NCBI RefSeq assembly: GCF_000383415.1
Contig: NZ_KB911257.1
Location: 286,558 to 350,557, forward strand
Direction: 5' to 3'
Length of the DNA: 64,000 nt
DNA from: Hyphomicrobium zavarzinii ATCC 27496
Lineage (GTDB): Bacteria; Pseudomonadota; Alphaproteobacteria; Rhizobiales; Hyphomicrobiaceae
Below, piece by piece: positions 1-64,000 of this stretch. Every line of letters begins with the position of its first letter. Position 1 is the stretch's first letter. The translations under genes and the position numbers were made by a program. The notes beneath the pieces are model-generated. The model saw only the letters and a list, made by a program, of their open reading frames with translations, was not told the DNA's origin and made no database searches.

Positions 1-408
1 ATCACCAAGGACGAAAAGTCCATTCCCATCGGCTACGTCAGCGAAGCCAACGTGGACCCGTGCTTCCCCTATACGGAGATCGCCAAGAAGATCGCGGACC
101 GGGCCCGGCTTCCGCTGATCGACCGGGGCAACGTGCGCCGCTCGTTCCGCCGCAAGTTCTTCGGCATCAAGGGCAGCCGGGTGAACGAGGTCGATCTGGT
201 GGACGAAGCGCAGATCGCCGATCTCAACAAATCGCACCACAACGTGGTGATGGGGCTTGTCGGCGCGCTGGTGGTGCTGATCGTGATCGGTATCGTGGAC
301 GACTTCGCGAGCGAGACGCCGATCGGGCAGACGGCCTCGGCCGCGCTCCCCACCGCGAGCAAGCTGGCCCCCACAGCGACTGCTCCGGCGAAAACCCAGA
401 AAAAGTAA
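1..408 (+). CDS. C-terminal part of an unidentified membrane protein
   Basis: The reading frame is open from the first base, so the gene begins outside the window; 135 residues are visible. The visible part has a basic stretch (RRSFRRKFFGIKG, about residues 46-58), an acidic stretch, then one hydrophobic segment (about residues 81-99, VVMGLVGALVVLIVIGIV) and a short Ala/Pro/Thr-rich tail. This suggests a soluble domain followed by a C-terminal membrane anchor. I do not recognise the family. It belongs to the chromosomal backbone upstream of the tRNA-Ser gene. Confidence 0.7.
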   Translation: MTKDEKSIPIGYVSEANVDPCFPYTEIAKKIADRARLPLIDRGNVRRSFRRKFFGIKGSRVNEVDLVDEAQIADLNKSHHNVVMGLVGALVVLIVIGIVDDFASETPIGQTASAALPTASKLAPTATAPAKTQKK

Positions 409-491
409 GCGGCAGCCTTCGGGTTAGGGCGCTCGGACCGCGTCACGGCAGGCTCATGCCGCCACGTGGCTCGTTTGGCCTGCCCGCGCCG

Positions 492-803
492 TTAATTGAC
501 GAAGATCCTGACGCTCCTGCGGCGCCTCCCGGCGTAACCGCTGAGCAGCGCGAGGGCGCCAAAGGTCAAAAACGTGGGGACGTCCAGGATCGGGCCGAGC
601 AGGCCGTTCCACAACCATGGCGCGACGGCCGAGACCGCCTTCTTGGCCGCCGCGAAAGAACTGGGGCTCAGCTCCTGCCAGTGCTCGTCCAGCGAGGTGG
701 CGTGGAAGCCCCCAGAGCCATAGACCGGCGGCGTGGCATCGACGACGAGCGCGACGGTGGCAACCAGAAGAAAGACGGCGGCGAGAAAGCGGAAAACGGC
801 CAT
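492..803 (-). CDS. PetM-like small membrane protein
   Basis: A 103-residue protein with an N-terminal hydrophobic segment (about residues 4-23) and a second one near the C-terminus (about residues 70-92) followed by the basic tail GRRRRSVRIF. The layout of two membrane helices around a soluble linker ending in 'LWNGLLGPILDVPTFL' matches small rhizobial proteins usually labelled 'PetM family of cytochrome b6f complex subunit 7'. That label is a weak profile match; the function in these non-photosynthetic relatives is unknown. It is convergent with the preceding gene and lies about 250 bases before tRNA-Ser. Confidence 0.7.
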   Translation of the reverse strand: MAVFRFLAAVFLLVATVALVVDATPPVYGSGGFHATSLDEHWQELSPSSFAAAKKAVSAVAPWLWNGLLGPILDVPTFLTFGALALLSGYAGRRRRSVRIFVN

Positions 804-1048
804 TTGCAGCTCATGCCTCGGGCGCGGGTATCGGCGGCAGCCGGACGAGCCCCGAAACTCGCGGGACCTCCAGCCGCCTCCTATCTAACATGCGGGAGGG
901 AAAAAGAAGATGGGTCGCACCGGTTGGCGTGTTGCCTCCCAGACGGTTCTGAGTATAGTGCGCCGCTTCAGGCCCGTTCGGTCCCAATTTCTGGGTTTTC
1001 CGGCTTTCGGTCCTGTCCCCTCGCCTGTTCCGGGCAGGGTGTATCTGC

Positions 1049-1138
1049 GGAGAGATGGCCGAGTGGTTGAAGGCGCACGCCTGGAACGCGTGTAGGCGGG
1101 CAACCGTCTCGTGGGTTCGAATCCCACTCTCTCCGCCA
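1049..1138 (+). tRNA. tRNA-Ser (anticodon GGA)
   Basis: Acceptor arms GGAGAGA (1049-1055) and TCTCTCC (1128-1134) pair perfectly, followed by the discriminator G and an encoded CCA. The anticodon stem CACGC/GCGTG encloses the loop CTGGAAC, giving anticodon GGA. A long variable arm and the T arm (GTGGG-TTCGAAT-CCCAC) confirm a class II serine tRNA. An integrase gene starts 170 bases downstream on the same strand, so the 3' end is the probable attachment site (attL) of the element that follows. I found no clear second copy of the 3' end in the window. Confidence 0.97.
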
Positions 1139-1235
1139 ACCCCACGTCCACCAGCGTCCATTGCGGTTCGCAGATAGGGCTGTTTCCCTAGCAAAATCAG
1201 CGGCAATTTGTACGCGGCAGTTCGCCAACATCCGT

Positions 1236-1299
1236 TGGCATCCGGAAAATTTGATGGTATTCCCGTTGGTGTCGCGTATCGAAATACCAACATCGACGG
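1236..1299. promoter_or_regulatory. inverted repeat upstream of integrase
   Basis: GGTATT and AATACC arms, each inside a similar context (GATGGTATT and AATACCAACATC), lie 10-70 bases before the integrase start. This is a plausible operator or recombinase arm site. No protein can be assigned to it from sequence alone. Confidence 0.3.
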
Positions 1300-1308
1300 G
1301 AGCCTTTC

Positions 1309-2538
1309 ATGCCCCTCACCGATACGGCGATCCGCAACGCCAAGCCACGCAGCGAGCCGTTTAAGATTTCGGACGGTGGCGGCCTGCATCTCCTAGTTCA
1401 GCCGAACGGCTCTCGCCTTTGGCGCCTCGCCTACAGGTTCGCCAGCAAGCAGAAGACCCTCTCGCTCGGCAGCTATCCGACAGTCTCGCTCGCCAAGGCG
1501 CGAGATGTGCGCGAGAGCGCGAAACGCCTGCTTGCCGACGGGATCGATCCCAGCGCGCAGAAGAGGCGCGACAAACTCGCTGCGCGCGCGGCAGGTGATG
1601 CCACGTTCAAGGCCCTCGCGCTCGAATATCTCGACAACCGCCGCCACACTCTGACGCCGCTCTATGCCGATCAGCTCCTGCGTCGGCTGGAAGCTGACGT
1701 TTTTCCGTATCTGGGGACGCGGCCGATCACCGAGATTGACGCACCCGAGCTCCTCGACGTGCTTCGCAGGATCGAAAAGCGCGGCGTGCTGGAGCAGGCG
1801 CGCCGGCTCCGGCAGAGCATTGGCCAAGTGTTCCGCTACGCCATGATCACGGGCCGCGCGAAGCACGACCCGTCGACCGCTCTCAAAGGAGCTCTGAAAC
1901 CCAAGGGCCGGCAGAAGCATCACACGCCGATGCCTCGCGACGAGTTGCCCGGGTTCCTGCGCGGGCTCGACGCCTACGATGGCGATCCGCGCACGGCGCT
2001 CGCGTTGCGCCTCATCGTGCTGACCATGGTCCGCACGACCGAGTTGCGGGCTGCCCGCTGGGAGGAGTTCGAGCACCTTGACGGCCGCGAGCCGCTGTGG
2101 CGCATCCCGGCGGAGCGGATGAAGGCCCGGTTCGAGCACCTCGTGCCGCTATCGAACCAGGCGGTTGCCGCGCTCGCGGAACTCCGCGCGCTGCCTGGGG
2201 CAAAGACGAATGGTTTCCTGTTTCCCTCGCCATCGCGCGAGGGCTGCATGTCCAACAATACTATGCTGTTCGCGCTCTACCGCATGGGCTGGCACGGCCG
2301 CGCGACGGTGCACGGGTTCCGCGGAGTCTCTTCGACGATCCTCAACGAGATGGGCTTCCCGCCTGACTGGATCGAGCGGCAGCTTGCCCATGACGAGCGT
2401 GATGACGTGCGCGGTGCTTACAATTCCGCGCAGTACCTTCCCGGTCGCCGCCAGATGTTGCAGCGCTGGGCAGACTGGCTTGCTGAGGTGAAGGCATCTG
2501 GCAAGGTGATAGTTCTCGCTCGGGAGGCCGCTGCATGA
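1309..2538 (+). CDS. tyrosine recombinase/integrase, P4 type
   Basis: A 409-residue site-specific recombinase. The N-terminal DUF4102 arm-binding domain (about residues 1-85, opening [13 protein letters not shown]) is followed by a SAM-like core-binding domain (about 95-200) and the catalytic domain (about 210-390). Catalytic residues visible are the first Arg in '[12 protein letters not shown]', the H-x-x-R box in 'VHGFRG', the His in 'QLAHDERD', and the nucleophile Tyr in 'GAYNSAQY'. Length is normal for the family. Lying directly downstream of tRNA-Ser on the same strand, it most likely integrates into that tRNA 3' end. Its stop overlaps the start of the next gene (ATGA). Confidence 0.95.
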
Positions 2539-2951
2539 CTAGACCCGATTGGATGATCCTTCTCAACAGCGTTGAAAATCCGCTGACGGACAACGATCGT
2601 GCGGTAGCAATCGCAGATGTGCTCGACGCTGGTAATCCCTCGGTGCTGTTTTGTCAGATGCTGTCGGGAATGATTAGGCCTCGCGGAAAAAACTCGACTG
2701 GGTATTGCCTAGAATTGCGCCGCAAGCACAATGGCCGCCCCAGATCTCAACTTGGGCCAATTGGCAGCGAGATGGAGCGGCTTGTTGACCGGGAAGGCAA
2801 GACGGTCGATGTCGCCGTGGCAGAAATTCAGCAGCGGTTCGGAGTGAGGGGCAACAGCAAGCGCAAGTGCGAGACATCCTTGAAGTTAGCGCGCGAGTTC
2901 ACGCAGCTTGAGCGGCTTCTCGATGAACCTGTGCCCAAAGCGCCCAAGTAG
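2535..2951 (+). CDS. hypothetical protein coupled to integrase
   Basis: 138 residues, start codon overlapping the integrase stop (ATGA), which implies translational coupling. The sequence is mostly polar and helical with no membrane segment or motif I recognise; the C-terminal half (about residues 85-130) looks like an amphipathic helix pair. It probably belongs to the integration module but its role is unknown. Confidence 0.65.
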   Translation: MTRPDWMILLNSVENPLTDNDRAVAIADVLDAGNPSVLFCQMLSGMIRPRGKNSTGYCLELRRKHNGRPRSQLGPIGSEMERLVDREGKTVDVAVAEIQQRFGVRGNSKRKCETSLKLAREFTQLERLLDEPVPKAPK

Positions 2952-3053
2952 CTACGCAAGAAACTATTTTGTTTTCTGCGGTCGCATTTCGTTGAGCCTT
3001 AGCGCGAACGTTTACATCGTCCGACCCGAACCTAAGTCGTTCGCGGAGGGCCG

Positions 3054-3257
3054 ATGACGTCAGCGACAGAAATTGCACCCGATAATACCGAGAGGATTGC
3101 TTACCGGCCAAAGGAGGCCTGTAAAGCGGCGGGCGTGGGAAAAACGTGCCTCTACGAGGCTCTCAAGAGCGGAGCGCTAAGGTCAAGACTCATGGGGCGC
3201 AAACGCCTCATCATGCGCGATGACCTGCAGGCGTGGCTCAAGGGGGTGTCGGCATGA
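3054..3257 (+). CDS. AlpA/excisionase-like helix-turn-helix protein
   Basis: 67 residues. 'YRPKEACKAAGVGKTCLYEALKSG' (about residues 18-41) is a MerR-like winged-helix HTH of the excisionase/AlpA class, followed by the wing 'LMGRKRLIMRDDLQAWL'. Such proteins bind element ends to direct excision or regulate the integrase. The position shortly after the integrase fits. It overlaps the next gene by four bases (ATGA), so the two are probably co-translated. Confidence 0.8.
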   Translation: MTSATEIAPDNTERIAYRPKEACKAAGVGKTCLYEALKSGALRSRLMGRKRLIMRDDLQAWLKGVSA

Positions 3258-3832
3258 TGGCACTCTGCAAAGTCCGTCCCATGAAGCGAGCGGCCGGCGG
3301 CAAATCCGTCCCATCATCTGATTGGACGAAGCCCGCAAAAAGGGTGAGATCGGATGACGATCTCAACAACGGCCGTCCCATAACCGCAGGTGGACCGTCC
3401 AAACGCACCCTTGGGACCGTCCTGAGATCTCTGTTCACCCGGCCTGCCTCTATCGAGGTATCAAAGGCATGCGAGCAGCGGCAGCCGGCCGACACACGCC
3501 GATGGACGTTTGAATGGCCCACTGAGGTCTTGGTCCGACGTGCCACCTTGCCGCTCGACCAGTTCGCTGCTTGGCTGCGTGAACACGGCCGCCGCGAACT
3601 TACGCGCCGTCAGCTCGTTTCCCAATATTGGGAGTGGATCGAGCTCACCGAAACTCGACCCGCCTCCTGGCCTGCATTTGATCGCTCATTGCGAAACGCG
3701 GGTATCCAGAAGGTGCGCCTCACGCGCGGCACGCGGGAGTATCGGTATCGCCTCGCGCCGGCACGGCCGAAGCTCGTTGCCAGCACCGAAGCGCGCGACC
3801 AAGCGATGGGGGATCGTCGCAGCGTCGCCTGA
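3254..3832 (+). CDS. hypothetical protein, element-encoded
   Basis: Start taken at ATG 3254, which overlaps the stop of the HTH gene; a second ATG follows at once. About 192 residues: a basic low-complexity N-terminal half (Lys/Arg/Ser-rich) and a compact C-terminal part (about residues 90-165) with several Trp, Arg and aromatic residues, including 'RRWTFEWP' and 'SQYWEWIEL'. The basic charge suggests nucleic-acid binding, and such genes often sit between excisionase and replication genes in alphaproteobacterial prophages. I do not recognise a family. Confidence 0.6.
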   Translation: MMALCKVRPMKRAAGGKSVPSSDWTKPAKRVRSDDDLNNGRPITAGGPSKRTLGTVLRSLFTRPASIEVSKACEQRQPADTRRWTFEWPTEVLVRRATLPLDQFAAWLREHGRRELTRRQLVSQYWEWIELTETRPASWPAFDRSLRNAGIQKVRLTRGTREYRYRLAPARPKLVASTEARDQAMGDRRSVA

Positions 3833-3897
3833 CATGTACGCATTTCGCGATTTTCTACGCATATCGACCCGGATATGTCTGCCGGGCGCACATGAAA

Positions 3898-3930
3898 AAG
3901 GCACCCCGGAGCGTCGCTCCGAGGTGCCTT
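3898..3930 (-). terminator. hairpin with T tract, reading on the minus strand
   Basis: Stem AAGGCACC-CGGAGC paired with GCTCCG-GGTGCCTT around the loop GTC. On the minus strand it is followed by five T residues (bases 3895-3899 are A on the plus strand), so it is a good intrinsic terminator in that direction. No protein gene on the minus strand upstream of it is convincing. It may end a short antisense or regulatory RNA coming from the 3.95-4.1 kb region, or act as a weaker terminator for the plus-strand genes. Confidence 0.6.
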
Positions 3931-4078
3931 CGGAAATTGTCTGAGCCTGCCAACTCAGTGTCGCCGTTGCGTTCGAGTTCTCAATCCCCATCGAGAAGCG
4001 GAAGCACGTCGTCTTGCGCAGCGGTAAATTTATTCGCCGTTCGCGTCAAGCGCCGCCTGCTCCAATGCAGGGAAGCGA

Positions 4079-5200
4079 ATGTTTAAACAGATCGGCGACA
4101 TCGAGCAGCGCACGCGCGACAACTTTCCGGACGGGATATTTGCACGGCTTCCGAATGCGGTTGCGCTCGATAAGAGCCTCGCTGCCGACGGGCTCGTTTA
4201 CGTGGCTGCCCGGCTCACTTGGGCAGATCAAAAGGGGCGGTTCAGAGCATCCGACGCCTTACTGAAGCAAATTGGAATGGGCCGCGAGCGAGCGCGAAAG
4301 GCCAGGTCCATTGCCAAGGCATGTCGCTATCTCCTGCGATACCAGCCACACAATCCTGCCCGTGGCGAGAAAGCCGCGGTGGCCGTCGAACGGCTAACGC
4401 TGCCGATGATCGGGGGCGAACAGGGATATCGACTCGTATGGCGATCTTGGTTCGATGCGGCGGGCTTAGATATCACTTCCAGACCCAAGCTACCCGCAAT
4501 TGATCGCATCAAAGCGCTTGCCGCTATCCTGTACATGAACGCGATGGGCCGGCGTGTATTCGCCAGAGAACTCGCCACGCGCTTCGGATGGTCCCGGCCC
4601 ACTGCCGCGGCCGTTTTGGCCGCCCTGGGTCACGCTGGCATCGTCGACAGACACGAGCAGCGCGACGCGCGTGGCCGCATCTCGAGTGTCCGCTATTCCA
4701 CTGTCAAAAAACTGGGCGACGGATTTCTGGGCGACGGAAACGCGGGTGACATACGTAAGAGACTTACCTACGAAGCTCCTTCGGAGCAATTCCCTTACGA
4801 AGGTTCCATATCCTACCAAGAGTCTGCATCGCGGCGCGATGCGCCGACACCGCATGAGGAGAAGGGTGAAGACGGGATCGGCGAGATTGTCGATGATCTG
4901 CGGAGGCGAGACCTAAATCGTGTCGTAGCATCGCCGGTTTGGCGGGACCGGGGAGGCATAAAGCATCTCGTAGATGTGCACGGCGCATCCGCCGTGATCG
5001 AGATCGTCAAATCCCGCCTGATCGACGCGATGATCGATGGCCGCCGACGTGGATCGATCCGCTCCTGGCGCTATTTCATCGGCGCGCTGGAAGACCACGC
5101 GACGCGGTGTGACCTGATGCGGCGCGGCGAGAGGCCGGGCGACGTGTTGGGTGCGCACCGCCGCGCGCCATCGATGAAGATGGACTTCGACATGGCCTAA
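4079..5200 (+). CDS. replication-initiator-like winged-helix protein
   Basis: 373 residues. A central segment (about residues 143-208, 'LAAILYMNAMGRRVFARELA' then 'FGWSRPTAAAVLAALGHAGI') reads as a winged-helix DNA-binding domain, and the C-terminal part is basic and helical. The size and position between the excisionase-like gene and the tail genes resemble phage or plasmid replication-initiator/DnaD-like proteins of alphaproteobacterial elements. No catalytic motif is visible, so the call rests on domain shape and context. Confidence 0.5.
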   Translation: MFKQIGDIEQRTRDNFPDGIFARLPNAVALDKSLAADGLVYVAARLTWADQKGRFRASDALLKQIGMGRERARKARSIAKACRYLLRYQPHNPARGEKAAVAVERLTLPMIGGEQGYRLVWRSWFDAAGLDITSRPKLPAIDRIKALAAILYMNAMGRRVFARELATRFGWSRPTAAAVLAALGHAGIVDRHEQRDARGRISSVRYSTVKKLGDGFLGDGNAGDIRKRLTYEAPSEQFPYEGSISYQESASRRDAPTPHEEKGEDGIGEIVDDLRRRDLNRVVASPVWRDRGGIKHLVDVHGASAVIEIVKSRLIDAMIDGRRRGSIRSWRYFIGALEDHATRCDLMRRGERPGDVLGAHRRAPSMKMDFDMA

Positions 5201-5259
5201 TCGCATCGGTTCCAGAATTGCGAGTTGATTTCCCGCCAGTCAAACTCAGAAGGGACAAC

Positions 5260-5721
5260 ATGAACGAGCACCACGCATCGCAGGCCGCCGACCCTTGCGC
5301 TTTTACGACGGACTTTGCTGACAGCGAATACCGTTTTCGACTCAACATCGTTGGGCTTGAGGAGCTCGAAGAGAAGTGCGGTGTTGGCATGGGCGCGATC
5401 TACATGCGGCTACACAGCCCCAACTACACGCTTTCCGACGTGAGGGAGACGATCCGTCTCGGGCTCGTCGGCGGCGGCCTGCGGCCGGAACGCGCACTAA
5501 CTCTGGTCAAGCGCTACGTTGACGAACGCCCGATCGACGAAAGCTGGCTGCTCGCGCGAACGATCATCGGTGCAACCATGCACGGTGTTTTCACCGATCC
5601 GGCGACGGCGCCCGTTCTGGCGGCAGATGCCGAACCGGAGGAGGTGCCGGATGGTCCAGCTACACATTCGGTACTCTCCTCGGTGGGGAAATCTCGATTC
5701 GGCGCAAGGCAGCAGCCATGA
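5260..5721 (+). CDS. tail assembly chaperone, GTA gp10-like
   Basis: Start at ATG 5260 chosen because AGAAGGGA lies just upstream; an in-frame upstream start lacks such a site. 153 residues. The core (about residues 20-110) contains 'FRLNIVGLEELEEKCGVGMG', then 'SDVRETIRLGLVGGG' and a helical tail. This pattern (a short beta strand feeding an 'L..LEE' helix, then an 'IRLGL.GGG' loop) is that of the gene-transfer-agent gp10/phage tail chaperone family. It overlaps the next tail gene (ATGA), as expected in a tail operon. The expected major tail protein gene just upstream is absent. Confidence 0.72.
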   Translation: MNEHHASQAADPCAFTTDFADSEYRFRLNIVGLEELEEKCGVGMGAIYMRLHSPNYTLSDVRETIRLGLVGGGLRPERALTLVKRYVDERPIDESWLLARTIIGATMHGVFTDPATAPVLAADAEPEEVPDGPATHSVLSSVGKSRFGARQQP

Positions 5722-6143
5722 GCAAGATCAAGGGCGTCCGTGAGCTGAACCTGAAGCTGGGCAAGATCGGCCCGGCGGTGATCGCAGAGATCCGGCGCTC
5801 GCTTCGCCGCGGCTCGCAGAAGATCCAGAACACGGCAGCCTCCGGCATCATGGAAAGCGGATCGAAAAACAATCCAGGCCCATCGAAGCCTGGTGAATAT
5901 CCAGCAGGCAAATCAGCCGGCGGCTTGGCTAGCGGGATCACGAGCGTGGAAGCGTCCTCGCCCGGCGTGGTGCGCTTTGTGAACGGTGCTACTGCGCCCT
6001 ACGCAGAGCACCTCGAGTTCGGAACATCCAAGATGGCGCCGCGACCGTTCATGGCTCCGTCATTTGATAGGCATGTCGACGCCATCAAGACCGACATTCG
6101 TGCCGCTGTTAAGCGCGGCATCCGCAAGGGGGCATCACGCTAG
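5718..6143 (+). CDS. HK97 gp10-like tail completion protein
   Basis: 141 residues. The hallmark 'EHLEFGTSKMAPRPFMAPSF' near residues 96-115 is typical of HK97-gp10-like proteins, which cap or join the phage tail tube. A Gly/Pro-rich middle (residues 45-75) and the helical C-terminus also fit. It overlaps the chaperone gene and is followed nine bases later by the tape measure gene, so these form one transcription unit. Confidence 0.85.
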   Translation: MSKIKGVRELNLKLGKIGPAVIAEIRRSLRRGSQKIQNTAASGIMESGSKNNPGPSKPGEYPAGKSAGGLASGITSVEASSPGVVRFVNGATAPYAEHLEFGTSKMAPRPFMAPSFDRHVDAIKTDIRAAVKRGIRKGASR

Positions 6144-6151
6144 GAGCCAAC

Positions 6152-8662
6152 ATGGATCTCGAAAAACTCAACGTCGTGCTTGAACTTCAGCATCAAAAGT
6201 TCCTGAACAACCTGACGCAAGCTCAAGTGCAGACCTCTCGGCAGCTATCCGCAATCGAGAAGCGCTTTGCTGCGACGACGGCGCATGTCCGTCAGAGCTC
6301 AACGGCGATGGGCGCCGCGCTTGGCGGAATCGGTGCCTATGTTGGCGTTCGAGCGGTCACGGAATATGCCAACTCGTGGACCCGGCTGACCCGCTCGATC
6401 GATTCCGGGGGACGCGTCTTCGGCATCGCTCTGAAGCCAGCCGAGGAGCTGAACGAGCTTGCGAACGATGCCCGCATCGATGCCGAAGCCTACACCAAGA
6501 CGTACATTCGCACGGCGGCGGCGATCCGAGACTATGGATATGACAGTGACGTCGCTGCGAAGATCACTTCGACGCTGGCGAAGGCTCTCAAGCTAGGATC
6601 CGCCTCGGCGTCCGAACAGGCTTCCACTATCCTGCAGTTCTCGCAGGCCCTGCAGAAGGGCAAGCTGGACGGCGACGAATTCCGCACCGTCATGGAGAAC
6701 GCAGGCGTCATTCAGGAGCTACTCGCGGAGCGCCTCGGCGTGACCAAGGGCGAGATTGTCAAGATGGCCGCTGAGGGCAAGCTCCAGATTCGAGATCTCG
6801 CAGGAGCGATGCTCGACGGTGGTGCAAAAATCGAGCGCATCTTTCGACAGATGCCGGCGACAGTCGACGAAGCGTTTGTCGTGCTTCGAAACAATGTCGT
6901 CCAGTTTATCGGACACGCTGATCAGGCCACTGGTGCAAGCCAAGCGCTCGCGGACGGCATCGTCAAGATCTCGAAGAACCTGGACATCCTTGCCGTGGCG
7001 GTGGGTGCCGTTCTAGGCTCGGCCACCTTGCGGATGTCGGCTTTTGCCGCCGCAACGGTTGCTGCCGCAAATCCGCTTACACTCCTTGCCGCGGCCGTCG
7101 GTGCCCTGACCGTTGCATACGGTGTATTCGGCGAGGAGGTAAAAGTCACCGACGATGGTGTCGTAAGCCTCAAGGATGCGCTCACCGCTTTCGCGAAGGT
7201 TGCTGGAGAAGACGCCAACGTTGCGATCTCGAACATCACAAAGTCATTAGAGACCAGCCGCAAGGAGATATCGGCTAATAAGTCAGCTTGGTCTGAGTTT
7301 TCAGACCACGTGACAAAAAAAGCGAGCGAAATCGAGAGAGCTTTCAAGCTGTCGCTGCAGTTCCTGACGCAGACCGCCTCCCAGGGGATTCGCGACGGCA
7401 TGGGCCTCGGGCCAGATCGCTGGGAGCATGAAGCCCGTATGATCTCGGCGCAGCGCAGTCTCGCGCAGCGAAACTATGGCGCCGGGCTGGGCAACTACCT
7501 CGATGGCAAGCTCAACTATACGCCGAAGCCGCTAGGCGATGCGAAAAGTGACTCTAAGAAGAGCCAGTATGAGCGTGAGGTCGACGCGATCAAAAAACGC
7601 ACGGCCGCGCTCCAAGCCGAATTGCAGGTGATCGACGCCACCACCTATTCACGGGAGCGCTCGAAGGCTGCGGCCGAACTCCAGCACGCTCTGACCCTGA
7701 CCGCCGCCAAGGAGGGCCGGAAGATCACGAGCGAGGAGCAGGAAGCCGTCGGAAAGCTGGCGGACGCCTACGCCAAGGCGGCCGTCCAGATCGAGTTCCT
7801 GCAGAAGCTTCAGGACACGCGGCAAGAGAACGAGGATCTCGAGCATGAGATCGCTCTGACCGGTCTTTACGGAGAGGCGCTTGAGAAGGCTCGCAAGGAG
7901 CAGGAGTTGCTCATTGCCGCCAAGCGCGCTGGCATCGAGCTCACGTCCGAGCAGAAAGAGGAAATCAATCGTCTCGCGGACCAGAACGCACGCCTGCAGG
8001 AAACGCAGAAGCTGATCTCCGACGTGCGGGACCAGTCGCGCGACGCCCTGAAGGGTTTCATCACGGACCTGCGGGACGGTGCAAGCGCCACGGAAGCCCT
8101 CGGAAACGCTCTGACACGGATGTCCGACAAGCTGATCGATATGGCAGTCAACGGCCTCGTTGAGGCGGCGCTGGGACCGCTGTTCAAGGGCGGGCCGAAT
8201 AGCGCGATCGGAAACCTATTGGGCCTCAGCGGTGGCGACGTCGGCTTGGGATCGTGGGCACCGTTCGCCGACGGCGGTTACACCGGGCCAGGCGGCAAAA
8301 ATCAGCCCGCCGGCGTCGTCCACAAGGGCGAGGTGGTCTGGTCGCAGGATGACGTGGCGCGGGCAGGGGGTGTCGCCGCCGTAGAGGCGATGCGCCGTGG
8401 CATGCCTGGCTATGCGTCGGGCGGTCCTGTGGCAATTCCGACGATCAACGTTCCGAACGTGCCGACCGCAGTCACGCCCGTCAGGGGAGGCGGCGCTGGG
8501 CCTGTCGTGATGAACGTGACCATCAACGCACCGAACGCGACGCCGGCCGGCGTCGACGCGCTCAACAACACCACGTTGCCGCAGCTCAAGAAGCTGATCA
8601 ACCATGTCGTAGATGAGAAGTTCGTCCGGCAAGAGCGCTATCGCCGGCCGGGCGTCATCTAG
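6152..8662 (+). CDS. phage tail tape measure protein
   Basis: 836 residues. Residues about 60-240 carry the tape-measure N-terminal domain ('ALQKGKLDGDEFRTVMENAG', 'ERLGVTKGEIVKMAAEGKLQ'). Hydrophobic segments at about 275-325 are followed by long coiled coil (about 450-640). The C-terminal 'FADGGYTGPGG…VVHKGEVVW' region is the usual lambda GpH-like end. Length suggests a tail of moderate length, since tape measure size scales with tail length. The reading frame is intact despite the lack of head genes nearby, which argues for recent loss or continuing selection. Confidence 0.93.
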   Translation: MDLEKLNVVLELQHQKFLNNLTQAQVQTSRQLSAIEKRFAATTAHVRQSSTAMGAALGGIGAYVGVRAVTEYANSWTRLTRSIDSGGRVFGIALKPAEELNELANDARIDAEAYTKTYIRTAAAIRDYGYDSDVAAKITSTLAKALKLGSASASEQASTILQFSQALQKGKLDGDEFRTVMENAGVIQELLAERLGVTKGEIVKMAAEGKLQIRDLAGAMLDGGAKIERIFRQMPATVDEAFVVLRNNVVQFIGHADQATGASQALADGIVKISKNLDILAVAVGAVLGSATLRMSAFAAATVAAANPLTLLAAAVGALTVAYGVFGEEVKVTDDGVVSLKDALTAFAKVAGEDANVAISNITKSLETSRKEISANKSAWSEFSDHVTKKASEIERAFKLSLQFLTQTASQGIRDGMGLGPDRWEHEARMISAQRSLAQRNYGAGLGNYLDGKLNYTPKPLGDAKSDSKKSQYEREVDAIKKRTAALQAELQVIDATTYSRERSKAAAELQHALTLTAAKEGRKITSEEQEAVGKLADAYAKAAVQIEFLQKLQDTRQENEDLEHEIALTGLYGEALEKARKEQELLIAAKRAGIELTSEQKEEINRLADQNARLQETQKLISDVRDQSRDALKGFITDLRDGASATEALGNALTRMSDKLIDMAVNGLVEAALGPLFKGGPNSAIGNLLGLSGGDVGLGSWAPFADGGYTGPGGKNQPAGVVHKGEVVWSQDDVARAGGVAAVEAMRRGMPGYASGGPVAIPTINVPNVPTAVTPVRGGGAGPVVMNVTINAPNATPAGVDALNNTTLPQLKKLINHVVDEKFVRQERYRRPGVI

Positions 8663-8674
8663 GGAGGGTGCGAG

Positions 8675-8914
8675 ATGGCGAACGTCTTTCCGGAATCCGT
8701 TGCCTTTGCGGCGCTCTCCTTATCGCAAGAGCTCTGTATCACGATGTTGCGCAAGGGCCTCCTGACCCACGGCGACGTCGACGAGATATTCGCGAAGGCG
8801 GTTGAAGCGCAATCATCCATTGCCTCTCCCATCAACGATGGCGCAGCCGCTCTTCTCAAGGATCTTCAGCAGGCTATCGAATGGGAATGGCCTCGGGGGG
8901 CGCCTGGCGCATGA
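8675..8914 (+). CDS. hypothetical protein after tape measure gene
   Basis: 79 residues, mostly helical and mildly acidic, start preceded by AGGGAGGG. No motif recognised. It sits in the tail operon and overlaps the following gene by four bases, so it is likely translated, but its role is unknown. Confidence 0.6.
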   Translation: MANVFPESVAFAALSLSQELCITMLRKGLLTHGDVDEIFAKAVEAQSSIASPINDGAAALLKDLQQAIEWEWPRGAPGA

Positions 8915-9249
8915 ACAAGCCCATCCCGAAATCGGGGACGTCTCCCAATCCACCTGAATGGGACGTCCCGCCTCTGGCGCCATCGCCACCCTGGATGGTC
9001 ATGCCCAAGTTGAGCCGCTGGGAGCGCGTGGCGCTCTCGTTCCTCTCGAAACCGCTGCGCATGCAGTGCGGCGCCAAGACCCGCGCGGGCGCCTCATGTC
9101 AGGCGCCGGCAATGCCCAACGGCCGTTGTAAGCTCCACGGAGGGCGTTCCACCGGTCCTCTCTCGGATGCCGGCCGAGAAAGGATTGCGGCCGCTCAACG
9201 ACGGCGGTGGGCAACGTGGCGAGCCGAGCGCCATGCGCTTCAGCCTTGA
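8911..9249 (+). CDS. HGGxSTG-motif protein
   Basis: 112 residues; start at ATG 8911 overlapping the previous stop. A Pro-rich N-terminus is followed by 'CGAKTRAG', 'CQAPAMPNGRCKLHGGRSTG' and then 'GRERIAAAQRRRWATWRAER'. The Cys/His spacing and the HGGxSTG signature define a small family common in alphaproteobacterial prophages. It may bind a metal or DNA; its biochemical function is not established. Confidence 0.8.
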   Translation: MNKPIPKSGTSPNPPEWDVPPLAPSPPWMVMPKLSRWERVALSFLSKPLRMQCGAKTRAGASCQAPAMPNGRCKLHGGRSTGPLSDAGRERIAAAQRRRWATWRAERHALQP

Positions 9250-9303
9250 CCTATACTTGACGGAAACCGTCGCGCATCATGGGGTATTAGAGAGCGTCAG
9301 GAA

Positions 9304-9777
9304 ATGGCGGATAGCGCAGAAGGCACCGGCGGCGGCGAACGCCCAATAGGGTGGTTCAACTATGGATGCAGCTATCTGGATGCGGCGGAGCACCTCGTCC
9401 GAGCGATCGAGCAAGGGCAGCTAACCCTTCGCTTCGATAGCCCCGTGTCCTTTCTTGTCGGGCATGGCCTCGAACTCCTGATCAAGGCCTATCTGCGATC
9501 AGCGGGCATGACTGACGCACAGGTTGAGAGGATTGGCCATAATCTCCAGACGCTCCTCTCCACCGCCGCAGCTCGGAACCTGGATTTCGAACTCACCGAG
9601 CTCGAGCAGGGGCACGTCGCTCTTCTGAATAGAGATTTCGGGGGGCGGCCCTACGCGGTCCGGTATCTAAGGACAGGTGCAAAGCAGGTGCACGACGATC
9701 GGGTCGTTCTCGCCGCGGCTCGGCGCCTTGAAGATCATATCAGGCCCGGAGTCCTTGCGTCTATGCGTGGAAGCTAG
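9304..9777 (+). CDS. HEPN-like helical protein
   Basis: 157 residues with SD-like AGGAA directly before the start. The pattern 'WFNYGCSYLDAAEHLVRAI' then 'SFLVGHGLELLIKAYLRSAG' then 'IGHNLQTLLSTAAARN' is the helix arrangement of HEPN-type proteins, in which a His near 'IGHNL' often precedes a helix. HEPN proteins include RNases of toxin and defence systems. The canonical R-x4-6-H motif is not clear, so an enzymatic role is unproven. It lies immediately upstream of the repeat array and on the same strand as the tail genes. Confidence 0.5.
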   Translation: MADSAEGTGGGERPIGWFNYGCSYLDAAEHLVRAIEQGQLTLRFDSPVSFLVGHGLELLIKAYLRSAGMTDAQVERIGHNLQTLLSTAAARNLDFELTELEQGHVALLNRDFGGRPYAVRYLRTGAKQVHDDRVVLAAARRLEDHIRPGVLASMRGS

Positions 9778-10030
9778 TCGACTGGTGCTTTGCGCAGGGC
9801 CTGTCGCGCAAATCGACGAACGCGCTTCGTAAACTGGCGCTTGATTTTCCTCAGCTCTCCGCGGCGCCAACGCAGCATGCGGCGACTGCGACGCGAAAAC
9901 GCATCACACTCTATCCCAGCACTGCCGCGGTTGCCCATCATGGATACGTCGTCCCTCTAGGGCTAACAATCTATGCAACACGCCACGTTGCGCAACACCC
10001 TATACGGGTGAGGCTCGGTGTTGCGCACGA

Positions 10031-10073
10031 GGTTTCAGCCCGACTGGTTTCAGAAGAGGTTTCAGGTGAAACC
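10031..10073. repeat. array block with GGTTTCA core
   Basis: GGTTTCAG occurs at 10031, 10046 and 10058, and its reverse complement TGAAACC at 10067. The third copy and the inverted copy form a near-perfect palindrome (GGTTTCA-GG-TGAAACC). The inverted copy could pair with any of the three direct copies, so mutually exclusive hairpins are possible. Confidence 0.85.
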
Positions 10074-10090
10074 GGGGGCTGTGACGGGAG

Positions 10091-10134
10091 GGTTTCCGCC
10101 AGACTGGTTTCCGAGCCGGTTTCCAGCGGAAACC
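10091..10134. repeat. array block with GGTTTCC core
   Basis: GGTTTCC occurs at 10091, 10106 and 10118, with the inverted copy GGAAACC at 10128. Offsets between direct copies (15 and 12 bases) are identical to the preceding block, which starts exactly 60 bases earlier. The A-to-C change at the seventh core position is present in all three direct copies and is matched by T-to-G in the inverted copy, so pairing is preserved. Confidence 0.85.
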
Positions 10135-10376
10135 GGGGGGCGTCGGGTTCGGATGCGCACCAACGAGAGCGCACCACCCGAACGCACCAGCCCAAGCTGG
10201 GGGGCGGTTACAGGTCGGTTGCAGGTGGCAGGGGTGTGTGCAACCTCGTGGCGCGTGCCACCATGCGCGATCACCGGCACCCATTGCCGGAATTTGGGAT
10301 TGGCGGCATGCGATGCCGGTCTGCCGTGTGTCACCTGTTTCACGGGCAGGCGCGCGAGGCAGCGCCAGCGCGCCAA

Positions 10377-10430
10377 CCGGTCGGGCTCGGCCGGACGGGT
10401 CGGGTCGAGCCGGACGGGTTGCGCCCGACC
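10377..10430. repeat. array block with CCGGWCGGG core
   Basis: CCGGTCGGG at 10377 and CCGGACGGG at 10391 and 10410, followed by the inverted CCCGACC at 10424, which is complementary to the first copy. It is the same three-direct-plus-one-inverted layout as the GGTTTCA and GGTTTCC blocks but with an unrelated core. Confidence 0.75.
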
Positions 10431-10484
10431 GCCCACCCGATTCGTCCGCAAGAATTACGCCCGTAAATTTTGCCCCCGTTATTC

Positions 10485-10790
10485 TTACGGGGGTTCTGGC
10501 TTCCGGTCGCGGCGCGGCCTGATCCACCGCGCGCCGCTGCCTCGTGCGCCATCCTCGGGCTGGAGTTCCACGCCCGCCGCGAGAAGGGCAGCAACGATGC
10601 GATCCCAAACATCGGCGGAGACGTGGCCGTGCCGTCGGCTCGGCGAGACGCTGAACGGCCCGCCAATCTCGATCCGATGAACGGTGCGAGGCGTCACGCC
10701 TGCCTTCTCAGCCAGATCGGCGACCGTCAAGCTGGCGAGCGCTCGAGCCGCCGTGATCTGGCGGCCATCGAAGGTTGGAAATTCATCCAT
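10485..10790 (-). CDS. XRE-type transcriptional regulator
   Basis: 101 residues. 'ITAARALASLTVADLAEKAG' followed by 'VTPRTVHRIEIGG' (about residues 11-44) is an XRE/Cro helix-turn-helix, with a second helix pair (VWDRIVAALLAAGVEL) and a basic tail. It is divergent from the second recombinase across a 124-base gap that contains palindromic half-sites, so it probably represses itself and the recombinase. The stop codon lies inside the last hairpin of the repeat array, so its transcript would run into the array. Confidence 0.85.
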   Translation of the reverse strand: MDEFPTFDGRQITAARALASLTVADLAEKAGVTPRTVHRIEIGGPFSVSPSRRHGHVSADVWDRIVAALLAAGVELQPEDGARGSGARWIRPRRDRKPEPP

Positions 10791-10830
10791 GGCGCCCGTT
10801 CAACCACGATTTCAAATAGGGCTCAATGGC

Positions 10831-10858
10831 ATCCCTTTACAGGGATAAATTATATCCC
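10831..10858. promoter_or_regulatory. palindromic operator between XRE gene and recombinase
   Basis: Three alternating half-sites: ATCCC (10831), GGGATA (10842) and TATCCC (10853). They form two overlapping palindromes, ATCCC-TTTACA-GGGAT and GGGATA-AATTA-TATCCC. AT-rich spacers and position between divergent genes indicate a regulator-controlled promoter. The natural candidate for binding is the adjacent XRE protein. Its direct/inverted/direct layout echoes the blocks of the nearby array. Confidence 0.7.
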
Positions 10859-10914
10859 TATATTGGATGTGACAAGAGGTGATTATCGCTACCTATCGGC
10901 TCAACGGGGAAGCC

Positions 10915-11994
10915 ATGAACTCGATCGTCGTCACCTACAATAACGGACAGGTCGCTCCGCACGCTGGTCTCTCGGAAAGCGCCCGGGCCTTTGCCGCGGC
11001 GTCGCTCGCCGAGAACACGCGGCGAGCCTACGCCGCGCAGTGGCGGCTCTGGACGGCCCACTGCCAGGCGAACGGCCTCACCGCTCTTCCTGCCGACACG
11101 ACGGCCGTGGCGAATTGGATCGCCCAGCGCGCAACGGAGGGCGACGTCGGCGGCAAGCGCCGCAAGGCCGGCGCGCGCGGCCAAGCGATCGCGACGCTCA
11201 GGACCGCGCTCGCCGCGATCGGCGCCGCGCATCAGGCCAACGGCATCGTGCTCGATACCGGCGCCGCCGAGTTGCGCATGGTCCTGAAAGGCATCCGCCG
11301 CGAGAAGACGGAAAAGATCGCCAAGGCCGCGCCGCTCCGCGCTGGGCTGCTCATGGAGGTGATCGCGGCTTTGGGCGACACGCCCCTCGAGGTTCGCGAT
11401 GCTGCCTTGCTGTCGCTCGGCTATGCGTTCGCGCGCCGCCGCTCCGAACTCGCTGGCCTCGATCTCGATCGCCTCGGCGACGGTGATGGCGTGCTTTCCA
11501 GCGATGCTCATGCTCTGACCGTCACCCTCATCCGGCACAAGACCCAAGCCGGTGAACCGCTGGTTTCGACCGTGCCCCGCGACGGAAGCGAAACCGCGGT
11601 GAAGGCGATCGAGCGCTGGGTAGCTCTCGCCGCCGTCAAATCGGGCGAACCGGTCCTGCGCCGAGTGCTCAAAGGCGGTAAGATCACCACCGAGCGCCTG
11701 CACCCGCAGAGCGTCACCGGCATCATCCAGCGCCGCGTTGCCGAGCACTTTATGCGCAAGGGCGTGCCGGCCGCCGTCGCCCAGCGCGAGGCCGAACTCT
11801 ATTCCGGCCACTCCCTCCGGCACGGCTTCTGCACCACGGCGGCTGAGGCGGGCGCCAGTGTCCAGGCGATCATGAGCGTCACCGGACACAAATCGGTCCC
11901 GATCGTCATGGGCTACACGGCCGCCGCAGATCGGGCGCGCATCAGCCCGCATCGGATCAAGGGCGTGGGGCTAACCTCGGCCGCTAAGCTTTAG
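10915..11994 (+). CDS. tyrosine recombinase (second, standalone type)
   Basis: Start at ATG 10915 preferred because GGGGAAG precedes it; a GTG 36 bases upstream in frame is possible. 359 residues. N-terminal SAM-like core-binding domain (about 20-110) and catalytic domain (about 135-345). The catalytic Arg lies in 'AFARRRSELAGL', the H-x-x-R in 'GHSLRHGF', the His in 'TGHKS' and the nucleophile Tyr in 'VMGYTAAADRA'. It lacks the DUF4102 arm domain of the first integrase and is only distantly related to it. It is divergent from the XRE regulator. Whether it acts on the repeat array, on a host site or on another element is unknown. Confidence 0.92.
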   Translation: MNSIVVTYNNGQVAPHAGLSESARAFAAASLAENTRRAYAAQWRLWTAHCQANGLTALPADTTAVANWIAQRATEGDVGGKRRKAGARGQAIATLRTALAAIGAAHQANGIVLDTGAAELRMVLKGIRREKTEKIAKAAPLRAGLLMEVIAALGDTPLEVRDAALLSLGYAFARRRSELAGLDLDRLGDGDGVLSSDAHALTVTLIRHKTQAGEPLVSTVPRDGSETAVKAIERWVALAAVKSGEPVLRRVLKGGKITTERLHPQSVTGIIQRRVAEHFMRKGVPAAVAQREAELYSGHSLRHGFCTTAAEAGASVQAIMSVTGHKSVPIVMGYTAAADRARISPHRIKGVGLTSAAKL

Positions 11995-12085
11995 GGCTTA
12001 CCGACCCGTACCGAATCTATGGGGAACGGTGACGAACTCTCATGATGAGTTGGGCCGAAGGCGAATCACCCGGTAATGGATTGAT

Positions 12086-12499
12086 ATGATCCTTTCACTG
12101 GATGATATCGACAAACTCCGGAGGTCGAGACCGAGGCGCTTGCTAAAGGTGGGCGAGCTTCCAAATGCGGTCAGGGAGGCCTTGGGGCTGTCGGTCCCTG
12201 ATGTGCACCTATCTACGGAGAGCCTGGAGCACATCAACAAGGATCATCCCGATGTGAATGACTTCGATCTGCTCCACCTGCCATTCGCCATCAAAAACGG
12301 ACTGCTTCTAAGGGAGAACAAGAAGCCATCGATCTTGCTGGCGTTCTACAAAGTCCCCGAGGACGAGCGCTACTACATTGCTGCGTTCAAGCTGGCCGAG
12401 AAGGGAAGTGAAATCTGGCTTAGTAGCTTCTACCGGGCGAAGAAAAATCAGCACATCAAGCTACGGCGCAAGGCGACCGTGTTGCAGGAGAGACGCTGA
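12086..12499 (+). CDS. candidate BECR-fold (RelE/Barnase-like) nuclease, phage type
   Basis: 137 residues. After a short helical N-terminus, 'VHLSTESLEHINKDHPD' is followed by 'LPFAIKNGLLLRENKKPSIL' and strands ending 'WLSSFYRAKKNQHIKLRRK'. The order (His-bearing helix, extended strands, then a final strand with Ser/Tyr/Arg/Lys) resembles the phage-associated Barnase/EndoU/ColicinE5/RelE nuclease families. In phages these domains are often fused to head proteins; here it stands alone, with no evident antitoxin next to it. The fold call is from pattern only. Confidence 0.45.
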   Translation: MILSLDDIDKLRRSRPRRLLKVGELPNAVREALGLSVPDVHLSTESLEHINKDHPDVNDFDLLHLPFAIKNGLLLRENKKPSILLAFYKVPEDERYYIAAFKLAEKGSEIWLSSFYRAKKNQHIKLRRKATVLQERR

Positions 12500-12509
12500 A
12501 ACAGAACAA

Positions 12510-12531
12510 GCGCGCCTCGGACCGGGCGCGC
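12510..12531 (+). terminator. GC-rich hairpin after nuclease-like gene
   Basis: GCGCGCC and GGCGCGC arms around TCGGACCG, eleven bases after the stop codon. There is no clear T tract, so it may be a weak or factor-assisted terminator. Confidence 0.35.
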
Positions 12532-12539
12532 CTGCGCTG

Positions 12540-13013
12540 AATTCGAAGCAAGGTGGGGCCTGCCACGTCAACCCCACAAAATGCGCCCGCTGTCCGGAAA
12601 TCCCTAGTGCGGTGCTACGGCAGGCAGATTAATCACCGTGTCACATGCTTCGAAGTTGAAGGTATGGAGTCGCCCTAACTCAGTCAATGATAGAAGTAGA
12701 ATCTTTGATAAAATTCAATGGCTTACAATTTCATTAGTAGTTAGAATCGGTTAGGCGGTTTCGCGGTGTGCGCAACTTGTGGCGACTGTGTTGAAAGCGT
12801 GACGGGTTCGCAAATGTTCCCCGCGGGCGCCGGTTGACACGATCAGCGCCGATAAAGCGAATTAGAAACGAGCGATCGAAGGCTAGTACGCTGTGTGTAT
12901 CTCGGTTCGATTCTAGAAAAATACGTCTACGAACGATACGTTTTGTGGGGGTGCAGTAAGCACGTGAATGCTTGCCCCGATGAGAAGCGGCGAGGCTGCA
13001 GGAGCGCGGACCA
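12540..13013. other. AT-richer gap without recognisable gene
   Basis: No convincing reading frame. Composition is clearly more AT-rich than the surroundings (notably 12640-12750), as in many element regulatory regions. A pair of ATACGT half-sites lies in the 12910-12945 stretch, and AGGAG precedes the next gene. It probably carries the promoter for the two small membrane-protein genes that follow. Confidence 0.4.
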
Positions 13014-13325
13014 ATGCAAACATTTCTCATACTTGCCGGGATGCTATGGGCCTTTGGCGGCATGGGAGTATTGGCGGCCGCGAAAAGCGCCATCCACGAG
13101 ATACTCGCATGTCTTGCAATTTCCTTCGCGGTGATGTTCTGGGCTTTCGCGGCCGTGCTGCATCAGCTTCGAGCGACGGCGAACGCTTTGACAACGGCCA
13201 TTCAGACAATCCCGCCCGACCAACGCAAGCACGAGGCGCACGCCAACGGGCACATGCGAGCAGATCCCGTTGACTACTGGCGACCGAGCCAAGCCGCTCA
13301 AGATCTCATCAACAGTGGCCACTAA
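13014..13325 (+). CDS. small membrane protein, two helices
   Basis: 103 residues with AGGAG upstream of the start. Two hydrophobic segments (about residues 2-22, 'FLILAGMLWAFGGMGVLAAA', and 28-50) form a hairpin in the membrane, followed by a polar helical tail ending in 'DYWRPSQAAQDLINSGH'. No family recognised. It is adjacent to a second membrane-anchored protein, so the two may work together. Confidence 0.6.
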   Translation: MQTFLILAGMLWAFGGMGVLAAAKSAIHEILACLAISFAVMFWAFAAVLHQLRATANALTTAIQTIPPDQRKHEAHANGHMRADPVDYWRPSQAAQDLINSGH

Positions 13326-13338
13326 ACGGGTGGGTGGC

Positions 13339-13818
13339 ATGGCGCGGAAGATCGGCCGGATCATCGGCGCGTCGCTAGTCTTCTGGTTCGCCGGACGAGT
13401 GTTGACCGGGGCAGGAGGCCAAACTGGCAGCGTACAGTCTCCAAGAGCAATCGAGAATGCTCGCCTCGATGCGGAAATTCAGCACGCTCTGAAGACGACG
13501 GGTACCTATGTTTCGACTGACAGTCGCTCTGCGCTTCCCCCGCGCGATGCTCTATGGGTTGCCCGCGTTGCGACCTTGGCTTGCCTATCTAAGCGAAGCA
13601 TCGAGACGATCCAGTTGTTGGATGCCCTAGGGAAGAGCGGAGGCGTTCGAAACCCGGCGTCAGATCCATCGAAGACTGATTGCGTCCACGTCGCAGCCGG
13701 CACCCGCATCGCTGTCGATGACTGGGGAGGCAAGACCGACATAGCAACGGTGCTGGTGCGAGGGTCCCATCGACGCTTTATGATTGCAGGAGACATAGGT
13801 GTTGAGCGCTTTCGTTGA
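13339..13818 (+). CDS. membrane-anchored hypothetical protein
   Basis: Start at ATG 13339, fourteen bases after the previous stop. About 159 residues: an uncleaved-signal-like N-terminus ('IIGASLVFWFAGRVLTGAGG', about residues 8-27) and a soluble domain with two Cys. The soluble part has a helical segment 'DALWVARVATLACLSKRSIE' and ends in a beta-rich stretch. Not recognised; likely exported or anchored facing the periplasm. Confidence 0.5.
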   Translation: MARKIGRIIGASLVFWFAGRVLTGAGGQTGSVQSPRAIENARLDAEIQHALKTTGTYVSTDSRSALPPRDALWVARVATLACLSKRSIETIQLLDALGKSGGVRNPASDPSKTDCVHVAAGTRIAVDDWGGKTDIATVLVRGSHRRFMIAGDIGVERFR

Positions 13819-13844
13819 TCGGTTGACGGATCGGGCCTCGATAC

Positions 13845-14072
13845 ATGTTTGAAATCACCGGCGACGACATCGCCCTTCTGAACGACACGGACCTGCGAAC
13901 GCTGATCGGCCGCCTGTGCGAAGCCGATCTTCGTCGGCGAGGCCACTCGACCTCCTACGTCACCTGGGGCGGCAACCAGACCGCAAAGGACGGCGGGCTC
14001 GATGTCTATGTAGCGCTACCGAGCAAGACTTCGCACCAGATACATCCGCACGACAAAACCCCGGAGCGGTGA
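13845..14072 (+). pseudogene. truncated N-terminus of a larger defence-type protein
   Basis: 75 residues. 'LRTLIGRLCEADLRRRGHST' then 'VTWGGNQTAKDGGLDVYVAL' looks like the start of large proteins with an N-terminal restriction-endonuclease-like fold, where 'WGGN...DGGLDV' carries acidic residues of the nuclease core. Here it stops after a short unrelated tail, and the terminator of the opposite gene begins inside its last codons. It is most simply a remnant left by a deletion, so the host protein's effector part is missing. Confidence 0.5.
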
Positions 14073-14084
14073 AGCTCCGGGGTT
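14057..14084 (-). terminator. intrinsic terminator for the 14.1-15.3 kb gene
   Basis: AACCCCGGAGC and GCTCCGGGGTT form an 11-bp stem around a six-base loop. On the minus strand it is followed by TT, and lies 27 bases past the stop of the minus-strand gene. It also overlaps the end of the truncated plus-strand reading frame. Confidence 0.75.
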
Positions 14085-14110
14085 CAAGGAATTGCCGACA
14101 ATCTCGGCAA

Positions 14111-15346
14111 TTACTCCGCCGCCACGAGACGGTGGCACCTGCCGACGCGCTGGGCGGCGGGGATCAGGCCACGCTCGCGCATGTCCTTCAGCCACTTCGA
14201 CGCCGTGCCCTTGTTGACGTGGTGGGCGTCGGCGAGTGCGTCCTGGCTGTCGATGCTGTGGCCGAGCGCAAGGCGCGTGACCACGTCGCGCTCGAATTCA
14301 ACCCGCGATGACGGACGGTTGCCCCCGTTGCGCGGATTGTCGGGCTTCGGACCGCGACGGTTGCCGCCGTTGCCCGAGTTGCCGTCATCGGGGCGCTTCG
14401 GTTGCCCAGGGCCAACCGCGCCGTGGTTTCCCGAGTTGCCGCCGTTGTCGAGCAACCCGGCAACCGGGAACGACGACTGCAGGGTGTCCTTGACGCTCGG
14501 TTGCGCCAGTTGCCCGGCCCACGGTTTCCGAGCGTTCCAACGGTCGGCTTCGGTTTCCTCTCGCGGCTCGGCGAACAACGGTGCGCCGAACGTGGCAATC
14601 AGAACAGCCGCGAGGCCGAATGCCCAGGCCCAACCGCTGGCCGCATATACCTCGAACCACGTCGGCTCGGCCGGACGCGGCAGCGCATCGAGCTTGGCCT
14701 TGAGGCCGGGCAGCTTCTGCTCCAGCTCGATCTTGCGGATCGCGCCGGCCATTTCCTGCCGCAGTTCGAGGATCGGCTTGCAGGCCTCGAAGCTGTCCTG
14801 CCGGGTGACGTCGTTGCACTCCTTCGTGCGGCGGAACACCGTGCGATCGACCGGTGCTACGCTCATGGCCGCCTGAACCTCGGCCGGGGTGCGGGCCCCT
14901 TCGAGGCGTTTCCATTCCGCCGAGGCCTTGTCGTAGTCGGCCTTGGCGATGTCGTAGGCGGTGCGCTGGCCGCCCTCGTCGCCGGTCTTGCCGCGCTGGG
15001 CTTCGAGAAGCGTCAGAGCGAGCGCCGCGACGGAGACGGTGAGCAGCAGGAGCGCGATCGGGGCAGCGATGGTGCGCTGCCTTGCGAGCGCGCCGGGTTT
15101 GAATGCCACCCACGCAGCGCGAGCCTGCGAGAGCGACATGGCGATGGCGGCGAGGACGAGCACGACGCCCGCGATCGAAACCGTGGCTTCGAAGCCGAAG
15201 GCGGCGACGTTGACGGTGAAGTGCTCGAGCTGCATGCCGAGCCCGTAGGCGCGGAGTGCGTTGACGGACGCCTCGGCGATGATGGCCGCGCCGAGCGGCA
15301 AGTAGGCCCATGGCGGTACGCGCCAGGTCGTGGTATGCGTGGTCAT
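14111..15346 (-). CDS. four-helix membrane protein with GGN repeats and a C-terminal winged helix
   Basis: Start at ATG 15346 chosen because AGGAGTTG lies upstream; the frame stays open further but without such a site. 411 residues. Membrane segments at about 12-34, 45-68, 88-108 and 232-255. A polar loop between the third and fourth contains a helical region with two Cys (about 175-195). Then comes a low-complexity stretch with repeated 'NSGN' and 'GGNR' units (about 300-345). It ends in a helix-turn-helix-like domain ('SIDSQDALADAHHVNKGTAS', then 'KWLKDMRERGLIPAA'). A membrane anchor joined to a DNA-binding tail is unusual for an element protein. Not recognised as a family. Confidence 0.7.
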   Translation of the reverse strand: MTTHTTTWRVPPWAYLPLGAAIIAEASVNALRAYGLGMQLEHFTVNVAAFGFEATVSIAGVVLVLAAIAMSLSQARAAWVAFKPGALARQRTIAAPIALLLLTVSVAALALTLLEAQRGKTGDEGGQRTAYDIAKADYDKASAEWKRLEGARTPAEVQAAMSVAPVDRTVFRRTKECNDVTRQDSFEACKPILELRQEMAGAIRKIELEQKLPGLKAKLDALPRPAEPTWFEVYAASGWAWAFGLAAVLIATFGAPLFAEPREETEADRWNARKPWAGQLAQPSVKDTLQSSFPVAGLLDNGGNSGNHGAVGPGQPKRPDDGNSGNGGNRRGPKPDNPRNGGNRPSSRVEFERDVVTRLALGHSIDSQDALADAHHVNKGTASKWLKDMRERGLIPAAQRVGRCHRLVAAE

Positions 15347-15523
15347 GCTTTCAACTCCTAGCTGGGTTTGAAGCGTGAGGCTCACCGCCCGGCATTGCAG
15401 TGCCGGGGCTAACGGTGGGCCTTTTGCGTGAAGATCGATATCCGAGCCGCTTGCCGCTGCCTGCTGACCGAAGTCTCGCGCTGGTTTGCGGGGCGGGAAG
15501 GTCAATACCCCTCAGAAATCACC

Positions 15524-15552
15524 TTGACAGTTTAAAATATAACTCATAATTC
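15524..15552 (+). promoter_or_regulatory. promoter-like -35/-10 pair
   Basis: TTGACA at 15524 and TAATTC at 15547 with a 17-base spacer, in an unusually AT-rich stretch upstream of the small regulator gene. It overlaps the first copy of the operator-like repeat. Confidence 0.5.
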
Positions 15553-15581
15553 TACATCGTCAAGTTTGTAATTAAACTCAT
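15529..15581. repeat. pair of operator-like direct repeats
   Basis: AGTTTAAAATATAACTCAT (15529-15547) and AGTTTGTAATTAAACTCAT (15563-15581) share both ends and differ in the middle. Each is itself near-palindromic (AGTTT…AAACT). Starts are 34 bases apart, about three helical turns. They sit between the divergent membrane protein and the ribbon-helix-helix-like gene, so are likely binding sites for that protein. Confidence 0.65.
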
Positions 15582-15599
15582 GTCGAGATACAAGTGCGC

Positions 15600-15824
15600 A
15601 TGACAACTGCAATCCTGGATCTCGCCATGTCACCGAAGAAAGATCAGCGCGAAAGCTATCTTCAGCCGAGCCGCGATGGGAAAAAGGCCTTGTTGTTGTG
15701 GTTGCCTGAAGATCTTCACAAAAAGCTCAAGCTTGCTGCGGTGGAGGATGAGACCTCCATGCAAGAGGTGGGGGAGAGAGTGTTTCGCGACTATCTAGCC
15801 AAGCGTGCGAAGCGAAAGGATTAG
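15600..15824 (+). CDS. ribbon-helix-helix-like small regulator
   Basis: Up to 74 residues from ATG 15600; a shorter product from ATG 15627 is equally possible, as neither has a clear SD. 'KALLLWLPEDLHKKLKLAAV' followed by 'EDETSMQEVGERVFRDYLAK' is the strand-helix-helix pattern of CopG/Arc-type DNA-binding proteins, typical of plasmid and toxin-antitoxin autoregulators. It is followed at once by another small DNA-binding protein, and preceded by paired operator-like repeats. Confidence 0.7.
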   Translation: MTTAILDLAMSPKKDQRESYLQPSRDGKKALLLWLPEDLHKKLKLAAVEDETSMQEVGERVFRDYLAKRAKRKD

Positions 15825-15835
15825 GAGGTCCGGAA

Positions 15836-16072
15836 ATGACGAAACGCATCACAACCATCCCTGCCATGATCAAAGGCCTGGGCGGTGCCGAGAAGGTCGC
15901 ACAGTTCCTCGGAACAAGTGCGACCGACGTGAGATCATGGGCGAAAAAGCGCAGCGTCCCGCCTGGATGGCACCTGCGGCTGTCGCTCTGGGGCAAGCAT
16001 TTCGGGTTTGACATCGCCAACGGCGTGTTCGGGCTCCCGGAGAAATACCCGGCCGACCTCAAGGGCAACTGA
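15836..16072 (+). CDS. Cro-like HTH protein (carph-isopro type)
   Basis: 78 residues, preceded by a strong SD (AGGAGGT) that overlaps the previous stop codon. 'IKGLGGAEKVAQFLGTSATD' then 'VRSWAKKRSVPPGWHLRLSL' is a short helix-turn-helix of the type found in many alphaproteobacterial phage Cro-like proteins. The linker 'RSVPPGW' is typical. It is probably co-transcribed with the preceding regulator. Confidence 0.75.
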   Translation: MTKRITTIPAMIKGLGGAEKVAQFLGTSATDVRSWAKKRSVPPGWHLRLSLWGKHFGFDIANGVFGLPEKYPADLKGN

Positions 16073-16096
16073 CAACCCGACGAATGGATATTTCGA

Positions 16097-16345
16097 ATGT
16101 CGAACCATGACGACCAGCAGACCGCCGGCTCGGACGTTGAACCGCGGCCACTTCCCGAGGATAGCGTCGACGCCGTGCGCGGGATTGTCGAAATGATCTA
16201 CTGCACCCGAGACGCCTGCTTCGCGAATGGCGCTCGAGAGAACAAGCCGATGGGGCAGGGACTTGACTTCCTGGCCCATGAGTTGGCTCGGCACTTGGAC
16301 GTCATCGAGGACGCGCTCTTTCCGGGGCGCAGAGAACTCGGCTAG
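16097..16345 (+). CDS. hypothetical small acidic protein
   Basis: 82 residues, acidic, with a central helix ('VDAVRGIVEMIYCTRDACFA') and a second helix pair near the end. It follows the two regulators by 24 bases and looks like the last gene of the element. No family recognised. Confidence 0.55.
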   Translation: MSNHDDQQTAGSDVEPRPLPEDSVDAVRGIVEMIYCTRDACFANGARENKPMGQGLDFLAHELARHLDVIEDALFPGRRELG

Positions 16346-16504
16346 GGACGAGCACTTCTTCCAACAGGCCGACCTGCGCGCAACTGCCACGACTATCTGC
16401 TGTTGGTCTATTTGTTGGCACTCGTCGTTTTAGCGCCAGCTTATCACATTGTTTTAGAGCGGTTTTGTCCGCATAGTGTGACCGGCACTCTCCCGCCATT
16501 TTAT

Positions 16505-16638
16505 CGCTCACGCGCCGATGGCGCTCCGCGAGGGCGCGGCACTCGCCGCGGGTCGCCTTGCTCCCCGGCCCTCAGGGCCGAAGCTCAATCTCCTTCCGCT
16601 GTACCGCTCACGCGCCGATGGCGCTCCGCGAGGGCGCG
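16505..16638. repeat. 34-bp exact direct repeat next to the MscS gene
   Basis: The same 34 bases (beginning CGCTCACGCGCCGATGGCGC) occur at 16505-16538 and 16605-16638, exactly 100 bases apart. Each copy contains a small hairpin (GCGCTC-CGCGA-GGGCGC). The second copy ends four bases before the stop codon of the MscS gene. This may be a REP-like element, a local tandem duplication, or a scar at the right end of the integrated element. Confidence 0.8.
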
Positions 16639-16641
16639 ACC

Positions 16642-19600
16642 TTACGACATCGCGATTTCCTTCTCGCGCAGGGCGCGCTCGATGGCGACGTAGAGGTCGT
16701 TGATCACGGTCGAGCGGTGAGCGGGTTGCAGCACGAACGCGCGTACCTCGAACTCCAGCGCGTGGGCGCCGAAGCCGATGAAGAACACGCTCGGGGCAGG
16801 CGTATCGAGCACCTGCGGCGTCGCCTTCACCGCTTCGAGAATGAGCATCTGGGCCCGCAGCGTGTCCGTGCCGTAGGCGATCGAGACCTTGAGCGTCACG
16901 CGCGTGATGCTGTCGGTGCGCGTCCAGTTGATGACCTTCTCGGTGATGAGGGCCTTGTTGGGGATGATGATCTCGCGGTTCTCGCCGTCGGTCATGCTGG
17001 TGGCGCGGATGTGGATGCGCGAGACGGTGCCGGTGAGATTGCCGATGGTCACCGTGTCGCCGACACGGACCGGGCGCTCGAACAGGATGATGAGGCCCGA
17101 AATAAAGTTGGCGACGATCTCCTGCAAACCGAAGCCGACACCGACGCCAAGCGCAGCCACGATCCATTGTACCTGGCTCCAATCGAAACCAATGCTGCGG
17201 AAGGCAAAGATGAGGCCGACGATGGCGATCACATACCGGCTCACCGCACCGACCGCATAGCGGGTTCCGGCCTCGATACGCAGGCGATGAAGCGCCGTGA
17301 TCTCGAGCAGCCCGGGCAGATTGCGGGCGGCGATGAAGGTGATGACGCCGATCGCGAGCGCGACCATGACGTTGGACACCGTCACCGGGACAAGGCGGGT
17401 CGCGCCGTCCACCGTCACCGTCTGCTGCCAGAGGGCGACGTCGAGGAGAGCGAGCGAAGGAATCGCTTCGCGCCAGAACAACCACAGGCAGGCAGCCAGA
17501 AGCAGGAACGCGATGAGACGGACGAGCTTGCGCGTCTGATCGCTGATGGAGGCGATATCGACCTCCGGCTCCTGCTGCAGAACGGGGGGCGCCTCTCCGG
17601 CTGCCTCGCTCGCCTCCACGGCGGCCGCCTGGGCACGTGCCTTCTCGCGGCGCTCATGGGCGCGCTTGATTTCGAGGCGGCGTCGGGCGACGAGCACCTC
17701 GCGCATGGCGACGTTGTAGACGAGGAAGGCGCCGACCGCGATGGCAACCGAGAGGATGAGGCTGGTCTGGATCTGCGCCGCGCCATCATAGTAGCCCGCG
17801 AGCGCGAGTCCGGCGATGGCGAGTGGCGTCATCCAGAGCAGGCTGTGCCACAACACGCGCGTGACCCAGAGCGCGCCCCCGGGCGTCAGGCGCTCTGCGA
17901 AAATACCGCGCCGCGGTCCCGTGACCCGGGCCACGAAGATCGATACCGCCAGGGCGCCCACAAAGAAGGCGAGCCGCCCGAGGCCATCACGCAGGTTCTG
18001 GGCGCTGCTGACGCTGATGGCGCCCAAGATGAACGCGACCGGCGTGACGACGTACTTCAGCCACTTGAGGTCCTTCCAGAGCACCACGCGGGCACGATCC
18101 GACCAGCCGAAGTGGGCGGAGAACAATCCGCCCTCCACGCAGACGAACTGGGCGAAGCGCAGGAATGCGAGAAGGGACGCCGCACTGAGGAGGCCCGCGC
18201 CGACGGCGAACGCAAACTCTGAGGCAAGGGGTGGCTGCGTGAGAAGCCAGCCGGCGAAGCCGATCAGGATCGGGGTGTTGGCGGCCAGCAGAGCCGTGAT
18301 CAACAGCGCTTCGGGCGTGCGCCAGTAGCTATCGGTCGAGTAGCGGCCCACGGCCTCGGCGATGGCGCGGAGGCGCGCCAGCAGCCGCCGCGAGAACACG
18401 GTGAGCACGCCGAAGACGGCGAATGCGGCCAACGCCGGGATCGGGTTCGCCATCAAGCGCTCGAAGAGCGTTTTGCCGGTGGCCATCCAGGCCTCCGGAG
18501 ACGCGATCCAATCGAGGCTCTCCTTGACCTGGTTCAGCGAGCTGAAGCTCACCGGTCCTGAGCTCGGCAGCCAGAGAAGGCGGCTGTTGAGAAGCGCGCC
18601 GAGCTGGGTCGTCTGATTGAGCAGGTCCCGCTCGGCGCCGTTCAGCTCGGCGAGCTGGCTGATACGGGCGGCCAGCGCGTCATGCAGCTGCACGTAAACC
18701 TCGCGGCGGGCGACCGCGAGCTTCTCGATGGCGGGGCGGACATCCGGCGGCGGCACAGGCTCGCCCTGCTTGAGCGAGCTTGCGAGCACGCGATCTGCCA
18801 TGCCGGCCGCATCGGCCAGCGCACGGCGGCCTTCATCGGCTTGCAAGCGCTTCAGACGTGCATCGACGATGGCCTGGTCGCGATCCCAGATGCGCCGCTG
18901 GAGCCTGCTGGTGGAGGGAAGCTGGGCGCGCATGGTGCGCAGAAATTCGCTGAACTCGCCGCCGATACTGCCGATCTCCAGAACCTGCTGGGCGGCGGCC
19001 TTGCTGTCGCGAATGCGCGCGATCTCGGCCTGAACTTCTGCGAGCTTTGCCTTGCCCTCCTCGAGCGCACGCGCCGTCTCGGCCTCGCGCTGACGGAGCA
19101 CCTCGGTATCCTTCACGAAGGCGCGCAATACGGGGTGCTGAGAAGCGAGCTTGCGGGCTTCGCGGTCGATTTCCTGCTGCCGCTTGTCGGTCTCGGCCTG
19201 CTTCAGCGCGTTGACGCGGGCTTCCAGAATGGGAATGCGGCGTGACAGCTTTTCGAGCTTGGCGGCTGCAAGATCGCGCCGGGCCGTGGTCGCGGCCTGG
19301 CGCGAGGGAAGGCTGATCAGCTCCTGATCCAGCATGTTGAGTTTCGCAGAGCGCGCACGCCGCTCCGACAGAAGCGCCGACCGGCGCGCATCGGCGATGA
19401 TCGGATCCTCTTCGCGCGGCTGCATGTTCTCCGGATTCTCGAGCGCATCGAGGGCCTGCTTCTCCGCCAGCTGCTCGTCGCGCGCCGCGGTCGAACGCGT
19501 GCTCATGTCGCGCAGCCGCGTTTCGAACTGGCCAAGCTCGGTCTTGAGAGTGGCCGCCTCGCTGTTGGCCGCATCGAGCGCCTGCTGCGCCTCCGTCAGC

Positions 19601-20289
19601 GGCAGCGTTTCGGTGCGCTTGGCAAACTCATCGTCGTTTCCTTCCTTTTGCAGAGCTTCCAGCTGCTGCTTGGCTTCCGCCTGGCGCTCGGGCGCGCGCT
19701 GGCTCGATTCCTGGAAGCGTCCGGCCGCAGCCGCGCTCGCAACCGCCGCCTCGCTTTGACCGAGCGAAGCACGCAGGAGCGTAAGAGCCTGGTCGCGAAT
19801 CCCCGGGGCGATGTCGGTGCGTGCCTCGAGCTCGGCAATTCTCGATTTGATGCGATCGACTGCGCGCTCAGGGCCGGTGGGGGCTTCCGCCGCATCGTCT
19901 TTGGTTGCCGGTGTCCCGTCGCCCTTTGCGGCTGGCGCGGGGGCCGCCCCATCGGGGGCGGGCGCGGCGGCAGGCGGCGGCGTTGCCGGAGCCGCGGCAG
20001 CCGGCGCGGGCGTGGCTGCGGGGGCTGTTGCCGGAGGGGCCGCAGCAGCAGGAGCTGGAGGAGCAGGCGGCACGGCGGCTGCGGGAGCCGCGGGCGGCGC
20101 TGGCTTGGCCGCGGGCTCAGCAGGCTTCTGTGCCGGTGGCGCGGCCTGCGGCTGCGCGGCAGGAGCGGCTTGGACCGGAGCCGGATGCGCTGCAGGCGGC
20201 GGGGCCTGGGCAAGCGATGCTGCGGGCATAACGAAGAACGCGAACGCAAGCGCGCCGCATCCGAGGCTCAGTCGAGGACATTTCATCAT
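16642..20289 (-). CDS. large mechanosensitive channel, MscS/KefA family with DUF3772-like region
   Basis: Start at ATG 20289 gives a good signal peptide ('LSLGCGALAFAFFVMPAASL'). About 1215 residues: signal peptide; Ala/Pro-rich periplasmic segment (28-150); long coiled-coil region (about 150-500); about eleven membrane helices (about 560-1010); and the C-terminal MscS domain. The last carries the pore helix and beta domain ('GVGFGLQEIVANFISGLIIL', 'RPVRVGDTVTIGNLTGTV', 'IIIPNKALITEKVINW'). It opens under hypo-osmotic stress to release solutes from the inner membrane. It is the first backbone gene right of the element. The extreme Ala/Pro composition of residues 28-150 is notable. Confidence 0.93.
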   Translation of the reverse strand: MMKCPRLSLGCGALAFAFFVMPAASLAQAPPPAAHPAPVQAAPAAQPQAAPPAQKPAEPAAKPAPPAAPAAAVPPAPPAPAAAAPPATAPAATPAPAAAAPATPPPAAAPAPDGAAPAPAAKGDGTPATKDDAAEAPTGPERAVDRIKSRIAELEARTDIAPGIRDQALTLLRASLGQSEAAVASAAAAGRFQESSQRAPERQAEAKQQLEALQKEGNDDEFAKRTETLPLTEAQQALDAANSEAATLKTELGQFETRLRDMSTRSTAARDEQLAEKQALDALENPENMQPREEDPIIADARRSALLSERRARSAKLNMLDQELISLPSRQAATTARRDLAAAKLEKLSRRIPILEARVNALKQAETDKRQQEIDREARKLASQHPVLRAFVKDTEVLRQREAETARALEEGKAKLAEVQAEIARIRDSKAAAQQVLEIGSIGGEFSEFLRTMRAQLPSTSRLQRRIWDRDQAIVDARLKRLQADEGRRALADAAGMADRVLASSLKQGEPVPPPDVRPAIEKLAVARREVYVQLHDALAARISQLAELNGAERDLLNQTTQLGALLNSRLLWLPSSGPVSFSSLNQVKESLDWIASPEAWMATGKTLFERLMANPIPALAAFAVFGVLTVFSRRLLARLRAIAEAVGRYSTDSYWRTPEALLITALLAANTPILIGFAGWLLTQPPLASEFAFAVGAGLLSAASLLAFLRFAQFVCVEGGLFSAHFGWSDRARVVLWKDLKWLKYVVTPVAFILGAISVSSAQNLRDGLGRLAFFVGALAVSIFVARVTGPRRGIFAERLTPGGALWVTRVLWHSLLWMTPLAIAGLALAGYYDGAAQIQTSLILSVAIAVGAFLVYNVAMREVLVARRRLEIKRAHERREKARAQAAAVEASEAAGEAPPVLQQEPEVDIASISDQTRKLVRLIAFLLLAACLWLFWREAIPSLALLDVALWQQTVTVDGATRLVPVTVSNVMVALAIGVITFIAARNLPGLLEITALHRLRIEAGTRYAVGAVSRYVIAIVGLIFAFRSIGFDWSQVQWIVAALGVGVGFGLQEIVANFISGLIILFERPVRVGDTVTIGNLTGTVSRIHIRATSMTDGENREIIIPNKALITEKVINWTRTDSITRVTLKVSIAYGTDTLRAQMLILEAVKATPQVLDTPAPSVFFIGFGAHALEFEVRAFVLQPAHRSTVINDLYVAIERALREKEIAMS

Positions 20290-20457
20290 GGGCGCCGAAC
20301 TAGCCGCATCTGTGCTGGCAATCAACCATCCGCGCCGGGATTCGACGATTCGAGCGGCGCGCGGGTAGGTGGGTAGATTTTTCTTCTTTCTGGCCTTTGT
20401 GTGGCATGGGGCTTGTCCGCGAGCGGTACGGCGTTCAAGCCCCCCTCACTTCGCGCT

Positions 20458-21468
20458 TCAGGACGCGTCCAGGCCCGTTGCCGCACACACCACGGCCGCC
20501 AAGCGATCGAGGTGATTGCCGTCGAGGGGCTCGAGGCTCGCGGCGAGCGACGCCAGTCCGTCCGCGTCGGCCGAGGCGAGGGGGAGCGTGGCGAGCCAGC
20601 GCTCGGCCACGAGGCCGGCGACGGCTTCGTCATCGCGCGCGGGCTTCACCTTGTCCGGCACCAGTGCGACGGCGGGACGGCGGGAGAGGGCTGCTTCCGT
20701 CATCATCGACATGGAGTCGCTCGTCACCAGGACGAGGTCGCAATCGAACGATCTCTCGATGGAGCCGGGCCCGGCCGTGCGGAAGTCGATCAGCGACACC
20801 GCGCCTGCCAGCTTCCCGGCCAGCGGCAGCACGTGATCGTAGGCAGCGGACGGCGTGCGCGGGGAGGTGACGATGGTGAGGCGGCAGCCGAGCTTTTCGA
20901 CAAGCGCCTCCGCGAGAGACGCGAGGCGGCGCCAGTCGTCCGGCTCGAAGGCCGCGTACCACGTCGGGCCGCCGATCAGAATGCTGACGCGCGCGCCCCG
21001 CATGTCGGCAGCGCTTTGGATGGGGCGGGGAAGGGGAACGCGATCCGGATCGAAAGGCGTCGGTTTCGGACCGGCAACGACCTTCGGCGGCTCGGCAACC
21101 GAGGCGTAGGGCGTCAGCACCAGACGGAAACGGTCCAGCGCGAAGCCGCGCGTGGAGCCGCTGAAGACATTCGGCACGTTCCAGATCCGCGCGAGGCCCA
21201 CATTGGCCGCGAGCGTGGCGCCGCCCGCGGAAACGATGATGTCGGGCTTCTCCATGCGTCCGGGATCGACGCCATGCACGGCGGGAAGAAACCAACCAGG
21301 CGGCAGCAGACGGCCGAGCTTCGGCACCAACGCCTTGGGAAGCGGCAGGCGCAAGCCGATCTCGAGGCGATCAACGACGATGGGGCCCCGGCGGCTCAGC
21401 GAGGCCACGACGCCTTCGCTTTGCCGATAATGGCCGGGACGGCCGTCGGAGATCAGGAGCACGCGCAC
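20458..21468 (-). CDS. ELM1/GtrOC1-family putative glycosyltransferase
   Basis: 336 residues from a GTG start. The opening 'VLLISDGRPGHYRQSEGVV' and the later 'PDIIVSAGGATLAANVGLAR', 'SILIGGPTW' and 'LVTSDSMSMMTEAALSRRPA' are the conserved blocks of bacterial proteins related to plant mitochondrial fission protein ELM1. The fold is that of GT-B glycosyltransferases, with the 'TSDSMSMMTEA' motif at the nucleotide-sugar site. The substrate in bacteria is not known; an envelope-glycan role is a reasonable inference. It stands upstream of, and in the same direction as, the MscS gene. Confidence 0.85.
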   Translation of the reverse strand: MRVLLISDGRPGHYRQSEGVVASLSRRGPIVVDRLEIGLRLPLPKALVPKLGRLLPPGWFLPAVHGVDPGRMEKPDIIVSAGGATLAANVGLARIWNVPNVFSGSTRGFALDRFRLVLTPYASVAEPPKVVAGPKPTPFDPDRVPLPRPIQSAADMRGARVSILIGGPTWYAAFEPDDWRRLASLAEALVEKLGCRLTIVTSPRTPSAAYDHVLPLAGKLAGAVSLIDFRTAGPGSIERSFDCDLVLVTSDSMSMMTEAALSRRPAVALVPDKVKPARDDEAVAGLVAERWLATLPLASADADGLASLAASLEPLDGNHLDRLAAVVCAATGLDAS

Positions 21469-21921
21469 GGGCCTGGTGCCGTGTCCTGTGTCTGTCGGTT
21501 GATGTTGCAGGCGTATCCCCTAGCCGTGTGTCCCGTCGGGCCATTCTCTGAAACCTCACCGATCTTGTCCATCGGGCGAAGCCTCCGCCAAACGCTCCTG
21601 GGGCCGACGTTCCGGGGGACGATCCATCTCGGGTTCAACCCGGATGCCCCAAGCCGTCGTCAGCCGACAAACATTTTCTTTGATCGGCACCGATTGCGGA
21701 CGTAATACTCCAGACATTCAATTCATTCAGCCCCGGTTCGCGCGCTCGGAAGCGCCGGATCGGACGGGGGCATTAGGGATCGTGCGGACGGGGGCTTGCC
21801 CGGCTGCTCACCCTTCGAGGAAAACGGAAGGCGTCAAAGGGGCGTTGCCCGGATGCTCTAGGCTTTCCGCGTCTCCCTCCGGCATACTGGCGCATAGGGT
21901 TCACTTCCAGGCAGGCTTTTC
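21469..21921. other. divergent intergenic region
   Basis: 450 bases between two divergent genes with no credible reading frame. It contains two copies of CGGACGGGGGC at about 21757-21805 and presumably holds both promoters. No clear -35/-10 pair or riboswitch could be identified. Confidence 0.4.
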
Positions 21922-23145
21922 ATGTCTCTCGGTGCACGCGTCTTCGTGTTCGTCGTCTATTTCCTGCTGGCGCTCTCCTTCGTCGCGCAGACGGCCCTCC
22001 TGTTCTGGGAGTTCGGCCCGGAGAAGGCGCTGATCTTCGCGACCTTCGACAGCCACCTCTTTCTCTTCTTCCCGACGCTCGGGCTGGTGGCGCTGGCGGC
22101 GTTCTATCTTCCGTCCTGCGCCTTCGTGGACATGTACTGGCGGCACGTCTCGTTCGGGCGCCTCAGGTTTCTCGTGGGCCTCATCATCGTCGGCGCGGCG
22201 GCGGTCTATATCGCGCTCGGGCTCTCGGCCAATCCGCACCGCTCGGTGTGGGACATCAAGCCGGCGACGCTCATGGCCGACAAGAGCGAGCCTGCGGGGT
22301 GCGGCGATGCCAGCAAGCCCTGCGAACGCATCGCCTTGATCGAAGGCGTCACCAATCTCTCCGAGGTCAGCCGCCGGCGCATCGGCGTGCGGGAATTCTA
22401 TCGCTCCTGCCAAGCGGAACCGCTGATCGAGGCCGGCACTGCCGAGGAAACCAAGCGCTTCTGCTTCGCCTCGACGCCACTGTCGGAAGCGCCGCGCCTC
22501 AGCACGGATGCGGAATGCTGCCGCGCGCAGCAGCGCTTCCAATCGACGATCGACCGCCTGTACGTCGATCCGACGCAGCAGTCGATCACGGGGCGCATTC
22601 ACAAGCTTCTCTTGCCGGCGAAGGTGTTCTTCCTGTTCCTGCTGCTCGCCATCAGCGTCCTGCTCACGCTGCGGCATACCGGCGTGAAGCGGCACTATCC
22701 GGATCGCATCAGCCGGATCGAGGTCAGCGTGCTGGTCGGCGCTGCGGCGATGATCTTCTTCCCGCTGATGAGCCAGGCTTACGTCCAGTCTGCGGATGCG
22801 CTGTTCGGCGTGCAGCAGAAGGGCGGCTTTCGCTCCATTGTGACGCTGATGAGCTTCCTGTTCGGCGCGTGGGCGATGCTGTTGCTGCTGTTCTCGTTCC
22901 GCCAGCACGATCAGGATCTGGAGCTGGCCGCCAAGCTCGCCGGCGTGGCCGCCAGTACGATCGCCGTGTTCAAGTACGATCTGCTGGTCTCGATCATCGT
23001 GCGCTATCTGGGCTCGGGTGCCGATACGCTGGCCGTTGCGGTTCTGATCGGATTGGCGCTGCTGGCGGTGGTGGTTCTGATGTCGCCGTTTGCCCGCCGC
23101 GTGTTCGTCGGATCGGACGTGAAGGCGACGGAGGCAACACAATAA
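21922..23145 (+). CDS. unknown multi-pass membrane protein
   Basis: 407 residues with about eight membrane segments: one at 6-28, one or two at 40-66, one at 81-101, then a soluble loop of about 120 residues with six Cys (about residues 125-210), and more helices at 232-252, 272-292, 310-335 and 360-390. The Cys-rich loop suggests disulphides or metal binding in the periplasm. No family recognised. It is convergent with the phasin gene across a shared hairpin. Confidence 0.75.
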   Translation: MSLGARVFVFVVYFLLALSFVAQTALLFWEFGPEKALIFATFDSHLFLFFPTLGLVALAAFYLPSCAFVDMYWRHVSFGRLRFLVGLIIVGAAAVYIALGLSANPHRSVWDIKPATLMADKSEPAGCGDASKPCERIALIEGVTNLSEVSRRRIGVREFYRSCQAEPLIEAGTAEETKRFCFASTPLSEAPRLSTDAECCRAQQRFQSTIDRLYVDPTQQSITGRIHKLLLPAKVFFLFLLLAISVLLTLRHTGVKRHYPDRISRIEVSVLVGAAAMIFFPLMSQAYVQSADALFGVQQKGGFRSIVTLMSFLFGAWAMLLLLFSFRQHDQDLELAAKLAGVAASTIAVFKYDLLVSIIVRYLGSGADTLAVAVLIGLALLAVVVLMSPFARRVFVGSDVKATEATQ

Positions 23146-23154
23146 GTGGTCACT

Positions 23155-23179
23155 CCGGCCGCGCAGAACTGCGCGCCGG
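23155..23179. terminator. bidirectional hairpin between convergent genes
   Basis: CCGG-C-CGCGCA paired with TGCGCG-CCGG around GAAC, a ten-base-pair stem with one bulge. It lies between the stops of the membrane protein (23145) and the phasin (23209). Confidence 0.5.
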
Positions 23180-23208
23180 ATCTCAAAGCGGGTTGCTTCG
23201 GCAGGGTG

Positions 23209-23607
23209 CTAGTGCCGAATGTCCGTTTCGACCTCATCCATGTGGGACTTGATCACACTCGCCGTTTCATCGGCGAGCTTCTGGTTGAGCCGGGCGAAGT
23301 ACTGGAACTCGGCCTGGTACTGCTGCTGCGCGCGCTGAATGAAGTCGGAATACGCCGCAAACAGATCCTGCACCGTCTTGCATTCCATGAACCGCTGCGA
23401 GGCGGCCATATCCTCGTTCAAGCGCCGATTGACGAAGCCCAGCCACTCGTTGTTCGCCCGCGAGACCTGCTCGAGAAAGCGCCCATTCAATTCGGTCATG
23501 GCTGCGAACATCGGCCGGTTCATACTCAACCAGGCCTCGAAGGAGGCCAGTCCTGGATTCTTATCCAGGCCCTGGTCGGCTAGCGATCTTGACGCGTTTG
23601 CATTCAT
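23209..23607 (-). CDS. phasin family protein
   Basis: Start at ATG 23607 chosen because GGAGGAG precedes it at good spacing. 132 residues, wholly helical and amphipathic: 'ASFEAWLSMNRPMFAAMTEL', 'NGRFLEQVSRANNEWLGFVN', 'FMECKTVQDLFAAYSDFIQR'. These match the phasin_2 type, small proteins that coat polyhydroxyalkanoate granules in alphaproteobacteria. Its presence hints at PHA storage, though no PHA synthase is in the window. Confidence 0.85.
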   Translation of the reverse strand: MNANASRSLADQGLDKNPGLASFEAWLSMNRPMFAAMTELNGRFLEQVSRANNEWLGFVNRRLNEDMAASQRFMECKTVQDLFAAYSDFIQRAQQQYQAEFQYFARLNQKLADETASVIKSHMDEVETDIRH

Positions 23608-24050
23608 CGTACGCTCCTCCACCAGTCGTCCGGCTGCACGAGACGCCGGACCTACGCAAATATCGAAGACGCGATCGGCAATTGTGAAATGCACAATGCC
23701 TTCTGTGGTTGCACATCACTATTCCGGACTGGCGCGGAAATGAGCCTGGCGACCAATCCCAGGAGAGCGCTCTCACGAACGAGACGATCTCCTCCCTTAT
23801 CACGTGATCGAGCACCCACAGTGTGCTCGTCGCTTAGGCAACAATGCGCGATTGTTTCGAAGTTATCCACAACATCCAGGCACCTTTGCGACGGTTTGTC
23901 CCGGCTGGGAGATGCGTTCAAAAATCACACGCAGATTGATCCTTCTCAACGGCTTTGGCGTTTGGTCTTCAAAATCAAACCCGTTCGTGCGTTCCTCATC
24001 TCAACGCGGAAAATTTCCCCGCGAACGGCGTTCTCAAATTGAGCGAGCCC
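23608..24050. other. long intergenic region with palindromes and a DnaA box
   Basis: 440 bases without a convincing gene between the divergent phasin and SDR genes. It holds the palindrome ATCACGTGAT (23799-23808), a seven-base-pair hairpin CGAGCAC/GTGCTCG (23809-23829), and a perfect DnaA box TTATCCACA (23863-23871). Composition becomes more AT-rich toward the SDR start. Confidence 0.55.
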
Positions 24051-24932
24051 ATGTCGAATTTTTTCGTGTCACTCGCGGATCTCTGGATCAGGCGTGCTGC
24101 CGCTCCGAAGCCCGAGGCCTTCGCTCTCGTTCGCGATCTTTCGCCTGCCGTCGTCATCACCGGTGCGTCGCGTGGAATAGGACGTGCGCTTGCGCAACGC
24201 TTCGCGGAGGCGGGGCACGATCTTGTTCTGATCGCGCGCGCGCCGGATCCGCTCGAGAAGACCGTGCAGGAGCTCTCCCGCTCGACCAAGTCTCGCGTGG
24301 TTCCGCTTGCGCTCGACGTCACGGCGCCGGATGCCCCGCAACGGCTGGACGCCGCGCTCGCGGCCGCCGGGTTCTATATGGACGTGCTCGTCAACAATGC
24401 GGGCATCGGACTTTCCGGGCCATTCGTTGAACAGGAGGACGCGGACATCGAGCGGCTCATCGCTCTCAACGTCACCGCCGCGACCCGCCTCATGCATCAC
24501 GCGTTGCCCGCGATGCTCGCGCGTGCACGTGGCGGCATCCTGAACGTGGGTTCGCTCGGCGGGCTCGTGCCTGGCCCCAATCAAGCGGCCTACTATGCGA
24601 GCAAGGCCTATCTCATCTCGTTGACGGAGGCGGTGGGCCACGAGGTTCGTGGACGCGGCGTGCGCCTCGCGGTGGTGGCGCCGGGGCCCGTCGAGACGAC
24701 GTTCCATCGCTCCATGCGGGCGGAGGGCGCGCTCTACAGAACCCTGGTGCCGAGCATGAGCGCGGAGGCGGTGGCGCGCAGTTCCTACAGAGGCTACCGA
24801 ATTGGCCGTACCGTGATCGTTCCCGGCGTTCTCCCGGCGCTCAATGCAATTGCGCTCAAGTTCCTGCCTCACGCCCTCAGTGTGCCGCTGGTGGGCTTTC
24901 TGCTTTCAAACGGATCGCGCCGCGCTTCTTGA
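24051..24932 (+). CDS. short-chain dehydrogenase/reductase
   Basis: 293 residues from ATG 24051. The Rossmann cofactor motif 'VVITGASRGIGRALAQRFAE' (about residue 34 on) is followed by 'LVNNAGIGLSGPF' and the catalytic 'YYASK' (Tyr and Lys) with the Ser in 'LNVGSLGG'. An N-terminal extension of about 30 residues precedes the core, and the C-terminus is hydrophobic ('PHALSVPLVGFLL'), suggesting membrane association as in the classical DltE/SDR-C type. The NAD(P)H-dependent substrate is unknown. Confidence 0.9.
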   Translation: MSNFFVSLADLWIRRAAAPKPEAFALVRDLSPAVVITGASRGIGRALAQRFAEAGHDLVLIARAPDPLEKTVQELSRSTKSRVVPLALDVTAPDAPQRLDAALAAAGFYMDVLVNNAGIGLSGPFVEQEDADIERLIALNVTAATRLMHHALPAMLARARGGILNVGSLGGLVPGPNQAAYYASKAYLISLTEAVGHEVRGRGVRLAVVAPGPVETTFHRSMRAEGALYRTLVPSMSAEAVARSSYRGYRIGRTVIVPGVLPALNAIALKFLPHALSVPLVGFLLSNGSRRAS

Positions 24933-25073
24933 TCTCTTCCGGTGCGACCAATTGTACGGATTGCGTCCTTAGCGTTCCCGATCGAACAAAGTTTGCAGAG
25001 TTGAAACGATTTCGCGCTCTAATGACACTCAAGCGCCAGGGAATTGGTCCCGCGTACCTTGGTTGCAGATAGC

Positions 25074-25113
25074 GGCGGCCTGGCGAGACGAAGAGTCTCG
25101 ATAGGTCGCCGCC
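25074..25113 (+). terminator. branched hairpin downstream of SDR
   Basis: Outer arms GGCGGC/GCCGCC and inner arms CGAGAC/GTCTCG around GAAGA, with CCT/AGG pairing between them. It lies between convergent genes and is followed by a short T-rich stretch. Confidence 0.4.
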
Positions 25114-25145
25114 ATTGCTTTCAATCCGTATTAAGAAGTCTTAAC

Positions 25146-25169
25146 CGCTCGTGACCTTGTCACGGAGCG
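25146..25169 (-). terminator. hairpin downstream of the small FPASDP protein gene
   Basis: CGCTC-GTGAC paired with GTCAC-GAGCG with one bulged base around CTT, lying 20 bases past the stop of the minus-strand gene. Confidence 0.45.
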
Positions 25170-25188
25170 CGTTTCGCGTTTGCCGCGC

Positions 25189-25404
25189 TCAAGCCGCGCC
25201 CTTGGTCTTTGCTGCGACCTGACGCGCGAGCTTCTCGACAAGAGCCTTGTCGATCTTTGCGGGCTTGCGGCCAATAGGGCGGTCGGGCTTGTCGGCCGTC
25301 ACGTCGCCGACCGAGACGGGATCGCTCGCGGGGAACGTGTCTTTGAGCGCTTCGTCAAGCTGGCTCTCGAGCTCGGCCTTCGGAAGCTTTTCTTTCACTG
25401 TCAT
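25189..25404 (-). CDS. small 'FPASDP' stress-type protein
   Basis: 71 residues from ATG 25404, with GGGAGGAAA just upstream. 'EALKDTFPASDPVSVGDVTA' is the recognisable block of a family of short proteins widespread in alphaproteobacteria and often found near general-stress genes. The remainder is Lys-rich and helical. No activity is known. It sits next to a DUF883-like gene in the same direction, a pairing often seen in stress clusters. Confidence 0.75.
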   Translation of the reverse strand: MTVKEKLPKAELESQLDEALKDTFPASDPVSVGDVTADKPDRPIGRKPAKIDKALVEKLARQVAAKTKGAA

Positions 25405-25450
25405 GGTTTCCTCCCGAAATCCCATCTGCGATCTAAAAACGCCGCGCGTT

Positions 25451-25798
25451 CTAGATGCGGCGGCGCAATGCGCGATACCCGGGCTCGACGTAATCCGACA
25501 GCCGCTCGAGCAGATCGTTGTTGCGGCGGGCCGGCGACATCTTCCAGAGCGCACCGGCCGCGCAGGCGAACGCTGCGACGACACCGAGAGCGAGAAGCGG
25601 CTGCTCCTGCACGAAGCGCTTGGTGGCGGAGACCGCCTCGTCCACGCTCTCGCCCGCGCTCTTCAGCGCCTTCGCGCCTTCCGTCTTGACGGTATCGGCG
25701 ACATCCTCGGCCTTGTTCTTGAGCTGCTGGACGGTGTCCTGCGCGTCGCGGGCGCGCGCCGATGCGTTGCCCTGATAGGACTCGAACGATTGGGCCAT
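25451..25798 (-). CDS. DUF883/ElaB-YqjD-like membrane-anchored protein
   Basis: 115 residues: a long amphipathic helix (about 12-60, rich in Ala, Asp, Lys), a Pro break ('VQEQPLLALGVVAAFACAAG') leading into one C-terminal membrane helix, then a basic tail. This is the DUF883 layout; in E. coli, ElaB and YqjD of this group bind ribosomes at the membrane in stationary phase. Function here is inferred only from that family. Confidence 0.82.
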   Translation of the reverse strand: MAQSFESYQGNASARARDAQDTVQQLKNKAEDVADTVKTEGAKALKSAGESVDEAVSATKRFVQEQPLLALGVVAAFACAAGALWKMSPARRNNDLLERLSDYVEPGYRALRRRI

Positions 25799-25952
25799 GT
25801 GCTGCTCCTTGGCGTTGTGAGTGAACGGGGGTGAATGGGAAGGTTCAACCGGTCAACGCAGAAGCGCGCATTTCGTTCCAGCGGGTGCCGGAACCCACGC
25901 TCGGCGTGGCGCGTTCGACGAGAGATCTTCAGCTCTTCGCGAGGGCGCTCAG

Positions 25953-26144
25953 ATGAACGTGTCCGGCTACACCGACAGCGACATCAAACTTTTCAAAGCC
26001 GTGCTCGACGCCTCCATGACCGAGAGCATGGCATGTGGCGCCGCCATTCCCCTCGACCTCATGACCATGCGGCTGTTCAAGGCCGCGCGCGAGGGCGAGC
26101 GTGATCCACAACGGCTCGTTGAAGCGGTGCTCGGGCTGCACTAG
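25953..26144 (+). CDS. hypothetical small protein
   Basis: 63 residues from ATG 25953 with GAGGGCG upstream. Helical ('DSDIKLFKAVLDASMTESMA', 'PLDLMTMRLFKAAREGERDP') and without a membrane segment. Not recognised. Confidence 0.6.
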   Translation: MNVSGYTDSDIKLFKAVLDASMTESMACGAAIPLDLMTMRLFKAAREGERDPQRLVEAVLGLH

Positions 26145-26259
26145 GCGCCAGCTAAAGTGCCGGGAGCGGCCGGGTTTGGTCCCGGCTGTGGTTCCCTCGC
26201 ACTAGAGAGGGAGTCGCGCGCTGGCGAAGATAAGGGGCTGATTCGTTCGGGGGCCCCTT

Positions 26260-26448
26260 ATGAAAGACTCGCAAAAGCAGACCCTTTGCTTTCTTGTCCT
26301 TGGCACGAGCCTGGCCGTGCTCCTTCAGAACCTCGCCAAGCGCCGGTATGTCGTCACAACCCGGCCGATCACGCGTACTGGCGGAGGTGAGGTCATCGAT
26401 TTCGCGGCCTGGAAGGAGCTTCGGGGCCGCAATCAGGTTTTGATGTAA
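26260..26448 (+). CDS. hypothetical small protein with one hydrophobic segment
   Basis: 62 residues. One hydrophobic stretch (about residues 8-25, 'TLCFLVLGTSLAVLLQNLA') precedes a basic polar tail. The start lacks a strong SD, so this may not be a gene. It lies before tRNA-Thr in an otherwise empty stretch. Confidence 0.35.
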   Translation: MKDSQKQTLCFLVLGTSLAVLLQNLAKRRYVVTTRPITRTGGGEVIDFAAWKELRGRNQVLM

Positions 26449-26557
26449 GGGTATCGCCCCACAAACGCCGGTTCGCCCAGATCCGGCGGCGCGCGCGCCG
26501 GCCACGATCACGGTGGCGCGCCGACGAGATAGATTTTTCGAAAGTCCCTGGAAATAG

Positions 26558-26633
26558 TGGTGCCGCAAACAGGACTCGAACCTGTGACCCCGTCATTACG
26601 AATGACGTGCTCTACCAACTGAGCTATTGCGGC
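26558..26633 (-). tRNA. tRNA-Thr (anticodon CGT)
   Basis: Read on the minus strand: acceptor GCCGCAA pairs with TTGCGGC, discriminator A and encoded CCA follow. D arm 'AGCTCAGTTGGTAGAGC', anticodon stem CGTCA/TGACG with loop TTCGTAA giving anticodon CGT, and T arm 'CAGGTTCGAGTCCTG'. All arms are intact. No integrase is nearby. Confidence 0.97.
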
Positions 26634-26852
26634 GAGGCTGCCGTGCGGGAGCCGACTTACAAAATAAGGCTCAGCAGCGCGCCTTGATAGGCCGAAACGG
26701 CCCGGCGTTCAAGGCCCCGCCTTCAGCAAATTCTGTCTTCGGCCTGGGGCCAGCCGCCGCATTCCCTCGGGGCGCAGGATTCGGAACCCACTTTGGGTGT
26801 CAAAGCGTTAACATGGCGGACCTCGTCACTCCACCACACACGGAGGGGGAGC

Positions 26853-27116
26853 ATGACAATGACGTCGCGGAACCCTGTTCTGGACGATCTGATCGCGCGG
26901 ATGCGCCAACCCATCAATGTGCGGGACCACGCCAACGAGGAGGCGGTTCGCATCATGGTGAGGCTCGGCCTAAGTCACCCGATGACCCTGGCCGCAGCCT
27001 TGAAGGTGGTCGCGTCCGAGATGAGGCATGGGCGGATGCAGGAAATCGAGGCGACGGCGCGGGCGCTCCACGCCAAGCTTCTGCGGCGGCACGACGAGCC
27101 CGGCACTCCGCAGTGA
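26853..27116 (+). CDS. hypothetical helical protein
   Basis: 87 residues from ATG 26853, with GGAGGGGGA immediately upstream. Polar and helical ('PVLDDLIARMRQPINVRDHA', 'HPMTLAAALKVVASEMRHGR'). Not recognised; convergent with the methyltransferase gene six bases away. Confidence 0.6.
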   Translation: MTMTSRNPVLDDLIARMRQPINVRDHANEEAVRIMVRLGLSHPMTLAAALKVVASEMRHGRMQEIEATARALHAKLLRRHDEPGTPQ

Positions 27117-27122
27117 CGCGGA

Positions 27123-27782
27123 TCACAGCCGCCAGACGGACGTGCGCTTGATCTCGGCGTCCTCGAGCTCGCGGGTTACGGGAACCTGATACTCCGCCGC
27201 GAGCGTGAACCGGCCAACCGGAAAATAGGAGCGCTTGGGATCCCCGATCAGCACGGAGGCGCCGGACGCGGCCGCCTGCTCGATGTAGGCGGTGACGCGG
27301 GCCGCAAGCTCGCGCTCGTAGAAGAGATCGCCGACCAGGATCACGTCGGCCCGCTCCGGCGCGCTGGCCAGCAAGTCCTCTCCCGTGGTTTCCACTTCGA
27401 CAGAATTGAGCGCCGCATTGAGCCTCACGGCCGCAAGCGAAAACGCGTCGATGTCGGCAGCCAGAACTTTCGCCGCCCCTGCGCGCTTTGCAGCGATGGC
27501 GGTGAGACCGGAGCCCGAGCCCAAGTCGATGACGGAGAGGCCGCGCACGAGCGCGGGCGTATCGAGAAGATAGCGCGCAAGTGCCTGTCCGCCAGCCCAG
27601 GCGAAAGCCCAGTAAGGCGGCGGCACGTTCATCTCGCCCAGCTCTTCCTCGGTCTTCTGCCAAATGGGCAGACTTTCCTCGGCAAGGTGAAGGCGGATCT
27701 CCGGCACGAGCGGCGGCGTGAGCGGGCGTGTGTTGGCAGCGATGAACGCTTCGGCGCGGGGCGCCTCGTTCGGGGCGCTCAC
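27123..27782 (-). CDS. class I SAM-dependent methyltransferase, ETFB-KMT/PrmA-like
   Basis: Start at GTG 27782, overlapping the stop of the EVE gene (GTGA), so the two are translationally coupled. 219 residues. Motif I is 'SVIDLGSGSGLTAIAAKRAG' and the acidic motif II is 'KVLAADIDAFSLA'. The 'VGDLFYERELA' block is close to the D-x-F-Y-(D/E) signature of the METTL20/ETF-beta lysine methyltransferase group. It probably methylates a protein lysine; the usual annotation of close relatives is 50S ribosomal L11 or ETFB methyltransferase. The exact target is not determinable here. Confidence 0.8.
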   Translation of the reverse strand: MSAPNEAPRAEAFIAANTRPLTPPLVPEIRLHLAEESLPIWQKTEEELGEMNVPPPYWAFAWAGGQALARYLLDTPALVRGLSVIDLGSGSGLTAIAAKRAGAAKVLAADIDAFSLAAVRLNAALNSVEVETTGEDLLASAPERADVILVGDLFYERELAARVTAYIEQAAASGASVLIGDPKRSYFPVGRFTLAAEYQVPVTRELEDAEIKRTSVWRL

Positions 27783-28231
27783 GCCTTGGCTTTCTTGGTG
27801 CGTTTCGCCGGCGAAGGCGCCACGCCGGCCATGCGGCACACCTCGGCCCACTCCTTTTCGGTCACAGGCTGCACGGAGAGGCGCGAGGCGGTGACGAGCT
27901 TCATCTCGGCGAGCTTCGGATTGGCCTTCACGTCCGCAAGCGTGACGGGGCGCGGCATGGGCTCCACGGCCCGCACGTCCACGCACTCCCACGCGCCCGT
28001 GTCGTCCGTTCCATCCGGATGCGCCAGCACGATCACCTCGCAGATGCCGACGATCTCCTTGCCGATGTTCGAGTGATAGAAGAACCCGAGATCGCCGATC
28101 TGCATCGCGCGCATGTTGTTGCGCGCCTGAAAGTTGCGTACGCCCGTCCAAGGCTCGCCCTTGGCGCCCTTCGAGACGAGTTCATCCCAGGAGAACGCGT
28201 CGGGCTCGGATTTGAAAAGCCAATAGGCCAT
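27779..28231 (-). CDS. EVE domain protein
   Basis: 150 residues. 'YWLFKSEPDAFSWDEL' at the N-terminus, 'PWTGVRNFQARNNMRAMQIG' and 'GFFYHSNIGKEIVGICEVI' are the conserved blocks of EVE (PUA-like) domains, which hold modified bases of nucleic acids in a pocket. The C-terminal tail is Lys/Ala-rich. The gene precedes and overlaps a methyltransferase, and lies two genes after tsaD, a neighbourhood common in alphaproteobacteria. Confidence 0.93.
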   Translation of the reverse strand: MAYWLFKSEPDAFSWDELVSKGAKGEPWTGVRNFQARNNMRAMQIGDLGFFYHSNIGKEIVGICEVIVLAHPDGTDDTGAWECVDVRAVEPMPRPVTLADVKANPKLAEMKLVTASRLSVQPVTEKEWAEVCRMAGVAPSPAKRTKKAKA

Positions 28232-28298
28232 GGAAGCGTCGATCTCCGAGTGTGTAGGACGGGGTGCACCTTACGCCATATTCGGCGTGTCTCAAGCC

Positions 28299-29294
28299 TC
28301 AGTCCTCGGCCTTGAACGGGCGGCGCAGAAGGCCGGAGATGGCATCGTCCACGCTCACGCGCCCTTCCAGAACGGCGTGTACGGCTTCCGTGATCGGCAT
28401 CTCGATGCGCTTCTCCTCCGCAAGCCGCACGACGGCCGCCGCGGTGTAGACACCTTCGGTCACGGCAACACGCGCGCCGAGCACGGCTGCGAGCGTCTCA
28501 CCCTGGCCCAGCGCGCGACCCAGGCTCATATTGCGCGACTGCACGCTGCCGCAGGTGAGGACGAGATCGCCGAGGCCAGAGAGCCCCATCATGGTCTCGG
28601 GCCGCGCGCCGAGCACGTGGCCGAGCCGGCGCATCTCGGCAAAGCCGCGCGTCACGATGGCTGCGTGTGCGCTGGCGCCGAGGCCCTTGCCGTGGACGAT
28701 GCCGGCGGCGATGGCGAGCACGTTCTTCAAGGCGCCGCCCAGCTCGACGCCGACGATGTCGTCCGACCAATAGAGGCGAAGCTGGCGATCCCCCAGCCGC
28801 TCGGCCAATTGCCTGCCGAGGGTTTCGTTGCGGCAGGCGATGGTGAGCGCCGCGGGCAGGCCACGGGCCACGTCCGCCGCGAAGCTCGGGCCTGAGAGCA
28901 CGGCGAGCATCACATCCGGCGCGGTCTCGGCGATGACCTCGCCCAAGAGCTTGCCCGTCTGCTGCTCGACGCCCTTCGCGCAGACGACGAGCGGCTGGCC
29001 GGGGCGGACGAGGCGGGCCAGCGTCGCGGTGATGGCACGCACGTGCTGGGCGGGGCAAACCAGCAGAATGGCATCGGAAGCCGCGCAGTCCTCGAGGCGC
29101 GCGGTGGCCTTGAGCCGGGTATCCAGCTCGACGCCAGGAAGGAACGAGCGGTTGACGTGGCGCTCGTTGATGTCGGCCACGGTGTCCGGCTCGCGCGCCC
29201 ACAGCACGACATCGCGCCCGGCGAGAACGAGGGTCTGCGCAAGCGCGGTTCCCCAGGCTCCGCCCCCGATGACACCGATGCGATTGATGGTCAT
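28299..29294 (-). CDS. gpsA: glycerol-3-phosphate dehydrogenase [NAD(P)+]
   Basis: 331 residues, normal length. It makes sn-glycerol 3-phosphate from dihydroxyacetone phosphate, the head-group precursor for phospholipids. The Rossmann motif 'IGVIGGGAWGTALAQTL' is at the N-terminus, the catalytic Lys lies in 'GGALKNVLAIAAGI', and 'GLSGLGDLVLTCGSVQSRNM' is the conserved substrate-site block. It lies downstream of tsaD in the same direction, separated by about 90 bases, and is likely in one operon with it. Confidence 0.96.
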   Translation of the reverse strand: MTINRIGVIGGGAWGTALAQTLVLAGRDVVLWAREPDTVADINERHVNRSFLPGVELDTRLKATARLEDCAASDAILLVCPAQHVRAITATLARLVRPGQPLVVCAKGVEQQTGKLLGEVIAETAPDVMLAVLSGPSFAADVARGLPAALTIACRNETLGRQLAERLGDRQLRLYWSDDIVGVELGGALKNVLAIAAGIVHGKGLGASAHAAIVTRGFAEMRRLGHVLGARPETMMGLSGLGDLVLTCGSVQSRNMSLGRALGQGETLAAVLGARVAVTEGVYTAAAVVRLAEEKRIEMPITEAVHAVLEGRVSVDDAISGLLRRPFKAED

Positions 29295-29381
29295 GAGCTC
29301 ACGCTCCCAATTGGGCCCCCGGGACGGGCGCGTTGCCGCGTCCCCAGCGGCGCAGGGACAGTACTTGCCTGTTTCCCGTGA

Positions 29382-30560
29382 TCAAGCTTTTACGCCAGCC
29401 CCGATGGCAGCGGGAGCGGTTGGATCAAGCGGCCAGCGGGGCCTCGCCGCAAAATCAAGCCCATCCACCCAGCCGCGCGCCAAGCGCTCCGCGCCTGCCC
29501 AGGCGATCATGGCGCCGTTGTCCGTGCAGAGGGCGGGCGGCGGGACTGAGAGCGCAAAACCCCGCTCGGCAGCCAGCCGCGCGAGGGCAGCGCCGATCTT
29601 CCGGTTGGCCGCCACGCCTCCGGCCACCGTGAGGCGGCGCGGGCGATCCGGGCCGAAGGCGCCTTCGGCCATGTCCATGGCGCGGCCGACGCGGTCGGCC
29701 ACGATGTCGCAAACGGCGGCCTCGAAGGCGGCGCACAGGTCCGACACGTCGCGATCGGTCAGAGGAGCGGCCGCCTCGGCGCGCTGGCGTACCGCGGTCT
29801 TGAGGCCGGCGAGCGAAAAATGCGGCTCGGGGCGCCCAATCATCGGGCGGGGCAAGGGAAAACGTTTAGGATCTCCGTCGCGGGCGGCCTTCTCGACCTC
29901 AGGGCCGCCGGGATAGCCGAGCCCCAGAAGCTTGGCGGTCTTGTCGAAGGCCTCGCCGACGGCGTCGTCGATGGTGGTGCCCAGGCGGCGATAACGGCCG
30001 ACATCCTCGACCAGCAGCGTCTGCGTGTGCCCGCCCGAGACCAGCAGCATGAGGTAAGGGGGGGCGATGCCGTCGGTGAGCCCCACGGTGAGCGCGTGGG
30101 CCTCCAGATGATTGATGGCGAGAAAGGGCCGGCCGCTCGCCAGTGCCAGCGCCTTGCCGGTCACGAGCCCCACCACGAGGCCGCCGTTCAGACCAGGACC
30201 GGCGGTCGCGGCGATGCCCGACAGATCCCCCAGCCCGAGACCGGCTTCCGCAAGCGCGGCCTTCACCAAGCTGTCCAGGCATTCCACGTGGGCGCGGGCC
30301 GCGATCTCCGGCACGACGCCGCCATAGGGCCGATGCTCGGCGAGCTGGGAGCGGACGACGTTGGAGAGGATGCGGCCGCCCCCCTGCTCGTCGCGGACGA
30401 CCACGGAGGCCGCCGTCTCGTCGCAACTCGTCTCAATGCCGAGAACCACGAGGCGGCCCGGCGACGGTGTCGTTTCCCTGACTTCGGCCGGCACGTTCTC
30501 GTCCCGTTTGCGTTCGACCCGCCGGGCGGGCATTAATGGCGCCGCCTGCCGACGGTCCAT
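29382..30560 (-). CDS. tsaD: tRNA N6-adenosine threonylcarbamoyltransferase
   Basis: Transfers the threonylcarbamoyl group to A37 of ANN-decoding tRNAs, with TsaB and TsaE as partners. The core starts with '[17 protein letters not shown]'; the metal-binding His pair is in 'AARAHVECL' and '[10 protein letters not shown]'; 'VSGGHT' and '[11 protein letters not shown]' are the ATPase-family phosphate loops. The first 36 residues before the core are not part of the family, so the true start may be an internal codon such as ATG 30533 or a GTG near 30453. It is divergent from hemC. Confidence 0.95.
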
Positions 30561-30596
30561 CCTAGACCGTCGCCCCTAGCATCCGGAGCCCAAGAC

Positions 30597-31526
30597 TTGC
30601 AAGCTCGCACCTATCGTATCGGTACACGTGGATCGCCGCTCGCTCTCGCCCAGGCGCACGAGGTGCGCGGGCGTCTCATGGCGGCACACCGGCTGCCCGA
30701 GGACGCCTTCGAGATCCGGACCTACAAAACCACCGGTGACATCATCGTGGACCGTCCGCTCGCGGAGTTCGGCGGCAAGGGGCTCTTCACGAAGGAGCTT
30801 CAGGAGGCGCTGCTTTCCGACGAGATCGACTTCGCCGTGCATTCCATGAAGGACATGCAGACGCAGCTTCCTGACGGGCTTGGCATCGCCGCCGTGCTGC
30901 CGCGCGAGGACGTGCGGGATGCGTTCCTCTCCCTCAAGTATGCTTCCCTCGACGCTCTTCCCCACGGCGCCGTCGTCGGAACGTCTAGCCTGAGGCGGCA
31001 GGCGCAGGTGCAGCGGGTGCGGCCCGACCTCAAGGTGGTGGCCTTCCGTGGCAACGTACAGACACGGCTGCGCAAGCTCGCGGAAGGCGTGGCGGATGCG
31101 ACCCTTCTCGCCTGCGCGGGCCTGAAGCGGCTCGGTCTTGCCGACCGCATCACGTCCGAAATCCCCGTGGACCACATCCTTCCTGCGGTCGCGCAAGGCG
31201 CCATCGCCATCGAGATGCGCAGCGACAATGCCGAGATCGGCCAGATCCTTGCGCCGCTCAACGACGAGACGACGGCGATCCGCGTCACGGCCGAGCGCGC
31301 ATTCCTGCGCCGCCTCGAAGGCTCCTGCCGCACGCCCATCGCGGGCCTCGCCGAGCTTCGGGGCGACCGCCTCTCGTTCCGCGGCATGACGTTCTCGCTC
31401 GACGGGTCGGAGTGCTTCTCGACCGCCATCGAAGGACCGGCGGGAGACGCGGCGGCGCTCGGCATCGCCGCGGCCGATACCCTCCTGAAGCAGGGCGCGC
31501 ACGCCCACGTCAACCGGGCTCCCTGA
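30597..31526 (+). CDS. hemC: porphobilinogen deaminase (hydroxymethylbilane synthase)
   Basis: 309 residues from a TTG start with GGAG ten bases upstream. It polymerises four porphobilinogens to hydroxymethylbilane in haem synthesis. 'RIGTRGSPLALAQ', 'YKTTGD', 'HSMKDM', 'TSSLRRQAQ' and the dipyrromethane-binding Cys in 'LEGSCRTPIAG' are all present. Its stop overlaps the hemD start (TGATG), so the pair is co-translated. It is divergent from tsaD over a 36-base gap. Confidence 0.97.
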   Translation: MQARTYRIGTRGSPLALAQAHEVRGRLMAAHRLPEDAFEIRTYKTTGDIIVDRPLAEFGGKGLFTKELQEALLSDEIDFAVHSMKDMQTQLPDGLGIAAVLPREDVRDAFLSLKYASLDALPHGAVVGTSSLRRQAQVQRVRPDLKVVAFRGNVQTRLRKLAEGVADATLLACAGLKRLGLADRITSEIPVDHILPAVAQGAIAIEMRSDNAEIGQILAPLNDETTAIRVTAERAFLRRLEGSCRTPIAGLAELRGDRLSFRGMTFSLDGSECFSTAIEGPAGDAAALGIAAADTLLKQGAHAHVNRAP

Positions 31527-32263
31527 TGCGTCTCCTCATCACAAGACCTGAAGCGGGGCCGGAAGGCGATCCGCTCGCGGCCGCGCTCACAGCGATGGGG
31601 CATGCGGTCGTGCAGGCGCCGATGCTGTCCGTCAGCTACACCGACACCGTCCCGAACCTCGCGGGCGCGCAGGCCCTCATCGCGACCAGCCGCAACGGCC
31701 TCAAGGCCTTCATCCGGCGGGGACTTCCGAGCGAGGCCGTACTCGCGCTGCCACTACTTGCGGTCGGTCCGGCGACGGCCGCGTTCGGCCGGGAGATCGG
31801 CTTTCGGACCGTCGTCGAAGGCGCGGGCACGGGGCGGGAGTTGCTGGCGCAGATCAAATCCGACATCGACCCCGCGGCCGGCGTTCTGGTGCATCTCTCG
31901 GGCGAAACCCTGGCCGTGGATCTCAAGGGCGCCCTCGAAGCCGCGGGTTTTCAGGTGCGCCGCGAGATCGTTTACCAAACTCACGCCGCGAGCGGTTTTC
32001 CCGACGAGGTCACGGCTAAACTCCGGGCCGGTCTTCTGGACGGCGTCGTTCTCATGTCGCCCAGAACGGCCAAGGTCTATGCCGGGCTGATCACCGAACT
32101 CGGGCTTGCGGATTCGGTGCGCCGCCTGGTGCACTTCTGTCTGTCGGACGCGGTGGGCCGTGCGCTCGCAAGACTGGAGCCCGTCAATTTCGCAGTCGCT
32201 CGATCGCCCAATTCGCAAGAAATGCTTGCTCTCATCGCCCACGAGGCGTCAGAATCTTTCTAG
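31526..32263 (+). CDS. hemD: uroporphyrinogen-III synthase
   Basis: 245 residues; the start overlaps the hemC stop. It cyclises hydroxymethylbilane with inversion of ring D. Sequence conservation in this family is low; identification rests on 'LLITRPEAGPEGDPLAAALT' at the N-terminus, 'LIATSRNGLKAFI', 'LLAVGPATAAFGRE', and 'VVLMSPRTAKVYAGLI' in the second domain, together with the position directly after hemC. Length is normal. Confidence 0.93.
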   Translation: MRLLITRPEAGPEGDPLAAALTAMGHAVVQAPMLSVSYTDTVPNLAGAQALIATSRNGLKAFIRRGLPSEAVLALPLLAVGPATAAFGREIGFRTVVEGAGTGRELLAQIKSDIDPAAGVLVHLSGETLAVDLKGALEAAGFQVRREIVYQTHAASGFPDEVTAKLRAGLLDGVVLMSPRTAKVYAGLITELGLADSVRRLVHFCLSDAVGRALARLEPVNFAVARSPNSQEMLALIAHEASESF

Positions 32264-32320
32264 GTCCCACCTCGTCCCCCCTCGAGGTCCGACCCCAAAG
32301 CCCCTGGAGACCCTGCTCCC

Positions 32321-34087
32321 ATGACCGATAAGCCCGATCCCGCGAAGGATGCTGGCCGGACCGACAATCCTGGCGCGAAGCGTCCACACGCGACGCTGGA
32401 CCTCAAGGCGACGGAGGTGAAGGCGCCCGCATCGCCCGCGCCGGCAACCGGCAGCAGCGGCACCGCCTCGTCCGCTTCCGCAACGCCGGCCGCGTCATCG
32501 TCTTCGTCCAGCACGGCATCTGCTGCCAGCCCGTCGTCGCCGGGATCGTCGTCAACGTCCACGGCGAAGCCGTCTTCCGGGACGAGCACTACGGACGCCT
32601 CGGCGAAGGCTGCTCCGGGCGCCGCGTCCAAAGCCGCACCTGCGGCCGCCAAGCCCGAAACAAAAGCGAGCGGCGGCGGTGGCGGCTTCTTCTCCCACCT
32701 CGCGGCGGGCCTCATCGGCGGCGGCCTCGTCTACGCGGGCGCGGCCGTGCTTCAGCCGGGCTGGCTTCCGAACTCCTCCAGCGAAGCGGTGTCGCAGCTC
32801 TCCTCGCGGATCGCGGCGCTCGAATCCGCTCCCAAGGAAAGCCCCGCGCTCGCCGCCAAGATCAGCGAGGCCGAAGGCCGCCTCGCCAAGCTCGACCAGA
32901 TCGAGCAGAGCGTGACGCAACTTCGCGACGCGCAAGGCACGCTCGCAGCCGAAACCAAATCGCTCAAGGATGCCGCCGAGAGCGGCGCCGCCAACGGCGG
33001 TACCGAGCGCGTCGCCAAGCTCGAGGAGCAGCTCGCGCTGATCGCCTCCGGCGCACCGGCCTCGGACGGACGCATCCCGCAGCTCGCAGCCCTCGCCGGC
33101 AAGATCTCGGACGTCGAATCCTCGCTTTCGGCTCAACTCGCCGAGCTGCGAAAGAGCCTGCCGGCCGAGGTCGATGCGCGCATTACCGCGACACAGGAAG
33201 CGAGCGAGGCGGCGAAGGCTGCAACCTCGCGCCTCGACCGCGAGGTCGCTCAGCTTCGCACCGATCAGGCACGCAGCGCACAGCGTGACGAAGCCACCAA
33301 AGCCGACACCGAACGTCTCTCCGCGGCCGTCGAGGCCGTGAAGGAGGAAGCGGGCAAACTCTCCAGCACGATCGGCGAGCTTCGCGCCTCGATCGAAACG
33401 CAGATCAAAGCGCTCGCCCGGCCGGCCGACGTCTCGGCTGCCGTGAGCCCGGTTGCGAGCAAGCTCGCCGAGCTCGAGCACAACGTTCAGAGCGTCGTGA
33501 AGAGCGAAGCGACCCGCAAAGAGAACGCGGAGCGCATCGTGCTCTCGCTCGAGCTTTCGAACCTCAAGCGCGCGCTCGACCGCGGGCAGGGGCAGGGCTA
33601 CACCGCCGAGCTCGAGGAGGTGCGCAAGGTTTCCGGAGGCCAGCTCGACCTCAGCGCCCTCGATCGCTTCAAGGATACGGGCGTCGCGACGGTGGCGGAG
33701 CTGAAGGCGAGCTTCCGTCCGGTCATGAACGCGGTGATCGATGCGGATCTCGAGCCGGCGGACGGCTCGGTCATCGACCGGCTGCTCGCGGGCGCCAAGT
33801 CCGTGGTCCGGGTTCGCCGCGTGAGCCACGATGCGGAGGACACCAGCGCGGAAGCGGTGGTGTCGCGTATCGAGACCGCCCTCAACGAGGGACGGCTCGG
33901 CGACGTGATCGCGCTCGCCAAGACGCTTCCACAGAGAGCGCAGGCGCCTATCGAAGACTGGCTGACCAAGGTGGCGGCGCGCAACTCCGTGGACGAGGCG
34001 ATCGCGGCCGTCGACGAGAAGCTCAAGGCCTCGCTTTCCGGCACGGCTGAAGCGGCACCCGCCGCGCCGGCCCCCGTACAGAATTGA
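32321..34087 (+). CDS. mitofilin-like coiled-coil membrane protein (COG4223)
   Basis: 588 residues. A Ser/Thr/Ala/Pro-rich cytoplasmic N-terminus (1-120) precedes one membrane helix ('HLAAGLIGGGLVYAGAAVLQ'), then a long coiled coil in the periplasm (about 145-400). The C-terminal domain (about 430-570) contains 'VIDRLLAGAKSVVRVRR' and resembles the mitofilin signature end. Alphaproteobacterial homologues of the mitochondrial cristae organiser Mic60 lie in this same place, between hemD and hemY, and shape intracytoplasmic membranes. That role is inferred from family and context. Confidence 0.88.
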   Translation: MTDKPDPAKDAGRTDNPGAKRPHATLDLKATEVKAPASPAPATGSSGTASSASATPAASSSSSSTASAASPSSPGSSSTSTAKPSSGTSTTDASAKAAPGAASKAAPAAAKPETKASGGGGGFFSHLAAGLIGGGLVYAGAAVLQPGWLPNSSSEAVSQLSSRIAALESAPKESPALAAKISEAEGRLAKLDQIEQSVTQLRDAQGTLAAETKSLKDAAESGAANGGTERVAKLEEQLALIASGAPASDGRIPQLAALAGKISDVESSLSAQLAELRKSLPAEVDARITATQEASEAAKAATSRLDREVAQLRTDQARSAQRDEATKADTERLSAAVEAVKEEAGKLSSTIGELRASIETQIKALARPADVSAAVSPVASKLAELEHNVQSVVKSEATRKENAERIVLSLELSNLKRALDRGQGQGYTAELEEVRKVSGGQLDLSALDRFKDTGVATVAELKASFRPVMNAVIDADLEPADGSVIDRLLAGAKSVVRVRRVSHDAEDTSAEAVVSRIETALNEGRLGDVIALAKTLPQRAQAPIEDWLTKVAARNSVDEAIAAVDEKLKASLSGTAEAAPAAPAPVQN

Positions 34088-34100
34088 GAGGAACGGAGCG

Positions 34101-35750
34101 ATGACGCGTCTCGTCCTTTTCCTCCTCGGCGTGATCGCGCTGGCCTCCGGGCTCGCGTGGCTTGCCGACCGTCCCGGCTCGCTGCTGATCACGTGGCAGG
34201 GCTATGAGATCGAAACCAGCGTATTCCGCGCCGTCGTGATCTTCGCGGCGCTGGTCGGCTTCGCGGTTCTGGTGTGGACCATCCTCACGCAGATCTGGTC
34301 GAGCCCGGCGGCGCTCAGCCATTTCCTCACGCGCCGTCGTCAGCGCCGCGGTCTCGACGCGCTGTCGAGCGGCATGATCGCGATCGGCGCGGGCGACCGC
34401 TCGATGGCCACGCGCTACGCTCTGCAGGCACGGAAATCGCTGCCGAACGAGCCGTTGACACATCTTCTGCGCGCGCAGGCCGCGCAGCTTTCCGGCGACA
34501 AGGCCACCGCGCGTCGCATTTTCGAAGCGATGCTCGGCTCTCCCGACACGGAGCAACTGGGATTGCGCGGGCTGTTCCTCGAAGCCGGGCGTGAAGGCGA
34601 GCGCGAGGCGCAGCGGCAGTTCGCGGAGCGGGCGCTGGCGCTCAATCCGAAGCTCTCGTGGCCGGTGGAAGCGTTGTTCGACCTGCAGTGTCAGGCCGGT
34701 GACTGGGCGGGAGCCTTGCAGACACTCGCGCTCGGGCGCCGTCACGGACAACTCGAGCGGCCAATCGCGGATCGCCGCCGGGCCGTGCTGCTCACGGCTC
34801 AGGCGCAGGCACTCGAGGAGGAGGATGCCGAGAAGGCGCTGACGCTCGCGCTCGAAGCGCACGGCCTCGCCCCGTCTCTCATTCCGGCGGCCGGCATCGC
34901 GGGACGCCTGCTCGCCGCACGCGGAAACACGGCGCGGGCCGCCAAGGTCATCCAGAAGACGTGGGCCAAGTCTCCCCATCCCGAGCTTGCGACCGCCTAT
35001 GCTTACGCGCGCATCGGCGACAGCCCCCGCGACCGCCTCGACCGCGTGAAGCAACTCTTCATGCTCAATCCGCACTCCATCGAAAGCTCGATCGCCGTGG
35101 CGGTCGCGGCCATCGAGGCCCACGACTACGCGGAAGCGCGGCGCATGCTGCAGCCGTTCATGGAGACCGGCCTTACGCGCCGGGTCGCCGCGCTCCTGGC
35201 GCGCATCGAGGCTGAAGAAAGCGGTGACAAGGGACGGGCACGCGAGTGGCTGGCCCGTGCCGTGACCGCGCCCCGCGACGCGGCTTGGACCGCCGACGGC
35301 GTCACCTCGGACCGCTGGGCTCCGACCTCTCCGGTAACCGGCGCGCTCGATGCATTCGAGTGGCGCGTTCCGGTGGAGGAGCCGAACGGTGGCGAGGAGC
35401 GGATCCTCGGCGCGGATCTCACCGAGTTCATCGCTTCGGGCGAGCCCGAGACGGTGATCGCGAAGGCCGAGCCGGTCGCAGCGGCGCCGAAGGACGTTAC
35501 GCCGTCCGACGCCGTGCCCGAGGAGCCCAAGACAGCACCGCCGGCCGCCAAGACGGCACCCACTGACAAGGGTGGCGCACCCGCGGTGGCGGCGGATGCT
35601 CCGAAGAAGTCGCCTCCCCAGGCTGCCGACAAAAACGGAGATGCGTCCAGCCGCACGGATCGCTCGCGGATCTTTACGTCGCCTCATGCGCCGGATGACC
35701 CGGGGCTCGAACCCGAAGAAGGCGAACCGCCGCGTTCGGCAGCCGGATAG
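34101..35750 (+). CDS. hemY: HemY-type TPR membrane protein
   Basis: 549 residues, GAGGAACGGAG before the start. Two N-terminal membrane helices (about 2-20 and 40-62) in the HemY_N domain ('PGSLLITWQGYEIETS'), then TPR-like helical repeats (about 85-380), and a long disordered Ala/Pro/Lys tail. HemY proteins of the hemCDXY clusters are linked to late haem synthesis, though their biochemical activity is not established. It follows the mitofilin-like gene by 13 bases, so the four genes are probably one operon. Confidence 0.92.
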   Translation: MTRLVLFLLGVIALASGLAWLADRPGSLLITWQGYEIETSVFRAVVIFAALVGFAVLVWTILTQIWSSPAALSHFLTRRRQRRGLDALSSGMIAIGAGDRSMATRYALQARKSLPNEPLTHLLRAQAAQLSGDKATARRIFEAMLGSPDTEQLGLRGLFLEAGREGEREAQRQFAERALALNPKLSWPVEALFDLQCQAGDWAGALQTLALGRRHGQLERPIADRRRAVLLTAQAQALEEEDAEKALTLALEAHGLAPSLIPAAGIAGRLLAARGNTARAAKVIQKTWAKSPHPELATAYAYARIGDSPRDRLDRVKQLFMLNPHSIESSIAVAVAAIEAHDYAEARRMLQPFMETGLTRRVAALLARIEAEESGDKGRAREWLARAVTAPRDAAWTADGVTSDRWAPTSPVTGALDAFEWRVPVEEPNGGEERILGADLTEFIASGEPETVIAKAEPVAAAPKDVTPSDAVPEEPKTAPPAAKTAPTDKGGAPAVAADAPKKSPPQAADKNGDASSRTDRSRIFTSPHAPDDPGLEPEEGEPPRSAAG

Positions 35751-35827
35751 CTCCCGGCAGGCTCGCAGTCCCACCATCCGGCCCCCAAAGCGCTCGCTCG
35801 GGGTGATGCAAGCTCAGGCAATCCCAC

Positions 35828-35852
35828 GGGCTGCTTAGACGATAGGCAGCCC
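35828..35852 (+). terminator. hairpin downstream of hemY
   Basis: GGGCTGC and GCAGCCC form a seven-base-pair stem with an eleven-base loop, about 80 bases after the hemY stop. No T tract follows, so termination efficiency is uncertain. Confidence 0.35.
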
Positions 35853-36012
35853 GCGGCGGGTGTATTGCTGCCCTGATTGGAATCAAATCCGGTCGGCTCG
35901 GGATGTATGAGAAATGCTCTGATATAAGTTCGACCAAGGGGGAAGTTGTCGCGTTCACCCCCATTGCCCATAATGACGCCAGAACAATAACCAGTTCCGG
36001 GAGGAATTAACG

Positions 36013-37962
<1,950 letters not shown>

Positions 37963-37997
37963 GCCGGGTTACTTCAGCTTTCACGCTTTACACGTCT

Positions 37998-38029
37998 TTA
38001 CGCGCCAGACCCTCCGGTCTGGCGCGTAA
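37998..38029 (+). terminator. strong intrinsic terminator of acsA
   Basis: TTACGCGCCAGACC and GGTCTGGCGCGTAA form a perfect 14-base-pair stem around CTCC, followed by TTGTTTCT. It lies 35 bases after the acsA stop. Confidence 0.88.
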
Positions 38030-38079
38030 TTGTTTCTGATGCCTGGTCTCTCATTCCTCGCGGCGGTGAAGGCTCGGAG

Positions 38080-38255
38080 CATGCCTGAGATGCGTCTGGA
38101 TCCAGGCCTTCGCCGGGATGACGGTGTGGGGTTGGCGGGGCGCTATCGCAACTCCGTCACACCTGCGGATGCCGGTATCTCGACACGGACACGTGCGCCG
38201 GATCTCGAGGCGTTCGCTACGCCTCGCCTCTTGGCGCCGGATGCACTATTGCGCG
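38080..38255. repeat. dispersed alphaproteobacterial intergenic repeat
   Basis: Contains GATCCAGGCCTTCGCCGGGA-TGAC-like text and 'CTGCGGATGCCGGTATCTC', the kind of palindromic element that recurs between genes in many Hyphomicrobiales genomes (usually with consensus CTGGATCC…CGCCGGGATGAC). Only one copy is in this window, so the repeat status is inferred from experience of such genomes. It separates acsA from the convergent peptidase. Confidence 0.5.
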
Positions 38256-38258
38256 CGC

Positions 38259-40331
38259 TCAAGTAAGCCCGCGCTTCTTCAGCAGCCCTTCGATCTCCGG
38301 CGGGCGGCCGCGGAATGCGACGTAGGCGTCGAGTGCATCCTGCCGGTTTCCGGCCGCGTAGATATTGGCCTTGAGCTTGTTCGCGGTTTTGCGGTCGTAG
38401 ATGTTGCCTGCCTCCTTGAAGGCCGCGAAGGCGTCCGCGTCCATCACCTCAGACCACAGGTAGCTGTAGTAGCCCGCCGCATAGCCGCCGATGATGTGCT
38501 GGAAATGCGGGATACGATGGCGCGGTACGATCTCGGCCGGCATGCCGATGCGCGCCAGGATCTCGCTTTCGAAGGCGTCGACGTCGAGCCCCTTCGTGTC
38601 CTTCAGCGAATGCAGCTCGAGATCGAGCAAGGTGGAGGCCGTGTACTCGACCGTCTGGAAGCCCTGGTTGAACGTGCGTGCGGCCTCGAGCTGCTTCAGG
38701 ATTCGCTCGGGCATCGGCTTGCCTGTCTTGGCATGGAGAGCGAAACGCTTCAGCACCTCTGGCTCGGACAGCCAGTGCTCGTAAAGCTGCGAGGGCAGCT
38801 CCACGAAATCGTGCAGCACGTTGGTCATGGCGAGCGAAGGATAGGTCACATCCGACAGCAGGCCATGCAGCCCGTGCCCCAGCTCGTGGAACAGGGTGCG
38901 CGCATCGTCGAAGGAGAGCAGCGCCGGCGTGCCGGGCGCGCCGCGGGCGACGCTCATCACGTTGACGACGATGGGGCGCACGCTGCCCGTCAGCTTGTGC
39001 TGGCCACGATAAGACGACATCCAGGCGCCCGAACGCTTCGAAGGCCGCGCATAGTAGTCGCCGTAGAAGAGACCCACGTGCTCGCCCGCCTTGGTCTTCA
39101 CCTCCCACGCACGCACGTCCTCATGATAGACGGGCACGTCGGTGCGCTCCTCGAACACGAGGCCGAACAGCTTGCCCGCGGTATCGAAGGCAGCGGCGAG
39201 CACGTTCTCCAAGACCAGATAGGAGCGGACCTCGGCCTCATCGAGATCGTAGCGGGCCTTGCGCTCCTTCTCGGCGTAGTAGCGCCAGTCCCAGGCCGCG
39301 ATCTTGAAGTTGCCGCCTTCGGACCGCGCGCGCTTTTCGAGCGCGGCCTTCTCCTCGCGGGCCCGTCGAAGGGCAGGGGGCCACACCTTGTCGAGGAGGG
39401 CGCGGACGCTGGCCGGTGTCTTGGCCATCGTGTCGTCCAGCACGTAGGCCGCGAACGTCTCGTAGCCGAGGAGATGGGCCAGCTCGCTGCGAAGCTCCAT
39501 CATCCGGACGACGATGGCGCGGTTGTCGGTCTTGCCGCCAAGCTCGCCGCGCTTGATCCAAGCTTTCCAGGCTTCCTCGCGCAGATCCCGGCGCGCAGAG
39601 AACTGAAGGAACGGCTCAACGCTGGAGCGAGCCAGCGTGATGGCGTAGCTGCCGGGCTTGCCGAGCGAGACGGCAGCCTGGGCCGCAGCGTCGCGCACGG
39701 AGCCGGGAAGACCATCGAGATCGCGGTCACCGTCCAGAAACAGATGCCAGGCCTGCTCATCCGCGAGCACGTTCTGATTGAAGGACGTGCCCAGCGTGGC
39801 AAGCTCGGTGTTGATCTCGGCGATGCGCTTGCGTGCCTTCGCGCCAAGCTTCGCGCCGGCACGGACGAAGCTCTTGTACGTGCGCTCCAGCAGGCGCAGG
39901 CCCTCGGCATCGAGGCCGAGATCGTCGCGACGCTCATAGAGGTCGGCGATGCGAAGAAACAGGCGACGGTCGAGCATCATCGCGCTCTGGTGTTTGGCGA
40001 GGCGCGGAGAGAGTTCACGCTCGATCGCCTGAAGCGCCGCGTTGGTGTCGGCGCTCGTGAGATTGAAGAAGACGTCGGCGACCTTGGTGAGCAACACGCC
40101 GCTCTTTTCGAGCGCCACGATGGTGTTCGCAAAGGTGGGCTTGGCTGCACGTCCCGCTATCTCGGCCAGCTCCTTCTTGTGCTCCTTCAGGGCGGCATCG
40201 AAAGCGGGGCGGAAGTGGCGCGGCTCGATCGAAGCGAACGGCGGCGCCTTGAATGGCGTGCGCCAGGGCTTGAGCAGCGGGTTCTGCGCCGCTTTGTCCG
40301 CGTTCTTCTTCGGGCCGGCTGCCTTTGCCAT
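38259..40331 (-). CDS. M3 family oligopeptidase (Dcp/peptidyl-dipeptidase type)
   Basis: Start at ATG 40331, with GAAGGATTTGG upstream. About 690 residues. The zinc motif H-E-x-x-H in 'TLFHELGHGLHGLLSDVTYP' and the downstream Glu in 'DFVELPSQLYEHW' mark M3 metallopeptidases; the flanking 'AGYYSYLWSEVMDADAFAAF' block is that of dipeptidyl carboxypeptidase Dcp and oligopeptidase A. No signal peptide, so it acts in the cytoplasm to degrade short peptides. The substrate preference within M3 cannot be fixed from this. Confidence 0.95.
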   Translation of the reverse strand: MAKAAGPKKNADKAAQNPLLKPWRTPFKAPPFASIEPRHFRPAFDAALKEHKKELAEIAGRAAKPTFANTIVALEKSGVLLTKVADVFFNLTSADTNAALQAIERELSPRLAKHQSAMMLDRRLFLRIADLYERRDDLGLDAEGLRLLERTYKSFVRAGAKLGAKARKRIAEINTELATLGTSFNQNVLADEQAWHLFLDGDRDLDGLPGSVRDAAAQAAVSLGKPGSYAITLARSSVEPFLQFSARRDLREEAWKAWIKRGELGGKTDNRAIVVRMMELRSELAHLLGYETFAAYVLDDTMAKTPASVRALLDKVWPPALRRAREEKAALEKRARSEGGNFKIAAWDWRYYAEKERKARYDLDEAEVRSYLVLENVLAAAFDTAGKLFGLVFEERTDVPVYHEDVRAWEVKTKAGEHVGLFYGDYYARPSKRSGAWMSSYRGQHKLTGSVRPIVVNVMSVARGAPGTPALLSFDDARTLFHELGHGLHGLLSDVTYPSLAMTNVLHDFVELPSQLYEHWLSEPEVLKRFALHAKTGKPMPERILKQLEAARTFNQGFQTVEYTASTLLDLELHSLKDTKGLDVDAFESEILARIGMPAEIVPRHRIPHFQHIIGGYAAGYYSYLWSEVMDADAFAAFKEAGNIYDRKTANKLKANIYAAGNRQDALDAYVAFRGRPPEIEGLLKKRGLT

Positions 40332-40397
40332 GATCCAAATCCTTCTTTCGTGAAGTCCGAGCCCCGGATCGATAGCGGATTGCGGGGCCCCGCGCAA

Positions 40398-40896
40398 AGA
40401 CGTGCGTCAATTGATGGCGCGCTTCACGCAAATGGGATCGGGGCCGGCTTGAAGCCGGCCCGTCAGCCCGGGACGAGAGGAGGATTGGAGGAGGGGAGTT
40501 GTCCGCCCGGCTGCCGGACACAGACCAGACCGGGGGCTCGGAGGTCCGATCCGCCGAGGCAACCGGGCGGGGGTCAACATCGGAAAGTCTGGATGCGATT
40601 GTGGGCGCGCGCAGGGCGCAAACGCGACGTCAATCTGACGTCACGGAGGAATTTCTGTGCGGGAGGGAAAAAAGAAAAATGGCCCGGTCCAGGGAGATTG
40701 GCCTCGGATTGGGGGCTTGGGGGCAGTAAATCCGAGACGGAGATGGACCGGGCCGGGACGCTGTTGTTTCCCACTCTACGCATCAATGAGACTTGGCGAA
40801 GGACGCTTTGTGGCAGCGATGTGAAATGTTGGCGCGGACCGTCTTGAAAAATTTCGGACCCGTGCGATCATACCTTCTGATCAAAGGGAGGCGCCC
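40398..40896. other. intergenic region with repeated hairpins
   Basis: 500 bases between divergent genes, without a credible protein gene. It carries the perfect hairpin GGGCCGGC-TTGAA-GCCGGCCC (40441-40461) and a larger two-tier hairpin (40681-40754, listed separately). The DUF2794 gene begins at its right edge behind a strong SD. Confidence 0.5.
40681..40754 (+). ncRNA. candidate structured RNA or double-stem element
   Basis: Outer arms GGCCCGGTCCA (40681-40691) and TGGACCGGGCC (40744-40754) are perfect over 11 bp. Inside, CTCGGATT (40703-40710) and AATCCGAG (40729-40736) form an eight-bp stem with an 18-base, G-rich loop. Internal loops of 11 and 7 bases separate the two stems. A purine-rich AAAAAAGAAAAAT precedes it. 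The two-tier shape suggests an RNA rather than a simple terminator. I could not match it to 6S, SRP RNA, RNase P or tmRNA. Confidence 0.4.
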
Positions 40897-41298
40897 TTGA
40901 GCGAATCCGACCCCATACGTTTCCGCCCGCGTGAGCCGGGCCTCTATGCGCATAGCCAAGCTCATCGCAGCTTATCGTCCTCATCCCCTTCCCGAAGCAG
41001 CTCGCCCGTCGTTGCGTTCAATCGTGCCGAGCTGGATGCGATCCTGGCCGTGTACGCGCGCAAGGTGGCGGCTGGCGAGTGGCGCGACTATGCCCTCGAC
41101 ATGGGGCGCGAGAAGGCTGTGTTCGCCATCTTCCAGCGGACCTCCGAGTATCCTTTGCTCCAGGTGGAGAAATGTCCGCGGCTCGCCCGCCGGCAAGGCG
41201 CCTACAGCGTGGTGCTGAGGAGCGGCGTGATCCTGAAGAGAGGGCATGAGCTTCAGCGCGTGCTCTCGGTCTGCGAGACCCTCAAGCTCGGGCGTTGA
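40897..41298 (+). CDS. DUF2794 family protein
   Basis: 133 residues from a TTG start that is supported by AGGGAGG seven bases upstream. 'VVAFNRAELDAILAVYARKV', 'AAGEWRDYALDMGREKAVFA' and 'LQVEKCPRLARRQGAYSVVL' define DUF2794, a soluble alphaproteobacterial family of unknown function. The N-terminal 35 residues are low complexity. A terminator follows. Confidence 0.85.
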   Translation: MSESDPIRFRPREPGLYAHSQAHRSLSSSSPSRSSSPVVAFNRAELDAILAVYARKVAAGEWRDYALDMGREKAVFAIFQRTSEYPLLQVEKCPRLARRQGAYSVVLRSGVILKRGHELQRVLSVCETLKLGR

Positions 41299-41346
41299 CG
41301 CACTCGCCCGTTCGGCCCGCCCCGTCAGGCCGGTCTCGACAAACAG

Positions 41347-41376
41347 AAAGGGCCCCGCCGGATGGCGAGGCCCTTT
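41347..41376. terminator. bidirectional terminator between convergent genes
   Basis: AAAGGGCC and GGCCCTTT with GCC/GGC inside form a long stem with loop GGAT. It lies between the stop of the DUF2794 gene and that of the Bax-inhibitor-1 gene and has A/T flanks on both sides. Confidence 0.8.
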
Positions 41377-41408
41377 CCATTTGCAGGGTGGTGTTCCGGG
41401 GCTTGTGC

Positions 41409-42182
41409 TTACTCGCGGTTACCCATGAGCGACAGCAGGTTGACGAACAGGCCCACGAAGTCCTGGTAGAGCGAGAGCGCGCCGAAGATCGAGGCCTTGG
41501 CGGCGGCTTCCGCATTGCCGGCCACCTCGAAGTAGGTGTCCTTGATGCGCTGCGTGTCGTAAGCGGTGAAGCCCGCGAAGACGAGAACGCCGATCACGGA
41601 GATCGCGAAGCTCATCGCGCTCGACTGCGTGAAGATGTTCACGATGCTGGCGATGATGACGCCGATCAGGCCCATGAACAGGAACGAACCCCAGCCGGAG
41701 ATGTCCCGCTTCGTCGTGTAGCCCCAGACGCTCAGGCTCGCGAAGGTAGCGGCCGAGATGAAGAACACGTTGGCGATCGACGTGCTGGTGAAGACCAGCA
41801 GGATCGACGAGAGGGACGCGCCGACGAGGGCGGCGTAGATCCAGAACGACGTCTGGGCTGCGCCGACGCTCATGGCGTGAGCGCGGAACGAGAAGAAGAA
41901 TACGAATGCGAGGGGCGCAAGGAACAGCACCCACTTCAGCGGGCTGGTGTAGATGGCCACGCCGAAAGAGGTGAGACCCATGCCGTTACGCAGGGTCGCG
42001 GCCGCAGCGGACGGATCGTTCGTGACCGCAAGCGAGAACACGAGGTATGCGACGATACCGGTGAGCGCAACGCCGGCCGCCATATAGTTGTAGACGCCCA
42101 GCATGTATGAACGCAGACCTTCGTCGACGTCGGCCCGGCCGACCGTCGTCGGTTGCGTATATCTGCTGTCAAACTGTGCCAT
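41409..42182 (-). CDS. Bax inhibitor-1/YccA family membrane protein
   Basis: 257 residues with seven membrane helices (first about residues 31-51). 'AFTAYDTQRIKDTYFEVAGN' carries the conserved YDTQ…K block near the C-terminus that marks the TMBIM/YccA family. In bacteria, YccA modulates the FtsH protease and related proteins conduct calcium; the role here is inferred only from the family. It stands alone. Confidence 0.92.
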   Translation of the reverse strand: MAQFDSRYTQPTTVGRADVDEGLRSYMLGVYNYMAAGVALTGIVAYLVFSLAVTNDPSAAAATLRNGMGLTSFGVAIYTSPLKWVLFLAPLAFVFFFSFRAHAMSVGAAQTSFWIYAALVGASLSSILLVFTSTSIANVFFISAATFASLSVWGYTTKRDISGWGSFLFMGLIGVIIASIVNIFTQSSAMSFAISVIGVLVFAGFTAYDTQRIKDTYFEVAGNAEAAAKASIFGALSLYQDFVGLFVNLLSLMGNRE

Positions 42183-42396
42183 CGTGATGGAGTCCCCTTA
42201 AAGACTTCTAGCGCAAACTCGATTTGCCTACGGCATATTGGAACCGTGCCACCCGCTTTCAAGAGTTGATGGCGGCACTCTCAATTTGCCGTACAATTGG
42301 GTCCATTCATAAGGCAATTCGGCTGGAATGTTAATCTTGAGTGATCGAGAAAATACCTAGGTATCGCGACATCCGGTCGAAGTTAAATCTACGCAA
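42183..42396. other. promoter region of the Bax-inhibitor-1 gene
   Basis: 214 bases of AT-rich sequence between two genes pointing the same way. It should hold the promoter of the downstream gene and the 3' end of the ABC permease transcript. No clear consensus promoter or hairpin was identified. Confidence 0.4.
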
Positions 42397-44979
42397 TTAT
42401 TGCGATCTCAGCGTTTGAGCGGGCTTGGCCCGCAGCACCGCCCAGGTGCCGAACGCCCCGAAGGCCAGCACCAAACCGACCGCTACAGCCAGCGCCTTCA
42501 GCACAGCGTCCAGGCTGAAACTGAAGGGGATTTTCATGACCTCCTGAACGGCGATCCAGGCGGCGAAGGCGCCGAGGCCTACCGCGAACAGCGCGGCGAC
42601 GACGGCCAGCAGCAGATATTCGACAGCGTGCGAGACGAGCACCCGGCGGCGGGTTGCACCCAGCACCTTCAGCACCACGGCTTCCAACACGCGCCGGCGC
42701 TGCGCGGTGGCGAGTGCACCTGCCAGCACCAACGCACCGGCGATCAGTGTCACGGCGCCGGCGACGCGCACGGCCACCATCACCTTCTCCAGAATGGCGG
42801 TTGCTGCATTGAGCGCGTCCTTGACGCGAATGACGGTGACCGCCGGGAACGCCTTGCCGACCGCCCTGCCGAGCTGGGCTTCGGTTGCGACAGGCGTGCC
42901 CGGCGGGAGGCTGACAGTGGCCAGCAGATTGTGGGGGGCTCCCTTGAGGGCGTTGGGCGAAAACACCATGACGAAATTGAGCGTGAGGCTTTCCCATTTC
43001 ACCTCACGCAGGTTGGCGATGCGGGCCGTGAGATTCCGTCCCAGCACGTTGACCGTGACCTGATCCCCGATGCCGATACCGAGGTGACGCGCGAGGTCGC
43101 GTTCGAAGGAGACCAAGGGCTCTCCGTCATAGTCCGCGGGCCACCATTCGCCGTCCACGAGGCTCGATCCCTCGGGAAGCGTGGCGGAGTAGGTGAGGCC
43201 GCGGTCGCCGTTCAGCACCCATTGCGCTTCGGGAGGCAGCTTGAACTCCTCCGCCTTGATGCCCTTCATCTCGACGAGGCGGCCTCTGAGCATCGGCGCT
43301 TCCACGAGATGCGCGCCGGGCGCCTCCTGCTCGACGAGGCGGGAGAGATCCTCCGAGCTCGTCTTCGGCACATCCAGCAGGAAATAGCTCGGGGCCTTCT
43401 GGGGCAGGCGACTGGTCAGCTCGTTGACAAGCGAAGCGTCCGCAAGGGCGACGGCGACCAGCAGCGAGAGACCCGAGCCAAGGGATACCACCACCGACCG
43501 AGTGAGACCGCCGGGCGCGCCGATGTTTCCGATGGCAAGCGCCAGCTCAGGCCATTTGGGCCGCGGCACGCGGCGCGCAAGCCAGGTCACCAGGCTTCCG
43601 AGCGCGGTGAACACAGCAAACACGAGCACCAGCGCGCCGCAGAAATAGAGCGCGATGCGCGTCGATTCCGCCATCATCAGCACGAAGCCGAGCAGCAAGG
43701 CCGCGATGAGCACCGTGAGCGCGATGATCTGCGGGCGCGGCCACACGGCCTCGGGCGCGACCTCGTCTCGAAAGAGAACGCTCGGCTTGATCAGCTCCGC
43801 GCGACCGAGCGGCCAGAGCGTGAACAGCAGCGCGACGAGCACGCCGTAGACCGCGCTCGCGACGATGCTTGCGGCCGAGTAGGCGACCTCGGCCTTGATC
43901 GGCAGTTGATCGCCATAGAGCGAAACGAGCAGGCGCGGCGCGGTGAGGCCTACTGCGAGACCCACCGCGACGCCGATCAGGGCGATGGCGAGAACCTGAA
44001 CCAGGAAAATCAGCAGCACCGTGCGGCTGGTGGCGCCTACCGTCTTCATGGTGGCGATGACATTGCGGCGACGCTCGATGAAGGTGGCGACGGCGCTCGC
44101 GATGCCGACGCCGCCGACCAGCAGGGCGGCGAGCCCAAGGAATGTGAGGAACTGGCGCAGACGGTCGAGCGTGCGCGTAACCTGGGGAGAGGGATCGCGC
44201 CTATCTCCGATGACGAACCCCGATTGCGCGAGCTCCGATTTCGCCATGGTGCGGAACGCGCCGACATCCTGAGGCGCGCCACCTTGCTCAGACGGAAGCT
44301 TCAGCGCATAGCGCCAGCGCACGAGCGTACCGGGCTGGACGAGCCCGGTCTTGGCGAGGGTCACGTGCGAGACAAAGACGCGCGGTCCGTAGGTGAGCCG
44401 ATCAGCCACGGCATCGGGCTCGTTCACGAGGGTTGCGCGCACGACGACCTCGGCATCGCCAACCCGCATCCTGTCGCCGACCTCGAGGCCGAGCTGGGAG
44501 AGCAGCACCGGGTCTGCGACTGCGCCATTCTCGGCATTCAGAGCCTCCGCGAAGGCCGACCCGTTTACCTCAACCTCGCCCGCGAGCGGATAGGCCGCAT
44601 CCACCGCCTTGAGTTCGACCAGGGCCTGCTCGTTGCCGTCCAGGCTCCGCGCCATGGTGCGGAGCGTCGCGGTTTCGCTCATGCGGCCGCGCGCCTCGAA
44701 CCAGGCGCGCTCGGCATCGGTGGCCCGCGCGTGCATCCGCGCGAACGTCACGTCACCGCCGAGAATTATCTCGCCCTGGCGCTCGAAGCCGTCACGCAAC
44801 GCATCCGACAGCGTGCTCACGGTCGCGATCACGGCCACGCCGAGTGCGACGCACGCCATGAAGATGTAGAAGCCGCTGAGGCCGGCGCGCAGCTCACGGA
44901 GGGCTATCCCGAGCATGCGTCCCGTCGACAGACGGGAGGCTGGCCGCGAAGAGCCGGAGGCGATCGCCGTCGACGTCAT
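42397..44979 (-). CDS. ABC transporter permease, FtsX/YbbP-like
   Basis: Start at ATG 44979, overlapping the stop of the ATPase gene (ATGA). 860 residues: one N-terminal membrane helix, a large periplasmic MacB-PCD-like domain (about 65-250), then helices near 270-470, a second periplasmic domain (about 500-720), and the last three helices at 735-850. Two FtsX domains give the ten-helix YbbP layout. With YbbA-type ATPases, such proteins use ATP to drive work on periplasmic or membrane-lipid substrates. The cargo is unknown. Confidence 0.93.
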
Positions 44980-45686
44980 GCGGCCACCACGGCTTGCTCG
45001 TCGGCCACGATGCGTCCGTCCGCCATGCGGATCGTTCGCTCGCACTCCTTGGCCAGCCGCTCGTCATGGGTGACGAGGACGAGCGTCGCGTCGCTCCTGC
45101 GCTTCAGGCCGAACAGCAGATCGACGACCTGCCGGCCAGTCTTGCCGTCGAGGTTGCCGGTCGGCTCGTCGGCGAGGAGAAGCTTGGGCTCGGGCGCCAG
45201 TGCGCGGGCGAGGGCGACACGCTGCTGCTCGCCGCCGGAAAGCTGCGCCGGGAAATGATCGAGACGCGCGGCGAGGCCCACTTCCGAAAGAAGGGCGCGG
45301 GCCTTCTCGCGTGCTTCCGCCACGCCTGCGAACTCGAGTGGCAACGCCACGTTCTCGAGCGCGGTCATGGTGGGAATCAAATGAAACGACTGAAAAACGA
45401 TGCCGATGTCCTCGCCGCGGGCGAGCGCGAGCTGATCCTCGCCCAGGGCATTGAAATCGCGGCCCGCAACCTGCACATCCCCTCGTGTGGCGCGTTCGAG
45501 GCCCGCGAGAATCATGAGAAGCGAGGTTTTTCCCGACCCCGACGGCCCGACGATGGCAACGGATTGTCCCTCGGTAATGTCGAGGGTTATGCCCTTCAGG
45601 ATCTCGACGACGCCGGCGCGGCTTTCGAGGTTGAGCCGGACGTCGGTAAGGCGGATGATCGGCTGGGGCACGTGTCGGGGCTCCAT
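44976..45686 (-). CDS. ABC transporter ATP-binding protein, YbbA/LolD-like
   Basis: 236 residues. Walker A '[11 protein letters not shown]', Q-loop in '[12 protein letters not shown]', signature '[15 protein letters not shown]', Walker B '[12 protein letters not shown]' and the H-loop '[10 protein letters not shown]' are complete. It is co-translated with the large permease and divergent from a TesA-like esterase, the same arrangement as E. coli ybbA-ybbP next to tesA. Confidence 0.95.
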
Positions 45687-45815
45687 GAAGTTCGGAATTT
45701 TGTCTCACATCCGTGCGATGTGGGCGCATCATCTGCCCGTTCTAGCTCGAACTACGCAATCGGCGGGCAGCGAGACGAGACAGATACGAGTGTCGAGGCG
45801 AGGTGAGGCAAAAAA

Positions 45816-46514
45816 ATGAAGGCAAAGCAAAGTGCTTCGACAGTCTGGCGTCACATGGTGAGGACGATGGCGCTCGTCAACCTCTGGCTTGCCGCCGGAT
45901 TGGGCGGCGCATTGGCTGCCGATGAGGCAGCACCCATTCGGATCGTGGCATTCGGCGACAGCCTCACCGCCGGATACATGCTGAAACCGTCCGAGGCCTT
46001 CCCCGCACAGCTCGGCGAGGCACTAAAGACGAAGGGCTACCCGGTCGACGTCACGAACGCTGGGGTTTCGGGTGACACGACGGCGGGCGGCCTCGAACGC
46101 TTCGACTGGGCGGTTCCCGAGGGGACGGACGCGGTGATCCTGGAACTCGGCGCCAACGACGCGCTACGCGGCGTCGATCCGGATATCACGCGGGCCAATC
46201 TCGATGAGATCCTGAAGCGGCTCTCCGCGCGCAATATCGACGTGCTGGTCACCGGCATGCTGGCGCCGAAGAACTGGGGCAAGGAGTACGAGGCGCGCTT
46301 CGCCACGATCTACAGCGATCTGGCGAGCAAGCATGGGGCACTGCTCTATCCCTTCTTCCTCGACGGCGTTGCGCTCGATGCCAAGCTCAACCTGCAAGAC
46401 GGACTGCATCCCACCGGCGAGGGCGTCGGCGAGATCACCAAGCGCATTCTGCCGAAGGTGGAAGAGCTGATCACACGGGTACGCGAACGCCGCGTCTCGG
46501 TCTCGAAATCCTGA
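45816..46514 (+). CDS. tesA: SGNH arylesterase/lysophospholipase, TesA-like
   Basis: 232 residues with a signal peptide (about 1-34, 'MALVNLWLAAGLGGALAAD'). Block I 'IVAFGDSLTAGYML' holds the catalytic Ser, 'GVSGDTTAGGLERF' the block II Gly, 'ELGANDALRG' the block III Asn, and 'DGLHPTGEG' the catalytic Asp and His. It is a periplasmic hydrolase of esters or lysophospholipids. Divergence from the YbbAP-type exporter is conserved across proteobacteria, so the two may act on related substrates. Confidence 0.93.
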   Translation: MKAKQSASTVWRHMVRTMALVNLWLAAGLGGALAADEAAPIRIVAFGDSLTAGYMLKPSEAFPAQLGEALKTKGYPVDVTNAGVSGDTTAGGLERFDWAVPEGTDAVILELGANDALRGVDPDITRANLDEILKRLSARNIDVLVTGMLAPKNWGKEYEARFATIYSDLASKHGALLYPFFLDGVALDAKLNLQDGLHPTGEGVGEITKRILPKVEELITRVRERRVSVSKS

Positions 46515-46545
46515 TCCACCGGACTCTCAATTACCGGACACCGCC

Positions 46546-47115
46546 ATGCCCCGCCTCTTCACCGGCCTCGAGCTGCCGCCCGCGCTCTCGGACCAACTTG
46601 CGGACTTCGCGACACCCCTTGCGGGGGCGCGCTGGATCGAGCCCGAGGACATGCACATCACGTTGCGGTTCGCAGGCGACGTCGACAACCTCACCGCAGC
46701 CGAGTTTCATGCCGCGCTGTCCGCCATCGACGAGCCGGCGTTCGAGATACGGCTTTCGGGTTTCGGCGCCTTCGGCGGGCAGCAGCCGCGAACGCTTTGG
46801 GCGGGCATTGAGGACAATCCCTGGCTCGACGCACTGGCGCGTGCCAACGAGCGTGCCGCTCGAAGCGCGGGCTTGCCGCCCGAGAAGCACAGCTTCAAAC
46901 CGCACGTGACGCTGGCGCGGCTCAAGGGCACGCGGCCGGAAGCCGTGGCGCGCGTGCTGGAGCAGCTCGGCGCTTATCGCAGCGTGCCGTTCTCTGTGGA
47001 GCGGTTCGTGCTGTTCTCCTCGCGGCCCAAGGTGGGCGGCGGGCCTTACGTGGTGGAAGACGCTTTCACACTGCGCGGAGCCGACTACGAGAGCCAATGG
47101 GCGGGCGAGATGTGA
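46546..47115 (+). CDS. thpR: RNA 2',3'-cyclic phosphodiesterase (2H family)
   Basis: 189 residues. The two H-x-T-x motifs, 'HITLRF' and 'HVTLARLK', frame the active site of 2H phosphoesterases; 'MPRLFTGLELPPAL' and the Arg/Gly-rich 'SRPKVGGGPYVVEDAF' complete the ThpR/LigT pattern. It opens 2',3'-cyclic ends of RNA in vitro. It follows the esterase by 31 bases and may be co-transcribed with it. Confidence 0.93.
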   Translation: MPRLFTGLELPPALSDQLADFATPLAGARWIEPEDMHITLRFAGDVDNLTAAEFHAALSAIDEPAFEIRLSGFGAFGGQQPRTLWAGIEDNPWLDALARANERAARSAGLPPEKHSFKPHVTLARLKGTRPEAVARVLEQLGAYRSVPFSVERFVLFSSRPKVGGGPYVVEDAFTLRGADYESQWAGEM

Positions 47116-47137
47116 GGCACCCGGCGCTTCGCTGGCA

Positions 47138-48064
47138 TCACCATGCAAAGAGCCCGCGTCCGGCGGGCTTCGGGGCGGCCACGCGGCGTTGCGCACGCAG
47201 CGGGCCTTGAGCGCGACGGGCTCGCGTCTTGGCCATCACGGGGGGCGCGGCCTGCTCGTCATTCGGGAACGCCGATGCCACCGGCGGCGGGCTCATTGTC
47301 GCCGAGGTGAGGGCGACGCGCGTTTCCGTCTGCATCGCTACCGGCTCGATCGCGGGAGCCATGGCAATGCCGTGCGGTTCGGGCTCGATGGCGGTCTCGA
47401 CCAAGCGGCCGGGACGCGACGGCTCGTTCTCGATCTCCGCGAGCAGCGTTTCGAGCGCGGGTGGCGGGGAAGTCAGTCCTGCGAGGCGCGATTTTCTCAA
47501 GGCCTCGGCCGCCGCGTAGCTGGCGTGCCGCGCCTGTGTCTCTCCTGACCAGGGGGATGCCTGGCACCCGCAGCCGTTCTTCAGCGATTTGCGATAGGCG
47601 AAGGCGTTCTCGAGCTGCCCATATGCGCGGCCTCTCAGGTCGGTCATGGCGGCAATGTCCTCGCTGCCGCGTGGCAGCGTGAACAGGCGGGCCTCCGACC
47701 GGCAGCTCGACGCACAGGCGGCCGCGTCCTGGGCCACCTGGGTCTGATCGGCCACCTCGCTCACGGGCCAATAGTATCCGTCACACATCCGCACGCAGAC
47801 GGTCCGCACGTTCGACAGGGCCGCGGACGCCGTGGGCTCGTTCGCCTGAAGCCAGGGCGAATAGGCGCGCACGGGGCTGTAGGCCCGATTGAGGTTTCGA
47901 AGTGAGGGCGTGGGGCGCGCGAGGATCGAGGCTTCGAGTGGGGACGCATCGCTCCTCCCACTGAAGACTTTATCGAAAAGGGATGGGCCGGCTGCCTCCG
48001 TCTCCGCGCTGCTCAGCGCGCAAAATCCGGCCAGAACCCCCACGAACGCAACCGCACACCGCAT
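47138..48064 (-). CDS. DUF2865 exported protein (first of two)
   Basis: 308 residues from ATG 48064, which gives a good signal peptide ('MRCAVAFVGVLAGFCALSSA'). The DUF2865 block is 'VRTVCVRMCDGYYWPVSEVA', then paired Cys in 'ACASSCRSEARLF', 'RGRAYGQLENAFAYRKSL' and 'CGCQASPW'. Six conserved Cys suggest disulphides in the periplasm. The C-terminal half is low-complexity and ends in a basic stretch. Function unknown. The next gene upstream encodes a second copy of this family. Confidence 0.85.
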   Translation of the reverse strand: MRCAVAFVGVLAGFCALSSAETEAAGPSLFDKVFSGRSDASPLEASILARPTPSLRNLNRAYSPVRAYSPWLQANEPTASAALSNVRTVCVRMCDGYYWPVSEVADQTQVAQDAAACASSCRSEARLFTLPRGSEDIAAMTDLRGRAYGQLENAFAYRKSLKNGCGCQASPWSGETQARHASYAAAEALRKSRLAGLTSPPPALETLLAEIENEPSRPGRLVETAIEPEPHGIAMAPAIEPVAMQTETRVALTSATMSPPPVASAFPNDEQAAPPVMAKTRARRAQGPLRAQRRVAAPKPAGRGLFAW

Positions 48065-48193
48065 TTCACACACGGGGGCCTTGCAGGCCACCCCTCTACG
48101 CACACCCGACTTCGGGAAGCATGGACGAAGAGGGCAAATTTTTGCTGAACGCCGGTTCCGTTTTATGCGCGAACGCTATCCATGAACGAAGGA

Positions 48194-49162
48194 TTACCGC
48201 TGGACGAGCACCACACGGTTCTCGGAAAGGCGGATCGGGGCCGGACGCACCGCGACGCGTGCCTTGCGCGTCGCTGCGAGAGCGGCACCGCTGCGCAGCG
48301 AGCGGGTCATCGACGGCGTGGTGCGCATCGCGACGACGCGGCGCGCCTCCTTCTCGCGGGACGCCCGGACCACAGGCGTGCGGACCGCAGCGGCTTTGCG
48401 CGTGGCGCCTTGCTGCGCCATCTCGACGGAAGCCCGCGCGCCTGCCGCGCTCATGGCGACGAGATCGGCGCCGGTGCGGGCCCGCGTGCGTTTTTCCTCG
48501 TCGGTCACGATGGAGGCGAGCCACTCCCGCTCGATCTTCTCAGCCGGATTTTCATGCGCGGCCCCTTGCTCCAACGCATAGAGGCGGTGGCGGTGGGCGG
48601 ACGCATCCGTCCAGGGGCTCGCACTGCACGTGCAGGCCGAGTCGTAGGAGACGCGATACTGGAACGCGGTCGCGAGCTGCTCGTAGGGCATGCCGTCGAG
48701 GCCAGTCATGGTCTCGGGCGCGCCATCCTTGTTCTTGTAGACGAAGAGCTTTGCGGGCGAGGAGCAGCTTGCGCGGCACGTCGCCTCGTCGCGGCCGAAC
48801 TCGCCCGGCTGGGCCGCGGCGCTGATGGGATAATAGTAGCCGTCGCACAGACGGACGCAAAGCGTGCGGTAACCCGCTTCGAGATTGCGCTGCTTGGGGC
48901 GCTGGCTCATACAGCCGCTGCCGTTCTTGCCGCAGCCCGAGCCTGCACGCTTCGCGGTCTTGCGGATTGCGGCGGGCTGAACCTTGGCCTTGCCGCGCTG
49001 CTCCTCCGGGCGAGCGTAGGTGCCGGAAATGAGATCTGCGAGGCTGTCGCCGGAGCCCAGCACCTCCGAATGCAGAGAGGCGGGACGCTTCTCCCCTGTG
49101 GAGGCGGCGACGGTGACAAAGGCCAACAGGCCGGCGAGACACAGAAAACGGACAAACAACAC
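48194..49162 (-). CDS. DUF2865 exported protein (second of two)
   Basis: 322 residues from a GTG start giving a signal peptide ('FVRFLCLAGLLAFVTVAAST'). It carries the DUF2865 block 'TLCVRLCDGYYYPISAAAQP', paired Cys in 'CRASCSSPAKLFVY', 'YEQLATAFQYRVSY' and 'CTCSASPW'. A Cys pair not in its neighbour precedes it ('GSGCGKNGSGCMS'). The C-terminus is Ala/Arg-rich. It lies 129 bases upstream of the other DUF2865 gene and is probably an old duplicate, now well diverged outside the core. Confidence 0.85.
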   Translation of the reverse strand: MLFVRFLCLAGLLAFVTVAASTGEKRPASLHSEVLGSGDSLADLISGTYARPEEQRGKAKVQPAAIRKTAKRAGSGCGKNGSGCMSQRPKQRNLEAGYRTLCVRLCDGYYYPISAAAQPGEFGRDEATCRASCSSPAKLFVYKNKDGAPETMTGLDGMPYEQLATAFQYRVSYDSACTCSASPWTDASAHRHRLYALEQGAAHENPAEKIEREWLASIVTDEEKRTRARTGADLVAMSAAGARASVEMAQQGATRKAAAVRTPVVRASREKEARRVVAMRTTPSMTRSLRSGAALAATRKARVAVRPAPIRLSENRVVLVQR

Positions 49163-49323
49163 GGGCGGGCCTGACCAAGTGAACGCGGAAACGGCGCTCC
49201 GCCACGATCCGGCGGAGCCTTAATTCTGGCTTAACGGATTAGCCCATCCCTCGCAAACACAACTTCGCCAACATGTTGAACAGGCAGGCTTCCGAGGTAG
49301 ATGAACGTTAACGGCGCCACGGA

Positions 49324-50814
49324 ATGCGCGCGAACGGGGCTCGTTTGGTTTATAGAGCGGGAGGGATGCCGATTGCGGGCGCGCGCTTCGCAACCGGCCG
49401 GGCAATTGGGGGGCCGACCGTGCAGGAGACCGCTGAGACCACGGGGCCGCGCGCCGCGGCACCACGCCGGGCGCTCGTTTCCTGGGTGCTGTTCGATTGG
49501 GCGGCTCAACCCTATTACACGCTGGTGCTCACCTTCCTGTTCGCGCCCTACTTCGCGAACGTGGTGGCGGCCAATCCGGCCGAGGGTCAGGCGCTCTGGG
49601 GCTACGCGGCCGCAACGGCCGGCGTGCTCATCGCGTTGGGCAGCCCGTTCCTCGGCGCCGTAGCTGACGGCGGCGGGCGCCGAAAGCCCTGGATCGCGGC
49701 TTTCTCGATCCTGTTCGTGGCAGGCCTCGCCACTCTCTGGAACGCCGTTCCCGGAGCGGACAGCTCGACGGTGTTTCTCATTCTCGCCGCCTTCGTCGTG
49801 GCGACGGCCATGGCTGAGTTCACGACCGTCTTCACCAACTCTATGATGCCGAGCCTGGTGCCTCCCGATCAGCTCGGCCGGCTTTCGGGCACGGGATGGG
49901 CGGTCGGTTATGCGGGCGGGCTCGTCAGCCTCGCGATCATGGCCGGGCTGATCGTGGCCGAGCCTACGAGCGGGCGGACACTGCTGGGGCTCGAGCCGGT
50001 CTTGACGCTCGACACGGCCACCCGCGAAGGCGACCGGCTGGTGGGGCCGTTCTCCGCGATCTGGTACGCGCTCTTCATGATCCCGTTCTTCCTGTTCGTG
50101 CCCGACAGCAAGCGCCCCCCTGGCACGGCCAGCAGCCGTCCGCCACTCGCCGAGCTGTTCGCCACGATCCGCGCGCTGCCCTCGAACCGCGACATGCTGC
50201 TCTTCCTCATCGCGCGCATGCTGTACACAGACGGGCTCGCGGCGATTTTCGCCTTCGGCGGCATCTACGGCGCTGCGGTGTTCGGATGGGGTGCGCTCGA
50301 GCTTGGCCTGTTCGGCATCGTGCTGACCCTCACCGGCGTGTTCGGCGCGCTGATCGGAGGCGTTCTGGACGATCGTATCGGCTCGAAGGCCGTGATCATC
50401 GGCTCGCTTCTGCTGCTGCTCGTCGGCGCGTTGGGCATCCTTTCGGTCGATGCGACGCACGTTCTCTACGTCAACGAGGTGACGGCCAAGCTCCCCGGAT
50501 CGAAGCCGTTCTCGTCTTCCGGAGAATTGGTGTTCCTCGCCTTCGCGGTGCTGGTCGGCCTGGTCGCCGCTCCGGTTCAGGCGGCAAGCCGCGCCTTGCT
50601 CGCGCGCCTCGCGCCGCCCGACAAGATCACGCAGTATTTCGGCCTGTTCGCGTTCTCCGGGAAGGTCACCGCGTTCATGGCTCCGCTGATGGTCGCGGCA
50701 GTGACGCAGGCGACCGGCGACCAGCGCATCGGCATGGCTTCGATCGCGGTGTTCCTGATCGCGGGCCTGCTGCTGATGATCCCGGTGCGAAGCGTCAGGA
50801 GCCAGAACCCTTAG
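49324..50814 (+). CDS. UMF1/Atg22-like MFS transporter
   Basis: Up to 496 residues; an internal ATG at 49366 would drop 14 residues without affecting the first helix. About twelve membrane helices. 'SWVLFDWAAQPYYTLVLTFL' at the start and 'GAVADGGGRRKPWIA' in the second loop are the signature of the UMF1 group related to vacuolar effluxer Atg22. Substrate unknown. Its last 20 bases overlap the convergent GNAT gene. Confidence 0.88.
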   Translation: MRANGARLVYRAGGMPIAGARFATGRAIGGPTVQETAETTGPRAAAPRRALVSWVLFDWAAQPYYTLVLTFLFAPYFANVVAANPAEGQALWGYAAATAGVLIALGSPFLGAVADGGGRRKPWIAAFSILFVAGLATLWNAVPGADSSTVFLILAAFVVATAMAEFTTVFTNSMMPSLVPPDQLGRLSGTGWAVGYAGGLVSLAIMAGLIVAEPTSGRTLLGLEPVLTLDTATREGDRLVGPFSAIWYALFMIPFFLFVPDSKRPPGTASSRPPLAELFATIRALPSNRDMLLFLIARMLYTDGLAAIFAFGGIYGAAVFGWGALELGLFGIVLTLTGVFGALIGGVLDDRIGSKAVIIGSLLLLLVGALGILSVDATHVLYVNEVTAKLPGSKPFSSSGELVFLAFAVLVGLVAAPVQAASRALLARLAPPDKITQYFGLFAFSGKVTAFMAPLMVAAVTQATGDQRIGMASIAVFLIAGLLLMIPVRSVRSQNP

Positions 50815-51325
50815 CGCCGGATTCGTTTCGCTTCGAGACCATGAACCAGGACGGCCCCATCTGCGGATCGTGCCAGACGCGCTGCCATCGAAAGCCCGCC
50901 TTCTCATAGGCTCGCACGGCGCGCTCGTTCTTGACGGAGGGAAACACGCAGACGGCAACCGCGAGCGTTGTGGCGAACACCTCGTCGCGCAGCATGGCGA
51001 GCGCAACCTGCCCCACGCCCTTGCCGCGATGCTCCTCCGCCGCAACGAAGAGATCGAGATCCCAGGTGCCGGGCTCCAGATCCTCCGGAAGATTGTCGCC
51101 CCACAAGGTGGCATCGACGGCGTGGGCATAGCCCACCGGTTCGCCGTCCGCCTCGATCACGCGGCAGATCGCATGGTCCGAGGCCAGCGCCATGTTGACC
51201 TCGGCCTCCGTGGCCGAGACCGGCCCCCACCACTCCTGAATGTCCGGCCGCCCCAGCCAACGGCGGATGAGGCCGAAGTCGGCGCGTGTCGCCGGTCTCA
51301 AGGTTATGCGAGGCGCATCCGTCAA
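50795..51325 (-). CDS. GNAT N-acetyltransferase, aminoglycoside 6'-acetyltransferase-like
   Basis: 176 residues. 'ITLRPATRADFGLIRRWLGR' is the usual start, 'YAHAVDATLWGDNLPEDLEP' and 'DLFVAAEEHRGKGVGQVALA' include the acetyl-CoA loop (R/Q-x-x-G-x-G/A as HRGKGVG), and 'ERAVRAYEKAGFRW' is the motif B end. It resembles the AAC(6') type, but chromosomal members mostly have unknown substrates, so resistance should not be inferred. It follows purH by six bases in the same direction. Confidence 0.88.
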   Translation of the reverse strand: MTDAPRITLRPATRADFGLIRRWLGRPDIQEWWGPVSATEAEVNMALASDHAICRVIEADGEPVGYAHAVDATLWGDNLPEDLEPGTWDLDLFVAAEEHRGKGVGQVALAMLRDEVFATTLAVAVCVFPSVKNERAVRAYEKAGFRWQRVWHDPQMGPSWFMVSKRNESGAKGSGS

Positions 51326-51331
51326 ATCGAT

Positions 51332-52915
51332 CTAGTGCCTGAAGTGGCGCATGCCGGTGAGCACCATGGCGAGGCCCTTTTCGTCCGCGGCGCGGATCAC
51401 CTCGTCGTCGCGCATGGAGCCGCCGGGCTGGATGACGGCGGTCGCGCCCGCCTCTGCCGCAGCCAGCAGGCCATCCGCAAACGGGAAGAAAGCATCTGAC
51501 GCGACGGCCGAACCTTTGACGTCCAGCCCCGCCATCTCCGCCTTGATGCCGGCGATGCGCGAGGAGTTTACGCGGCTCATCTGGCCGGCGCCGATGCCGA
51601 CGGTCGCGCCATCCTTGGCGTAGACGATGGCATTGGATTTGACGAACTTGGCGACCTTCCAGGCAAAGACGAGATCGGCCATCTCGGCAGAGGTTGGATG
51701 TCGCTTGGTCGCGACGTGCAACCGCTCATAGAGCGCGAGATCGGCCTCCTGCACGAGCAGCCCGCCCGCCACCGTGCGCGCTTCCAGACGCTGGGAGGCG
51801 ACGAGCGGCCATGCGCCGGTCACGAGCAGGCGCACGTTCTTCTTGGCGGCCACCGCCTCCTTCGCCTCGTCGGTCACGGAGGGTGCGAGGATCACCTCGA
51901 CGAACTGGCGCTCGACGATCTTGCTCGCGGTCGCGCCATCCAGCTCGCGATTGAAGGCGATGATGCCGCCGAATGCGGATTCGGGATCGGTGCGATAAGC
52001 CCGATCGTAGGCTGCTTCGAGCGAATCGGACTCAGCCACGCCGCACGGATTGGCGTGCTTCACGATTACACACGCGGGCCGGTCGGTGAACGACTTCACA
52101 CATTCGAGCGCTGCTTCGCTGTCGGCGACGTTGTTGTAGGAGAGCTCCTTGCCGAGAAGCTGGCGCGCGCTGGCGACGGTTCCGCTTTCGGCGTTGGGGC
52201 TGACGTAGAACGCGCCCCGCTGATGCGGGTTCTCGCCGTAGCGCATGTCGAGCGCCTTCTTGTACTGCGTGGTGTAGGTCGGCGGAAAGCCCTTGGCCGA
52301 ACCGTCCGCGCTGTCCGCGACGGCGCCCAGCCAATTGCTGATGGCGGCGTCATAAGCCGCAGTGCGGGCATAGGCCTTGGCGGCGAGGCGCTTGCGGAAC
52401 TCGGGCGTGGTGCGTCCTGCGTTGGCCGACATTTCCGCGAGCAAGGGCTCGAAATCCGCCTGATCGACGATCACCGTTACGGACGCGTGGTTCTTTGCCG
52501 CCGCACGGATCATGGCGGGGCCGCCGATGTCGATGTTCTCGACGCAATCGACGAAGGAGGCGCCGCTCGCCACCGTTGACTCGAACGGATAGAGGTTCAC
52601 GATCAAGAGGTCGATGGGCTCGATCTTGTGCTCCTCAGCCGCGCTGATGTGCTCAGCGTTGCCGCGCACGGCCAGCAGTCCGCCGTGGATCTTCGGGTGC
52701 AGCGTCTTCACGCGGCCGTCCAGAATTTCAGGAAACCCGGTGACGTCCGCCACGTCGGACACCGCAAAGCCCGCGCCCTTCAGCTTGGCCGCCGTGCCGC
52801 CCGTCGAGATCAGCTCCACGTTGCGCTCCGCGAGCGCGTGGGCGAGCTGCTCAAGCCCAGTCTTGTCGGAGAGCGAAATCAGGGCCCGGCGGATTCTGGG
52901 ATTGGGATCTTTCAT
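51332..52915 (-). CDS. purH: bifunctional AICAR formyltransferase/IMP cyclohydrolase
   Basis: 527 residues, normal length. It carries out the last two steps of IMP synthesis. The cyclohydrolase domain (1-200) opens with '[20 protein letters not shown]' and has 'STGGTAAKL', '[16 protein letters not shown]'. The formyltransferase domain (200-527) has '[15 protein letters not shown]', 'KHANPCGVA' and the C-terminal '[20 protein letters not shown]'. All catalytic blocks are intact. The heparinase gene lies upstream in the same direction. Confidence 0.97.
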
Positions 52916-53011
52916 CGGTCGCGACGTGTCCTCTGAGCGTTAGGCGGTGTTCGCGAGCCTGATAAGGCTTCCCACGAGCATCGGCTAGAAATTCCGCGCT
53001 GAAAACGTGAC

Positions 53012-54727
53012 TTATACCGATTTTTCCTGGCCTTCGAATACCCAGCGCACTTCGGTTTCCCCGAACGTGGCGCCGCGGGCGACGATCTGCAGCGCCCGCC
53101 TCGGCCCGGCGGAATCCGCGAAATAGGTGCTCTCCTCGATCGCGAGACGGGCGCCTTCGAGGCTGAACCACCAGGTATCGCCGCTCGGGAGCGTGATGAT
53201 GGCGATGTTAGGGTTATCGTCGCGCCAGCAGCGGATGCCCGGATAGAGGTGGAAGTGGATGGCGAACGGCACGTCCTGCCGGAGGCGCATGGTGCCGCTT
53301 TTTCCCGCTATGCGGTCGATGCCCAGCAGGCGGCGGCCGGTTGCGCTCAAGGCCAGCGTGCGGTGGTGGATGAGACCGAACCGGCGCACATAGCCGTCAT
53401 GGCTGGCGGCGATCTCCAGGCTGCCGTCGTGCTCCTCGACGCGATAGGGCACATCTTCAGGAAAGCGGATGGGCGGTCCGCCCACCAAATCCTCGAGCGT
53501 CTTGTGGCGCACCAGCTTGGAGGAAGACTTCTCGCCGAGGCAAAGCGTGTTGTGGCTCGCCGTCGCACGGGACGCCGCCCGCCATTCCGCACTGGCCGAG
53601 CCCGGTGCGCCTCCGTTGACGAGCATCAGCTCGGTTCCCACGCTCATCTCGAACGAGAGACAGCCGGCGTGGGCCTCGGCCGCGGCCTCGAGCGGAGGCG
53701 GCTCCCCCGCGTCCATGATCAGAATGGATGGGCCGCGCTCCAGCCTCAAATACTTCGAGGCAGGTGCCTGCACCGGAATGGTGCCGGGGTTGTCGTCGTA
53801 GACGAGCACGGTCGCGAGACCGGCGGGCGAGGCGACGCCCATGCCGTTGAAGCGCGCGAGCATGCCGTCGCCGAGCCGCATGTATTTCAGCATCGCCAGC
53901 ATCGCCTTCAGCGTGGCGGCGAGCTCCGGCGGCGCGGTGCGGCTGCGGGCCGCGAAGCACTGGTTCAGCGGCAGGAGATCCAGCATCAGCTCCACGAGCA
54001 CGCCTGGATTGCGGCCGATGTGCCCGCCGTCGGAGAGGATCTGCCGGTCGAGCTCCTGCACGAACAGTTTCTCCGTCTCGGCCACCTGACCTTCATGACC
54101 CGAGATGCAGAGCTGCGCGAGCAGAAGCGACAGCAGCGAGAGGAGGCGCGGGTATCCGCTCGGGCTGTTGCGCCAGCTCGCGGCAAGGCGCACGAGCTGG
54201 ACGCCGAGACTTTCGGTGATGATCTCATACGTCTCGGCGTCCGCGTCCTCCAGCAGAAGCGCCGAGTGAGAAATCCACGAGATGAGACGCCGCCCGGTGA
54301 CGTGAGGCTCCCAGGCGAGGCCGCCGCCACTGTTGCCCCGATGGCGCATCGCCCATTCCGCGGCGAGCAGGCGCGCCGTCTCGCGCGCCTCGGGACGCGC
54401 GGCCGCCGCCAAGTGACGAAGCCATCCGAAGCCGTGCAGCTCGCACTCCCAGGCTTCGCTCGGCGGGATGACGTCGAACGGCGAGACGTCGTCGGCAAGC
54501 GCGACGGCGCCCGCTAATCCGAACTGGCCGATCTCGACCTCGTCCCAGAAGCTCGGATCGGCGGTTCTCAGATCCTGCGGAACGATGAGAAGCTGCTCGG
54601 CCGCCGATGCGCCGAACTGCCAGCGGAACGGCGGCGAATAGAGCACCGACGAGATGGCGCCTCGCCTCAGCCGGTCTGCGGCCAGATGCGTGATCCTGAT
54701 CCGCTCTGAGAACTTGAGGCGCGCCAT
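53012..54727 (-). CDS. heparinase II/III family protein
   Basis: Start at ATG 54727 with GAGGGAGAGA upstream. 571 residues: N-terminal alpha/alpha toroid (about 60-310) and the C-terminal beta-sandwich heparinase II/III-like domain (about 310-560), with 'HNTLCLGEKSSS' holding a likely catalytic His/Asn. Members without a signal peptide are frequent next to rsmB and purH in Hyphomicrobiales; the physiological polysaccharide substrate is not known. Placement suggests a long-conserved operon. Confidence 0.9.
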   Translation of the reverse strand: MARLKFSERIRITHLAADRLRRGAISSVLYSPPFRWQFGASAAEQLLIVPQDLRTADPSFWDEVEIGQFGLAGAVALADDVSPFDVIPPSEAWECELHGFGWLRHLAAAARPEARETARLLAAEWAMRHRGNSGGGLAWEPHVTGRRLISWISHSALLLEDADAETYEIITESLGVQLVRLAASWRNSPSGYPRLLSLLSLLLAQLCISGHEGQVAETEKLFVQELDRQILSDGGHIGRNPGVLVELMLDLLPLNQCFAARSRTAPPELAATLKAMLAMLKYMRLGDGMLARFNGMGVASPAGLATVLVYDDNPGTIPVQAPASKYLRLERGPSILIMDAGEPPPLEAAAEAHAGCLSFEMSVGTELMLVNGGAPGSASAEWRAASRATASHNTLCLGEKSSSKLVRHKTLEDLVGGPPIRFPEDVPYRVEEHDGSLEIAASHDGYVRRFGLIHHRTLALSATGRRLLGIDRIAGKSGTMRLRQDVPFAIHFHLYPGIRCWRDDNPNIAIITLPSGDTWWFSLEGARLAIEESTYFADSAGPRRALQIVARGATFGETEVRWVFEGQEKSV

Positions 54728-54846
54728 TCTCTCCCTCGGGCCGCGTACACCGGCCGAACGAATGGGGCCGCCAAACGGCAAGCCCCGCTGGCGGATGGTA
54801 GCACGCCGGATCGCCTGCTCAATCAGCCCGGTTTACTTATGGGGTC

Positions 54847-56262
54847 TCAAAGCTGCTTTCTAAGGCGCGCGGCATAAAATCCATCCAGCCCGGACAGACC
54901 AGGCTCGGCGCGTGGCAGATGGCACGGAAGCGTGCGCAGGTCGCCTTCAGGCGTGAGCCAAGCGCCCTCAATTCCGGCCTCTCCGGCGGCGACAGGCACC
55001 CTCGAAAAATCGCTGTTCAAAGACAGGAAGCGGGCGATCTGCGCAGGCCCTTCCTCGGGCTCCAGAGAACACGTGCAGAAGACGAGCAGTCCGCCGGGAC
55101 GCACCAGATGCGCGGCGTGCTCCAGCAAGCGTTGTTGAAGGGCGACGCGGTCCGATGTGTCGTCCTTGCGCTTCAGATGCAGGATGTCCGGATGGCGGCG
55201 GATGGTTCCGGTGGCGCTGCACGGCGCATCGAGCAGCACGGCGTCGAACTGGCGCCCTGGCGCCCATGCGGTGATGTCGGCCTCCACCCGCTCGGCCTTG
55301 AGGTCCAGGCGGGCGAGGTTCTCAGCAAGGCGCTCGAGGCGCGCCGGCACGTTGTCGACGGCTGTCACCAGAGCACCGGCAGCGGCGAGCTGCGCCGTCT
55401 TGCCGCCGGGCGCCGCGCAGAGGTCCGCGACGTGAAGGCCGGCGACGTCGCCGAGGAGGCGCGCGGGCAGGGAGGCTGCCGCATCCTGCACCCACCAGGC
55501 ACCTTCGGCGTAGCCCTCGATATCCTCGATGCGGCCTCCGCGCTGAAGCCGCACCGTTCCGTTCGGCAGGACTTCTCCGCCGAGCCGCTCGGCCCAGGAT
55601 GCCGGATCCGATTTCACCGAAAGATCGAGCGCGGCTTCCTGGAGCGAGGCGGCAGCGATGTCGCGCGCCTGCGCCTCACCATAGGTCTCGGTCCAGCGGG
55701 CGAGCAGCCACGGCGGCATGTTCACGGTGACGGGATCAAGCTTGGCCAGCACATCCTTCCCCAACGTCGAGACGCGGCGAAGAACGGCGTTGGTCAGGCG
55801 GTCGAAGCGCCGCGCCTTGTGGTCGTCCCGGCATTGATCGACGGCGAGACTGATGGCGGCGTGGGGCGGCGTATCGAGCAGCAAAAGCTGCGCGGCGGCC
55901 GAGAGAAGGATGGGCCACAGGCGACCGCTGTCGGCAGGCAACGGCTTTTCCAGAAATGAGGAGACGACGGCCTGCAACTCGCCCTTTCGGCGCAGCACCG
56001 TCATCACGATCAGACGCGCCAGCGCGCGATCGCGTGGCTCCAGCGGACCGGCGCGCTCGGAGGCCGCCTCGAACGCATCGTCGAGGGCGCGGCCGCGATC
56101 GAGGATCGCCCCGAGGCAGGCGACGGCAAGCGCGCGCGTGGCATAGCCCGCAGGGCGCGGACGGGGGCTGGAAGGTTGCTTGCCGGATTTGCCTGCGACG
56201 ACAGAACCGCGCGCGCCGGAATGGCGGGGGCGCTTTGCGTCAGGGCGGCGCGGAGACGTCAT
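54847..56262 (-). CDS. rsmB: 16S rRNA (cytosine-C5)-methyltransferase RsmB/Sun-like
   Basis: 471 residues. N-terminal NusB-like domain (about 40-170), then the SAM-dependent Rsm domain. 'VADLCAAPGGKTAQLAAAGA' is motif I with the first conserved Cys, 'DAVLLDAPCSATGTIRRHPD' carries the second motif and Cys, and 'LVFCTCSLEPEEG' has the catalytic Cys. The product methylates C967-type cytosine. A Lys/Arg/Pro-rich extension of about 40 residues precedes the NusB domain. It lies downstream of htpX. Confidence 0.95.
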   Translation of the reverse strand: MTSPRRPDAKRPRHSGARGSVVAGKSGKQPSSPRPRPAGYATRALAVACLGAILDRGRALDDAFEAASERAGPLEPRDRALARLIVMTVLRRKGELQAVVSSFLEKPLPADSGRLWPILLSAAAQLLLLDTPPHAAISLAVDQCRDDHKARRFDRLTNAVLRRVSTLGKDVLAKLDPVTVNMPPWLLARWTETYGEAQARDIAAASLQEAALDLSVKSDPASWAERLGGEVLPNGTVRLQRGGRIEDIEGYAEGAWWVQDAAASLPARLLGDVAGLHVADLCAAPGGKTAQLAAAGALVTAVDNVPARLERLAENLARLDLKAERVEADITAWAPGRQFDAVLLDAPCSATGTIRRHPDILHLKRKDDTSDRVALQQRLLEHAAHLVRPGGLLVFCTCSLEPEEGPAQIARFLSLNSDFSRVPVAAGEAGIEGAWLTPEGDLRTLPCHLPRAEPGLSGLDGFYAARLRKQL

Positions 56263-56363
56263 CGGAGCTTTTCACCGGGGTTGGGCTGGACGCCATAGCA
56301 TCCGCTCCGGCTTCCTTGGCCGGAGCGGAGAAGCCCGTCAAGCACCGCGTCGCCGCGACCCGG

Positions 56364-57335
56364 CTAACCCCAGGGTCCGCGCGTAGAGCTGCCCGCTCCG
56401 CGCGACGGGTCCGACCAGGGGCCCGAGCCGCCCGGCGATACGTCCGGCCCACCGAGGTTGACGCCGCTGCGCATCATTTCCTGCGCCAGCGCCTCTAAGG
56501 CCGCGATGCGGTTCTCGGTGTTGGGATGGGTCGAGAACAGGTTGTCCATCCCCTGGCCGGTCAGCGGATTGATAATGAACATGTGGGCTGCGGCCGGCAC
56601 CTGCTCCGCCTCCTCGTTGGGGATGCGCTGCGCGGCGTTGTGGATCTTGAAGAGAGCGGACGAGAGCCAGCGCGGGTTGCCGCAGATGAGAGCGCCCATG
56701 CGGTCGGCGCTGTACTCACGCGAGCGGCTGATCGCCATCTGCACGAGCATGGCGGCGAAAGGCGCGACCAGCATGGCGAGGATGGCGCCGATCATTCCCA
56801 CGCCACCGCCGCGCTCGTCGCGGTTTCCGCCGAACAACATGCCGAACTGAAGATACTGGGCGAGCATCGAGATGGCGCCGCCGATGGTGGCGGCGACGGT
56901 CATCGTCAACGTGTCGCGGTTCTTGATGTGCGCCAGCTCGTGCGCGATGACGCCCGCGATCTCCTCGCGGTTCAGCGTTTCGAGAAGGCCCGAGGACGCG
57001 GCGACGGCCGCTCGCTGCGGGCTGCGCCCGGTCGCGAAAGCATTCGGCTGCGGATTGTGCATGATGAAAACGCGCGGCATGGGCAGCTCCGCGCGGCGCG
57101 CCAAGTCCCGCACGAGGCCGTAATATTCAGGTGCTGTGCGTTCGTCCACCTCCTGGGCCTGGAACATCTTGAGCACCATCGTGTCCGAGTTCCAGAGGCT
57201 GAACAGGTTCATGGCCAGCGCCACGAAGAACGCAATGACCATGCCCTGCTGACCACCGACAGCCGCGCCCATGGCCACGAAAATGGCCGTCAGCGCAGCG
57301 AGCAGAAAAGCTGTCTTGGCGTAGTTCATCGGCAT
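56364..57335 (-). CDS. htpX: zinc metalloprotease HtpX
   Basis: 323 residues; GGAG eight bases before ATG 57335. Two N-terminal membrane helices (about 8-25 and 30-48), the zinc motif '[16 protein letters not shown]' and the third ligand Glu in '[12 protein letters not shown]', plus two further helices between (about 150-210). A membrane protease that removes damaged membrane proteins alongside FtsH. The C-terminal 30 residues are Gly/Pro/Ser-rich. It is divergent from the SDHAF4 homologue. Confidence 0.95.
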
Positions 57336-57505
57336 CCGTCACTCCATCCCGCCCGAAGGCAGGCCTCCTTTAAGCTTCACGTTCGAGGCCCGGTCGTTCA
57401 AGCGCCTCGCGCGATCTTTCGAGACTGCTATATAGGAAGGGGTCTGGCGCGAGACCAGAATCCCTCTCCTCGCTCCGTCCCGACGACAAGGGTCCTATTT
57501 GCGCA

Positions 57506-57742
57506 ATGACGACGCCGATCGACAAGCTCCCGACAGATCCCGAGGTTTCGGCCGAATCCGTGCCAAAGCGGACATTGTCGCCGGAAGCGCAGCGGGCGCT
57601 TCAGGAGGCGGCGGAGCGGCGGGAGGCGGCCGAAGAGGCGGCCCAAAGCAACGCCAAGCGTCCCGAAGTCGGCGGCCGGGATGGCCCGGAGCCCACGCGC
57701 TACGGCGACTGGGAAAAGGGCGGGATCATCAGCGATTTCTGA
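57506..57742 (+). CDS. succinate dehydrogenase assembly factor 4 homologue (DUF1674)
   Basis: 78 residues. The C-terminal 'GGRDGPEPTRYGDWEKGGII' followed by SDF is the defining motif of DUF1674, the family of mitochondrial SDHAF4/bacterial SdhE-unrelated factors that bind flavinylated SdhA during complex II assembly. The N-terminal half is polar and disordered-looking. It is divergent from htpX, a conserved pairing in Hyphomicrobiales. Confidence 0.9.
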   Translation: MTTPIDKLPTDPEVSAESVPKRTLSPEAQRALQEAAERREAAEEAAQSNAKRPEVGGRDGPEPTRYGDWEKGGIISDF

Positions 57743-57999
57743 GCCCCGATCGGCCGCGTCCCTCCGCCTGTCCCGAAATGATCGCTGGCATGGAGAGGCA
57801 TCGTAAGCCTCTGAGATTTCCCCTGCGCGGATGGCTGTATTCCAACGCACTGCATAACCTAACTTTTTCTTCCTGTTAACACTCCTTTAACCGGGTCTGC
57901 AGACGCGCCCGGACCAGACGCGCACGCCCGCATTTCCGGCACCTCGGTTGCACGAGCCATCCCAAGAAAATTTGGACTGGCTCAACGAGAGACACACCG
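57743..57999. other. promoter gap before the TadG-like gene
   Basis: 256 bases without a gene. It contains 'TAACACTCCTTTAACC' and an AT-rich stretch near 57850-57890, plausible for a regulated promoter. No consensus could be fixed. Confidence 0.35.
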
Positions 58000-59214
58000 A
58001 TGCGCGGATGGCTGATTGAAAAAACAAGAAGCTTCAAGGGCGACGAACAAGGCAGCGTCGCCGTCATCTTCTCGATGATGCTCGTGGTGCTGGTGTTCGC
58101 GGCCGGCATCGCGGTGGACTACGGACGCACGCTCCATGCGCGCTCGACGCTGATCTCGGCGGCGGACGCTGCCGCGCTTGCTGCCGGGCGCGCGCTCGGC
58201 GAGGGCACACGTACGGATGGCGAGCTCAAGGCGCTCGCGGAAACCTACTTCAAGGAGAACATCGGCGACGGCATGGCGTTCGGCGACGTGACCGATTTCG
58301 CCGTCTCCATCGACAGGCAATCCGGCAAAGTGCGGGTCGATGCATCGGCGAACGTCCCGATGACGCTCACGCGTGTCGCCGGCTTCGACACCATCGAGGT
58401 GCCGGCTATGGCCGAAACGATCTCGTCCCAGCGCGACATCGAGCTGGCCCTGGTGCTCGACGTGACCGGCTCGATGGGAAGCCCGTCGTCCAAGATTGCA
58501 GATCTGCGCACGGCCGCCGCCGATCTCGTCGAGCTGATGCTTCCAGACGAAGGTCGTCCCGGCAAGGTGCGCATCGGGCTTGCGCCTTACGCGGCGAGCC
58601 TCAACGCGGGCAGCTATTTCAAAACCGTGACCGGCCGCTCGAGCGGCACGGGCTGCGTGTTCGAGCGCAGCGGCTCTGCTCGCTTCAGCGAAAGCGCACC
58701 CGGCACCGGAGCCTACCTCGGCTACAACAAGGACGTCGAATGCCCGTCCGCGACGGTGCAGGCGCTGACCGACAGGAAGGCGACGCTGAAATCGCAGATC
58801 GCGGCGCTGCGTCCGAACGGAAACACGGCGGGCCACATCGGCACGGCGTGGGGCTGGTATCTCCTTTCTCCGCGCTGGAGCGGCGTCTGGCCGTCGGCCA
58901 GCAAGCCCGCGGCCTACGATCCCAAGACGACGATCAAGGCCGTTCTCCTCATGACAGACGGCGAGTTCAACACCGAGTACGTCGCGGCGAACGGCAGCTC
59001 GTCGGCCCAGGCGCGCGCGCTCTGCACGAACATGAAAGCGCAAGGCGTCGTGGTCTACGCGGTGGGCTTCATGGCGGGACGCACGGCCGAAAAGCTTCTC
59101 AGCGAATGCGCCACCTCCGCCAACCACTACTTCTCCGCTTCCGACGGCGATGCGCTCAAAATGGCCTTCCAATCGGTGGGCCGCAGCCTGACGGATCTGC
59201 ATCTCACGCAATAA
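58000..59214 (+). CDS. TadG-like pilus assembly protein with VWA domain
   Basis: 404 residues. N-terminal TadE/TadG-like helix ('GSVAVIFSMMLVVLVFAAGI', about residues 17-40) followed by 'DYGRTLHARSTLISAADAAA'. The von Willebrand A domain (about 147-390) begins 'IELALVLDVTGSMGSPSSKI', with the metal-site motif D-x-T/S-x-S (DVTGSMG). A pseudopilin-like subunit exported by the Tad machinery and possibly involved in surface adhesion. It is alone here; no other tad gene is in the window. Confidence 0.9.
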   Translation: MRGWLIEKTRSFKGDEQGSVAVIFSMMLVVLVFAAGIAVDYGRTLHARSTLISAADAAALAAGRALGEGTRTDGELKALAETYFKENIGDGMAFGDVTDFAVSIDRQSGKVRVDASANVPMTLTRVAGFDTIEVPAMAETISSQRDIELALVLDVTGSMGSPSSKIADLRTAAADLVELMLPDEGRPGKVRIGLAPYAASLNAGSYFKTVTGRSSGTGCVFERSGSARFSESAPGTGAYLGYNKDVECPSATVQALTDRKATLKSQIAALRPNGNTAGHIGTAWGWYLLSPRWSGVWPSASKPAAYDPKTTIKAVLLMTDGEFNTEYVAANGSSSAQARALCTNMKAQGVVVYAVGFMAGRTAEKLLSECATSANHYFSASDGDALKMAFQSVGRSLTDLHLTQ

Positions 59215-59330
59215 CGTCCGCCCGCACCGCTCCCGCTCTTCATCTCGGCCGCGTTGCTGCCCAGCCCGCGAGGCTTTAGGGTAGCGCCGGGATTGGGGAG
59301 CCGGCAGCACTCGCGGGTGCAGGGGGACGG

Positions 59331-60044
59331 ATGCGAAGAAAGCCACGACGTCTATTCTCGAAGCTCCTGCTGCTGCTCTTTCTGGCCGTCGCCGTCGTGG
59401 GCGGCTTCTGGTTCGGTCTCATCCCGCAACGGCTGAGCCCGTTCAGCCCGATCTCACTCGAAAATCCGCCGTCGTTCTTTGTCGACCCCAAGCTCTCAGC
59501 GCTGCGGTTCGATCCCGTGCTGTGCAACGCTGTGCTCAAGGAGCCGCACATCGACGCGACGCAGATACCGGATCGTCCCATGAAGGACGGCTGCGGGTGG
59601 GAGAACGCGGTGCGTTTCACCACCACGGGCGGCGCGAAGATCGGCGTCGAGCCTCTCACGTGCGAGATGGCGGCGGCGCTGACGCTCTGGGTGGAGCACG
59701 AGGTGCAGCCGCTCGCGAAAGAGATGTTCGGGCAAGAGGTGGTGCGCCTCGGCGACATGGGGACTTACGGCTGCCGCAATATCGTCGGCAATCCGTTCTG
59801 GAAGGGCGTGCGCAGTCAGCACGCCACCGCGAACGCCATCGACATCTCAGGCTTCACGCTCGCCGATGGCCGGTCGATCAGCCTGCTCAAGGACTGGAAG
59901 GGATCGGGCAAGGAAAGCGAGTTCCTGCGCAAGGTGCACAGGCGGGCGTGCAAGTATTTCCGCGTCTCGCTGGGTCCGGACTTCAACGCCGCGCACAACA
60001 ATCATTTCCATTTCGACCGCGGCCTGATGTGGACGTGCCGCTAG
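59331..60044 (+). CDS. extensin-like protein, exported
   Basis: 237 residues with one N-terminal membrane/signal segment (about residues 10-30, 'LLLLLFLAVAVVGGFWFGL'). The extensin-like C-terminal domain covers about 65-235, with 'CGWENAVRF', 'GTYGCRNI', 'QHATANAIDISGF' and 'AHNNHFHFDRGLM'. The His/Asp pattern resembles D-Ala-D-Ala carboxypeptidase/peptidase M15-like folds, so a peptidoglycan role is plausible. It is common in Hyphomicrobiales. Confidence 0.88.
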   Translation: MRRKPRRLFSKLLLLLFLAVAVVGGFWFGLIPQRLSPFSPISLENPPSFFVDPKLSALRFDPVLCNAVLKEPHIDATQIPDRPMKDGCGWENAVRFTTTGGAKIGVEPLTCEMAAALTLWVEHEVQPLAKEMFGQEVVRLGDMGTYGCRNIVGNPFWKGVRSQHATANAIDISGFTLADGRSISLLKDWKGSGKESEFLRKVHRRACKYFRVSLGPDFNAAHNNHFHFDRGLMWTCR

Positions 60045-60054
60045 GCCGCCGGGA

Positions 60055-60849
60055 TCAGTCTCCGAGGCGGGCAGCGCCGATAATGGGGCCGGTGCTCGCT
60101 TCCTGGATCAGCACGATCAGATCCTCGGTCTCGGGGCGCATGATGGCGGCGCGGGCGAGGCGGATGGTGGCGGGCCGGCCGTTCCACAGCCCGACGGGGG
60201 TCAGCTCGCGCACGACGTTGTAGTAGGTCAGCGTCTTGCCGTTGTTCTCGCCGCCCCGCACCGACACCTGCGCCGACTTCTGCACCACGGCCAGCCATAT
60301 GGTGGCCTCCTTCGGCTCTGATCCGGCAGGCGCGGCGCCTGCTTCGATGATGATGTTGGAGCCGTAGTGCCAGAAATGCACGGGCACGCGGCTGCTGGAC
60401 AGGGCCGTCTCAGTGGCTCGCACCGCACGGTCGATCTCCGACTGGCTCGAGCCCAGCACCTCGGCGGCGCCGTTCACCACAGCCTGCGGCGTGTAGACGG
60501 TGCCAATACCGAAGCGTTTCGCGTACTCGCGCTGGCGCTCGGCATTGCGCGGGCCGGCAAGCGTGTCCTTCCAGCCGAGGTAGTCCCAGTAGTCGATGGG
60601 CAGCGACAGGCCGACGATATTCTGCTGATCGAGATATTGTTTGAGCAGGGCGTCGGCCGCCGGGCAATCGGAGCAGCCCTGGCTCGTGAACATTTCGATG
60701 ACAGCGCGCGGCGGACCGCTTCGCTGCACCATCTCCGGCATCTGCTCGGTCTCGGCGTTGGCGAGCACGGGCGCCAACAGCACGGTCGCGGCCATGAGCG
60801 CCAAGCGGCGCGCAAAACGTAGGGCTCTCGACACGGTGTCCTTTTGCAT
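60055..60849 (-). CDS. DUF1223 secreted thioredoxin-like protein
   Basis: 264 residues with a signal peptide (about 1-32, 'LALMAATVLLAPVLANAET'). 'AVIEMFTSQGCSDCPAADAL' holds the CxxC pair (CSDC) of a thioredoxin-like fold; 'YTPQAVVNGAAEVLG' includes the cis-Pro position. This is the DUF1223 pattern. Its reductase or isomerase activity is untested. It is convergent with the extensin-like gene ten bases away. Confidence 0.88.
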   Translation of the reverse strand: MQKDTVSRALRFARRLALMAATVLLAPVLANAETEQMPEMVQRSGPPRAVIEMFTSQGCSDCPAADALLKQYLDQQNIVGLSLPIDYWDYLGWKDTLAGPRNAERQREYAKRFGIGTVYTPQAVVNGAAEVLGSSQSEIDRAVRATETALSSSRVPVHFWHYGSNIIIEAGAAPAGSEPKEATIWLAVVQKSAQVSVRGGENNGKTLTYYNVVRELTPVGLWNGRPATIRLARAAIMRPETEDLIVLIQEASTGPIIGAARLGD

Positions 60850-61178
60850 GATCCGAGCGCGTACCGTCGTCCGCCGTGCCTAAGTGCGGTGTGCGGACCT
60901 GGAGCTTAAAACCGCGATTCCCGCCATGAGCCGAACCGGTCTCAGGCGATCAGGGTCCAAGGCGCACATCCGCGCCTTCCCTAGATTGATAAGATCTGAC
61001 GGGCCGATGGTCCAGGGTGTGCGATCCCCGAGAGGGATCAACATACGCCCGTGCGCAATGGAGCCCTAAGCCTTTGGCGAAAAGATAAATTCCGACATCT
61101 GACAGACGCGGCCGAGGCGATCATGAAAAAAAGATCATGATTGCCTCGGGCTGATTGGTGTCGGTTCGGGCAGCGCGC
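60850..61178. other. intergenic region before acnA
   Basis: 328 bases without a recognisable gene. It contains the promoter region of the DUF1223 gene and, at its right side, the acnA terminator. A stretch near 60982-61045 has a small hairpin (ATCCC…GGGAT). Confidence 0.4.
61112..61149 (-). terminator. terminator-like hairpin of acnA with T-rich loop
   Basis: CCGAGGC-ATCATG arms (with one G-T pair) form a 14-base-pair stem. On the minus strand the loop reads ATCTTTTTTT. It begins 29 bases past the acnA stop. The T run lies in the loop, not after the stem, which is unusual for an intrinsic terminator. Confidence 0.6.
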
Positions 61179-63908
<2,730 letters not shown>

Positions 63909-64000
63909 GTTTCTTCTCCTTGAGGCGGGATGTTTCGAGCGGACCGAAACGAGAAATTTCTGGCCGCGTTACGCTTGGCGGGACGTGCCCAGCAGGACGC

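Follow-up and report, generated by a model that had tools for sequence, protein, structure and literature searches.

Analysis of a 64,000-nt stretch of the Hyphomicrobium zavarzinii ATCC 27496 genome (hereafter the window) revealed an array of short repeated words which, judging from sequence comparisons, is probably a set of alternative packaging-initiation sites of several specificities that would let one satellite be packaged by several helper phages. According to this explanation, phages with terminase small subunits (TerS) of the phrog_1206 family would mark their packaging starts with words placed inside the terS gene (pac-like sites), and the helix-turn-helix (HTH) motif of one TerS type would recognize the GGT-led words carried by most blocks of the array. 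A satellite devoid of terminase would need a packaging mark, and several marks would permit the use of several phages: the TerS-TerL of more than one helper could load the element via blocks of several specificities.

The array is located at about 9975-10445 of the window (no strand assigned) and is distinguished by six repeated GGT words and by the density of GGT/ACC trinucleotides. The original prediction had placed about ten blocks at 9789-10493, spaced by some 55-65 nt. The blocks are real, but by eye they number about seven, a spacing of 60 nt applies to blocks 2-3, and the segment 9789-9970 is blockless, with one GGT/ACC in 182 nt. Block 1 (9975-10025) contains the word GGTGTTGC (GCAACAC) in two copies on one strand (9975 and 9992) and an inverted copy at 10018; this word is also present in terS of locus L257 and, from position 3335, in the Hyphomicrobium locus L034. 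Blocks 2 (10031-10074) and 3 (10091-10135), both on the forward strand, consist of three copies of GGTTTCA (10031, 10046, 10058) and of GGTTTCC (10091, 10106, 10118), respectively, with spacings of 15 and 12 nt in each case, followed by inverted copies at 10067 and 10128. Block 4 (10155-10189, reverse strand) has two copies of GGTGCGC plus GGTGCGT, while block 5 (10206-10262) comprises GGTTACA, GGTTGCA and GGTGGCA together with inverted GGTTGCA and GGTGGCA. Two copies of TGCCGG (10285, 10314) and an inverted one (10274) form the imperfect hairpin of block 6 (10273-10320), and block 7 (10379-10430) carries GGTCGGG at 10379 and 10398, inverted at 10424, with a counterpart (GGTCGGA/GGTCGGC) at 3464-3515 of L034. 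Blocks 1 and 5-7 were not assigned to a strand. Block 6 is the exception among the array words, which in GGT orientation read GGTGTTGC, GGTTTCA, GGTTTCC, GGTGCGC, GGTTGCA/GGTGGCA and GGTCGGG.

Direct plus inverted copies, as originally described, were confirmed for the cores GCAACAC, GGTTTCA, GGTTTCC and TGCCGG, and likewise for GGTCGGG. The remaining proposed cores proved different: GCGCACC and CCGGACGGG each have two copies, none inverted, GGTTGCAG has a single exact occurrence, accompanied by GGTTACAG, GGTGGCAG and inverted TGCAACC, and CCCCCGT (10473/10487) belongs to one terminator-like hairpin (10469-10496, no strand assigned) at the end of the XRE gene, which was not counted as a site.

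Six distinct GGT-led words are repeated within 80 nt in the array, in 18 copies, and neither figure was reached by any of 1000 dinucleotide shuffles. A 7-mer with three direct and one inverted copy inside 70 nt occurs twice in the 64 kb, both times in the array, and was absent from 200 shuffles of the array region. The number of GGT/ACC trinucleotides at 9960-10500 is 36, compared with a mean of 13.9 (sd 4.2, maximum 29) for 313 tiles. Three of the known repeat classes considered at the outset do not fit: each block has its own word, where a CRISPR array would have a constant repeat; the blocks lie only about 40-65 nt apart, where an integron attC array would have gene cassettes between its sites; and there are six different words, where iterons would share one.

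The element that carries the array is best read, from its sequence, as a phage satellite, or else as a prophage remnant resembling one. Behind tRNA-Ser (1049-1138), the presumed integration site, there follow the tyrosine integrase of the element (1309-2538, identified with Pfam), the tail tube (5218-5721), tail completion (5718-6143) and tail tape measure (6152-8662) proteins, an HGG-motif protein (8881-9249), the array, an XRE-type HTH protein (10485-10790) and a second tyrosine recombinase (10879-11994); all genes, tRNA-Ser included, are on the forward strand except the XRE gene. No terminase, portal or capsid genes were found among the scanned ORFs. The sole large terminase (TerL, phrog_2) hit of this genome is on contig C4, the window being on C3; the sole phrog_1206 hit, also on C4, is weak and is read as a GTA-type TerS, and a phage-type phrog_1206 TerS was not found in the genome. 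A search for a repeat of tRNA-Ser (attR) gave no clear right attachment site.

A relative of this element was found in a Hyphomicrobium MAG (G351, the same record as L034), in which the integrase (91%) is likewise situated directly behind the same tRNA and is accompanied by DnaB and primosomal genes, a tape measure gene and, upstream of the array, the HGG gene. The replication genes are clear only in G351. Its array is shorter, with GGTGTTGC, GGTCGGA/C and a pair of GGTTTC words; the number of blocks thus varies among relatives. The G351 array has three distinct repeated words (reached by 4/1000 shuffles) in seven copies (0/1000). A tblastx survey of the element boundaries was noisy and was used only for the strong G351 matches.

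Relatives of the second recombinase occur at 20 places in 18 genomes, and among the 15 regions scanned blocks were present in G351 alone. In addition, locus L056 has the recombinase and, by eye, an XRE-like stretch, but no blocks; the suggestion that the array is kept by the recombinase/XRE module is thus not borne out. HGG-gene relatives were detected in 27/397 genomes (30 loci scanned), with no array in the stretches behind the gene at eight loci, and integrase relatives in 7/102 genomes, with no array in stretches scanned from five further genomes. One dense stretch met in this search turned out to be a glycine-rich gene. A motif like GCGCRTCATGGGG, which may be a regulatory site, was noticed behind or near HGG-motif genes, at about 9270-9290 of the window and in L078, as well as, with mismatches, in L070 and L034. 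Right behind the recombinase, at 12086-12499, there is a weak match, below the Pfam cut-off, to PBECR3, a phage-borne nuclease-toxin-like domain.

Block 2 of the array is related to phage terS genes. The array DNA matched 20 of 397 genomes of the order, the own genome included, and the best match outside the latter (92% over 37 nt, in G354) lies inside a prophage gene that PHROGs assigns to the terminase small subunit (phrog_1206, 8.3e-52). Block 2 is 88.9% identical over 45 nt to terS of L203/L243 and 91.9% over 37 nt to terS of L242, and in one frame it reads EVSARLVSEEVS, like the G354 terS; block 3 gave weak matches (E 1.6), to terS of L162 and L442. When the array was compared by blastn with 2.36 Mb of phage loci, 12 of the 22 hits fell in the terS word region, which constitutes 1.9% of the set, whereas five control stretches gave 0, 0, 0, 1 and 1 such hits; strong terS hits came from block 2 alone and block 3 contributed two weak ones. 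No match of the array was found by blastn among phage or plasmid records. By eye, window positions 14111-15505 and L241 1750-2880 (the G354 prophage with the matching terS) encode a common C-terminus (..SKWLKDM..LIPAAQRVGRCHRLVAA).

TerS relatives were collected by homology from 35 loci, the best 80 of 572 relatives and 11 of 55 phage records. In most of the terS genes collected, a word recurs at least three times immediately downstream of the codons for the HTH, and in many cases an inverted copy comes next. A GGTNNN word in at least three copies is present in 92 of the 116 homology-found TerS and missing from 24, and the copy number in phage terS is mostly 3-6. Any 6-mer in at least four copies was found in 49/76 TerS windows, 35 of which had been found with the GGTTTC pattern, versus 68/8898 other windows of the same loci. 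The GGTTTC pattern alone matched 32/297 genomes of the order (own included), its reversed control matching in many too, and at least 120 stretches of viral contigs, where most of those listed looked, by eye, like coding repeats. A scan for 6-mer clusters that dropped the GGT rule was too noisy, and a PDB sequence search with TerS gave two meaningless hits (E 0.65 and 0.91).

Which word a terS gene carries varies from phage to phage, in step with the recognition helix of its TerS (residues numbered as in G354 TerS). Among all 146 TerS, with words counted from two copies upwards, D39 T40 R43 is associated with GGTTCG in 49/50 cases, H T N with GGTTTC in 34/34 (a count inflated by the GGTTTC pattern search), H G N with GGTATC in 13/13, E G R with GGTACG in 8/8 and H T Q with GGTTGC in 4/4. 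Rarer triplets have words of their own: E A R (L253) GTGCGC and D K R (L256) GTCCGC, neither of them GGT-led throughout, H V G (L248) GGTTACC, P A L (L264) GGTAAA and P S S (L257) GCAACAC. Departures comprise one D T R with GGTCGC, E T R and E S R (L141) with GGTGCG, RAQ with GGTTGC or GGTTCG, and H T I (L213) and H T G (L307), both pattern-found and also with GGTTTC; when residue 40 is A, base 4 may be G, T or A, depending on context.

When the 44 distinct helix-word pairs, which take in pattern-found loci, were permuted, none of 2000 permutations reached the association of residue 40 with base 4 or with base 5, or that of residues 39 and 43 with either base 5 or base 6. The links of residue 41 to base 5 (0/2000) and of residue 38 to base 4 (1/2000) also passed, residue 39 gave 14/2000 at base 4, and residues 36, 37, 42, 44, 45 and 46 gave at least 79/2000 at every base. 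Among homology-found TerS, pairs with the same triplet shared the word in 836/836 cases at 80% identity or more, 228/230 at 60-80%, 29/30 at 45-60% and 97/97 at 25-45%, whereas for pairs with different triplets the corresponding values were 0/56, 1/23, 42/538 and 16/1732. The three same-triplet exceptions (L365 versus L366 and L247; L265 versus L320) can be read as one word taken on its two strands. Single-linkage collapse at 60% left 32 clusters and 26 cluster-triplet-word rows, in which E G R goes with GGTACG in six clusters, D T R with GGTTCG in three and H T N with GGTTTC in two; one cluster of 22 TerS includes four helix types and four words. The natural pair L404 and L436 is 87.9% identical and yet differs in helix and word. 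Among named phages, HK639 has a TerS of the EGR type, PseuP_222 one of the DTR type and Acidovorax phage AP1 one of the HGN type, and the G354 prophage has the HTN type.

The word is visible even in synonymous codons. For valine in V-S/V-R pairs of the word region, TerS with T at residue 40 use GTT 163, GTG 25, GTC 14 and GTA 6 times, and those with G at this residue use GTA 50, GTG 3 and GTT 1 times (GTT:GTA 163:6 versus 1:50, Fisher p 1.5e-41, a value that ignores relatedness). In a downstream control the bias is much weaker (106:17 and 23:21, p 1.4e-5, again ignoring relatedness). Since the same dipeptides have different codons, this choice is not made by the protein. An AlphaFold2 model of TerS (21 sequences; pLDDT about 90 over residues 11-50, pTM 0.42) has helices at 14-23, 28-35 and 39-49, and the modelled helix 39-49 would place residues 39, 40 and 43 at the opening of the third, recognition, helix.

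The terS kinship of block 2, together with a word that follows the recognition helix down to synonymous Val codons, makes it very probable that the array words are TerS binding sites, i.e. predicted packaging sites; the "library of binding sites" of the original prediction survives in this putative form, several array words matching TerS words of phages. GTGCGC of block 4 is the word of the TerS of L253 (helix EAAIRK), GGTTGC of block 5 that of TerS with helices HTQ and RAQ, and GTGCGC and GCAACAC (L257) are represented by one TerS each. Counterparts of block 6 (TGCCGG) and block 7 (GGTCGGG) were not found among the TerS words gathered, nor were GGTCGG and GGTGGC in the TerS word set. Membership of the window words in a strict 12-word TerS set (2/6: GGTTTC and GGTTGC) is not significant, because 16/43 words in the other tiles of the first 20 kb are also members; the in-set number was reached by 11/1000 shuffles. 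For G351 the values were 1/3 versus 2/33 in other tiles, and 92/1000 shuffles.

Scanning of the fetched loci for different repeated GGT words revealed a further array in L198, a stretch of a 21.9-kb viral contig (G793), with GGTTTCC (three copies), GGTTCGC (four), GGTACGC (two), a GGTGCGC-like word and GGTATCC (three) within 300 nt. By blastn, L198 matched one phage record, phiAH14b (75.6%, 2e-18), and nothing in plasmids or E. coli. In phiAH14b, positions 14207-14770 contain GGTATCC, GGTGCGC, five copies of GGTTCGC and three of GGTTTCC. In these two arrays membership in the strict set is high: 4/5 words in G793 versus 9/77 in other tiles, and 5/6 in phiAH14b versus 4/41, with 0/1000 shuffles in both cases. 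The repeats TTTCACGC and GTGTAACAG of the phiAH14b array (L537, 14431-14495) occur in no TerS-set word and are possible sites for other TerS families.

A pattern taken from the L198-phiAH14b overlap (inverted GGTTCGC followed by two GGTTTCC) matched ten viral stretches, L198 among them. By eye, L198, L539, L543, L544, L545, L546 and L547 have multi-word arrays, L540 has a partial one, and L541 and L542 have none. In L539-L547 two of the words are present by construction of the pattern, and GGTATC, GGTACG, GGTGCG or GGTTGC occur on top of these. A two-word pattern (GGTTTC..GGTTCGC) matched 48 viral stretches and 15/318 genomes, and no array stood out among the matches listed. TerL (phrog_2) was present in G796, G800 (55-56 kb) and phiAH14a, and was not found in phiAH14b or in G793, G797, G798, G799, G801 and G802, satellite-sized viral records (15-24 kb) that may be fragments. 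The ten scanned ORFs of G793 include integrase, Rha-like regulator, primase, tape measure and tail assembly genes. The L198 and phiAH14b arrays are homologous (75.6%), and the arrays of phiAH14b and the viral contigs may represent one Pseudomonas-type group beside the Hyphomicrobium one. The multi-word arrays of L539 and L545 lie in 55-56 kb records with a large terminase, either full phages or a satellite beside a prophage.

Among the elements with arrays, mobilization by a helper has been reported only for phiAH14b, a 16.8-kb element of Pseudomonas sp. ANT_H14; according to the available text (PMC4936722), it is packaged in particles that consist of phiAH14a proteins, the mechanism probably being headful, and its authors identified no terminase gene in it. 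Like the window element, phiAH14b has several GGT words in one stretch; it differs in its Gammaproteobacterial host and in the family of the helper TerS candidate, and the available text of PMC4936722 does not mention the array. The TerS candidate of phiAH14a belongs to phrog_546, not phrog_1206, and no GGT word cluster was found near it in the 49 of 55 kb read, so that no word match between helper and array emerged for phiAH14a. The phiAH14a word may be among the unassigned repeats of phiAH14b, or phiAH14a packaging may not need the array. The only clusters of this type in the 49 kb of phiAH14a (L538) are three GGTCGG (the word of block 7) at 21257-21341, in a replication gene, and three GGTGAC at 3563-3639.

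Several components of this explanation have precedents. In the available parts of the sources, a review considers the mode of TerS-DNA binding unclear and controversial (PMC9611059); the P22 pac is one 22-bp sequence in the TerS gene, the pac site of SPP1 comprises three groups of direct repeats where its terS begins, and SF6 TerS shows little sequence preference (PMC7672466, PMC9611059, PMC4737164). Lambda-type cosB has three TerS sites (R3, R2, R1), one of them opposite, contacted by a recognition helix with a genetically defined residue-base contact (PMC9026076). All of these are already known, as is the binding of PaP3 TerS to its cos DNA, and packaging in the F116-like phage phiC725A seems to start close to the terminase genes (PMC5217972, available text). 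As in headful pac systems (P22, SPP1), the phrog_1206 phage words sit in terS and are repeated; unlike what these sources give for P22 and SF6, they are repeated short words that follow the helix, and the array joins several such words outside terS. Lambda differs from the window array, on the same partial sources, in its winged-HTH TerS, its 16-bp sites beside cosN and its single specificity per phage. PICI, SaPI and P4-type satellites have an integrase, replication genes and packaging by a helper, features that the proposed satellite would share; enteric PICIs redirect TerS with the protein Rpp, PICI-A is without repeated R sequences, and a multi-specificity array for such satellites is not mentioned in the available text (PMC9026076). 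Neither a TerS word code nor an array of several specificities was described in what our own literature search listed, a search that reached few subscription papers and preprints.

On balance, we incline towards a broader, joint reading, in which satellites of Alpha- and Gammaproteobacteria would hold modular libraries of TerS sites from different phages, serving several unrelated helpers, and a simple residue-to-base code of TerS would predict pac words and helper range. In the proposed code, T or G at residue 40 would specify T or A at base 4, respectively, and N, R, Q or L at residue 43 would specify T, C, G or A at base 5; for A and K at residue 40 the assignments come from a small number of sequences and vary with context. 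We infer here that TerS binds the words, that this binding would start packaging and that several words would mean several helpers. A readable helix-to-word code would allow packaging sites and compatible helper-satellite pairs to be predicted. Multi-specificity arrays, if true, would spare a satellite the redirecting protein when it uses several helpers, and would account for genomic repeat blocks whose diversity of sequence otherwise looks strange.

The same binding logic, and the several copies in both orientations, would also suit a decoy array, whose blocks titrate TerS of competing phages and hinder their packaging without packaging the element itself; PICIs are described as hindering helper packaging via a protein that redirects TerS (PMC9026076, available text). 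We consider this improbable: in single copy, a short array would have little titrating effect unless the element is replicated, and phages keep a similar copy number in their own terS. The idea that the blocks are neutral debris, i.e. decayed terS pieces homogenized by slippage and template switching, draws on the terS-like reading frame retained in block 2, but different words also stand side by side in phiAH14b and in seven viral contigs, eight records in all that are partly kin to one another, and the strict-set memberships in G793 and phiAH14b were matched by no shuffle, which renders it very unlikely.

A multi-hairpin RNA with competing stems, raised in the original prediction, appears equally unlikely. 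The array strand does fold better than shuffled sequences (z -4.59, 0/100 as good), and GGTCGGG/CCCGACC in the window versus GGTCGGA/TCCGACC in L034 is a paired change, but the inverted copies would give the folding excess. Moreover, RNA structure does not explain why the word in terS, down to its synonymous Val codons, goes with the recognition helix of the TerS encoded there; three blocks, namely GGTTTCC in phiAH14b and GGTTTCC and GGTACGC in L198, have direct copies only; and Rfam at gathering score detected two tRNAs in the window and no match at the array. Finally, the position of the array between the HGG gene and the XRE/recombinase genes could suggest that the blocks serve the element's own regulator, XRE or recombinase, as iterons or operators, and repeats adjoining genes of DNA-binding proteins are common. 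Such sites are hardly to be expected here, given that the words differ between blocks and that G351 alone among the 15 recombinase regions has blocks.

Repeats of other kinds were also noticed. A short viral contig (L201, positions 1-46) has GGTTACCA and three GGTTTCCA upstream of a seemingly ParB-like gene, and several GGTTTCCA-type words in both orientations occur at 4575-4740 of L111, in a 49-kb viral contig with no phrog_1206 match. In L468 (G220:C7, 4896-4965), four GGTGAA, two of them inverted, are located inside a replication-like ORF, an arrangement resembling iterons inside a rep gene, such as those of lambda O.
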